Shown here piece by piece: positions 1 through 39,225 of a DNA stretch of 39,225 nt. The stretch lies in assembly GCA_017411435.1 (NCBI GenBank), contig JAFQQD010000019.1, positions 1 through 39,225 of the forward strand, in the 5' to 3' direction. Position 1 is the first letter of the stretch. Each line of letters starts with the position of its first letter. Position numbers and translations under genes: made by a program. The notes beneath the pieces were generated by a model. It saw nothing but the letters and a program-made list of their open reading frames with translations. It did no database searches and had not been told where the DNA came from. Origin of the DNA: Clostridia bacterium (lineage in GTDB: Bacteria > Bacillota > Clostridia > UMGS1883).

Positions 1-128
1 AAGAGTTCTCCAAAGGTTGCAAATCTTTGGGAACAACCTTTGGGAACAGCTAAAAACAACGATATTAAATTTTCAGAAAAGTCCCGTAGAATCAGGGTTT
101 GTAGCGGTTGGGACTTCCTCTAACTTCA
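1..128. mobile_element. possible end of an integrated element beside a broken tRNA-Ser gene
   Basis: No gene is supported here. The stretch holds two direct copies of CTTTGGGAACA (25-35 and 38-48, period 13), a near-copy in inverted orientation (5-15, GTTCTCCAAAG), and the inverted repeat CCAAAGGTTG / CAACCTTTGG (10-19 and 34-43). Further in there is an inverted repeat AAGTCCC / GGGACTT (79-85 and 110-116). It abuts a tRNA-Ser gene that loses its 3' half at about position 129. Short iterated arm-type sites next to an interrupted tRNA are what tyrosine-recombinase attachment regions look like, so I infer the tip of an integrative element or its scar. No integrase is visible because the window starts here. 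Confidence 0.4.
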
Positions 129-172
129 CTACATTTCGAGTGCGGACCCTTCAACCACTTGGGTACATCTCC
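129..172 (-). pseudogene. truncated tRNA-Ser(CGA), 5' half only
   Basis: Reading the minus strand from 172, the sequence gives a 5' acceptor strand GGAGATG, then TA, a D-arm with CCC/GGG stem and AAGTGGTTGAA loop, and an anticodon stem-loop CCGCA-CTCGAAA-TGTAG with anticodon CGA (136-138). This is a typical class II tRNA-Ser start. The anticodon stem is imperfect (one C-A mismatch and one G-T pair). Nothing downstream supplies a long variable arm, a GGTTCGA T-arm or the CATCTCC acceptor complement, so the gene as seen cannot make a tRNA. Either an element has integrated at the anticodon loop and the 3' half lies beyond the window, or this is a relic. Confidence 0.6.
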
Positions 173-175
173 ATA

Positions 176-634
176 TTAAGCTTTTTTGTTGTCGCGCAGG
201 GCAGTAAAAAAGTCCTTAAGCATTGCGGTACATTCTTCTTCCATAATGCCTCCGTAGACCTTCGTAGTGCTGCCGAAATAGGATTTGGAGAAAAGGTCTA
301 TCCTGCCCCCTGCTGCGCCATATTCAGCATCATACGCGCCGAAATATACACTGTGCATTCGTGAATTTATTATTGCGCCACTGCACATTACGCAGGGCTC
401 AAGAGTTACATATAAATCGCAGTCGGAAAGTCGCCAATCAGAGAGAATCTCTGCAGCTTTTCTTATGGCAACAATTTCTGCGTGAAGTGTAGGGTCATGG
501 GAAGCATTACGAAGATTATGCCCCGTGGCAATAACTTCGCCATTTCTTACGATTACTGCACCAACGGGCATCTCGCCTTCTTTTGCGGCAAGTTCTGCCT
601 CATTAAGTGCCATTCTCATAAACTTGTTTTCCAT
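176..634 (-). CDS. tadA: tRNA-specific adenosine deaminase TadA
   Basis: TadA deaminates A34 to inosine in the anticodon of tRNA-Arg(ACG) in the cytoplasm and is usually essential. The protein is 152 aa, normal for the family. The zinc site and catalytic glutamate are visible: HAE at residues 51-53 and PCVMC with cysteines 81 and 84. I chose the ATG at 634 rather than the in-frame GTG at 640, because the GAGGTG ribosome site is well spaced for 634 and nearly touches the GTG. It has its own sigma-A-like promoter immediately upstream and is separated from the TPR gene behind it by a hairpin, so it is probably a single-gene unit. The cytosine deaminase/CodA families are less likely given the TadA-type spacing and context. 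Confidence 0.95.
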   Translation of the reverse strand: MENKFMRMALNEAELAAKEGEMPVGAVIVRNGEVIATGHNLRNASHDPTLHAEIVAIRKAAEILSDWRLSDCDLYVTLEPCVMCSGAIINSRMHSVYFGAYDAEYGAAGGRIDLFSKSYFGSTTKVYGGIMEEECTAMLKDFFTALRDNKKA

Positions 635-649
635 TTTCACACCTCACTT

Positions 650-678
650 ATAATAACATAATAGCATTATCAAGTCAA
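650..678 (-). promoter_or_regulatory. sigma-A-type promoter of tadA
   Basis: On the minus strand TTGACT (673-678) and TATTAT (650-655) are separated by 17 bases. They lie just upstream of the GAGGTG ribosome site of tadA. The match is good by eye, but no start site has been measured. Confidence 0.6.
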
Positions 679-685
679 GAATTTA

Positions 686-713
686 TCAGCCGATGCAATG
701 GCGCATCGGCTGA
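686..713 (-). terminator. hairpin downstream of the TPR gene
   Basis: TCAGCCGATGC (686-696) pairs perfectly with GCATCGGCTGA (703-713) around a 6-base loop. It lies just past the stop codon of the minus-strand TPR gene. No clean T-run follows on either strand, so termination is plausible but not assured. Confidence 0.4.
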
Positions 714-719
714 AATATT

Positions 720-1535
720 TTAGTTTAATTTAGAGAGTTCTTCTTCAATCATTTCACGGGTTACGGTAATTACGCTTGTAAATCTGCAATCAAGCGCTTT
801 TTCAAAGTTTTCTCGCGCACCCTCGATATCGCCCATGTTTTTGAGCACAAGTCCGTAATTATAGTACGGCATGGGTGTAATCAGCGCGGTTTTCAATAAT
901 GTACTATAAACTTCGCTTGCTTTCTCGTATTCTCCCATATGGAGATAAAGTTCGCCAAGATTATCGGCAATAGTTTTGTCAGAGTCGTTATAGTCATACG
1001 CCTCAAGCATAAATGGAAGTTCTTTTTCAAAGTCCCGGTCGCGCTTTGCCCTTTCAAGATAGAGCACACCAAGGGTTCCATAGGTGTTTGTTGCAGTAAA
1101 CTTTTCGTGAACTTCCTCGAGAAGTTCTATTGCCTCATCAAGATTTCCTTCCTTCCACACAAGGACGGCAAGGTTATGCTTGGCATTCATCTTATTCTCA
1201 TTGGTTGAACGCTTGGAATTTATTACTTCAGTAAGAATTCTTCTGCCTTTATCAAAAAGATTTTCGCGCAAGCAGAATGATGAATAAGCAATTTTGCACG
1301 CAGGAGTCATATCCCCTGTTTTATATGCCTTTTCGTAAAGAGACTTTGCCTTTTCAACATTACCTTTTACAAAGTAGTGCTGATTTGCAGACCGTGTCAT
1401 AAGTGTAGCGCGTTTCATATAGCATATGACACCTATCATTACTGCAACCAGCCCTAATGCTGCAAGGAACCCAAATTCGTTATTAACCACATACAAAGCC
1501 AGAAACAAGGCTATTGCATACAGGATTTTCTTCAT
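720..1535 (-). CDS. membrane-anchored tetratricopeptide (TPR) repeat protein
   Basis: This 271-residue protein begins with two hydrophobic segments (about residues 3-17 and 21-40) ending in a basic stretch. The rest is a helical repeat region with TPR-like spacing: residues about 52-75, 110-150 and 155-240, with motifs such as YEKASEVYSTLLKTA and GDIEGARENFEKAL. TPR proteins are protein-interaction scaffolds, and the partner cannot be read from the sequence. It starts 12 bases after the asnS stop and is probably co-transcribed with it. The N-terminus predicts an inner-membrane protein with the repeats in the cytoplasm. I do not recognise a named family. Confidence 0.8.
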   Translation of the reverse strand: MKKILYAIALFLALYVVNNEFGFLAALGLVAVMIGVICYMKRATLMTRSANQHYFVKGNVEKAKSLYEKAYKTGDMTPACKIAYSSFCLRENLFDKGRRILTEVINSKRSTNENKMNAKHNLAVLVWKEGNLDEAIELLEEVHEKFTATNTYGTLGVLYLERAKRDRDFEKELPFMLEAYDYNDSDKTIADNLGELYLHMGEYEKASEVYSTLLKTALITPMPYYNYGLVLKNMGDIEGARENFEKALDCRFTSVITVTREMIEEELSKLN

Positions 1536-1547
1536 AACTTCACCTTC

Positions 1548-2942
1548 TTAGAACTCTGCAGAGCCTGTTGTTCTGGGGAAACTCATTGCATCACGGATAT
1601 TCTGGATACCTGTAATATACATGAGAGCTCTTTCAAAACCAAGACCAAAGCCTGCATGCTTTGCGCTGCCGTAACGGCGAAGGTCAAGATACCACCAGTA
1701 ATCCTTGGGATCAAGACCGAGTTCTTCCATACGCTTTTCAAGAAGGTCGAGACGCTCTTCTCTCTGACTTCCGCCAATGATTTCGCCTACACCGGGAACA
1801 AGGCAGTCCATAGCGGCAACGGTCTTGCCGTCATCATTCATACGCATATAGAACGCTTTGATATCCTTGGGATAATCCATAACAAATACGGGGCGCTTGA
1901 AAATCTTTTCTGTAAGATAGCGCTCGTGCTCAGTCTGAAGGTCAATACCCCACTCTACAGGATATTCAAACTTTTCTCCGCTTTCCTGAAGAAGCTTGAT
2001 TGCCTCGGTATATGAAACGCGTCCGAAGTCAGAGTTTAGGACTGCATCAAGTCTATCAAGAAGTGTATTATCAATAAATTTATTGAAGAACTGCATTTCT
2101 TCGGGAGCGTTATCAAGCACATACTTGATTATGTACTTGAGCATATCCTCCGCAAGTTGAGCATCGTCTTCAAGGTCTGCAAATGCAATTTCGGGTTCTA
2201 CCATCCAGAACTCTGCACCGTGACGGGGAGTATTACTCTTTTCCGCGCGGAATGTAGGACCGAAGGTATAAACACCACCGAGAGCCATTGCATGAGTTTC
2301 AACATTAAGCTGACCGCTTACAGTAAGGTTTGTAGCCTTTCCAAAGAAATCCTGTGAAAAGTCGATTGAGCCATCTTCCTTTCTGGGAGGATTTTCAATA
2401 TCGAGAGATGTTACGCGGAACATCTCTCCTGCACCCTCACAGTCGCTTGAAGTGATGATAGGAGTATGAACATATACAAAGCCTCTTTCATTGAAGAAAG
2501 AATGAATTGCATATGCAAGAATACTTCTCACGCGGAAAACTGCGGAGAATGTATTTGTTCTCGGACGAAGATGCGCTATTGTACGAAGATATTCGTTTGA
2601 ATGGCGCTTCTTCTGAAGAGGATAATCGGGAGTTGATTCGCCCTCAATTTCGGCAATATCAGCATTAAGTTCGAAAGGCTGTTTAGCATCGGGAGTAAGC
2701 ACGATGCTGCCTTCGAAATAAACTGCACTGCCAACATTGAGTGATGCAATCTTGTCGTAGCAGTCGAGTTTGTCCTTTTCAATTACAACCTGAAGGCAGT
2801 CAAAGAAGCTGCCGTCATTGATAGAAACAAAGCCGACATTATTATTTGCACGGATAGAACGAATCCATCCTGCAACGCGCACTTTTTCCCCATTTTTGAG
2901 GTCAGTGCTTCTGAAAAGTTGTTTTATTGTAGTACGCTTCAT
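1548..2942 (-). CDS. asnS: asparaginyl-tRNA synthetase
   Basis: The enzyme charges tRNA-Asn with asparagine in the cytoplasm using ATP. The 464-residue length is typical for bacterial AsnRS. An N-terminal OB-fold anticodon-binding domain (about 1-110, with [19 protein letters not shown]) is followed by the class II catalytic core. Motif 2 is at about 237-250 ([13 protein letters not shown]), then [16 protein letters not shown], and motif 3 with [12 protein letters not shown] near the C-terminus (about 431-464), ending in the usual PRTTGSAEF. Its start is ATG at 2942 with GGAAGGGATGGA as ribosome site. It sits 35 bases beyond the terminator that closes efp and the zinc-ribbon gene. No T-box leader fits in that gap. 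A TPR gene follows. Confidence 0.97.
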
Positions 2943-2966
2943 AACATTCCATCCCTTCCGGATATT

Positions 2967-3012
2967 TCAAAAAAAGTGTCACGCCCTCAAATTCGCCTTT
3001 GAGGGCGTGACA
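2967..3012 (-). terminator. rho-independent terminator after the zinc-ribbon gene
   Basis: GTCACGCCCTCAAA (2978-2991) pairs with TTTGAGGGCGTGAC (2998-3011) around a 6-base loop, and on the minus strand a run of seven T follows (2969-2975). It ends the efp / zinc-ribbon transcript ahead of asnS. Confidence 0.85.
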
Positions 3013-3025
3013 GCTCAAGCACGAA

Positions 3026-3427
3026 TTAGTCTTCGCAACATTCGCTGCAATTTTCGCAATCGCAGTCAAATTCGATTTCAATTTCCTCTTCACAGTTGGG
3101 ACATGTGATTTTTTCACAGTTCTCAAGAGTGTCAAGGTCAAGACAAAGGATATCACCACAGTTGGGGCACTCTACCTCAAACTCGTCATCTTCGAAATCG
3201 TCTTCATCATAGATGAGTTCTTCAAGTTCATTGAGGTCTTCATCAACTTCATCAAGCTGTGCCTGGATGTCGTCCTGATATTCTTCGATTTCTTCAATTT
3301 CGTCTGCAATATCTGCAATAGCTTCTACGATTGCCATGAGAAGCTTGCCTTCTTTAGTGGTTTCGTCAATATCGAGACCTTCTGCAAGACCGCCGATATA
3401 TGCCATTTTCTCTGTTAAATAGCTCAT
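3026..3427 (-). CDS. acidic zinc-ribbon protein, CD1247-like N-terminal domain
   Basis: The protein is 133 aa from the ATG at 3427. A longer reading from a TTG at 3439 would translate the GGAGGT ribosome site itself, so I reject it. The N-terminal part (about 1-40, MSYLTEKMAYIGGLAEGLD) resembles the domain named after Clostridioides CD1247. A strongly acidic coiled-coil-like stretch follows (about 40-85), then a two-knuckle zinc ribbon with CPNCG and CPNCE, and then a cysteine-dense tail (CDCENCSECC). It lies 21 bases after efp and is probably in the same operon. The function of the family is not known to me. The tail has more cysteines than one zinc ribbon needs. Confidence 0.75.
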   Translation of the reverse strand: MSYLTEKMAYIGGLAEGLDIDETTKEGKLLMAIVEAIADIADEIEEIEEYQDDIQAQLDEVDEDLNELEELIYDEDDFEDDEFEVECPNCGDILCLDLDTLENCEKITCPNCEEEIEIEFDCDCENCSECCED

Positions 3428-3448
3428 ATTAACCTCCAAAAAATTTAA

Positions 3449-4006
3449 TTATGCTCTACCAAGGTATTCGCCTGTACGGGTATCAACCTTGATAACTTCG
3501 CCATTATCGATGAAGAGAGGAACCTGAACCTGTGCACCTGTTTCAAGTGTAGCGGGTTTTGTAGCACCTGTTGCTGTGTTTCCTGCGAAACCGGGTTCCG
3601 TCTCTGTGATAGCAAGTTCTACAATGTTCGGAGGTTCAATAGCAAAGATATTTCCCTTGTAGGAAAGAATCTTAACCTGCATATTTTCCTTAACGAACTT
3701 AAGAGCATCACCAAGCTGGTCTGCGCTTACGGGAATCTGCTCGTAGCTTTCGGGATCCATAAAGTAGTAAAGATCGCCGTCGTTGTAAAGATATTCCATG
3801 TCTTTACGGTCGATATGTGCCTTAGGCATCTTATCTGTGGGGTTGAAAGTTTTTTCAACAACACCGCCTGAAATTACATTCTTAATCTTTGTTCTTACGA
3901 ACGCTGCACCTTTACCGGGTTTAACATGCTGGAATTCGATTATCTGATAAACGCTTCCATCATATTCAAATGTTACACCATTTCTAAAATCGCCTGCTGA
4001 AATCAT
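3449..4006 (-). CDS. efp: translation elongation factor P
   Basis: EF-P binds ribosomes stalled on consecutive prolines and promotes peptide-bond formation. The 185-residue length is standard for the three-domain protein. The N-terminal KOW-like domain carries the tip loop PGKGAA with Lys32, the residue that is post-translationally modified in many bacteria. The C-terminal OB domains follow ([18 protein letters not shown]; end [12 protein letters not shown]). No modification enzyme is encoded in this window. It starts at ATG 4006 behind a likely promoter and leads a two-gene transcript with the acidic zinc-ribbon gene. Confidence 0.97.
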
Positions 4007-4046
4007 TTTTATACTATCCTTTCGTAAATAAAATTACCTATGCTAT

Positions 4047-4075
4047 AGTTTACAACATTTTCCTGTAAATATCAA
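4047..4075 (-). promoter_or_regulatory. possible sigma-A promoter of efp
   Basis: On the minus strand TTGATA (4070-4075) and TAAACT (4047-4052) are 17 bases apart, some 40 bases upstream of efp. The -10 element is a moderate match. Confidence 0.4.
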
Positions 4076-4091
4076 GTATTTTTTATATTTA

Positions 4092-6158
4092 TTATTTTAA
4101 GAGGTATCCTCGGGTGAAAACCGGCGGTTTAATCGCCTCGCGTTTTCCGAGATACATATCAATTGTATTTTTTGTTTCTTCGCCGTTTTCCAAAGTAAAT
4201 ACAAGGCGGATTCCGTCCACACCGCTTTTCTTAACCTCTCTTAATTTGTCCGCTGTAAATGTAGGGCGCGAGTTATAAACCGTGTTAAGATGGGTTTCTT
4301 TGTCCCCTGCAATCATGAACTGTGCACCTGTTTTGTCCTTTATGAAAATCGGTTTTGTGCAATCGCATTTACCCGTTATTCCGCGGATAAGACAGGCACG
4401 GCTTGTCATAACCGTCTGATAACCGTAGCAGACTATTTCGCATGGAGCTGAAGTCTTCTGTACAATATTCTTTATATCTCCAAGAGGAAGCTCAACAGAA
4501 AGAGTTACACTGTTACATTCTTCTGCGAAAAAGTTTGCACTGACGCTGTTATATATATTCATTCCCCAATCGCCATAAACTGCTCTTCCTTGTTTTTTAG
4601 CAAGCTTTATCATGCCTGGGCTTGATGCATATACGCCATACGAGGTGGGTATTTTCGATAGTTTTTCCTCAACTGCTTTGTCATTCACAACTACCTGCGG
4701 AAGAAGGACAAAGCACCTTCCGTCAGGCGTAATTTCATCCCAGAGCGAAAGCGGAACGAGTACCCTGTCGGCGTAGTCTGCGTTTTCAAACTGTTCTTTT
4801 GTGGAAATCTGTACACAGAGATAATTATTCTTGCTTATGTCCGTTTTTATCGTGGGATATTCAAAAGAATTCGTTTTCTTTTCCACAATTTCCGCGCGTT
4901 TTTCAAGAAGTTTTTCAGTCGCTTCACGGCGCATAGAATTAAGTGCTGACACCGGAAGCGTTATATTCTCGTCTGCGACAAATTTGAAGTTTTTAAGGAC
5001 AAAAGGCGTCTGCCCCATCTTACCGATTTGCGACTGTGCGCGCTTTTCTGAAAGCGCCAATTTCTGTGCCGCTTCTCCCTCATCGCCAAAGGCAGTTACT
5101 GTATGAATTCCGTCACTCAGCGTCAACGATGATTTTTCTTTGTAGCAGATTTTCAAAGCAGCGTCAACGGGGATTTTTTTATTTTCGTTACCATCCCTGA
5201 AAGTTGAGCGCGCCTCTTTTATAACATTATCATCCGCGCGGGATGAGAGATTGTCATTACTGATGGAATAATTCATGATTTCGGGCGTGTTTTTTTCGTT
5301 AAAATACGCCTTTGTAAAGCCGTCTCCGCGTACAAATATTTTTTCAAGTTTTTCTTCATCACAGCGTTCCAGAGGAGCAAAACTGTCAAGGTATTTTCTG
5401 TATACACTCGTTACAGTTGCAACATATTCAGGACTTTTCATTCTGCCCTCAATTTTGAAGCTCGTAACCCCTGCATCGCGCATTTTTGAAAGCTCGTCTG
5501 CAAGGCACAAATCACGCGGGCTTAAAAGATATCCGTTTTTTCCGCAGGATGAGTATTTTTGTCTGCAGGGCTGTGCGCACATACCGCGGTTTCCGCTTCT
5601 GCCCCCGATAAATGATGACATCAGGCATTTTCCTGAGAAGCTTATACAAAGTGCACCATGGCAAAAGGCTTCTATTTCGGCATTTGTATTTTCGGCAATG
5701 TGACTGATTTCCTCCTCAGAAAGTTCACGCGATACAACAACTCGTGAAAAGCCGAATTCTTCGAGTGCAGCGACATCATATTTATTTGACGCGGTCATTT
5801 GCGTACTTGCGTGAATGGGCATATCGGGACATACTTTTTTTGCGATTACTGCCGCGCCCATATCCTGAATTATAAGTGCATCCACGCCTGATTTTGCCGC
5901 CTTTACAACAGACGCCTCAAAAAGAACAAGTTCATCCTCGCTAACGAGTGTATTAAGCGCAAGGAAGACACGAACACCCCTTGCGTGACAATAGGAGGCC
6001 GCTTTTTTTATCTCGTCCCATGTGAAATTTTCTGCATTTTTCCTTGCGCTGAAAGACTGCTCACCAAGATAGACCGCGTCTGCGCCGTTTTGCACCGCTG
6101 CCGTAAGTGATTCCCACTTTCCTGCAGGAGCGAGCAGTTCTGTGTAGTTCTTTTTCAT
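4092..6158 (-). CDS. U32 peptidase-family protein, RlhA/YdcP-like RNA hydroxylation enzyme
   Basis: The U32 family was named for collagenase-like peptidases, but characterised bacterial members (TrhP, RlhA) are needed for prephenate- and iron-dependent hydroxylation of tRNA U34 or 23S rRNA C2501. The 688-residue length fits the long RlhA/YdcP type, not the shorter TrhP type of about 400-450. An N-terminal TIM-barrel-like region begins ELLAPAGKWESLTAAVQNGADAV when read across the junction of two motifs. The family signature with its cysteines lies around residues 163-190 (EAFCHGALCISFSGKCLMSS, then GNRGMCAQPCRQ). A further C-terminal domain carries CYGYQ and GKCDC cysteines. It follows zapA by about 50 bases and is likely co-transcribed. 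Which RNA it modifies cannot be told from the sequence. Confidence 0.85.
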   Translation of the reverse strand: MKKNYTELLAPAGKWESLTAAVQNGADAVYLGEQSFSARKNAENFTWDEIKKAASYCHARGVRVFLALNTLVSEDELVLFEASVVKAAKSGVDALIIQDMGAAVIAKKVCPDMPIHASTQMTASNKYDVAALEEFGFSRVVVSRELSEEEISHIAENTNAEIEAFCHGALCISFSGKCLMSSFIGGRSGNRGMCAQPCRQKYSSCGKNGYLLSPRDLCLADELSKMRDAGVTSFKIEGRMKSPEYVATVTSVYRKYLDSFAPLERCDEEKLEKIFVRGDGFTKAYFNEKNTPEIMNYSISNDNLSSRADDNVIKEARSTFRDGNENKKIPVDAALKICYKEKSSLTLSDGIHTVTAFGDEGEAAQKLALSEKRAQSQIGKMGQTPFVLKNFKFVADENITLPVSALNSMRREATEKLLEKRAEIVEKKTNSFEYPTIKTDISKNNYLCVQISTKEQFENADYADRVLVPLSLWDEITPDGRCFVLLPQVVVNDKAVEEKLSKIPTSYGVYASSPGMIKLAKKQGRAVYGDWGMNIYNSVSANFFAEECNSVTLSVELPLGDIKNIVQKTSAPCEIVCYGYQTVMTSRACLIRGITGKCDCTKPIFIKDKTGAQFMIAGDKETHLNTVYNSRPTFTADKLREVKKSGVDGIRLVFTLENGEETKNTIDMYLGKREAIKPPVFTRGYLLK

Positions 6159-6174
6159 AACAATACATCCTAAC

Positions 6175-6201
6175 AGAGCTACCGCGCATTGCGGTAGCTC
6201 T
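6175..6201. repeat. perfect inverted repeat between zapA and the U32 gene
   Basis: AGAGCTACCGC (6175-6185) and GCGGTAGCTCT (6191-6201) form an 11-bp stem with a 5-base loop. No T-run follows in the direction of zapA transcription, so it may be an mRNA-processing or attenuation hairpin rather than a full terminator. Confidence 0.6.
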
Positions 6202-6205
6202 AATT

Positions 6206-6583
6206 TTATCTGTTTTTAAGTTCGGTTTCGAGTTTTACAACATTCATTTTAAGCGATTGATTCTCTGCACGCAGGCGCGCAAGTTCAGCGTTTAGTTTAT
6301 CAAGTGCAAGCTTGCTTCCGCCTGCCTCCTCGGCATATTTAAGAAGCTGAGCACGGAGTTTTTCGTTATCCTCCTGCGCCTGCATATACTCATCACAAAT
6401 ATTAACCGCAGTGAGCACCGCCGCCATAGATGTTGAAAGACGCTTATCGCGTTCTATGAGTTCGCGCATATTCTTATCAACATGATATGCAACATGCTGA
6501 ACATACTCCTCATCCGCGTTGCATGAAATTCTGTATTCTGCGCCATTTATTTTAACAACTGTCGTAACCTTGTTTTCTTCCAT
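6206..6583 (-). CDS. zapA: cell division protein ZapA
   Basis: ZapA binds and bundles FtsZ protofilaments at the division ring. The protein is 125 aa. It has a short N-terminal beta/alpha head (about 1-55, with VVKINGAEYRISCNADEEYV and HVAYHVDKNMREL) and a long C-terminal coiled coil (about 65-125) rich in L/E/K heptads, the arrangement of the family. It is somewhat longer in the coil than the shortest Gram-positive ZapA proteins. It has a good promoter directly upstream and the U32-family gene directly downstream. This pairing is common in Clostridia as far as I know. Confidence 0.9.
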   Translation of the reverse strand: MEENKVTTVVKINGAEYRISCNADEEYVQHVAYHVDKNMRELIERDKRLSTSMAAVLTAVNICDEYMQAQEDNEKLRAQLLKYAEEAGGSKLALDKLNAELARLRAENQSLKMNVVKLETELKNR

Positions 6584-6614
6584 AGTAAATCTACCTTTCG
6601 TAATAGATATTTTA

Positions 6615-6643
6615 ATTATACATTAAATTTAATCAAAATTCAA
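6615..6643 (-). promoter_or_regulatory. sigma-A promoter of zapA
   Basis: On the minus strand TTGAAT (6638-6643) and TATAAT (6615-6620) are spaced by 17 bases, followed about 25 bases later by the AAAGG ribosome site and the zapA ATG. Confidence 0.65.
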
Positions 6644-6667
6644 CAGTTTTAGTGCTGTTTTTTCTAT

Positions 6668-7078
6668 TTAAGATTTATATTCTTGTAAATACGCTCTTTT
6701 TGTGATAAAATGACCAAAAGCGCTGCTCACTCCGTACCAGAGTGTTGCCCAGATAAATGAGACTGAATAACTATTTTCAAAGAATAGCGCGATTGCAGAA
6801 ATCAGGAAAAAAGGCGCAAGTCTTCTTGGCGATGTGTACGAAATCACAACAGTGCTTATGAGAATAAGGATTTGAACGACCAGTTTTATATCGTCTGCAA
6901 AGGCAAGGGTAAGCACGCTGCAAGAGAGTACGGCAAGCGGTATTTCCCATAAAAATGAGTCGCGGAACTTAAAAAGCGACATTAAAAGAAGCACCGATGT
7001 GAAACCAAGCCATATATCTCCAAGTCCAAAAATGTAACAAGCAGAAAAAGTTGCTATAATATAGAGTAATTTTCGCAT
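6668..7078 (-). CDS. small polytopic membrane protein of unknown function
   Basis: I do not recognise a family. From the ATG at 7078 it is 136 residues with about four to five hydrophobic segments and few charged residues, ending in a short basic/polar tail (KRAYLQEYKS). An in-frame upstream start at 7114 would add a 12-residue leader, but AAGGATGG lies at good spacing for 7078, so I use that. It is transcribed divergently from hflX with a 66-base gap. No catalytic or transport motif is visible. Confidence 0.6.
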   Translation of the reverse strand: MRKLLYIIATFSACYIFGLGDIWLGFTSVLLLMSLFKFRDSFLWEIPLAVLSCSVLTLAFADDIKLVVQILILISTVVISYTSPRRLAPFFLISAIALFFENSYSVSFIWATLWYGVSSAFGHFITKRAYLQEYKS

Positions 7079-7144
7079 AATACACCATCCTTGTGATAAT
7101 AGTATTATTAGCACGAAGAGATTTTATATACTGGAGTTTTATAT

Positions 7145-8407
7145 ATGCACGAAACAGAAAAAGAAATTGAAAAAGTAATACTGTGCGGTGTTCATACTGG
7201 AAGAATCAATACACTTGATGACACGACTGAGGAATCGATGCAGGAACTTTATGAGCTTGCCCGTACTGCTCAGGCGGAAGTTGTCGGAGAGATAATTCAG
7301 AATAAAGACCATCCCGAAAATGCCACCTATTTTGGCGAGGGTAAGATGGAAGAGCTTCGTATTGCGGCAGAAACCTTGGGTGCGACACTTCTTATTTTCG
7401 ATGACGAGCTGACGGGAAGTCAGATACGAAACATTGAAAACTACACACATATCCGTACAATTGACCGAAGCACGCTTATTCTTGACATTTTCGCGCAGAG
7501 AGCCATATCTAAAGAGGGGAAAATCCAGGTTGAACTGGCACAGTTAAAGTATTCTCTTCCCCGCCTTTCAGGTATGGGGGCTGAGCTTTCAAGACTCGGT
7601 GGCGGTATCGGAACGCGTGGCCCCGGCGAAACGAAACTTGAAAGCGACAGACGGCATATTCACAGACGCATAAATTCGCTTGAGGCAGAGCTTCGCGAAA
7701 TTCAGGCACACCGCGATTTGCAAAGAAGCAGACGCGAGAAGGACAATGTCGTTGTAGCCGCGCTTGTCGGTTACACAAACGCAGGTAAGAGCACGATATT
7801 GAACTACTTCACAGACTCAGGCGTGCTTGCTGAAAATATGCTTTTTGCAACCCTTGACCCGACAATGCGAAAGCTTGACCTGCCCGATGGCAGAAACGCT
7901 GTAATCGTGGACACGGTTGGTTTTATCAGAAAACTTCCGCATCATCTTATTGAAGCGTTTAAGTCTACACTTGATGAGGCGGTTTTAGCCGATGTTCTTA
8001 TCCATGTAATTGATTCGTCAAACCCTGAAATGCATACGCAGATGAGGGTCGTAGATGAACTTATACAGACACTTGGTTGCAGGGCACAGAGGATTATCGC
8101 TGTATTCAATAAGTGTGACATTGCTCCTCCCCTTTCTCCGCGTCCTGAAGGCAATTACACCGATTTTATTTCTGTAAGTGCAAAAAGCGGTGAAGGTATG
8201 GAGGAACTTGTGGAGCTTCTCCACGATGCTTTGCCGGGGAAGAAAAAGGAAATTGAGGTGCTTATCCCCTATTCTGACAGTAAAACTGCGGCTCTGCTGC
8301 ACGAAGGCGAAGTAATACTTGAAGAAAGTTATGAGGCTGAGGGCACAAAAATACGCATACTTGCCGATGAGGCGCTGTATGCGAGACTAAGAAACTATAT
8401 CATATAA
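7145..8407 (+). CDS. hflX: GTPase HflX, ribosome-associated
   Basis: HflX binds the 50S subunit and, in several bacteria, splits stalled or heat-damaged 70S ribosomes. It also supports antibiotic tolerance. The 420-residue protein has the N-terminal HflX domain (to about 200) with the glycine-rich signature GGGIGTRGPGETKLE, then a TRAFAC GTPase domain: G1 GYTNAGKST at 209-217, G3 DTVGFIRKLPHHL and G4 NKCD. A short C-terminal domain follows. The start at 7145 is close behind a weak CTGGAG ribosome site. The YigZ-family gene follows after 16 bases, and both end at a strong terminator. Confidence 0.96.
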   Translation: MHETEKEIEKVILCGVHTGRINTLDDTTEESMQELYELARTAQAEVVGEIIQNKDHPENATYFGEGKMEELRIAAETLGATLLIFDDELTGSQIRNIENYTHIRTIDRSTLILDIFAQRAISKEGKIQVELAQLKYSLPRLSGMGAELSRLGGGIGTRGPGETKLESDRRHIHRRINSLEAELREIQAHRDLQRSRREKDNVVVAALVGYTNAGKSTILNYFTDSGVLAENMLFATLDPTMRKLDLPDGRNAVIVDTVGFIRKLPHHLIEAFKSTLDEAVLADVLIHVIDSSNPEMHTQMRVVDELIQTLGCRAQRIIAVFNKCDIAPPLSPRPEGNYTDFISVSAKSGEGMEELVELLHDALPGKKKEIEVLIPYSDSKTAALLHEGEVILEESYEAEGTKIRILADEALYARLRNYII

Positions 8408-8423
8408 AAGGAGGTCGGGCGGA

Positions 8424-9053
8424 ATGGAAGATTATAAAACTGTGCAAAATGACGCGAGTGCGGAAATGATTGAAAGAAAAAGCCGTTTTATAGGCTATTG
8501 CCGTCCGGTCAGAACTCAGGATGAGGCGGTTTCCTTCATAAATGAAATCCGTGCTATGCACCGTCAGGCAACGCATAATGTTTACGCATATGTACTGCGT
8601 GAAGACAATATTATGCGCTACAGCGATGACGGAGAGCCTGCAGGTACGGCAGGTGTACCTGTGCTTGAGGTTATAAAAAAAGAGGGGCTTACCGATGTGG
8701 CAGTCGTTGTGACAAGATATTTCGGCGGAATACTCCTCGGCGCAGGCGGTCTTGTGCGCGCATACGGAAAGAGTGCAAAACTGGGCATTGATGCTGCGGT
8801 CAGGATAGAGAAAATTTACTGTAATCTGTTCCTTATCCGCTGCGATTATTCCACCTACGGAAAGCTTGAATATCTGATAAACACCGAGGGGTATATATTA
8901 AAGGACTGCGCGTTTGAAAATGATGTATGCATAACAGTCGGCGTAAAACCTGAAGATGTTGAAGTTTTTAAGAAAAATGTTGCTGATATATCTGGTGGCA
9001 GCGCACAGATAGACGAAATTCCGGGCGAATACATAACAAAAGAGATAAAGTAA
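8424..9053 (+). CDS. IMPACT/YigZ family protein
   Basis: The 209-residue protein has the UPF0029/IMPACT N-terminal domain (about 1-120), recognisable by ERKSRFIGYCRPV, HNVYAYVL, SDDGEPAGTAGVP and the highly conserved VVVTRYFGGILLGAGGLVRA. A DUF1949-type C-terminal domain (about 135-200) follows. The eukaryotic relative IMPACT regulates Gcn2, while bacterial YigZ may act in translation or ribosome quality control, which is not settled. It has a strong GGAGG ribosome site, lies just after hflX and ends at the base of a terminator stem. Confidence 0.9.
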   Translation: MEDYKTVQNDASAEMIERKSRFIGYCRPVRTQDEAVSFINEIRAMHRQATHNVYAYVLREDNIMRYSDDGEPAGTAGVPVLEVIKKEGLTDVAVVVTRYFGGILLGAGGLVRAYGKSAKLGIDAAVRIEKIYCNLFLIRCDYSTYGKLEYLINTEGYILKDCAFENDVCITVGVKPEDVEVFKKNVADISGGSAQIDEIPGEYITKEIK

Positions 9054-9080
9054 AAGGTGTCGGCAATGCCGACACCTTTT
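9052..9080 (+). terminator. strong terminator of the hflX unit
   Basis: AAAAGGTGTCGGC (9052-9064) pairs perfectly with GCCGACACCTTTT (9068-9080) around a 3-base loop. The stem starts inside the stop codon of the YigZ gene. The A/T ends make it usable from both strands. Confidence 0.9.
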
Positions 9081-9085
9081 ACTTA

Positions 9086-9152
9086 TCATTCTGAACATAG
9101 TGAAGAATCTGAAAAGTTAAAGAGATTCTTCGTCATAAATTCCTCAGAATGA
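9086..9152. repeat. nested palindromic intergenic repeat (TCATTCTGA type)
   Basis: The outer arms TCATTCTGA (9086-9094) and TCAGAATGA (9144-9152) enclose inner arms GAAGAATCT (9102-9110) and AGATTCTTC (9123-9131). The motif family TCATTCTGA...GAAGAATCT with its mirror is one I recognise as a dispersed palindrome in many bacterial genomes. It lies between two convergent genes and encodes nothing. Confidence 0.75.
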
Positions 9153-9170
9153 CACAACTATTCATTTTTG

Positions 9171-10634
9171 TTATTCTATGGGGATTAGTTTACCTGTATT
9201 GAGATTTACTATTCTGGGGATTCTTGAACTGTTTGAAATACAGTAAAGATTTCCGTCAGGACCGAAGAAGGTTTCACCGCAGATATAAGGGTAAAGTTTT
9301 GTGATTTCACCCGTATTTACATCGAGTGTGTAGTATCCGCCGTTAACTGTGCTGAAAGGAGGATATCCTCCCTGTCCAGGGTTTTCCTTTTGAGCATCGT
9401 ACCACATACCGAGGAAATAGATTTTACCATCCTCTTTACCCAGAGCGTACATAGAGTTAAAGAGGTCTTTGTGTTTTTCTGTCAGCGGCTGGAATTCATC
9501 CGCACCTTCTTTGTAAAGATAAATGTCGCTGAAACGGTTACTCCATCGTCCTGAATATGCAGGTCGGTAGCTGTTGGATGTAACATAAAACTCCCCGTTT
9601 ACGCCTTCGTAAACTGCATTAAAATTGCATCTTGCATCCCACGGAATTTGCTTTATACCGTTTTCGTCTTTTCTGAAGAAATATGACCTGTATTGGGTGT
9701 ACGGTGCAGGAGCATTTCCAACCTGTACTGAAAGATAGATAAGGGTGCTATCTCCCGTTTTGTATTCATTCACAGTTGATACATTCACGATTTCTTCGCC
9801 TTCAAGAGTCATTAAAAGAGTATCTCCGACATAGATGCCTTTATCTTTTATTGTTGCTTCCAAAGAAGTTGGCGCTACCTTATCCTCACGCGCAGGCATT
9901 TGTGTTCTTTTTACTGCGAATTCGGTGTCTTCTTTGCGGAAAACTTTTTGAGCCGCTGTGTCGAAGTCGTAGTTAGCATAATAACTGTACAAAAGAGTGT
10001 ATCTTGTATCGCCGTTCTCGTTAATGCTTTCATCATAGACTGATATCTTATTTTCCAGTTTAACGATATTTCCGTCTACCGTGTAAGCATACGGGGGATT
10101 GCTTTTTCCGTCCTCGTAGAGCTTGAAAGAATAATCCTTTTCTGACCACTCGATGTCAAAGTTTAATTCCTCGTATGCAAAGCGCCATGTCATCGGGAAA
10201 TATGTTATTCCGCGGAAGTTTATAAGCGGATATTTCTCTTTTGTGTTGTCAATATAAATACCGTTAAGATAGATAGGATAAGTGGGAATCACAGCATCAT
10301 AGAGCTTATCATAATAATTCAGCGCATCGCCACCAAAATAATTGGGAGTTTCGGTATAGTAATCAACATATTCGCGAGTTATAAAAAGTCCCTTTCCGCT
10401 ATCAAATCCGCACATAAGACCAAGGCGGGCACAAAGGTCGAAGGTCATCGGGAAATATGTAATATCCTTATAGGTTATAAGGGGGAACTCAACATAGCGG
10501 TTATCCACGCTCATATACTGAATCTCTGTATAAAATGGTGCAATTTTTACCTTTACCTCATCATTTTGAGCCATAGCAGGAAATGATGATACAAAAAGTG
10601 TCAGAACGATTAATAATGTAAGTAATTTTTTCAT
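9171..10634 (-). CDS. secreted stalk-domain (CuAO_N1-like) protein
   Basis: The 487-residue protein starts with a signal peptide (about 1-22, cleavage near AMA-QND). Two copies of the stalk or copper-amine-oxidase-N-like module follow (about 30-90 and 110-170), each with the core YPLI..(K/R).ITYFPMT. This is a fold often attached to clostridial envelope proteins; the name does not imply copper or amine oxidase activity. The remaining 300 residues are beta-rich, tyrosine- and tryptophan-rich, with short repeated segments such as DIYLYKEG and GYYTLDVNTGEIT that suggest a propeller. No anchor or enzymatic motif is seen. It is a distant relative of the three tandem genes at 19091-24081. Confidence 0.8.
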   Translation of the reverse strand: MKKLLTLLIVLTLFVSSFPAMAQNDEVKVKIAPFYTEIQYMSVDNRYVEFPLITYKDITYFPMTFDLCARLGLMCGFDSGKGLFITREYVDYYTETPNYFGGDALNYYDKLYDAVIPTYPIYLNGIYIDNTKEKYPLINFRGITYFPMTWRFAYEELNFDIEWSEKDYSFKLYEDGKSNPPYAYTVDGNIVKLENKISVYDESINENGDTRYTLLYSYYANYDFDTAAQKVFRKEDTEFAVKRTQMPAREDKVAPTSLEATIKDKGIYVGDTLLMTLEGEEIVNVSTVNEYKTGDSTLIYLSVQVGNAPAPYTQYRSYFFRKDENGIKQIPWDARCNFNAVYEGVNGEFYVTSNSYRPAYSGRWSNRFSDIYLYKEGADEFQPLTEKHKDLFNSMYALGKEDGKIYFLGMWYDAQKENPGQGGYPPFSTVNGGYYTLDVNTGEITKLYPYICGETFFGPDGNLYCISNSSRIPRIVNLNTGKLIPIE

Positions 10635-10651
10635 ATTATCACCTCAATTTT

Positions 10652-10680
10652 AGTATAGCATATGCAAGATTTGGTGTAAA
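10652..10680 (-). promoter_or_regulatory. promoter of the stalk-domain gene at 9171-10634
   Basis: Minus-strand TTTACA (10675-10680) and TATACT (10652-10657) are exactly 17 bases apart, followed by GAGGTGAT and the ATG. Confidence 0.65.
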
Positions 10681-10688
10681 TACAGGGA

Positions 10689-10717
10689 TTGATTTTTTAA
10701 TCTTATTGTAATATACT
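10689..10717 (+). promoter_or_regulatory. promoter of the tyrosine phosphatase gene
   Basis: TTGATT (10689-10694) and TATACT (10712-10717) are 17 bases apart, with AGGTGA and the ATG at 10734 just behind. It diverges from the preceding promoter with only 8 bases between their -35 boxes. Confidence 0.55.
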
Positions 10718-10733
10718 TGTCTTAGGTGATTTT

Positions 10734-11186
10734 ATGATTAAAGTATTATTTGTATGCCTGGGCAATATATGCCGTAGCCCAATGGCAGAATTTGTGATGA
10801 AAGATATGGTTGAAAAACGCGGTATTGCGGATAATTTCGAGATTGCATCTGCCGCGACAAGCGACTGGGAAATCGGAAATGGTGTTTACCCCCCTGCAAA
10901 GAAAAAACTTTCCGAAAACGGAATTGACTGCACCGGAAAAACTGCAAGGCAAATGACAAAGGCTGATTATGGATATTATGACTACATCATCGCGATGGAT
11001 GAGGGAAATCTTCGTGATATGGTGCGTTTTGTGGGCGATGACCCCGATGGTAAAGTTTCTCTTCTCATGGAGCATACCTCAACTCCCCGCGACATTGCTG
11101 ACCCGTGGTATACGGGCGATTTTGAACAAACCTGGAAGGATGTAAATAACGGGTGCAGTTGTTTACTGAAAAAATTAGGTTTTTGA
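10734..11186 (+). CDS. low-molecular-weight protein-tyrosine (or arginine) phosphatase
   Basis: The 150-residue length and N-terminal active site are typical of the LMW-PTP/Wzb/YwlE family. The CX5R loop is CLGNICR with nucleophile Cys8 and Arg14, followed by SPMAE. The general acid Asp123 sits in DPWYTGDF. It hydrolyses phosphotyrosine or phosphoarginine on proteins in the cytoplasm. The third loop residue decides between these in YwlE-type enzymes, and that cannot be settled by eye here. It is a single-gene unit with its own promoter, and no polysaccharide or kinase gene is adjacent. Confidence 0.93.
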   Translation: MIKVLFVCLGNICRSPMAEFVMKDMVEKRGIADNFEIASAATSDWEIGNGVYPPAKKKLSENGIDCTGKTARQMTKADYGYYDYIIAMDEGNLRDMVRFVGDDPDGKVSLLMEHTSTPRDIADPWYTGDFEQTWKDVNNGCSCLLKKLGF

Positions 11187-11190
11187 AAAA

Positions 11191-11205
11191 GAAGCGTGCC
11201 GCTTC
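11191..11205 (-). terminator. small hairpin between convergent genes
   Basis: GAAGCG-TGC-CGCTTC forms a 6-bp stem directly followed, on the minus strand, by TTTTT. It could act as a second terminator for transcripts arriving from 11328-11885. Confidence 0.4.
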
Positions 11206-11288
11206 ACCCATTTCGCGCCCCAACCCAACTTGAAGCCAACATATGTTGCTCGCGATAAAAACACGCAAATTCCTATACGGTAAAAAAT

Positions 11289-11316
11289 AACAGGGTATCG
11301 AAATCGATACCCTGTT
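11289..11316 (-). terminator. terminator of the acidic-tail membrane protein gene
   Basis: AACAGGGTATCGA / TCGATACCCTGTT form a long perfect stem. On the minus strand TATTTTTTA follows, giving a proper T-run, and on the plus strand TAATTT follows. It lies between two convergent genes and probably serves the minus strand mainly. Confidence 0.8.
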
Positions 11317-11327
11317 TAATTTAATGC

Positions 11328-11885
11328 TTATTCTTCGTCCTCATCGTAGTCTTCATCGTCATCGTAATCGTCATAATCTTCATCGTCATAATCTTCATCG
11401 TCATCCTCGCCCTTTTTAAGGAAAAGAGATGTTGCGATAAGGAGACACACGATAACTATGATAACGAGTATTGTGATGAGAAGTCCCTTCATAAAGCCAC
11501 CGGATTTTTTATCCTTCTTAGCAGAAGTATCCTTGTCAGCCTTTGCAGTTTCCTCCTCATTTTCTTCAGGAACAATGGCTTCTTCTTCGCTATTTTCAGC
11601 AATAGCCTTGTTAGCTTCAACAAGCTCGCCCTTGAGCTTATTTATCTCACTGTTGAGGGTGCTGATTTCAGTTTCAAGTCGTGTCTTTTCGATTTCTGCT
11701 TCCTGTTCTATCTGGCTTATTTTCTGCAAGGCTTCCTCGGACTGTTTACCTGAAGAAATAGCTCTTCCGCACAGAATTCCGATTAACAAAGCAAGCACAC
11801 AAAGTACCATTGCCGCAGGCACGGTAATCTTTCTTACCTTCTTTTTTAACGGAGTAACGCTTCTATAATTATTGAGTTGATCCAT
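11328..11885 (-). CDS. two-TM protein with coiled coil and polyacidic tail, unknown function
   Basis: No family is recognised. The 185 residues contain a basic N-terminus (TPLKKKVRKI), a TM segment at about 23-43, a predicted coiled coil at about 48-97 rich in E/K/L, a charged linker, a second TM at about 133-155 (LLITILVIIVIVCLLIATSL) and a C-terminal tail made almost only of D, E and Y. The tail DNA is a low-complexity GAT/GAC/GAA repeat, so its length may vary between strains. Topology would put the coiled coil on one side of the membrane and both termini on the other. It has a strong extended -10 promoter and its own terminator. Confidence 0.65.
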   Translation of the reverse strand: MDQLNNYRSVTPLKKKVRKITVPAAMVLCVLALLIGILCGRAISSGKQSEEALQKISQIEQEAEIEKTRLETEISTLNSEINKLKGELVEANKAIAENSEEEAIVPEENEEETAKADKDTSAKKDKKSGGFMKGLLITILVIIVIVCLLIATSLFLKKGEDDDEDYDDEDYDDYDDDEDYDEDEE

Positions 11886-11917
11886 ATGTATCCCTCCATA
11901 TACTTTTTCCTGAGTTT

Positions 11918-11946
11918 ATTATAGCACAAAAAAATACATCTTACAA
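11918..11946 (-). promoter_or_regulatory. extended -10 promoter of the acidic-tail gene
   Basis: Minus strand: TTGTAA (11941-11946), 17-base spacer, TATAAT (11918-11923) preceded by TGC, the extended -10 motif. A GGAGGG ribosome site follows before the ATG at 11885. Confidence 0.7.
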
Positions 11947-12016
11947 GAAAAAAATACAAAACTTGAGTATTTTTTTAAGGTCGGAGGGAACAGTGAAAAG
12001 TGAATAGGTGATAAGT

Positions 12017-12048
12017 AAAAATCCCCGTACGATTGTACGAGGATTTTT
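12017..12048 (-). terminator. terminator-like hairpin attached to a tRNA 3'-end relic
   Basis: AAAAATCC-C-CGTAC / GTACG-A-GGATTTTT form a nearly perfect stem with a 4-base loop; the single C-A position becomes G-U on the minus strand. Directly beside it lies GGTAGCCGAAC, the complement of a tRNA-Gln 3' end, in the same arrangement as the real tRNA-Gln and its terminator at 12227-12337. Confidence 0.6.
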
Positions 12049-12226
12049 GGTAGCCGAACAACGATTATCAATCGTTTTTTATACGCTCCCGTTTGCGGTA
12101 CCCGAAGACTCGTTGCACTCGCAACTCGCTTTTCGACCGCTGCACAACTCTGCACCCTCCCTTTATCTGCCACAGGCAGCGGTCGGGTTCGATTCCCTCT
12201 TCTGGGTTCGAATCCTGCTAGGCAAT
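12049..12226. pseudogene. tRNA-derived relic region
   Basis: No protein gene is supported. At 12049-12059 the sequence repeats the 3' end of tRNA-Gln (GGTAGCCGAAC, minus orientation). At 12184-12195 and 12204-12215 two T-arm-like pieces, GGGTTCGATTCC and GGGTTCGAATCC, lie in plus orientation. The second extends to a 16-base match, TCTGGGTTCGAATCCT (12201-12216), that is the exact reverse complement of the tRNA-Gln T-arm at 12277-12292. Between them, an AT-rich hairpin AACGATT/AATCGTT followed by TTTTTT (12059-12079) could end plus-strand transcription. I read this as remains of one or more former tRNA genes. Confidence 0.5.
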
Positions 12227-12263
12227 AAAAAAGCACCTGCGACAAAAGTCGCAAGTGATTTTT
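12227..12263 (-). terminator. terminator of tRNA-Gln
   Basis: AAAAAAGCACCTGCGAC and GTCGCAAGTGATTTTTT pair around an AAAA loop with two imperfect positions. On the minus strand six T end the structure. The stem begins directly at the encoded CCA of the tRNA. Confidence 0.8.
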
Positions 12264-12337
12264 TGGTAGCCGAACTAGGATTCGAACCCAGACATACAGA
12301 GTCAGAGTCTGCTGTGCTACCCTTACACAATTCGGCT
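12264..12337 (-). tRNA. tRNA-Gln, anticodon CTG
   Basis: The minus strand folds as a complete 74-base tRNA. It has acceptor AGCCGAA/TTCGGCT, a D-arm with GTG/CAC stem, an anticodon stem GCAGA/TCTGT with loop CTCTGAC and anticodon CTG (reads CAG), a 4-base variable loop, a T-arm CTGGG/CCTAG with loop TTCGAAT, discriminator A and an encoded CCA. A perfect-spacing promoter precedes it and a terminator follows at once, so it is a single-gene transcript. The TTG-decoding isoacceptor is not in this window. Confidence 0.93.
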
Positions 12338-12356
12338 GTTTTTTTGCTACCCGTTT

Positions 12357-12385
12357 AATATACAACATTTAGAATTGTTTGTCAA
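12357..12385 (-). promoter_or_regulatory. promoter of tRNA-Gln
   Basis: Minus-strand TTGACA (12380-12385) is a perfect -35 box and TATATT (12357-12362) lies 17 bases on, about 20 bases upstream of the mature tRNA 5' end. Confidence 0.85.
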
Positions 12386-12460
12386 CTGTTTTTTTATTTT
12401 TTTCCAAACTTTTTTTCTTATTCAAAAATAATTGATTTTTACTATTTTTTCCTTTAATAC

Positions 12461-12490
12461 TTGACATTATTACCTATATAATAGTAAAAT
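12461..12490 (+). promoter_or_regulatory. promoter of the hisS-aspS transcript
   Basis: TTGACA (12461-12466) is followed after 18 bases by TAAAAT (12485-12490). The TATAAT at 12477-12482 is only 10 bases away and cannot pair with this -35. No T-box fits in the roughly 55-base leader, unlike many clostridial hisS genes. Confidence 0.6.
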
Positions 12491-12551
12491 AAAGTGATAT
12501 CGTATGTAAAAATGGGAATATTGTAATTATTAAAAGAAAGGGATGGTTTTT

Positions 12552-13820
12552 GTGGCAATTACTGCACCCCGTGGTACTGCAGATATACTTGCACCCGACA
12601 TTCTTAAATGGAAATATATTGAAAAGAAGATATCCGAGATAAGTTCTCGTTTCGGATACAGTGAAATCCGCACACCCGTGTTCGAGCATACAGAGCTTTT
12701 TGAGCGCGGTGTCGGCGACACGACAGATGTTGTTCAGAAGGAGATGTATACCTTTAATGACAAGGGTGGCAGAAGCATCACTCTTCGTCCTGAGGGCACC
12801 GCATCTGTTGCAAGAGCATTTCTGGAGCATAACATTTACGCTCAGCCTCTCCCCGCCAAGCTTTGCTATAACATAACCTGTTATCGCTACGAAAAGCCTC
12901 AGGCAGGAAGACTTCGTGAATTCCACCAGTTCGGTGCCGAATGTTACGGAACAAGCGACCCGACAGTTGACGCAGAGGTGATTTCTCTTGCTAAAACAGT
13001 TCTTAACGAGCTTGGTATAGAAAAACTTACGCTCAACATCAATTCTATCGGTTGTCCTTCTTGCCGTGCAAAGTATAATGAGGCACTCAAGGATTATTTC
13101 CGTCCTTATATAGAGGATGGCACACTCTGCGGAACATGCCGTGAAAGATTTGACAAGAATCCTCTTCGTATACTTGACTGCAAGAGTCCTGTATGCGGTG
13201 AGATTGCCAAGAAGGCTCCCGTACTTCTTGATTATATCTGCGATGAATGTCGCGACCATTTTGAAGAAGTTAAAAAGCACCTTGAGGCTATGGGTATTGA
13301 ATATAATGTGGACGGCACTATCGTGCGCGGTCTTGATTACTACACAAAGACTGTATTTGAGTTCAAGACAGCCCTTTCAGGAACTGCAGGAACAGTTTGC
13401 GGTGGCGGAAGATATGACGGACTTATTGAACAGTTAGGCGGTGCAGCTACACCGGGCATCGGTTTTGCGATGGGGATTGAAAGAATTATCCTCGCACTTG
13501 AAGAGGCAGGCGCTATGCCCGACCTTTCTGATGTGCCTGATATATTTATTGCAAACATCGGCGAGGAAACAAAACTTTTCGTAACTGCACTTACCGATAA
13601 ACTCCGCAAGGCAGGTGTAAAGTGCGAAAGAGATTTGTGCAACCGTTCTCTTAAAGCACAAATGAAATATGCCGACAAGTGTGGTGCACGATTCAGTATG
13701 GTAATCGGTGGAGATGAAGCTGAAAAGAAGAGTGCAACTCTTAAAAATATGGCAGTAAAAGAACAAACTGAAGTTAGTCTTGAAAATCTTGACGAGCTTA
13801 TAAAGATAGTGAAGGAGTAA
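12552..13820 (+). CDS. hisS: histidyl-tRNA synthetase
   Basis: HisRS attaches histidine to tRNA-His. I place the start at the GTG at 12552 (protein MAITAPRGT..., 422 aa): AAAGGG is 9 bases before it and the family starts just there. The in-frame ATG at 12543 has no room for a ribosome site. Class II motif 2 (CYRYEKPQAGRLREFHQFG), the histidine-specific HisA loop GLDYYTKTVF at 260-269, GGGRYDGL, motif 3 GFAMGIERIILAL and the C-terminal anticodon domain (about 325-420) are all present. aspS follows after 4 bases with its ribosome site inside the end of hisS. The pair is a standard clostridial arrangement. Confidence 0.96.
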   Translation: MAITAPRGTADILAPDILKWKYIEKKISEISSRFGYSEIRTPVFEHTELFERGVGDTTDVVQKEMYTFNDKGGRSITLRPEGTASVARAFLEHNIYAQPLPAKLCYNITCYRYEKPQAGRLREFHQFGAECYGTSDPTVDAEVISLAKTVLNELGIEKLTLNINSIGCPSCRAKYNEALKDYFRPYIEDGTLCGTCRERFDKNPLRILDCKSPVCGEIAKKAPVLLDYICDECRDHFEEVKKHLEAMGIEYNVDGTIVRGLDYYTKTVFEFKTALSGTAGTVCGGGRYDGLIEQLGGAATPGIGFAMGIERIILALEEAGAMPDLSDVPDIFIANIGEETKLFVTALTDKLRKAGVKCERDLCNRSLKAQMKYADKCGARFSMVIGGDEAEKKSATLKNMAVKEQTEVSLENLDELIKIVKE

Positions 13821-13824
13821 TAAA

Positions 13825-15624
13825 ATGGATACAATAAAAGGATTAAAAAGAACATATATGTGCGGCGAGCTCCGTGAAGAGCATATAGGCGAAACAGTAA
13901 CCCTTATGGGCTGGGTCGCCAAGGCAAGAAACATGGGCGGACTTGTATTCGTTGATATCCGCGACAGAAGCGGCATCTCACAGATAGTGTTTGAGCCTGA
14001 CAATGCTCCTCTTCAGGAGAAGGCCACTTCTCTTCATATGGAATATGTTATTGCAGTTACAGGTAAAGTCAGAATGAGAAGTAACATCAACGAAAATATT
14101 CCTACAGGTAAGGTTGAAATTGAAGCGAGCGAGCTTCGTATCCTTAATACCTGCGAGGTTACTCCTTTCGTTGTAACTGATGATGTCAAGGCAGGCGAAG
14201 ACCTCCGTCTTAAGTACCGTTACCTTGACCTTAGAAGGCCTACTCTTGTAAATACTCTCCAGATGCGTCATCGCGTAACACAGGTTGCAAGAAGATATTT
14301 TGACGAAAACGGTTTCCTTGAAATAGAAACACCTATTCTCACAAAGAGCACTCCCGAGGGCGCGCGTGACTATCTTGTTCCCAGCCGTGTTTACCCCGGT
14401 AATTTCTTTGCTCTTCCCCAGTCGCCTCAGCAGTATAAACAACTTCTTATGCTCGGCGGTATGGACAGATACATTCAGATTGCTAAATGCTTCCGTGACG
14501 AAGACCTTCGTGCTGACCGTCAGCCCGAATTTACACAGATTGACCTTGAAATGAGCTTCGTTGAAGAAGACGATGTTATGAATATGAATGAAGGCTTCCT
14601 CAAGAGAGTATTCAAGGAAGTGCTTGATTACGATGTAACTCTTCCCCTCCCCAGAATTACCTGGCAGGAGGCTATGGATCGCTTCGGCAGTGACAAGCCC
14701 GATACAAGATTCGGTCTTGAACTTTGCGATATGAGTGATCTTTTCAAGGACTGTGGTTTTGGTGCATTTGCCGATACAGTTAAAAATGGTGGTACTGTCC
14801 GTGCAATCAATGCAAAGGGACTTTCCGACAAACTTACAAGAAAGACACTTGATAATCTCGTTGAATTTGTTAAGACATACAAGGCAAAGGGTATGGCATG
14901 GCTTATCGTGGATGAAAACGAAATCCGCGGTTCCATTGCAAAATTCTTCTCCCCCGAAGAGCTTTCTGCAATCGCTGATAGGGCTGATGCCAAGGCAGGC
15001 GATGTTATCCTCTTTGTTGCAGACCTTAAGGCAAGCGTAGTTTACGCATCACTGGGTGCGCTCCGCTGCGAAATTGCAAAGAGATTTGACCTTATCCCAG
15101 GCGGAATGTTCAATCTCCTTTGGGTAACTGACTTCCCGCTTCTTGAGTATGATGAGGAAGAAAACCGCTTCGTTGCGATGCACCATCCCTTCACATCTCC
15201 CAAGGACGAGGATATTGCACTTCTTGATACTGACCCCGGCAAAGTGCGTGCAAAGGCTTACGATATAGTTCTTAACGGCTATGAACTCGGTGGCGGAAGT
15301 ATCCGTATTTACGATGCGGCTATGCAGCAGAAAATGTTTGAAACACTCGGCTTTACTCCCGAGCAGGCACAGGAGAGATTTGGTTATCTCTTAAATGCGT
15401 TCCGCTACGGTACTCCTCCTCACGGTGGACTTGCATACGGTCTTGACAGAATTGTTATGCTTATGGCAGGAGCTGATTCAATCCGCGATGTTATCGCATT
15501 TCCCAAGGTTAAAGACAGTGGCGAGCTTATGATACAGTCTCCCGATGTTGTTGACCAGAAGCAGCTTGATGAACTTGGTCTTGCGATTGTGAATGGTGTG
15601 GACCGTTTTGCAAATGAAGAATAA
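13825..15624 (+). CDS. aspS: aspartyl-tRNA synthetase (bacterial type)
   Basis: AspRS charges tRNA-Asp with aspartate. The 599 residues match the bacterial type: N-terminal OB fold (about 1-110, VTLMGWVAKARNMGGLVFVD), class II core, inserted GAD domain (about 290-420) and C-terminal core. Motif 2 is FRDEDLRADRQPEFTQID at 223-240 and motif 3 includes GLAYGLDRIVMLMAGA. Because asnS is also present in the window, direct Asn-tRNA formation is available. Whether this AspRS also mischarges tRNA-Asn cannot be decided by eye. Confidence 0.97.
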   Translation: MDTIKGLKRTYMCGELREEHIGETVTLMGWVAKARNMGGLVFVDIRDRSGISQIVFEPDNAPLQEKATSLHMEYVIAVTGKVRMRSNINENIPTGKVEIEASELRILNTCEVTPFVVTDDVKAGEDLRLKYRYLDLRRPTLVNTLQMRHRVTQVARRYFDENGFLEIETPILTKSTPEGARDYLVPSRVYPGNFFALPQSPQQYKQLLMLGGMDRYIQIAKCFRDEDLRADRQPEFTQIDLEMSFVEEDDVMNMNEGFLKRVFKEVLDYDVTLPLPRITWQEAMDRFGSDKPDTRFGLELCDMSDLFKDCGFGAFADTVKNGGTVRAINAKGLSDKLTRKTLDNLVEFVKTYKAKGMAWLIVDENEIRGSIAKFFSPEELSAIADRADAKAGDVILFVADLKASVVYASLGALRCEIAKRFDLIPGGMFNLLWVTDFPLLEYDEEENRFVAMHHPFTSPKDEDIALLDTDPGKVRAKAYDIVLNGYELGGGSIRIYDAAMQQKMFETLGFTPEQAQERFGYLLNAFRYGTPPHGGLAYGLDRIVMLMAGADSIRDVIAFPKVKDSGELMIQSPDVVDQKQLDELGLAIVNGVDRFANEE

Positions 15625-15658
15625 AAAAAGAAAAAACTTCACGAAAGGAGCGAGAGAG

Positions 15659-16960
15659 TTGAGTGCACTAATTAAATATGTGGAAATCGGTTCCATCGCC
15701 GAGGAAATCGGTCTTGAAGCAGGCGACACTATTCTTGAAATAAATAATACCGAAATTAAGGATGTGCTTGACTACCGCTACCTTATAAATGATGAATTTA
15801 TCACGCTGAAGGTTCTGACAAAGCAGGGCGAAGAGGTTGAGGTTGATATTGAAAAGGATGCGTACGAGCCACTCGGCGTGGAATTTGAAAATTCGCTGAT
15901 GGACAAACCTCTTCACTGCACGAATAAGTGCGTATTCTGCTTTATTGACCAACTCCCCAAAGGGATGCGCGAAAGTCTTTATTTCAAGGATGACGATACG
16001 CGCCTTTCCTTTTTTCAGGGAAACTATGTCACTTTCACAAATTTAAGCGATGAGGAAATCGACAGGATTATACGCCTTCGTATAAGTCCTATCAATATTT
16101 CTGTACACACAATGAATCCCGATTTAAGAGTGAAAATGCTCAAAAATCCCAAGGCGGCAAATCTCCCGAAGATTATGCAGAAGCTTTGTGATAATGGCAT
16201 CATAATGAACTGCCAGATAGTTTTGTGCCCTGATTACAACGACAAGGAAGAACTTTCCTACACCATTGAAAAATTATATGAAATGCGTGAGTGCGTAAAG
16301 AGTGTGTCGGTCGTGCCTATCGGTCTGACAAAGCATCGCGAGGGGCTTTGCCCGATGCGCGGGGTGGATAGCGATATGGCAAAAGAAATTGTCCGTCAAG
16401 TCGAGGCGTGGCAGGAAAAGGCACGCGGGGAAATCGGCACAGGGTTTGTGTACGCTTCTGACGAGATTTACTTAAAAGCAAATCTCCCAATTCCCGAAAG
16501 CGATTGCTACTTTGGTTTTCCGCAGATTGAAAACGGAGTTGGAATGATTGCATCATTAAAGGATGAATTTGAAGATGCACTCAAGGATGCTGAAAGTTCA
16601 GACAAAAAGCGCACAGTTACAATCGTGACGGGTGCTTGTGTTCACGAAACAATGCAGGACATAGTCAGCCTTGCAAAAGAAAAGTTCCCCAACATAAAAG
16701 TAAATGTAGAAAAAATTATAAATAATTTCTTCGGCGAAGAAATTACCGTTTCAGGTCTTTTATGCGGATGCGATGTGATAGCTCAGCTTCGCGGAAAGGA
16801 TTTGGGCGATAATCTTATAATCACAAAAAATATGCTCCGTGACGGAGAAAATGTTCTCCTTGACGATGTTACCACGGAGGATATTGAAAAGGAACTCGAA
16901 ACCCAAATCATCGCAGTCGGCGACGACGGATACGAGCTTCTGGAGGCGATAGTTGGATAA
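15659..16960 (+). CDS. DUF512 radical SAM protein with PDZ domain
   Basis: I start the protein at the TTG at 15659, which has AAAGGAG 8 bases upstream. Earlier in-frame starts lie within the end of aspS. The 433 residues contain an N-terminal PDZ-like domain (about 5-60, GSIAEEIGLEAGDTILEINN) and a radical SAM cluster motif CTNKCVFC with Cys87, Cys91 and Cys94. A radical SAM barrel (FFQGNYVTFTNL, ISVHTMNPDLR) and the C-terminal DUF512 region (about 200-420) follow. The family is widespread in Clostridia next to der, and its substrate is unknown to me. Here the der gene is displaced by four secreted-protein genes. Confidence 0.9.
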   Translation: MSALIKYVEIGSIAEEIGLEAGDTILEINNTEIKDVLDYRYLINDEFITLKVLTKQGEEVEVDIEKDAYEPLGVEFENSLMDKPLHCTNKCVFCFIDQLPKGMRESLYFKDDDTRLSFFQGNYVTFTNLSDEEIDRIIRLRISPINISVHTMNPDLRVKMLKNPKAANLPKIMQKLCDNGIIMNCQIVLCPDYNDKEELSYTIEKLYEMRECVKSVSVVPIGLTKHREGLCPMRGVDSDMAKEIVRQVEAWQEKARGEIGTGFVYASDEIYLKANLPIPESDCYFGFPQIENGVGMIASLKDEFEDALKDAESSDKKRTVTIVTGACVHETMQDIVSLAKEKFPNIKVNVEKIINNFFGEEITVSGLLCGCDVIAQLRGKDLGDNLIITKNMLRDGENVLLDDVTTEDIEKELETQIIAVGDDGYELLEAIVG

Positions 16961-16972
16961 GGAGGTATCTTT

Positions 16973-19078
16973 ATGAAAAATAAAAGGTTCAGAATTTTAG
17001 GTCTGGTATTAAGTTTTGTTTTTATTTTCAACCTCTTTGTATTCGCTGAGGATACGGGCGAGATTTGTGTTGTTAACGATTTGGGCGATTATAAAATCAT
17101 TGCTGAAAAATATTATAATTATTATCGGGGAAATAAATTCCTCATGTATAAAAACTACGGTGTTACAGATAAAGAAGGTAACATCATAGTTGAGCAGAAG
17201 TATCTGGGAATACTTCCGCCCAGCGAAGGTCGTGCCGCATTTGCTATTGACGGGAAAATCGGCTTTTTCGATGAAAACTGGAAAGTCTGCATTGAACCAA
17301 AATACCATTTGAATCAAATCCCTTTCAGTGATATTTACTTTTCTGAAGGTCGTGCCGCTGTACCGAAAAAAGATGATTTAAGGGCTATGGTATGGGGATA
17401 TATAGACCGCGACGGTAATGAGGTTATTGATTTTATCTACGACAGTGCCTCTCATTTCAAAAACGGCGTTGCCGAGGTTGAACTCAGCGAAGAGGTTTAT
17501 CATAATACAATAAGAAAGTATGCTGTCATCGGCAAAGACGGTAGCATAATACATCCTTTCAAATTCGCTTATTCTCTTAAAAAAGATTACGAATACCTCT
17601 GGAAAGACCCTATTGAGGTTCAATTAAGTCAGAACCTTGTAGAATTAAACGGAAGAAGATATGAAAATTCCAACATAGAATATCCCTTTATAAATTATCT
17701 TGGTTTCAGCTACATTCCGCTTACCTATTATGGTTGCAGAATGCTCGGCATTAACTGCGACTGGACAGAGGAAACAGGCGTTGTCCTTTCAAGAGGCGGA
17801 GAAATGGCTGAGGATATAATAGGCGACAATGGTATGACCGAAAATGTTCTTGAAAAAGCGACTTTTTATAAAGGGAATCTTACTATTAACGGAACGGTTT
17901 ATGAATACGGTGACACCGCATATCCCTTAATTCACTACAAAAATGTAGTTTATATGCCCGTTCTTTGGCAGACGGGTATGGAAGCACTTGGTATAGAATA
18001 CAGTTTCCTCGGCGCAGAGCATATTGAAAATTCTGACAGAGGTTGTATGGTTTTTAATACAAATCAAACACCGATAGAAGACCATAATAAAGCGAATCTT
18101 GATAATTTCCGCACTATAGGTTATTATTCGTACGATTTATTTGAAGAGCCTCTTGAAAATCTCCAGACAAATAAGCTGACGCATATTATGTACGCATTTC
18201 TTATACCGCAGAAGGACGGTAGTGTTCTTCCTCTTGCAGAGGAGGAAAATGTCCGTCAGCTTATAGAAAAGGCACACAATGATAACTGCAAGGTTTATAT
18301 TGCAGTGGGCGGATGGTCGTATAATGACATACCGCTTCAGTCCACCTTTGAAGAAGCCGCCAGGAACTCCGAAACACGCAAAAAGCTTGTAGAAAGCATT
18401 ATAAGCGTAGTAGAGGATTACGGTTTTGACGGGGTGGAGCTTGACTGGGAATACCCTCAGGCATCATCTGCAAAGGATTATGAGTCACTTATTCTCGAGC
18501 TTGATAAAGAGCTTGAATCGCGCGGAAAGCACTTAACTGCAGCATTAAACGGTGCATGGTCACAGACCGAGGGTCCCGAGGTTTCAAAGTATGTCTCTGA
18601 TGCGTGTCTTGATGCGTTTGAATTCATAAGCGTAATGAGCTACGATATGAATAACGATGCTCACAGTCCTTTCTGGTTTGCAAACACCTCGATAGACTAC
18701 TGGCTGTACAGGGAAGTCCCTGCCGATAAAATCGTACTGGGTATGCCTCTTTATGCAAGACCGACATTTATGCAGTATAGACATCTTGTGGAAAAGGATA
18801 AATCCCTTGCCTATACCGATTTTGCAGAAGTTGACGGCAAGGAGTCACACTACAACGGAATTCCCACTCTTTGCAAAAAGACAATTCTCGCCGCAAAAAA
18901 GGCAGGCGGAGTTATGCTTTTTGACGTGAACGAGGACACAAATGACGAAACGAGTATTGTTTCTATGATAGATTCTACACTTTCTTATATCGAAAATAAT
19001 GGTTATGAAAATATAACCTCCCTTGAATTTCTCGAAAAGGCAGACAATGTAGAAGAGCTTATTGGTATAATTCAGTAA
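16973..19078 (+). CDS. secreted WG-repeat / stalk-domain / GH18 glycoside hydrolase
   Basis: The 701-residue protein starts with a signal peptide (about 1-25, ending VFAED). WG-type repeats follow (about 50-180; GKIGFFDENWKVCIEPKY, WGYIDRDGNEVIDF), then two stalk modules (about 215-270 and 290-345), then a GH18 chitinase-like barrel from about 378 to 680. Active-site strands are visible: AVGGWSY (SxGG position), DGVELDWEYP with Asp486, Asp491 and catalytic acid Glu493, and MSYD. The second acidic position of the usual DxxDxDxE is Glu489 instead of Asp. GH18 enzymes cleave chitin or peptidoglycan-type N-acetylglucosamine links outside the cell. The gene follows the DUF512 gene by 12 bases with TAAGGAGG at the junction. 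Confidence 0.85.
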   Translation: MKNKRFRILGLVLSFVFIFNLFVFAEDTGEICVVNDLGDYKIIAEKYYNYYRGNKFLMYKNYGVTDKEGNIIVEQKYLGILPPSEGRAAFAIDGKIGFFDENWKVCIEPKYHLNQIPFSDIYFSEGRAAVPKKDDLRAMVWGYIDRDGNEVIDFIYDSASHFKNGVAEVELSEEVYHNTIRKYAVIGKDGSIIHPFKFAYSLKKDYEYLWKDPIEVQLSQNLVELNGRRYENSNIEYPFINYLGFSYIPLTYYGCRMLGINCDWTEETGVVLSRGGEMAEDIIGDNGMTENVLEKATFYKGNLTINGTVYEYGDTAYPLIHYKNVVYMPVLWQTGMEALGIEYSFLGAEHIENSDRGCMVFNTNQTPIEDHNKANLDNFRTIGYYSYDLFEEPLENLQTNKLTHIMYAFLIPQKDGSVLPLAEEENVRQLIEKAHNDNCKVYIAVGGWSYNDIPLQSTFEEAARNSETRKKLVESIISVVEDYGFDGVELDWEYPQASSAKDYESLILELDKELESRGKHLTAALNGAWSQTEGPEVSKYVSDACLDAFEFISVMSYDMNNDAHSPFWFANTSIDYWLYREVPADKIVLGMPLYARPTFMQYRHLVEKDKSLAYTDFAEVDGKESHYNGIPTLCKKTILAAKKAGGVMLFDVNEDTNDETSIVSMIDSTLSYIENNGYENITSLEFLEKADNVEELIGIIQ

Positions 19079-19090
19079 GGAGGTATCTTT

Positions 19091-20758
19091 ATGAAAAAAC
19101 TTGCAGTTTTATTTTCAGTTTTTATTCTTTCTATGGCATCAAATGCGTATGCAAAAGAGGTTGCAACAATTCCTTCTTTTGATGTGCATTTCAACGGAAA
19201 CAAAGTTGAGAGCGAATTTAGAGAATACCCACTGCTTGTATACAAAGATATTACATACTTTCCCATGACCTATTTTGACAGCCGTCATCTCGGACTTACA
19301 ACCGAGTGGGATGAATCCACCCGTACATTAAGTATAAATAAAGAAAGTATCAGCGCTTCTTTAAGAGATTATAAAGCGGAGCGTAAAAATTCAAAGTCGC
19401 AGTATGTTACAATATGCGATTTTAACATTAAGATACATGGAAATCTGATAGATAACAGTAAAGAGGAATATCCCTTTATTACATTTCGAGATGTAACCTA
19501 TTTTCCTCTCACATGGAGATATGCTTATGAACTTTTTTCATGGCATTATGAGTTTTCTCCCGAAAAAGGACTTTCTATTGAGGGTGGTGGGAGGTCACAG
19601 AATGTAAGGCTTCCTTATCTTGACGGAGTTTTTTCTTGTGATGAGGACTACTATTATTATGTTGGCTACAAGGATGGCAAACAAAGCATTTACAGAGCTG
19701 ATATTAACAATACAGAGAATTATACAACAATATACGATTTTCCGTACAATTACAGCAGCAGTACCGGCAAGTGTATAACCTCAATAATTTCCGATATGGG
19801 CAATATATATTTTAGATACCATGTTGGAAGCAACCTAATGGGAAGCTTACTTTATGTAAAAATAAATCCTGATGGTACAGCCGTTGAGGAAGCACCGAAA
19901 AATTACACACATTCAGTGCGTGCAGACACTACATATTATAAGGAAACTGCCGATATGTCCCTCGTTGTAAAGCATGATTATTTCGATGCACCTTCACGGT
20001 TTTATTACACCATAGCCGGTGTTGAGCACGAGGCACAAATGCACCCCGACAAGCCTCATGTCAGGGCGTATCAGGAGGGGAAAAACGCAAGTGATTCCGT
20101 AAGCAGTGATAGTTTAATACAAATTCTTGGCAACAACATTTACTTTGTCGGAAAAAACCTTCAATCCGACACGGACAGTGCCCTGTATCGTATAAACACC
20201 GAAACAGGCGCAACCGAAAAGCTGCTTGAAAATGTTGGTGCTTTTCACGCTTATTTTGGCAACTCGGAGGATTATTATGAGGGCTGGAATTGGAGAGAGT
20301 CTGCCGACGAAAATCAAATAGGTGATAATATCATTTTTGACAGAGGTGGCGTTTTACATAGTTACAATGTAAAAACAGGTGTTGTAACACAAATGGGCGG
20401 TACTAAAAACGGAAAGTTTATAGCAGGGCTTGGTTCACGCCATTATATAGCACAGCAAAACCTCGAAACAAAGGAAGAGTTTATAACACAGTTTGGTGTG
20501 CCTTACAGCGGAAACATATATAACCCGATACGCGTCAGTACAAAGGGCGGAGCGAAAATGTACACTTTCGGAAACAATCTTGTGTATCGGGCACTCTCCG
20601 AAATGCCTGAGGATGAAATAAGACTCGCCGTGTTCAAAAATACAGTTGGAGGTTTTTATTCGTCAGATGTGGCAAAAAGTGTATATGTAAATGACAACAC
20701 GATTTTATACTCACTTTCAGGAAATGATGAAACTATTGTAAAAGTTGATTTTAATTAA
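19091..20758 (+). CDS. secreted stalk-domain protein, tandem paralogue 1
   Basis: The protein is 555 aa with a signal peptide (about 1-21, NAYA-KEV). Two stalk modules have their YFPMT core at 56-60 and YFPLTW at 137-142. About 380 residues of beta-rich sequence follow, with repeated short segments such as DYYYYVGYKDGKQSIYRADI and SALYRINTETGATEK that look like a beta-propeller of the DUF5050 kind. No enzyme motif, lipobox or sortase signal is present. Its upstream 20 bases (AAGGAGGTATCTTTATGAAA) are identical to those of the GH18 gene, so the ribosome site was copied with the gene family. It lies 12 bases after the GH18 gene. An envelope-binding or sensing role is only a guess. Confidence 0.8.
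   Translation: MKKLAVLFSVFILSMASNAYAKEVATIPSFDVHFNGNKVESEFREYPLLVYKDITYFPMTYFDSRHLGLTTEWDESTRTLSINKESISASLRDYKAERKNSKSQYVTICDFNIKIHGNLIDNSKEEYPFITFRDVTYFPLTWRYAYELFSWHYEFSPEKGLSIEGGGRSQNVRLPYLDGVFSCDEDYYYYVGYKDGKQSIYRADINNTENYTTIYDFPYNYSSSTGKCITSIISDMGNIYFRYHVGSNLMGSLLYVKINPDGTAVEEAPKNYTHSVRADTTYYKETADMSLVVKHDYFDAPSRFYYTIAGVEHEAQMHPDKPHVRAYQEGKNASDSVSSDSLIQILGNNIYFVGKNLQSDTDSALYRINTETGATEKLLENVGAFHAYFGNSEDYYEGWNWRESADENQIGDNIIFDRGGVLHSYNVKTGVVTQMGGTKNGKFIAGLGSRHYIAQQNLETKEEFITQFGVPYSGNIYNPIRVSTKGGAKMYTFGNNLVYRALSEMPEDEIRLAVFKNTVGGFYSSDVAKSVYVNDNTILYSLSGNDETIVKVDFN
19133..19294 (+). repeat. 162-base block nearly identical to 20812-20973
   Basis: By hand alignment this block and its partner differ at about nine positions, mostly third codon positions. 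They cover the end of the signal peptide and the first stalk module of paralogues 1 and 2. Identity falls sharply right after it. Confidence 0.85.
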
Positions 20759-20769
20759 GGGGGTATTTT

Positions 20770-22410
20770 ATGAAAAAAATTGCAATTGTTTTCACATTAA
20801 TCATCCTTTGTATGGCATCAAATGCGTATGCAAAAGAGGTTGCTACAATCCCTTCTTTTGATGTGCATTTCAACGGAAACAAAGTTGAGAGCGAATACAG
20901 AGAATATCCTCTGCTTGTATACAAAGATATTACATACTTCCCGATGACCTATTTTGACAGCCGTCATCTCGGCATTGAAACACAGTGGGATGAAGAATCA
21001 AATACACTTACTATATCAAGGACTAATATAAACTCTATTCTTACTGCTTATAAAAGCGAAAGTAAGAATTCTGCAAAAAACGATGTAACTATTTGCGATT
21101 TCAATATAATCGTAAACGGAACAAAAATTGATAACAAAGCAGAGCCTTATCCGCTTTTAACCTTCCGTGATGTGACATACTTCCCCCTTACATGGCGTTT
21201 TGCAGTGGATATGTTTCATTGGGAATATTCTTTCGACAGTGAGAGTGGACTTACCATAAATTCAGCCAACCACAAAATAAAGATGCTTGATTTATCTTCT
21301 CTTGAAATGGTCGGTGCATATGCCGGTTTTACCTGTGACGGAGAATACTATTACCATCACAACTCGGCTAACGGCAATATATATAGAACCCCTGTTGACG
21401 ACCTTGATAATCAGGAGATTATCTGCAATATCGGAAGCGGAATCCCTGCAGGACTTGGCTTTTCAGACGGCAAAGTATTTTTGAATTACCATAGTGGCGG
21501 TGCTACTATGGGAACGACCTATCAATACTATATCAATAAAGATAAAACCCTTACCGAAGCTAACCCGCCTCGTTCGACTATGTTAGGGGCAGTAAGTTAC
21601 TATCGTGCTTATGGCGACGGCGTTACGGCTGAACTCTCTTTCTTTACGGGAACTTGGGAATTCTGCTACTATAGCGGAGAAAATAAGACCGAGGTTGAAA
21701 TACCTGGCATATCCTTTGGTACGCCGGGACGACATTCATCAAACGAGGTTATCCCTCCGCAGATTGTGGGAGATAATATTTATGTAATCGGCTATAAGGG
21801 CGAAGAGGAAACAAAAATCTTGTATTCCATAAATGTTGAAAACGGTGAAATTTCAGAAATCGCTTCAAATGTTGATAATTTTGTGGCTTATGATACTTTC
21901 GTCAGTAGAAAAAACAACAGCAGAATAAAAATAATCTACTCTGCCGAAGGTAAACTTTATCAATATCTTACAGAAACAAAAGAGCTTTTTGAAATCGACA
22001 ACGATTCAAAACCGCTTGTCATGATGGTGCCCATGATTAGAAAAGATATCAGCACTACTGTAACTAATCCCTATACGGGTATGTATGTTGTAACGGGTGA
22101 TGATGAAGGCTACAGCGTGTTTATGTTTGACGACTATAGAGGAATAGACCCGTCTCCGCGTCAGGGTACTTTAATTATGGAGTTTTCTCCAAAAACAAGT
22201 TTCAGTTATCAAAACGGCTATTTAATAGCAAGAGATAAATCTGAAAATCCCAAGGCAAGGCTTGTTGTTTTCGACCCTTGGAACGGTTTTTATGTAATGT
22301 CGCCTTTCAAAAGTGCAGATGATGCGACTGCAATTACTATTTTTGGAAACACCCTGATTTACAGAAATATAGAAACAGGAGAATTTTGCGTAGTTGAATT
22401 AAAAATTTAA
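20770..22410 (+). CDS. secreted stalk-domain protein, tandem paralogue 2
   Basis: The 546-residue protein has the same plan as its neighbours: signal peptide (about 1-21), two stalk modules (cores YFPMT at about 56-60, YFPLTW at about 138-143), then a long propeller-like region (DNIYVIGYKGEEETKILYSI, NVENGEISEIASNVDNF). Its first stalk module is almost identical to paralogue 1. Its second module ([19 protein letters not shown]) and the signal-peptide core (TLIILC) are closer to paralogue 3, so the gene is a mosaic. It is 11 bases downstream of paralogue 1, with a GGGGG-type ribosome site. Function unknown. Confidence 0.8.
   Translation: MKKIAIVFTLIILCMASNAYAKEVATIPSFDVHFNGNKVESEYREYPLLVYKDITYFPMTYFDSRHLGIETQWDEESNTLTISRTNINSILTAYKSESKNSAKNDVTICDFNIIVNGTKIDNKAEPYPLLTFRDVTYFPLTWRFAVDMFHWEYSFDSESGLTINSANHKIKMLDLSSLEMVGAYAGFTCDGEYYYHHNSANGNIYRTPVDDLDNQEIICNIGSGIPAGLGFSDGKVFLNYHSGGATMGTTYQYYINKDKTLTEANPPRSTMLGAVSYYRAYGDGVTAELSFFTGTWEFCYYSGENKTEVEIPGISFGTPGRHSSNEVIPPQIVGDNIYVIGYKGEEETKILYSINVENGEISEIASNVDNFVAYDTFVSRKNNSRIKIIYSAEGKLYQYLTETKELFEIDNDSKPLVMMVPMIRKDISTTVTNPYTGMYVVTGDDEGYSVFMFDDYRGIDPSPRQGTLIMEFSPKTSFSYQNGYLIARDKSENPKARLVVFDPWNGFYVMSPFKSADDATAITIFGNTLIYRNIETGEFCVVELKI
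20812..20973 (+). repeat. 162-base block nearly identical to 19133-19294
   Basis: This is the second copy of the first-stalk-module block, inside paralogue 2. It marks a recent duplication or gene-conversion tract. Confidence 0.85.
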
Positions 22411-22425
22411 TCAGGAGGTACTCTT

Positions 22426-24081
22426 ATGAAAAAACTTGCAATTCTTTTTACATTAATCATCCTTTGTTTTGCATCAAATGTTTGTGCAAAAGAGGCTGCA
22501 AATATCCCTGCCTGCTCCGTTACACTATCGGGACAGAATGTGGATAACAGTTACAGACAGTATCCCCTTTTGCAGTATAGGGATATTGTGTACTTCCCTA
22601 TGACATATTACGATTGCCGTTTCCTCGGCGTTGCCACCAAGTGGAATGCTGATACAAACACGCTTGAAATTACAAAAGAAAATATTTCAGGTGCATACCG
22701 TAACTATAACTGGGAATGGAAAAACGGTAAATTAAACGAAATCAGCATCTGCAATTTCAATATTATTGTAAACGGAAAAGAAATTGACAACAAGAACGAG
22801 GAATATCCCCTTATTCTTTTCCGTGATGTTACCTACTTCCCTCTTACATGGCGTTTTGCAGTTGACGAATTCGGTTGGGAATACAGTTATGACGATAAAA
22901 ACGGACTTGTGATAAATGCAGATAATTATATCTGCAAAACACTCAAGCTTCCCGATTTAAGAACGCAAACAGTTCCGAATGCGGCAACCGACGGTACATA
23001 TTATTACTATACCGGTAATGACAGAAAGATTTACCGCGCTCCCGTAGATAATCCATCCGCAAATGAGCTTATTCTTACTACTGCACCTAACGGTTATGCC
23101 GAATACGGAAATAACCTTATAGGCTTTTCTGTTCAGGATAGTGGCACATATCTATCCTTCCGCACAGGAAATTCAATGGGCACAAATTACCGCTACAAGA
23201 TAAATCCCGACGGCTCTGTTGAAGAATCAGAGGAAGGAAATTACTCACAGGGCTTTGTTGGTGGGAATGAATACATTTATGACCTTGACGGCTACACAGT
23301 AAAGGTTTTCCGCGGCGGTGGTCCCGGTACTTCAAGAGTTATTTATTATAAGGACGGAAACGAGAACTACTCAGAAATCCTTGCTGAAAACATGATTTTT
23401 GCAGAAAAGAAGCATCCTTCTTACGACAGTTGGCAAGGGCGCGAGGGGCGTGACTATAACGATATTCAAATAATCGGAAATAACATTTATCTAACGGGAT
23501 ATAATACGACTGACGAAAATAACAGTTCACTTTACTGCTACAATCTTGACACTCAAACGCTTACACCATTGATTGAAAATGTGACGAATTTCCTCGCCTT
23601 TACGGGTTGGGATAACGAGACAAAGTCAAACAGCGAGATGATAGTATATTCTCGAGATGGCAAGATGTACCGCTACAGTGGCGCAAGCGGTAAAACAATT
23701 GTAATCAATAACAATTCACTGCCTCTTATACGCGGTGTATGCTATAGCGACACTCTCTATCTTCATACCGAGAATGAGGAAAAAACAGTTGTGGAAATGT
23801 ACCTTGGTTATGGCATAGGCAGTGCAGCAGGAGCACATATTTTCGAGACTACACTTCCTACTGATTCTCAAATTCTTGACGGTAGACTTGTAACTCATTC
23901 CTACGGAGAGACTGACGGCGACAAAGATATACGCACTTGCGTATTTCTCTATGGAAATACCTTCCGTTCAAGCGACAATATACGAGATATTTTTATCCAT
24001 AATGGCATAATGTTGTACAGACCATTTGAAGAAAATATGATTGTGGAAGTAGATTTGAATAAAACTTTTTATCCTAACTAA
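22426..24081 (+). CDS. secreted stalk-domain protein, tandem paralogue 3
   Basis: The 551 residues show a signal peptide (about 1-21, NVCA-KEA), two stalk modules (cores YFPMT and YFPLTW) and a propeller-like C-terminal region with segments such as [33 protein letters not shown] and [11 protein letters not shown]. It is the most diverged of the three in the first module but shares its second module and signal-peptide core with paralogue 2. Start ATG 22426 has CAGGAGG in front, 15 bases after the previous stop. der follows after 20 bases, so the whole run may be one transcript. Function unknown. Confidence 0.8.
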
Positions 24082-24101
24082 CCAAGAAAGGGGCAGGTAA
24101 A

Positions 24102-25427
24102 ATGTCAAAGCCCATTATTGCCATTGTTGGCAGACCGAATGTTGGTAAATCCACATTATTTAATAAAATAGCAGGTAAGCGTATATCTATTGTAGAGGAT
24201 ACGCCCGGTGTTACGCGTGACAGAATTTTTGCCGATGGCGAATGGTGCGGCAAAACCTTTACAATGATTGACACAGGCGGTATCGAGCCTTATTCCAAGG
24301 ATATTATCCTTGAACAGATGAGAATGCAGGCAGAACTTGCGATAGATATGGCGCATGTAATAATTTTCATGACCGATATTCGTGACGGTATGACCGCTGC
24401 CGACCAGGAAGTTTGCACAATGCTGCAAAAGTCGGGCAAGCCTATCGTACTTGTTGTAAACAAGGTTGACTCCCCCGGCGAGCCTCCGCTTGATTTTTAC
24501 GAGTTTTATAATCTCGGTCTTGGCGACCCGATTGCTATTTCCTCGCTTCATAAAATGGGCGTTGGCGATGTGCTTGACGAATGTGTGAAGTACTTCCCCT
24601 CTGCAGAAGAAGAGGAAGAAGACGATACAATCAAAATTGCTATCGTTGGCAAGCCCAACGCGGGCAAGAGCTCACTTGTAAACAAACTCCTTGGCGAAAA
24701 TCGAGTAATTGTATCAAACATTGCAGGAACAACTCGCGACAGCATTGACACACTTTACGAGCGTGACGGAGAAAAGTATACTCTTATCGATACTGCCGGT
24801 ATCCGCAGAAAAGCAAAGGTTACAGACTCGCTTGAGCGCTACAGCGTTATCCGTTCATACAGTGCGGTGGAAAGATGCGATGTGTGTCTTATCATGATAG
24901 ATGCAACAGAAGGTATTTCCGAACAGGACGCTAAAATTGCAGGCTACGCTCACGATGAGGGCAAGGCTTCCATCATTTGCGTGAATAAATGGGATTTGGT
25001 TGAAAAAGATAACGGCAGCGTTAACGAATTCACAAAGGAAATCCACGAAAGATTAAGTTTCATGACCTACGCGCCCATACTATTTATCTCAGCGCAGACA
25101 GGTCAAAGGCTTGACAAGATTTTTGAACTTGTGACCTATGTAACAAATCAGAACTCAATGCGTCTTCAGACGGGTGTTCTTAACGACTGTTTAGCCGAGG
25201 CAACAATGCGCGTTCAGCCCCCGAGTGATAAGGGTAAGAGATTAAAGCTTTACTATATGACTCAGGTGAGCACAAAGCCACCTACATTCGTTATATTTGT
25301 AAACGACCACGAGCTTGCTCATTTCAGCTATATCCGTTATATAGAAAACTGTATCAGAGATGCCTTTAATCTTAAGGCTACTCCGCTTAAGTTTATTGTG
25401 AGGGAAAGAAGTAAAGAAACAAAATAA
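24102..25427 (+). CDS. der: ribosome biogenesis GTPase Der (EngA)
   Basis: Der is the essential double-GTPase that helps 50S subunit assembly. The 441-residue protein has two tandem GTPase domains and a C-terminal KH-like domain. The first G1 motif is GRPNVGKST at 10-18 with DTGG and NKVD. The second is GKPNAGKSS at 183-191 with DTAGI and NKWD. The C-terminal domain (about 350-441) ends [15 protein letters not shown]. It has a good AAAGGGG ribosome site. In related genomes it directly follows the DUF512 gene and precedes plsY and gpsA; only the second part of that order is intact here. Confidence 0.97.
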
Positions 25428-25447
25428 GTTCGAAAGGGTTTGATAGT

Positions 25448-26047
25448 GTGGCAGCTAAAGTTATACTTTGTTTAATTTTGGGTTATCTTATAGGCTCGCT
25501 TAATTTTGCGATTATTTATTCAAAACTTAAAAAAGACGATATCCGCAATCACGGAAGCGGAAACGCAGGTGCGACAAATGTACTGCGTACATACGGAAAA
25601 CTTCCTGCGGCAATCGTGTTTTTGCTTGATATTTCAAAGGGCGTTATAGCAATACTGCTTGTGCGCAGCGTGTTTGACGGTATGATTTTAGACTGCAGTG
25701 CAGCACTCGGTGCGGTGCTTGGTCATAATTTCCCCGTTTACTATAAGTTTGCAGGCGGCAAGGGTGTATCGACAAGCCTTGCGGTACTTTTGACGCTTCA
25801 CTACCCTACCGCGCTTGTGGCAATGGCTACATTTCTTGTCGTAGTACTTATTTCAAAATATGTTTCTCTTTCATCAATTCTTGCATCTGTTGCGGCAATG
25901 ATTTTTGCATTTGTCATTTTCAGGATTGATGTATTCTCAGTATTTTGCCTGATTATCGGTGTGCTTTGTATTATCCGTCACCGTGCAAATATAAAAAGGC
26001 TTATAAGCGGTACTGAAAACAAACTCGGTCAGAAGAGAAAGGACTGA
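25448..26047 (+). CDS. plsY: acyl-phosphate glycerol-3-phosphate acyltransferase PlsY
   Basis: PlsY transfers the acyl group of acyl-phosphate to glycerol-3-phosphate, the first step of phospholipid synthesis, in the cytoplasmic membrane. The 199-residue length and five TM segments are normal. Conserved loops are visible: GSGNAGATNVLR, GHNFPVYYKFAGGKGVST and the C-terminal RHRANIKRLISGTENKLG. The start is GTG at 25448. gpsA, which makes its substrate, follows after 4 bases. Confidence 0.96.
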   Translation: MAAKVILCLILGYLIGSLNFAIIYSKLKKDDIRNHGSGNAGATNVLRTYGKLPAAIVFLLDISKGVIAILLVRSVFDGMILDCSAALGAVLGHNFPVYYKFAGGKGVSTSLAVLLTLHYPTALVAMATFLVVVLISKYVSLSSILASVAAMIFAFVIFRIDVFSVFCLIIGVLCIIRHRANIKRLISGTENKLGQKRKD

Positions 26048-26051
26048 TAGT

Positions 26052-27050
26052 ATGAAAATTTCTGTTATAGGTAGTGGTGGCTGGGGAACTGCGATTGCAC
26101 TTCTCCTTTGTAAAAACAAACACGAGGTGTGTCTGTGGTCATATAAAAAAGAAGAAAGTGAAAATCTTAAAAGAGACCGCGAAAACAAGGAATTTCTTCC
26201 CGGAGTGGCTTTCGGGGATTATGATATGAAGTTTACAAGCGATATTGAGGAGGCAGCAGCATTTGGCGAAATCATCGTTTCTGCCGTTCCGTCAAAGGCA
26301 GTACCCACTACTGCGCGTGCACTTGGCAAATGTGCAAACGGAAAAACACTTGTAAACATTTCTAAGGGTATTGACGAGGAAACTCTCGAAAGACTCAGCC
26401 AGACATTTGAGCGCGAGATGCCCGATTCTGTTATCGCAGTTTTGAGCGGTCCTTCCCACGCGGAAGAGGTTGCGCGCGGTATTCCCACAACAAATGTTAT
26501 TGCGTGCAAGGATATGGAAATCGCAAAGAAACTTCAGGATGTTTTTATGGCGCCTTCATTCCGTGTATACACAAACGATGATATTGCAGGCGTTGAGTTT
26601 GGCGGTGCGCTTAAAAATGTTATTGCACTTTGTGCAGGTGTTACTGACGGACTTGGATTCGGCGATAATACAAAGGCGGCACTTATGACACGCGGTCTTC
26701 ACGAGATTGCGCGTCTTGGTGTACATCTTGGCGCAAAGAAAGAAACTTTTGCAGGTCTTACAGGCGTCGGCGATTTAATCGTAACCTGTACATCCATGCA
26801 CAGCCGTAACCGCCGTGCAGGTATACTTATCGGTCAGGGGAAAACTCTTTCTGAGGCACTCGATGAAGTACATATGACCGTTGAGGGCGTATGTGCTACC
26901 GAGGCGGCATACAAACTTGCTCAGAAGCATGGTATTGAAATGCCCATCGTAACTGCAGCGTACCGTGTATTATTTGAAAATGCAGACCCCAGAAGTGAAG
27001 TAATCTCACTTATGACGCGCGATAAAAAAAGCGAGGCTGATATACTTTGA
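26052..27050 (+). CDS. gpsA: NAD(P)H-dependent glycerol-3-phosphate dehydrogenase
   Basis: GpsA reduces dihydroxyacetone phosphate to sn-glycerol-3-phosphate for PlsY. The 332-residue protein has the N-terminal Rossmann motif GSGGWG at 7-12, the substrate-domain motif SGPSHAEEVARGIPT, and the C-terminal helical domain with FGGALKNVIALCAG, the catalytic lysine region and GDNTKAALMTRGLHE. The TGA stop overlaps the TTG start of the next gene. Confidence 0.97.
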   Translation: MKISVIGSGGWGTAIALLLCKNKHEVCLWSYKKEESENLKRDRENKEFLPGVAFGDYDMKFTSDIEEAAAFGEIIVSAVPSKAVPTTARALGKCANGKTLVNISKGIDEETLERLSQTFEREMPDSVIAVLSGPSHAEEVARGIPTTNVIACKDMEIAKKLQDVFMAPSFRVYTNDDIAGVEFGGALKNVIALCAGVTDGLGFGDNTKAALMTRGLHEIARLGVHLGAKKETFAGLTGVGDLIVTCTSMHSRNRRAGILIGQGKTLSEALDEVHMTVEGVCATEAAYKLAQKHGIEMPIVTAAYRVLFENADPRSEVISLMTRDKKSEADIL

Positions 27051-28228
27051 AAATTGCAATAATCGGCGGCGGTGCAAGTGGTATCGCTGCGGCAATTTAT
27101 GCAAAACGAAACAATGAAAAGAACTCTGTCACTGTGTTTGAGCGCAGTGACAGAGTTTTAAGGAAGCTTCTTGCTACGGGAAACGGCAGATGTAATCTTT
27201 CAAATGAATACATTTCGCCTGATAATTATTTTTCCCATACACCCGATGTGGTTTCAAAGATACTCTCTGCCTTTACCCCCAATGAGGAAAGGCTGTTTTT
27301 TGAAAGCATCGGTCTTTTGTTATGCTCGGAAGACGACAGAATTTATCCGTATTCAAAGCGTGCAAACGCGGTAAGCGATGCGCTGAGGCATGAGTGCGAG
27401 AGGCTTGGTGTAAATATCCGTACAAATTCTTTTATCAGTAAAATAGAAGAAAAAGGAGAAAAGTTTGTAATCCTTGGCGAAGTTTTTGACAAGGTTGTCA
27501 TCTCCTGCGGCGGTTTTTCCGCACCGTCATTCGGTACGGATGGAAATTCATTCACACTCTTAAAATCACTCGGGCATACAATTACAAAGACTTCCTATGC
27601 CCTCTCTCCCGTTAAAGTTTATGAAAATGTAAAATCACTTAAAGGTATCCGCACAAATGCCACTGTTACCCTTATTGACAATGGCGAAAGAGTCCGTCAG
27701 GAACAGGGCGAATTGCAGCTTACCGATTACGGACTTTCGGGAATTGCGGTTATGCAGCTTTCAAGGCTTTGCAAAGATGGTAGTATTATCGAAATTGACC
27801 TTATGAGCGTATTTTCAAAAGAAAAACTTGTAGAATTTCTCTTAACCCGAAAAGAAAATTTTCCGCATCTTAAGGCAGACGACTTTCTGACGGGAATTAT
27901 GCATAAAACACTTGCGCAATATATTCTTGCAAGATGTAACATAAATGCAAATATTCCTGCAGAAAATCTCCTTAAAAAGGATATTTGCGCTCTGGCACAA
28001 GAAATCAAGGCTCTTTCATTCAAGGTAAAATCCGTTATCGGCAAGGAGCAGTCACAGGCAACTTGCGGCGGAGCGCTCTTAAGTGAATTTGATACTGAAA
28101 CCCTTGAATCAAAGAAGGTTAAAAACCTCTATTGCATCGGTGAAGCGCTCGACTGCGTAGGCGATTGCGGTGGATACAATCTTCATTGGGCATGGAATAC
28201 AGCATATATTACAGGTAAAAACTTATGA
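27047..28228 (+). CDS. BaiN/HI0933-type NAD(P)/FAD-dependent oxidoreductase
   Basis: The protein is 393 aa and starts with a TTG that overlaps the gpsA stop by 4 bases, so translation is probably coupled. An N-terminal FAD-binding motif IIGGGASGIAAAIYA, the ATGNGRCNLSN signature and the C-terminal GEALDCVGDCGGYNLHWAW are hallmarks of the HI0933 family. One family member, BaiN, has been linked to bile acid 7-dehydroxylation in a gut clostridium, but most members have no known substrate and no other bai gene is here, so I make no such claim. The stop overlaps the next start by 4 bases (ATGA). Confidence 0.88.
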   Translation: MKIAIIGGGASGIAAAIYAKRNNEKNSVTVFERSDRVLRKLLATGNGRCNLSNEYISPDNYFSHTPDVVSKILSAFTPNEERLFFESIGLLLCSEDDRIYPYSKRANAVSDALRHECERLGVNIRTNSFISKIEEKGEKFVILGEVFDKVVISCGGFSAPSFGTDGNSFTLLKSLGHTITKTSYALSPVKVYENVKSLKGIRTNATVTLIDNGERVRQEQGELQLTDYGLSGIAVMQLSRLCKDGSIIEIDLMSVFSKEKLVEFLLTRKENFPHLKADDFLTGIMHKTLAQYILARCNINANIPAENLLKKDICALAQEIKALSFKVKSVIGKEQSQATCGGALLSEFDTETLESKKVKNLYCIGEALDCVGDCGGYNLHWAWNTAYITGKNL

Positions 28229-29784
28229 TTAAGATAACAAATCTTTATCTTCCAATTAAATACACTGACGATGATATTAAAAGTGCGATAAAAAAGAAAC
28301 TGCGTATCGGCGACTATGATATATTGTCGTTTGAGGTTATAAAGGACTCGATAGACGCACACCGAAGAGGCGAAGTACACCGCTGCATAAGTGTGGCGGT
28401 TAACTTGCGCGGAGAGGCGCGGTTTGAAAATATAAAGGGCGTTGAGAAGTATCAGAAGTACAGTTATGAATATCCGCCCGTATCAAGACTTTCAAAGCGT
28501 CCTGTTGTAGTCGGTAGCGGTCCTGCGGGACTTTTTGCAGCGCATATTCTGGCGGTATGCGGAGCACAGCCAATAGTAATTGAACGCGGAATGGATGTCG
28601 ATGCACGAAAAAAAGCCGTCCTTTCCTTTTTCGAGGGAGGAGAGCTTGATACAGAGAGCAACATCCAGTTTGGCGAGGGCGGTGCAGGAACATTCTCTGA
28701 CGGCAAACTAAACACAGGGACAAAGGACCCCAGACAGAGAAAAGTGCTTGAGGAATTTATAAAACACGGTGCCCCGGAGGAAATCGGCTATATAGGAAAA
28801 CCTCATATCGGCACCGATTTACTTTCGGGAATCATAAAGAATATGCGCAACGAAATTATATCACTTGGCGGTGAATTTCGTTTTTCGTGCAAACTCGAAG
28901 ATATTTATGTAAAAGATAATAAAATTGTCGGTGTAAAAACAAGCACCGGCGATATTGATACTGATAGTGTCATCCTTGCAATCGGACACAGTGCACGCGA
29001 TACGGTTAAGTTGCTTTACGACCACAATATTTTAATGGAGCGTAAAAGTTTTTCCGTTGGGGTTAGAATAGAGCATCCGCAAAAGCTTATTGATAAGGCA
29101 CTTTACCACTCATTTGCAAAAGAGCTTCCCGCTGCGGATTACAAAGCGGCAGTGCATCTGAAAGATGGTCGCGGAGTGTACACCTTCTGTATGTGTCCTG
29201 GTGGCAGCGTTGTTGCCGCGGCGAGTGAAAAAGAAGGTGTCGTTACAAACGGTATGAGTAATTTCGCGCGTGACGGAGAAAACGCAAACAGTGCTCTTCT
29301 TGTTTCTGTGCTCCCCTCTGATTTTGAAGGTGACGATGTTTTAAGCGGAATTGAGTTTCAGCGCAAACTCGAGAAGAGCGCTTTTTATATGGGCGGGGCT
29401 AATTATTATGCACCCGTACAGACTTCGGCAGATTTCATAAATGGCGAAAAAAGTGTTTCGCTTGGCGATGTAAAGCCCACCTACCCAATCGGTGTGACAC
29501 CGTCAAATCTTGCGAAATTGTTTCCTCAGTTTGTGACTGAGTCACTTAAAGAGGCAATCCCCCTGATAGACCGGAAAATCAAGGGATTTGCGCTTCCTGA
29601 TGCGGTTTTAACAGGTGTTGAAAGCCGTTCATCCTCCCCCGTTCGTATTGTGCGCGGAGAAGATTTTCAAGCATCTGTAAAGGGGCTTTATCCCTGCGGT
29701 GAAGGCGCAGGATATGCAGGTGGCATTATGAGTGCTGCCGTTGACGGAATACGCGTTGCTGAGTACCTTTTGGAGAAAAAATAA
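28225..29784 (+). CDS. uncharacterised FAD-dependent dehydrogenase (COG2509 type)
   Basis: The 519 residues begin with a small ferredoxin-fold-like domain (about 1-80), then a dinucleotide-binding motif VVGSGPAGLFAAHILA, ERGMDVDARK, and GEGGAGTFSDGKLNT, which I associate with COG2509. The end has GVESRSSSPVRIVRGEDFQA and YPCGEGAGYAGGIMSAAVDG, another FAD-contacting motif. The substrate is unknown. Its start overlaps the preceding flavoprotein (ATGA), which suggests coupled expression. Its last 59 bases overlap the convergent ylbJ reading frame. Confidence 0.88.
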   Translation: MIKITNLYLPIKYTDDDIKSAIKKKLRIGDYDILSFEVIKDSIDAHRRGEVHRCISVAVNLRGEARFENIKGVEKYQKYSYEYPPVSRLSKRPVVVGSGPAGLFAAHILAVCGAQPIVIERGMDVDARKKAVLSFFEGGELDTESNIQFGEGGAGTFSDGKLNTGTKDPRQRKVLEEFIKHGAPEEIGYIGKPHIGTDLLSGIIKNMRNEIISLGGEFRFSCKLEDIYVKDNKIVGVKTSTGDIDTDSVILAIGHSARDTVKLLYDHNILMERKSFSVGVRIEHPQKLIDKALYHSFAKELPAADYKAAVHLKDGRGVYTFCMCPGGSVVAAASEKEGVVTNGMSNFARDGENANSALLVSVLPSDFEGDDVLSGIEFQRKLEKSAFYMGGANYYAPVQTSADFINGEKSVSLGDVKPTYPIGVTPSNLAKLFPQFVTESLKEAIPLIDRKIKGFALPDAVLTGVESRSSSPVRIVRGEDFQASVKGLYPCGEGAGYAGGIMSAAVDGIRVAEYLLEKK

Positions 29785-30718
29785 GTTTAGTTACAAAAGC
29801 TATCAGAAGAATTCCTGCTGATAAATATAAAAACATATATGTATCAGAACATATAGCAAGTGTGATAAGATATGAAATCACGCTTGCTATTATTTTTCCA
29901 AAATAATACGGTTTCATATCAAAGGCCCCCTTGGTAAGTGCAGACGCTTGAAAATGAACACTCATTCCACCCCACGCCAGAAGTGCACTGATAACGGGGA
30001 TTGCTCTCTCCCCATCACGGGAAAGTTCAGCTACTCCGCGCGTTACTTCAAGTATTCCCGAAAGAATACGGTGCTCTCCAAACGGGAGAATTTCAAGTAT
30101 CGCGCTGAATGTTATAACAAAAACACAAGCATTAATAATTGCGCCTGCGCTTTCAATTGCGCAAGAGGTAATAAGCTCTCCTATGGAGGGCTTGTTTTTT
30201 TTGTAGTAAGCCCACTCGTCTTTTAGCGTGATTCTTTTCTTTTTTATTTCTGTGCCGAGTACCCGAGCACAAATAATGGCAGTTGCCACCTGCACCAAAA
30301 ACAAAAGTACACCTATGGATTTACTCATAAAAAAGCTTATTCCTACAGTTGCTATTATAAAAAGCGGTCCTGCATTATTGCAAAACGGAAGTATTCTTTC
30401 CGCCTCCTCCTTTGTAATCTGCTTTTCCCTGTAGCTTTCGTATACCGCCCTTGCACCTACTCCAAATCCCCCGAAAAGCCCCGTTAAAAAGCAGACACAT
30501 CCCTCTGCACTTAAATTTGTAATCGGAGAAAGTATTTTCGAAAGAGCCGCCCCGAAAGGCCTCGAAAACCCGCTTTTTATTACGCATGAGCTTACAAGCA
30601 TAAAGGGCAGAAGTGACGGGATAAGCGCATTAATACACAGTGCAAGACCGTTTTGTGCACCGTAAAGCACCTGCTCGGGGAAAAGCGCAAAGCACGCACA
30701 AATTACAAAAAACAGCAT
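29726..30718 (-). CDS. ylbJ: sporulation integral membrane protein YlbJ
   Basis: YlbJ is a polytopic membrane protein with nucleoside-recognition (Gate) domains, made in the mother cell under sigma-E in Bacillus and needed for spore cortex formation. This protein is 330 aa, shorter than the roughly 400 of Bacillus, with about eight hydrophobic segments. Recognisable stretches are LIPSLLPFMLVSS, GLFGGFGVGARAV and the conserved ILPFCNNAGPLFI. It lies 12 bases after yqfC with a GGAGGGG ribosome site overlapping the yqfC stop. Its C-terminus (FSPKGTQQRVFRQRQHS) is encoded opposite the end of the COG2509 gene. Confidence 0.85.
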   Translation of the reverse strand: MLFFVICACFALFPEQVLYGAQNGLALCINALIPSLLPFMLVSSCVIKSGFSRPFGAALSKILSPITNLSAEGCVCFLTGLFGGFGVGARAVYESYREKQITKEEAERILPFCNNAGPLFIIATVGISFFMSKSIGVLLFLVQVATAIICARVLGTEIKKKRITLKDEWAYYKKNKPSIGELITSCAIESAGAIINACVFVITFSAILEILPFGEHRILSGILEVTRGVAELSRDGERAIPVISALLAWGGMSVHFQASALTKGAFDMKPYYFGKIIASVISYLITLAICSDTYMFLYLSAGILLIAFVTKLIFSPKGTQQRVFRQRQHS

Positions 30719-30730
30719 ATATAACCCCTC

Positions 30731-31003
30731 CTACACAAATTCCATTCTTATTACTGTGCCTTTTATACTGACACTTTCATCGCTGATGGACTCGATAAAA
30801 AGTTCATCTCCGTCAATTTTCAAGATTCCTATTGTCGTATTTATTTTTATACAGTTTTCGTTATAGTCAAGTATTCCGCGTATATTTTCTACCCAGACTT
30901 CGCTTTTGCCCATTATTTCAATCCGCGGTATGTCCGTTATTACATCAAGCGGCAAATCAAACATATCAGCTACGCGCTGTGCGCGGTTTTCTTTCTTTTT
31001 CAT
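30731..31003 (-). CDS. yqfC: sporulation protein YqfC
   Basis: The 90-residue protein matches the small YabP/YqfC family (RVADMFDLPLDVITDIPRIE, NIRGILDYNENCIKI). In Bacillus yqfC is transcribed with yqfD under sigma-E in the mother cell. The two work on spore development, with no known enzymatic role. Here yqfC is on the opposite strand from yqfD, 72 bases away, and is paired with ylbJ. It has a GAGGTG ribosome site. Confidence 0.88.
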   Translation of the reverse strand: MKKKENRAQRVADMFDLPLDVITDIPRIEIMGKSEVWVENIRGILDYNENCIKINTTIGILKIDGDELFIESISDESVSIKGTVIRMEFV

Positions 31004-31022
31004 GATTTACACCTCATTTATA

Positions 31023-31052
31023 GTTATGCAGGAGGGAAGGCAAACATACAAT
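31023..31052. promoter_or_regulatory. possible divergent sigma-E-like promoter region for yqfC and yqfD
   Basis: The 72-base gap holds CATACAAT (31045-31052, plus strand), a close match to the sigma-E -10 consensus CATACA-T, upstream of yqfD, but the -35 region is poor. On the minus strand GTATGTT (31043-31049) and CATAAC (31023-31028) are 14 bases apart, a partial sigma-E-like pair for yqfC. Both are by eye only. Confidence 0.3.
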
Positions 31053-31075
31053 TAATTATCTGGGGAGGAGTAAAA

Positions 31076-32275
31076 ATGCTTGGTTTTTTATTTGATTCCA
31101 TCAAAGGAAAAAGTATAATTCGCGCAACGGGAAGATTTCCTGAAAGAATACTCAATATCGCATCAACATCGGGGGTTTTTGTTTCCGATGTAAAACGGGA
31201 CGGAGAGAATTCCATCATCTTTTCCACAGGAATAAAAGGCGGCAAAAAGATTCTTTCGACAAATCTTGAGGGGCTGACCTTAGAGCTTTGTTACAGTTAT
31301 GGACTGCCTGTGGTTATGAAAAGGTATAAAAAGAGAGTACTTCTTTGCTTACTTCCAATAATTTTTATTTTATCATCATATATCTTTTCGCTTTTTATAT
31401 GGAGTGTGGAAATTGAAGGCGGTGACAAAAATCTTCAGCAGGAGGTTCTTGAAAATATTTCAAAAAACGGTGTTTTCGTTGGTGCTCTCAAAAGGAAAAT
31501 TGACCGCTATGACATAAAGCGTAAGGCTATAATGGATATAAATGACCTGTCATGGATGTGGGTGGATATCAAAGGTGTGACAGCAAAAGTGAAAATCAGG
31601 GAAATAAAACCCCATCTTGATTTAATTCCCATAAACGAGCCCTCCGATGTTATCGTAATGCACAGCGGACTGATTGAAAAAATGCAGGTTTACTGCGGAG
31701 TTCCGCTTTTCCGCGAAGGTCAGTCAGTAAAAAAAGGCGAAACAGTTGTAACAGGTGTTTTCAGAAGTGAAAACGAGAACATCCCGACCTATTATCATCA
31801 TGCCACCGCCGACATTACATTGCGCCTTTGCGAAAGCAAAAGTGTTATAATTCCCCGAAAAACTGTCAAAAAAACCCCGACAGGAAACAAAAAAAGTGTA
31901 TATAAGGTAATTTTTGAAAAAAATAATATAAATTTTTCATTAAACAGTAGAATTTCATATGCCGAATATGATAAAATAGAAAAAAAGTATGCTCTTCCGT
32001 TTACAAGTATTTCATTCGTAAAAACAACCTATGTTGAAAACAATGTTTCTGAAAGTGACACGGATATTCCCGCGGAGATTTCAAAACGCAGAAAGGCATT
32101 TACTGATTCCCTTTCAAAAAAAGGAATGGAGCTTGTGAATTTAAGCGAAGAAGTTATAGAAAATGAAAACAGTATTACCGTAATTTTCAATGCGGATTGC
32201 CGTGTTAAGACAGGCAAGGAAATCCCCATTGAAACTAAGGAGGGTAAATCAGAAAAAGATGGAGAGAATTCTTGA
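31076..32275 (+). CDS. yqfD: sporulation protein YqfD
   Basis: The 399 residues match the size and plan of YqfD: a cytoplasmic N-terminal domain (about 1-85), one TM segment (about 87-108, VLLCLLPIIFILSSYIFSLF), then a large extracellular or intermembrane domain with EGGDKNLQQEVLENI, DLSWMWVDIKGVTAKVKI and IPIN. It is a mother-cell sporulation protein of unclear biochemical role. GGGGAGGAG precedes the ATG. It overlaps the start of phoH by 17 bases. Confidence 0.88.
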   Translation: MLGFLFDSIKGKSIIRATGRFPERILNIASTSGVFVSDVKRDGENSIIFSTGIKGGKKILSTNLEGLTLELCYSYGLPVVMKRYKKRVLLCLLPIIFILSSYIFSLFIWSVEIEGGDKNLQQEVLENISKNGVFVGALKRKIDRYDIKRKAIMDINDLSWMWVDIKGVTAKVKIREIKPHLDLIPINEPSDVIVMHSGLIEKMQVYCGVPLFREGQSVKKGETVVTGVFRSENENIPTYYHHATADITLRLCESKSVIIPRKTVKKTPTGNKKSVYKVIFEKNNINFSLNSRISYAEYDKIEKKYALPFTSISFVKTTYVENNVSESDTDIPAEISKRRKAFTDSLSKKGMELVNLSEEVIENENSITVIFNADCRVKTGKEIPIETKEGKSEKDGENS

Positions 32276-33203
32276 AGTCAAAAGTACAGACACCCTTATG
32301 ACGCTCTTTGGAAGTTTTGATATAAATGTGAAACTTATTGAGCGTGAGATGGATGTTAAAATCACAAATAAAGATACACAAATTAAAATCATAGGCGACA
32401 ACTGCGATAAAACCGCAAGTGTCCTTGAGAGGCTTATTGATGAAATTGAAATTGGCGAAACGCTGACTGAGCAGAACATTCGTTACGCTATTTTTTCAGT
32501 TAAAGAGGATATTGACTATGTTCCCCCTGCAAAGGGAGATTATATCTGTATAACTGCAAAGGGCAAAAGTGTAAAATGCAAAACTCACGGACAGAAAAAC
32601 TATATTCAGAAAATCCGTGATAACACTGTTGTTATTGCGATCGGCCCTGCAGGTACGGGAAAAACATACCTTGCCGTTGCAATGGCAGTGGATGCTTTCC
32701 GCAGAAAAGAGGTAAGCCGTATTATTCTTACCCGCCCTGCCGTTGAGGCAGGCGAAAAGCTCGGCTTTTTGCCCGGAGATTTGCAGATGAAGGTTGACCC
32801 GTATTTAAGGCCTCTTTATGATGCTCTTGGAGATATGCTCGGTATGGAAAACTACCAGAAATATCTCGAGCGCGGAGTAATTGAGATTGCGCCACTTGCA
32901 TATATGCGCGGAAGAACACTTGACGATGCTTTTATCATTCTTGATGAAGCGCAAAACACCACCCCCGAACAGATGAAGATGTTTCTTACCCGTATCGGCT
33001 TTGGATCAAAGGCTGTTATTACAGGCGACATTACGCAAATAGATTTACCTGACGGCAAACGCAGCGGACTTAAAGATGCCGCAAAAGTACTGAAAAATAT
33101 CGAGGGGCTTGATTTTTCATATCTCTCTGACAGGGATGTCGTTCGTCATCCTCTTGTTCAGAGGATTATTGCAGCATATGAAAGGTTCGAAAAAAAATCT
33201 TAA
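32259..33203 (+). CDS. phoH: PhoH-family ATPase
   Basis: PhoH proteins are P-loop ATPases related to helicase cores, with suspected roles in RNA metabolism together with YbeY, which is nearby. I start at the ATG at 32259 (314 aa). A longer frame from 32190 would begin inside yqfD without a ribosome site, whereas AAGGAGGG lies 14 bases before 32259, slightly far. Walker A GPAGTGKT is at 129-136, followed by ILTRPAVEAGEKLGFLPGD and Walker B FIILDEAQNTTPEQMKMF from 225. The N-terminal part (to about 90) is a KH-like domain. It overlaps yqfD by 17 bases. Confidence 0.93.
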   Translation: MERILEVKSTDTLMTLFGSFDINVKLIEREMDVKITNKDTQIKIIGDNCDKTASVLERLIDEIEIGETLTEQNIRYAIFSVKEDIDYVPPAKGDYICITAKGKSVKCKTHGQKNYIQKIRDNTVVIAIGPAGTGKTYLAVAMAVDAFRRKEVSRIILTRPAVEAGEKLGFLPGDLQMKVDPYLRPLYDALGDMLGMENYQKYLERGVIEIAPLAYMRGRTLDDAFIILDEAQNTTPEQMKMFLTRIGFGSKAVITGDITQIDLPDGKRSGLKDAAKVLKNIEGLDFSYLSDRDVVRHPLVQRIIAAYERFEKKS

Positions 33204-33234
33204 CCCAAAGTGGTCAATAAAGGACTGATACAAT

Positions 33235-35229
33235 ATGAAAAAAGCGTTTTTCAATAGTACACTGCACGCTATAATTTCAGGCGTTTCAATTATTCTTATT
33301 ATTCTTGTCGTTCTTTTTTCCGGTAAAACAGGACAAGTTGATATTGCAGTCGGAGAAGTTTCGCCTGAGGATATCTATGCCTCGCGGGCCGTTGTCGATA
33401 CCGTTACTACGACTGCAAACCGCAAGGCCGCACGCAAAAGTGTTGAAAATGCTTATGTGGTTAATGATGATAAAAGACTTAGCGCAGTTGAAAGCATTTC
33501 TGACTTCTTTGCCCTTGCAACATCATTTAGGGACGATGAAGATAAAAGTGATTCCGCTGCACAGGCTTTTCTTCAGGCGCAGACAAAGCTTGATATTTCC
33601 GACTCTGCCGCCCGTACAGTGATAAATGCAGATGAGTCTGATTTTCGCGAAATGGGGAAAGCCGGCGACATTGTAGATGAAATTATGACGCAAGGCATAT
33701 CTGATATTTCTGAGGCTAATAGCAGTTTTAATGAGAAGGCAGATAAGCTTAATCTTTCTTCCGCACAAAAATATGCAATTGAGGAAATAGCTTCGCTTGT
33801 AATGACTCAGAACCTTGACCTTGATGAGGCTGAGACTGAGCGCAGACGCGATGCCGCCGCTGAATCTGTTTCTGAAATAGTTTACGAAAAGGGCAGAATC
33901 ATTGTAAGGAAAGGCGAAATAGTATCAGAAGCGCAGCTTGAGATGTTAAGGCAGCTCGGACTTCTCAAAGGCTCTAACCCTATCTCGATTTCTTACATAT
34001 TCGGCGTTATTATACTTATCATTATTTTCTATATAATAATTGCGCTGTTCTATGTCAAGCAGGAAAAAAGAACTCCATATTCAATTCCTATTGCTTCGCT
34101 TATGGGACTTATTGTAACACTGATGGTGTTTTACGGTTCAAAGCTCATCCCAAGTAATCTGATGCCAATCCTTCCTATCGGACTTTTCCCAGGAATTGTA
34201 GCAATTTTTGCAACATCTCAGTTATCTATAATTTCAAATCTGGCACTTTCAATTTTCTGTGCCATCGCATTTGATGCAGACTGGAGCTACGCAGTTTCTC
34301 TTATTGTTGCAGGAACGCTTACCGCATTTTGCTTTTCTGCGGTAAAAAGGCGCAATCATCTTCTTCCTGCGTCAATAATCTCTTCCCTTTTCTACGGACT
34401 TGCATTCTGCTCTATGTCACTGATTGAGTCTAGCAGTGCATTTTCAGCTTTTGCATCATTTGCAAAAGGATTTGTAGGCGGATTTATTTCAGGACTTATA
34501 ACTATCGGCTCTCTGCCTCTTATTGAGTGGCTCTTTAATGCAACAACGCCCATGAAGCTCAGCGAGCTTGCAAATCCTGAAAACAAGCTCCTTAAAAAAC
34601 TTTTGGTCGAAGCTCCCGGCACTTACCACCATTCGCTGACTGTGGCAAATATTTCTGAAATTGCCGCACGCAGCATTCACGCTGACTCACTTTTGGCGCG
34701 TGTCGGTGCCTATTATCACGATATTGGAAAACTTCGTCATCCTCTTTATTTTAAGGAAAATCAATATGACAAAAATATTCACGATACTCTTTCTCCGCAG
34801 GAAAGTTCTCAGGTTATCATCAGTCATGTAACAGATGGCGTTGAAATAGCAACTAAAAACCGTCTGCCACAGACTATAATCGACATAATCGGGCAGCATC
34901 ACGGAAAAACGACCACTGGCTATTTCCTGATTCGTGCAAAAGAACTTGGAGAAGTTGACGAATCTAAATTCACATATCCCGGCCCCGTTCCTCATTCTAA
35001 GGAAGCAGCAATAGTAATGCTTGCCGACTCGTGCGAGGCAGCGGTAAGAAGCATAGAAGATAAAACCGAGGGTAAAATCGAATCTATGGTCCGTAAAATC
35101 GCGACTGAGAGAGTTAATTCCGGACAGTTTTCGCAGTGTAACATGACATTTGAGGAGCTTGAAACGGTAATAAGGGTTATTACAAAAACTCTCGGTGGTT
35201 ATTTCCACGAGAGAGTAAAGTACGAATAA
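33235..35229 (+). CDS. pgpH: 7TMR-HDED cyclic-di-AMP phosphodiesterase PgpH
   Basis: PgpH hydrolyses the second messenger c-di-AMP. The 664-residue protein has an N-terminal TM segment (about 10-28), a large extracytoplasmic HDED domain (to about 250), a seven-TM block (about 255-440) and a cytoplasmic HD domain. Metal ligands are visible as TYHHS (His465-His466) and YYHDIGKL (His495-Asp496), with later IGQHHGKT. The start follows AAAGGA by 11 bases. It lies between phoH and ybeY as in Bacillus (yqfF). No c-di-AMP cyclase is in the window. Confidence 0.94.
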   Translation: MKKAFFNSTLHAIISGVSIILIILVVLFSGKTGQVDIAVGEVSPEDIYASRAVVDTVTTTANRKAARKSVENAYVVNDDKRLSAVESISDFFALATSFRDDEDKSDSAAQAFLQAQTKLDISDSAARTVINADESDFREMGKAGDIVDEIMTQGISDISEANSSFNEKADKLNLSSAQKYAIEEIASLVMTQNLDLDEAETERRRDAAAESVSEIVYEKGRIIVRKGEIVSEAQLEMLRQLGLLKGSNPISISYIFGVIILIIIFYIIIALFYVKQEKRTPYSIPIASLMGLIVTLMVFYGSKLIPSNLMPILPIGLFPGIVAIFATSQLSIISNLALSIFCAIAFDADWSYAVSLIVAGTLTAFCFSAVKRRNHLLPASIISSLFYGLAFCSMSLIESSSAFSAFASFAKGFVGGFISGLITIGSLPLIEWLFNATTPMKLSELANPENKLLKKLLVEAPGTYHHSLTVANISEIAARSIHADSLLARVGAYYHDIGKLRHPLYFKENQYDKNIHDTLSPQESSQVIISHVTDGVEIATKNRLPQTIIDIIGQHHGKTTTGYFLIRAKELGEVDESKFTYPGPVPHSKEAAIVMLADSCEAAVRSIEDKTEGKIESMVRKIATERVNSGQFSQCNMTFEELETVIRVITKTLGGYFHERVKYE

Positions 35230-35273
35230 AGGATGACACTGTTATCCTTATAAATATAGAACGGAGAAAAATT

Positions 35274-35765
35274 ATGATACAGTTTATTATTGAAAACGAA
35301 CAGGACAAAATCCCTTTTACACCTGAATTTGAAGAAATTATGCAGAAAGCAGTTGCTACCACTCTTGATGTTGTAGGCAGCGGTGATGAAACAGATTTTG
35401 AGGTAAGTATTCTTATCACAGACGACAAGGGTATTCACGAGATAAACAAGGAAACACGCGATATTGATTCGCCTACAGATGTACTTAGTTTTCCCATCCT
35501 CGAATTTGACGAAGATGGTGTTATGATTGAAGAAAGCGGAGATTATGACGGGGAGCTTCTGCTCCTTGGTGACATTGTTCTTTCCCTTGAAAGAGCTAAG
35601 GCGCAGGCGGAAGAATACGGTCACTCAATTGAGCGCGAAGTGGGATTTCTGACAGTGCACAGCACGCTTCATCTTCTTGGTTTTGACCATATGGAAGAGC
35701 CTTTTACATCTGTTATGCGTGCACGCGAAAAAGAGATTATGGATATTATGGATTTGCACAGATAA
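35274..35765 (+). CDS. ybeY: endoribonuclease YbeY, 16S rRNA maturation
   Basis: YbeY is a zinc metalloprotein involved in 16S rRNA 3'-end maturation and ribosome quality control. The 163-residue protein has the H-x3-H-x5-H site as HSTLHLLGFDH (His129, His133, His139) and the conserved NKETRDIDSPTDVLSFP and GDIVLSLERA segments. Ribosome site CGGAGA. It is followed by a 203-base gap before era, where many Firmicutes have dgkA and cdd. Confidence 0.95.
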   Translation: MIQFIIENEQDKIPFTPEFEEIMQKAVATTLDVVGSGDETDFEVSILITDDKGIHEINKETRDIDSPTDVLSFPILEFDEDGVMIEESGDYDGELLLLGDIVLSLERAKAQAEEYGHSIEREVGFLTVHSTLHLLGFDHMEEPFTSVMRAREKEIMDIMDLHR

Positions 35766-35968
35766 ATCGAAAGTGAAATTTTGCCTTGCAAAACATTCAC
35801 TTTCGAAAAAAGGGCTTTCGCTCGCGCACCGCTCACCGCGGTAGCCCTTGATAGGTGTTAAAATCGAGGTACACGCCCCCGATTTTAACGGATTTTGAAG
35901 TTAAGGGGAATCCCCTTAACAATCCCCTTCTGCTTTTTCAAAGTTTTCTCAGAAAGGAAATATAACCA
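35766..35968. repeat. hairpin-rich intergenic island between ybeY and era
   Basis: No gene is visible. At least four hairpins follow one another: TCGAAAGTGAA/TTCACTTTCGA (35767-35806, with an inner TTTTGC/GCAAAA), AAGGGCT/AGCCCTT (35810-35849), GTTAAAATCG/CGATTTTAAC (35857-35889) and the near-palindrome GTTAAGGGG/CCCCTTAAC (35900-35920). A partial second copy of the last arm, AATCCCCTT, stands at 35921-35929. None has a clear T-run. The density suggests dispersed palindromic repeat elements rather than a single terminator. The AGAAAGGAAA ribosome site of era is at its right end. Confidence 0.7.
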
Positions 35969-36856
35969 ATGAGTAATTTTAGATCAGGCTTTGCCGCAAT
36001 AGTCGGCAGACCCAATGTTGGAAAATCAACTCTTACAAACGCATTTATCGGTGAAAAGGCGGCTATCGTATCAAATAAGCCGCAGACAACAAGGACAAAT
36101 CTTGCCGCTATTGACAACGGCGAGAATTATCAGATAGTTTTTGTCGATACTCCCGGTATGCACACACCGAGGACTAAGCTCGGCGAATATATGAACACAT
36201 CTGCCGGAAGTTCTCTTTCTGATGTTGATGTAGCAATCCTTGTTGTTGAGGCAGGGCGCGAAATTTACGACCTTGAAAAAAACATCATTAAAAACGCAAA
36301 CTCAAAAAAAATCCCGCTTATTCTTGCAATAAATAAGGCAGATACAGTTGAAAAGGATATTATTCTTCCCCAGATTCAAGCGTTTTCCGAAGAGGGCGAA
36401 TTTGCCGCAATTATTCCCATCAGCGCACTTAAGAAAGACGGCGTTGATGCTATAAGGGAAGAAATCTTAAAGCATTTTGATGAGGGCGAGCCTTTCTATG
36501 ACACGGAAATTTATGCTGACAGCACCGTTCGTGAAATGTCGGCTGAAATCATCCGCGAAAAGATACTGCGCCTCTTTGACCGCGAAATTCCTCACGGAAC
36601 CGCTGTTGAAATAGAGTCTATGGATGAAAGCGAAGATGTGACAAAAATAAAGGCGGTTATATACTGCGAAAAAGAAAGCCACAAGCCTATAATAATAGGC
36701 AAGCGCGGCGAGGCTATAAAACGCATTGGCTCATATGCAAGAAAGGATATTGAAAAATTGCTTGATACACAGGTTTATCTTGAACTGTGGGTAAAAGTAC
36801 GCGAGGATTGGCGCAACAAGGGTTCTATTCTCAAGGAGCTTGGTTATACAAAGTAA
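35969..36856 (+). CDS. era: GTPase Era
   Basis: Era binds the 3' end of 16S rRNA and helps 30S assembly. The 295-residue protein has G1 GRPNVGKST at 13-21, G2/G3 TTRTNL and DTPGMH, G4 NKAD, and a C-terminal KH domain (about 205-290) with IIIGKRGEAIKRIG and VKVREDWRNKGSILKELGY. It is followed by yqzL and recO, as in Bacillus. Confidence 0.97.
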   Translation: MSNFRSGFAAIVGRPNVGKSTLTNAFIGEKAAIVSNKPQTTRTNLAAIDNGENYQIVFVDTPGMHTPRTKLGEYMNTSAGSSLSDVDVAILVVEAGREIYDLEKNIIKNANSKKIPLILAINKADTVEKDIILPQIQAFSEEGEFAAIIPISALKKDGVDAIREEILKHFDEGEPFYDTEIYADSTVREMSAEIIREKILRLFDREIPHGTAVEIESMDESEDVTKIKAVIYCEKESHKPIIIGKRGEAIKRIGSYARKDIEKLLDTQVYLELWVKVREDWRNKGSILKELGYTK

Positions 36857-36913
36857 AATTTACAAGTTATTAATTAAATGATAATATCACATAATATTTT
36901 TGAGGTGATTAAA

Positions 36914-37051
36914 TTGGCACGGACAAAAAGCATTATGTGGGATATGTTTACCACCACGGGAAACATAGATATTTATCTGAAATACAAAAGACATGAAGAG
37001 CAAAAGGAAAGAGTAAAATGTCAGACGACACAATCAAACTCAGTGCAATAG
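36914..37051 (+). CDS. yqzL: YqzL-like small protein
   Basis: This 45-codon gene starts with TTG behind GAGGTGA and encodes MARTKSIMWDMFTTTGNI followed by DIYLKYKRHEEQKERVK. The pattern W-D-x-F-x-x-T-G-N-I-x-x-Y-L-x-Y-K and its place between era and recO match the YqzL family of Bacillus and Clostridia, whose function is unknown. The end of the frame overlaps the recO start by 34 bases, which would add a C-terminal tail (CQTTQSNSVQ) that is probably not conserved. Confidence 0.75.
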   Translation: MARTKSIMWDMFTTTGNIDIYLKYKRHEEQKERVKCQTTQSNSVQ

Positions 37052-37764
37052 TAATAAAAGCGACAAAAAGTGGCGAAAATGATAAAATGCTTACCCTTAT
37101 TTCGCAAGAGGAAGGAAAGGTAACCGTTCTCGCCAAGGGACTGATGAGTCTTAAGCACAAGAGCAAAAGCGCTTGTGCGCCGCTTTGCTACTCTTCTTTT
37201 GTGCTCAAAAAAGTAAAAGACGGATTTTATACACTCATAAGCGCCGAGCTGATTGAAAGTTTCCGCACCCTTTCTGAGGATGTGGTGCTTTTATCCTACG
37301 GCGCTTATTTTTCATCTCTTGCCGGAATGTGTGTACAAAGCGGTGTAGGTGCTGATGAGGAAGTAAGGCTTCTTCTTAACACCCTTTATGTTCTTTGCAA
37401 AAGGCCCGATGAGGCTGCGCTTATAAAAACGGTATTCGAATTTAAGATAATGGAGCTTTGCGGAATAGTACCCGAATTTGAATATGAATGTCCCTGCGGC
37501 AAGGAGGGAAGCTTTTTCAGCGTGTCCGAGGGAGAGGTAAGATGCTCCGAACATAAAACTCCTGAAGCAATTCCCATTCATAAGGCACAGATACAGCTGG
37601 CAAAATATTTGACTGAAAGCACTCTTAAGGATGCTCTCTTCTGCAGTTGTGATAAAAGAGTTTCCTTTTCCCTCTCTTCTGTTACAGAGCCATTTTTGCA
37701 GTATCATTTAGGGAATTTGCCTAATTCCCTTGATTATTTACACTCTATTATTGAAAAATTCTAA
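37018..37764 (+). CDS. recO: DNA repair protein RecO
   Basis: RecO works with RecR and RecF to load RecA on SSB-coated DNA gaps. The 248 residues have an N-terminal OB fold (about 1-80: LSAIVIKATKSGENDKMLTL, KVTVLAKG) and a helical domain with a zinc site formed by Cys148, Cys158, Cys160 and Cys176, complete here. The start lies within the end of yqzL (GGAAAGAG before ATG). A palindrome follows 14 bases after the stop. Confidence 0.95.
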   Translation: MSDDTIKLSAIVIKATKSGENDKMLTLISQEEGKVTVLAKGLMSLKHKSKSACAPLCYSSFVLKKVKDGFYTLISAELIESFRTLSEDVVLLSYGAYFSSLAGMCVQSGVGADEEVRLLLNTLYVLCKRPDEAALIKTVFEFKIMELCGIVPEFEYECPCGKEGSFFSVSEGEVRCSEHKTPEAIPIHKAQIQLAKYLTESTLKDALFCSCDKRVSFSLSSVTEPFLQYHLGNLPNSLDYLHSIIEKF

Positions 37765-37778
37765 TAAAATTAGCATTT

Positions 37779-37806
37779 TCCCAAAAAAATACTGGCTTTT
37801 TTGGGA
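37779..37806. repeat. AT-rich inverted repeat after recO
   Basis: TCCCAAAAAA (37779-37788) pairs with TTTTTTGGGA (37797-37806) around an 8-base loop. It may terminate recO transcripts, since the T-run is in the stem, or be an operator, as it overlaps the expected -35 region of the next gene. Confidence 0.45.
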
Positions 37807-37821
37807 ATAATAGTGTATAAT
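37793..37821 (+). promoter_or_regulatory. possible promoter of ppdK
   Basis: A perfect TATAAT (37816-37821) directly preceded by TG has TGGCTT (37793-37798) 17 bases upstream, a poor -35. The preceding palindrome covers this -35, which would fit a repressed or activator-dependent promoter. Confidence 0.4.
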
Positions 37822-37876
37822 AGTATTCTCGCTAGAAATATAATTTAATTTTATAATACTTAGGAGGTAATTTTCG

Positions 37877-39225
37877 ATGACAAAGTTTGTCTATCTCTTC
37901 AAAGAAGGTAACGCTACAATGAGAAACCTTCTTGGCGGTAAGGGTGCTAACCTTGCAGAAATGACCGCTATCGGTCTTCCCGTTCCTCAGGGTTTCACAA
38001 TTACAACAGAGGCTTGTACTCAGTACTATGAGGACGGCCGTAAAATCAACGATGAAATTCAGGCTCAGATTATGGAGTACATCGACAAGATGGAAGAAAT
38101 CTGCGGCAAGAAGTTCGGCGACAAGGAAAATCCCCTTCTCGTATCAGTTCGTAGTGGTGCAAGAGCTTCTATGCCCGGTATGATGGATACTATCCTCAAC
38201 CTCGGTCTTAACGAAGATGTTGTCCAGGCTATGGCTGCTAAGAGTGGTAACCCCAGATGGGCTTACGACTGCTACAGAAGATTCATTCAGATGTATTCTG
38301 ATGTAGTTATGGAAGTTGGTAAGAAGTACTTTGAACAGCTTATTGACGAAATGAAGGAAAAGAAGGGCGTTTCTAACGATATCGACCTTACAGCTGAAGA
38401 CCTTAAGACTCTTGCAGAGCAGTTCAAGGCTGAATATAAGTCCAAAATCGGTAAGGATTTCCCCACAGATCCCAAGGAGCAGCTTATGGGTGCTGTTGAA
38501 GCAGTATTCCGTTCATGGGACAACCCCCGTGCTAATGTTTACCGCCGTGACAACGATATTCCCTATTCATGGGGTACCGCTGTTAATGTACAGATGATGG
38601 CATTCGGTAACATGGGTGACGATTGCGGTACAGGTGTTGCATTTACCCGTGACCCCGCTACAGGTGAAAAGGGTCTTATGGGTGAATTCCTTGTAAACGC
38701 ACAGGGCGAAGATGTTGTTGCAGGCGTTCGTACTCCCATGCCTATCGCTCAGATGGCTGAGAAGTTCCCCGAAGCTTTCGATGAATTCAAGAAGGTTTGC
38801 GCTATTCTTGAAGACCACTATAGAGATATGCAGGATATGGAGTTCACTATTGAAAACAAGAAACTCTATATGCTTCAGACTCGTAACGGTAAGAGAACTG
38901 CAAAGGCTGCTCTTAAGATCGCTTGTGACCTCGTTGATGAGGGTATGATCGATAAGAAGAAGGCTGTTGCAATGATCGACCCCAGAAACCTTGATACACT
39001 TCTTCATCCCCAGTTCGATGTAAAGGCTCTTAAGGCTGCTACACCTATGGGTAGAGGTCTTGGTGCTTCTCCCGGTGCTGCTTGCGGTAAGATCGTATTC
39101 ACAGCTGAAGATGCTGAAAGCTGGAATGCAAGAGGAGAAAAGGTTATCCTGGTTCGTCTTGAAACATCTCCCGAAGATATTACAGGTATGAAGGCTTCTC
39201 AGGGTATCCTCACAGTTCGTGGCGG
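37877..39225 (+). CDS. ppdK: pyruvate, phosphate dikinase, 5' part (runs off the window)
   Basis: PPDK interconverts pyruvate, ATP and phosphate with PEP, AMP and pyrophosphate, in many Clostridia as part of glycolysis or gluconeogenesis. About 449 codons are present of the roughly 870 usual. The start is ATG 37877 with AGGAGG 9 bases upstream. Present are the N-terminal ATP-grasp domain (MTKFVYLF, LGGKGANLAEM, RSGARASMPGMMDT from residue 92) and the opening of the phosphohistidine domain (GLGASPGAACGKIVF, TSPEDITGMKASQGILTVRGG read in two pieces). The window stops just before the catalytic-histidine motif. Codon choice here is more biased (many GCT, GGT and AAG), fitting a highly expressed gene. 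Confidence 0.96.
   Translation, partial: MTKFVYLFKEGNATMRNLLGGKGANLAEMTAIGLPVPQGFTITTEACTQYYEDGRKINDEIQAQIMEYIDKMEEICGKKFGDKENPLLVSVRSGARASMPGMMDTILNLGLNEDVVQAMAAKSGNPRWAYDCYRRFIQMYSDVVMEVGKKYFEQLIDEMKEKKGVSNDIDLTAEDLKTLAEQFKAEYKSKIGKDFPTDPKEQLMGAVEAVFRSWDNPRANVYRRDNDIPYSWGTAVNVQMMAFGNMGDDCGTGVAFTRDPATGEKGLMGEFLVNAQGEDVVAGVRTPMPIAQMAEKFPEAFDEFKKVCAILEDHYRDMQDMEFTIENKKLYMLQTRNGKRTAKAALKIACDLVDEGMIDKKKAVAMIDPRNLDTLLHPQFDVKALKAATPMGRGLGASPGAACGKIVFTAEDAESWNARGEKVILVRLETSPEDITGMKASQGILTVRG

Follow-up and report, generated by a model that had tools for sequence, protein, structure and literature searches.

A split tRNA-Ser(CGA) gene marks what is very likely the left end of an integrative element that brings its own replacement tRNA in Clostridia

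The split tRNA gene beside tadA

The window, a stretch of 39,225 nucleotides from a Clostridia bacterium (GCA_017411435.1), is the entire contig G000:C7, from base 1, of a 75-contig, 2.0-Mb draft genome (G000). Its first genes are chromosomal, comprising a tadA-type tRNA adenosine deaminase (176–640, minus strand; Pfam MafB19-deam / dCMP_cyt_deam_1), a TPR gene, a class II (D/K/N) tRNA synthetase, EF-P and a peptidase U32. Directly downstream of tadA, across a gap of 3 bp, lies the 40-nt 5′ half of tRNA-Ser(CGA) (172–133, minus strand; GGAGATGTACCCAAGTGGTTGAAGGGTCCGCACTCGAAAT), which ends in the anticodon loop, with the anticodon CGA at positions 138–136; the tadA neighbour is conserved in G004, G005, G007, G015, G018, G019 and G026. 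The last eight nucleotides of the half, CTCGAAAT (133–140, minus strand), consist of the 7-nt anticodon loop plus one base and constitute the crossover core. Non-tRNA DNA begins right after the core and reaches the contig start 132 nt farther on (1–132, minus strand; GTAGTGAAGTTAGAGGAAGTCCC...). Within it are two copies of the 10-mer CTTTGGGAAC, at 38–47 and 25–34 (both plus strand), which are putative integrase arm-type sites.

The original prediction for positions 1–172, a tRNA-Ser(CGA) 5′ half followed by unrelated DNA, was confirmed by a genus mate, G005, in which the matching 46 nt (96% identity) open an intact tRNA-Ser(CGA). The predicted interval holds overall, with the tRNA-like part confined to 133–172 and the foreign part to 1–132. 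As had also been claimed, the gene is not restored at this junction, where the 5′ half runs into non-tRNA DNA. An intact tRNA rescued by an odd variable arm was considered and rejected, as neither ARAGORN nor Rfam called a tRNA in the junction region. A search through the other contigs of the 75-contig assembly turned up neither an intact tRNA-Ser(CGA) nor the missing 3′ half, and the assembly yielded no integrase or spare tRNA; the window has no integrase because it is a complete contig beginning at base 1. Broken 5′ halves of chance origin can be excluded, since halves broken at exactly the same loop were present in 12/391 class-level genomes and a reversed control pattern gave 0 matches.

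Both tRNA-Ser(UGA) and tRNA-Ser(GCU) are present in G000. tRNA-Ser(UGA) can probably read UCG by wobble, and the possibility that it may do so already bears on the need for a spare. An earlier concern, that the host's decoding of UCG might hang on the state of the split gene, is softened by the presence of tRNA-Ser(UGA) and by the spare that the element very likely brings.

The element end and complete elements in relatives

Of the split gene and the element, the window shows no more than the 5′ half and the first 132 nt at the element's end. This foreign end recurs with 0–1 mismatch over 90–140 nt in five other contigs: G002 (= L093, SIG431), L090 (IMG/VR), and L091, L092 and L094 (goat, sheep and water deer gut MAGs). 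The tRNA-Ser(CGA) 5′ half preceding the shared end differs in each contig. Several of the contigs stop within the shared end, and the start of the window contig lies 141 nt away from the point at which the tRNA contexts diverge, which suggests that the contig break reflects a shared repeat interrupting a k=141 assembly. Both contigs that extend far enough, L090 and L092, have a second tRNA-Ser(CGA) 5′ half 183 bp past the first core; in L092 this second tRNA is complete and is succeeded by a terminator, a 446-aa tyrosine integrase (Pfam Phage_integrase, E 4e-18) and an HTH_17 (Xis-like) gene. Phage collections yielded tRNA-half matches only, in three phage records, and plasmid collections no match. 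Judged by these sequence comparisons, the foreign DNA in the window is the end of a mobile element, one that would continue like its near-identical relatives and, on the same grounds, very likely carries a spare tRNA-Ser(CGA). The original placement of the element to the left, beyond the contig, is supported.

Relatives were searched through order and class for loci with both ends; all genomes are draft assemblies, probably mostly metagenome-assembled. Complete elements were recovered in G007 (6.7 kb), G019 (9.1 kb), G026 (17.3 kb) and G109 (18.6 kb). Read in the tRNA direction, they begin with the host 5′ half and the core CTCGAAA. Next come a left end containing arm-like repeats, a complete spare tRNA-Ser(CGA), a terminator, further arm-like repeats, a convergent integrase and the cargo; the far end, which again contains arm-like repeats, leads into a second core and finally an orphan host 3′ half lacking any 5′ half. 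The host tRNA is split at the loop in 4/4 complete elements and rebuilt at neither junction, since attL contains no tRNA and attR lacks a 5′ half; the core measures 7–8 nt, CTCGAAA(T), and CTCGAAA is common to every attL and attR junction seen. The integrase is of the tyrosine family, with Pfam Phage_integrase matches in L092, G019 and G131b. Comparison with an empty site, which had been proposed as a check, was possible for G019: joining its flanks produces a tRNA that matches, with 100% identity, the intact gene found at the same tadA locus in a congener, G018. The shared element end and the complete elements thus support the earlier reading of an integration junction in the anticodon loop. 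That reading had placed the missing 3′ half either beyond the element, as is the case in relatives, or within the element as a half of its own; what the elements carry instead is a whole spare tRNA-Ser(CGA) gene.

Arm-type repeats were seen on both sides of the spare. In L092, two copies of the 10-mer CTTTGGGAAC of the window end lie beyond the spare tRNA, and element-specific motifs number 2–3 to the left of the spare, 1–4 to its right and 1–3 at the far end, against a background in the element body of 0–0.17 per 200 nt, a contrast that is indicative, the motifs having been picked by eye after looking. Motif counts were set against the body background because longest-shared-word matching of the arm repeats was significant for some elements (G019, G102 and L092) and not for others.

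Pfam and PADLOC, applied to selected genes, identified mobilization and defence genes and, among those genes, no phage structural genes. The cargo includes the reverse transcriptases Drt3a and Drt3b in the 6.7-kb element of G007 (L158, 2855–6394), an OLD-like ATPase and a DUF234 ATPase in G019, PDC-M30/M41 candidate defence genes in G026 and a type II DNA methyltransferase in G131a. NikA/MobC in G019 and G026, and a relaxase with MobC in G131b, point to mobilizable elements; no mobilization genes were identified in G007, where the whole element was read.

The spare tRNA, nested arrays and competing explanations

The spare tRNA-Ser(CGA) sits ~180–225 bp inside attL, in the same orientation as the host tRNA. 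ARAGORN called it as tRNA-Ser(CGA) at every locus tested and left the attL hybrid uncalled in 4/4 complete elements. In 16/16 related loci, representing seven different acceptor stems, the complete downstream tRNA-Ser(CGA) forms 7/7 acceptor and 5/5 anticodon-stem pairs (the G007 spare, read from GGAGAAG, has its 7/7 acceptor pairs). By the same count the split host halves form 6/7 acceptor pairs in G007, 7/7 in G019, 5/7 in G026 and 6/7 in G109, so that 1–2 pairs have been lost in 3/4 complete elements. By its pairing, the spare appears able to function, unlike the host copy, and it may make up for the loss of the host tRNA.

A terminator-like hairpin is absent from 12/13 left-end units and occurs just after the spare in 11/13. 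Most of the 13 units contain no promoter-like pair better than shuffles, possible exceptions being G006 (1% of shuffles), G026 (6%) and G005 (7%). In the window, a sigma-70-like promoter recognised by consensus match (TTGACT-17-TATTAT, with TG before the −10; 650–678, minus strand) precedes tadA and is a candidate driver of tadA, of the tRNA 5′ half and, via read-through, of the spare. The spare lies on the host-promoter side, in the host tRNA orientation. Because the units have no consistent promoter or terminator, and because of the terminator after the spare and the spare's orientation, read-through from the host tadA/tRNA promoter is the economical explanation, and the spare is probably transcribed in this way.

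At least two consecutive left-end units, each ending in a 5′ half plus core, were found in L091, L094, G263, G289, G036 and G131; in L094 the window's element type is nested inside another type. The simplest reading of such arrays is that a later element inserted into the spare tRNA of an earlier one. The anticodon stems vary among targets (CCGCA, GCGCA, GAGCA and ACTGA), and therefore only the loop is conserved. An alternative account of the tandem ~200-bp units, as mini-cassettes or excision scars, was dropped for most loci, G004–G006 excepted, because the 3′ half with which the downstream tRNA forms perfect pairs is its own and not the host's, and because integrases were found further inside (G131a and G131b), nesting explaining the arrays better. 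Both the complete elements (attL = core + Y) and the arm motifs at the far end contradict the idea that integration normally proceeds by crossover in the core of the spare itself.

Occupancy was counted across the window's family (21 genomes). Eight genomes (G000, G002–G007 and G019) have an element end at the tRNA-Ser(CGA) site and seven (G008, G009, G010, G014, G016, G018 and G020) an intact tRNA-Ser(CGA) without an element; in G001 the sequence stops at the core. G015 (L159/L120) has a single intact tRNA-Ser(CGA) followed directly by an integrase, without a left-end unit. This integrase belongs to the same clade (82% to that of G102), and G015 may be a classical, restored relative coexisting with the spare-bearing type. 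Old tRNA 5′ halves to the left of the unit have decayed in L128 (G006; 1318–1352) and L136 (G005), and the complete tRNA downstream is intact. Separately, a related insert of ~115–130 nt (AAGTGG / AAYCGAG..CGACCGC.TCCTG.GGA..., end ..AAACGGACATA) was noted in the D-arm of an extra tRNA-Ser(CGA) 5′ piece in L183 (G018; reverse complement, 7127–7330) and L059/L135 (G003), with no Rfam match to the insert.

Among the competing explanations, the one that survives best, although improbable, is that G000 retains a remnant, only the ~200-bp left-end unit and spare tRNA having outlived an element whose other parts were lost long ago. Such a remnant would have counterparts in G004, G005 and G006, which have the unit and a complete tRNA with no integrase directly adjoining, and in the decayed old 5′ half of G006; it would also fit a window contig that stops before the spare, in an assembly where no integrase, spare or 3′ half was found. 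However, the window unit hardly differs from its counterparts in five other contigs and so moved recently, and contigs with the unit tend to stop inside it, as would be the case for a repeat in multiple contexts.

It is distinctly less probable that the site is a classical tRNA island, in which the element's matching 3′ half restores the host gene and the fragment in the window is the displaced piece. This is the usual arrangement, according to the IME review (PMC5704250) and the Islander description (PMC4383910); G015 resembles it, and G000 has a case of its own at tRNA-Lys(CTT). The window nevertheless has a 5′ half with its upstream region and then non-tRNA DNA, the same holds for all left ends of this type, and the four complete elements have no whole tRNA at either junction. 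Scant credence attaches to an assembly chimera: the feature does lie at the very start of a draft contig, which begins 141 nt from the divergence of tRNA contexts, 141 presumably being significant as a common assembler k-mer size, but junctions of this type also appear in assemblies that were deposited separately (goat, sheep and water deer gut MAGs, SIG431 and IMG/VR) and in the interior of long contigs, for example G019:C15 and G109:C36. Introns occur in tRNA anticodon loops, but an intron or very long variable arm in an otherwise working tRNA can be dismissed almost entirely here: there is no Rfam match, and in relatives the halves are separated by 7–19 kb that include an integrase, and empty sites exist.

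A proposed replacement mechanism and its relation to known systems

Our preferred explanation, which we hold to be very probable, is that an integrative, probably mobilizable element has its attL at the end of the window and replaces the split tRNA-Ser(CGA) with its own spare. The features on which it draws (split, core, orphan far-end half, spare, arm repeats, empty site and nesting) are each observed in relatives. The element's tyrosine integrase would carry out recombination between an 8-bp core and the anticodon loop of the tRNA-Ser(CGA) gene beside tadA on the chromosome, and integration would split the host gene, its 5′ half being kept at attL and its 3′ half orphaned past attR. A complete tRNA-Ser(CGA) ~180 bp inside attL, in the same orientation, would take over from the lost gene, transcribed by read-through from the host's tadA/tRNA promoter; after it would come a terminator, more arm sites and then the integrase, either directly or past cargo genes. 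The intact spare would present a fresh target, so that later elements could enter and nested left-end arrays accumulate.

The closest known parallel is tRNA-dependent lysogeny, shown by experiment in actinobacteriophages including Fionnbharth and suggested for the Lactobacillus johnsonii prophage Lj965 (Guerrero-Bustamante & Hatfull 2024, PMC10865867), whose authors asked how widespread tRNA replacement is. Common to both are a tyrosine integrase, a core of ~8–10 bp in the tRNA anticodon region, arm-type repeats, a host tRNA rebuilt at neither junction and a whole cognate tRNA brought by the element, and on sequence criteria the Clostridia elements appear to work like tRNA-dependent lysogeny. 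They differ in that, judged by the selected genes scanned, they are not recognisable phages but elements of Clostridia with mobilization and defence genes, in that the target is tRNA-Ser(CGA) and the spare lies ~180–225 bp inside attL between arm repeats, and in that the spare is apparently re-targeted, giving nested arrays, and is probably expressed from the host promoter.

Resemblance to the IMEs of Firmicutes (PMC5704250) extends to the tyrosine integrase, small HTH/Xis-like genes, MobC/NikA and relaxase, defence cargo and tandem accretion. According to that review, IME integration does not disrupt the target, which a repeat restores, whereas the present elements break their target and put a whole spare gene in its place. 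Genomic islands that restore their tRNA target (Islander, PMC4383910) likewise have a tRNA target, a tyrosine integrase and a displaced tRNA fragment at one end; unlike them, the present elements have no restored gene at either junction and share 7–8 nt of loop only, the anticodon stems varying. A search of open-access papers returned no report of an IME replacing its target tRNA with a whole spare, or of spare tRNAs as the next target.

Taken jointly, these points allow a broader reading, which we offer tentatively and rate at somewhat short of even: Clostridia-wide mobile defence islands might survive by gene replacement, each breaking tRNA-Ser(CGA) and supplying a spare that the host promoter would drive across a short left end lacking a terminator. 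With every spare serving as the landing site for the next arrival, elements would stack inside one another, repeatedly replacing the tRNA, and a resident's abnormal exit would deprive the host of that tRNA, giving the element an addiction-like hold. Replacement, rather than restoration, of a disrupted tRNA gains evidence here from another phylum and from conjugation-type elements, and a tRNA gene repeatedly replaced by mobile DNA would amount to a self-renewing landing site for defence cargo. The architecture is recognisable, and hence searchable; junctions of this kind fragment assemblies, and island finders that need a restored tRNA may miss them.

Some further observations concern phages and other tRNA genes. 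Phage contigs of up to 150 kb from IMG/VR (L138, L139, L146 and L148) have a tRNA-Ser(CGA) 5′ half plus core and then non-tRNA DNA, and are possibly phages using the same site. In G000, a 47-nt copy of the tRNA-Lys(CTT) 3′ half beside an XRE-type regulator (G000:C75:6947–7024 and G000:C58:16–91) is the classical restored att site of another element. Two tRNA-like genes with ~45 extra nt in the anticodon region lie at G000:C62:1788–2036, and at least nine tRNA genes are arrayed at G000:C60:4114–5195, on a 5.2-kb contig that probably derives from a large phage.
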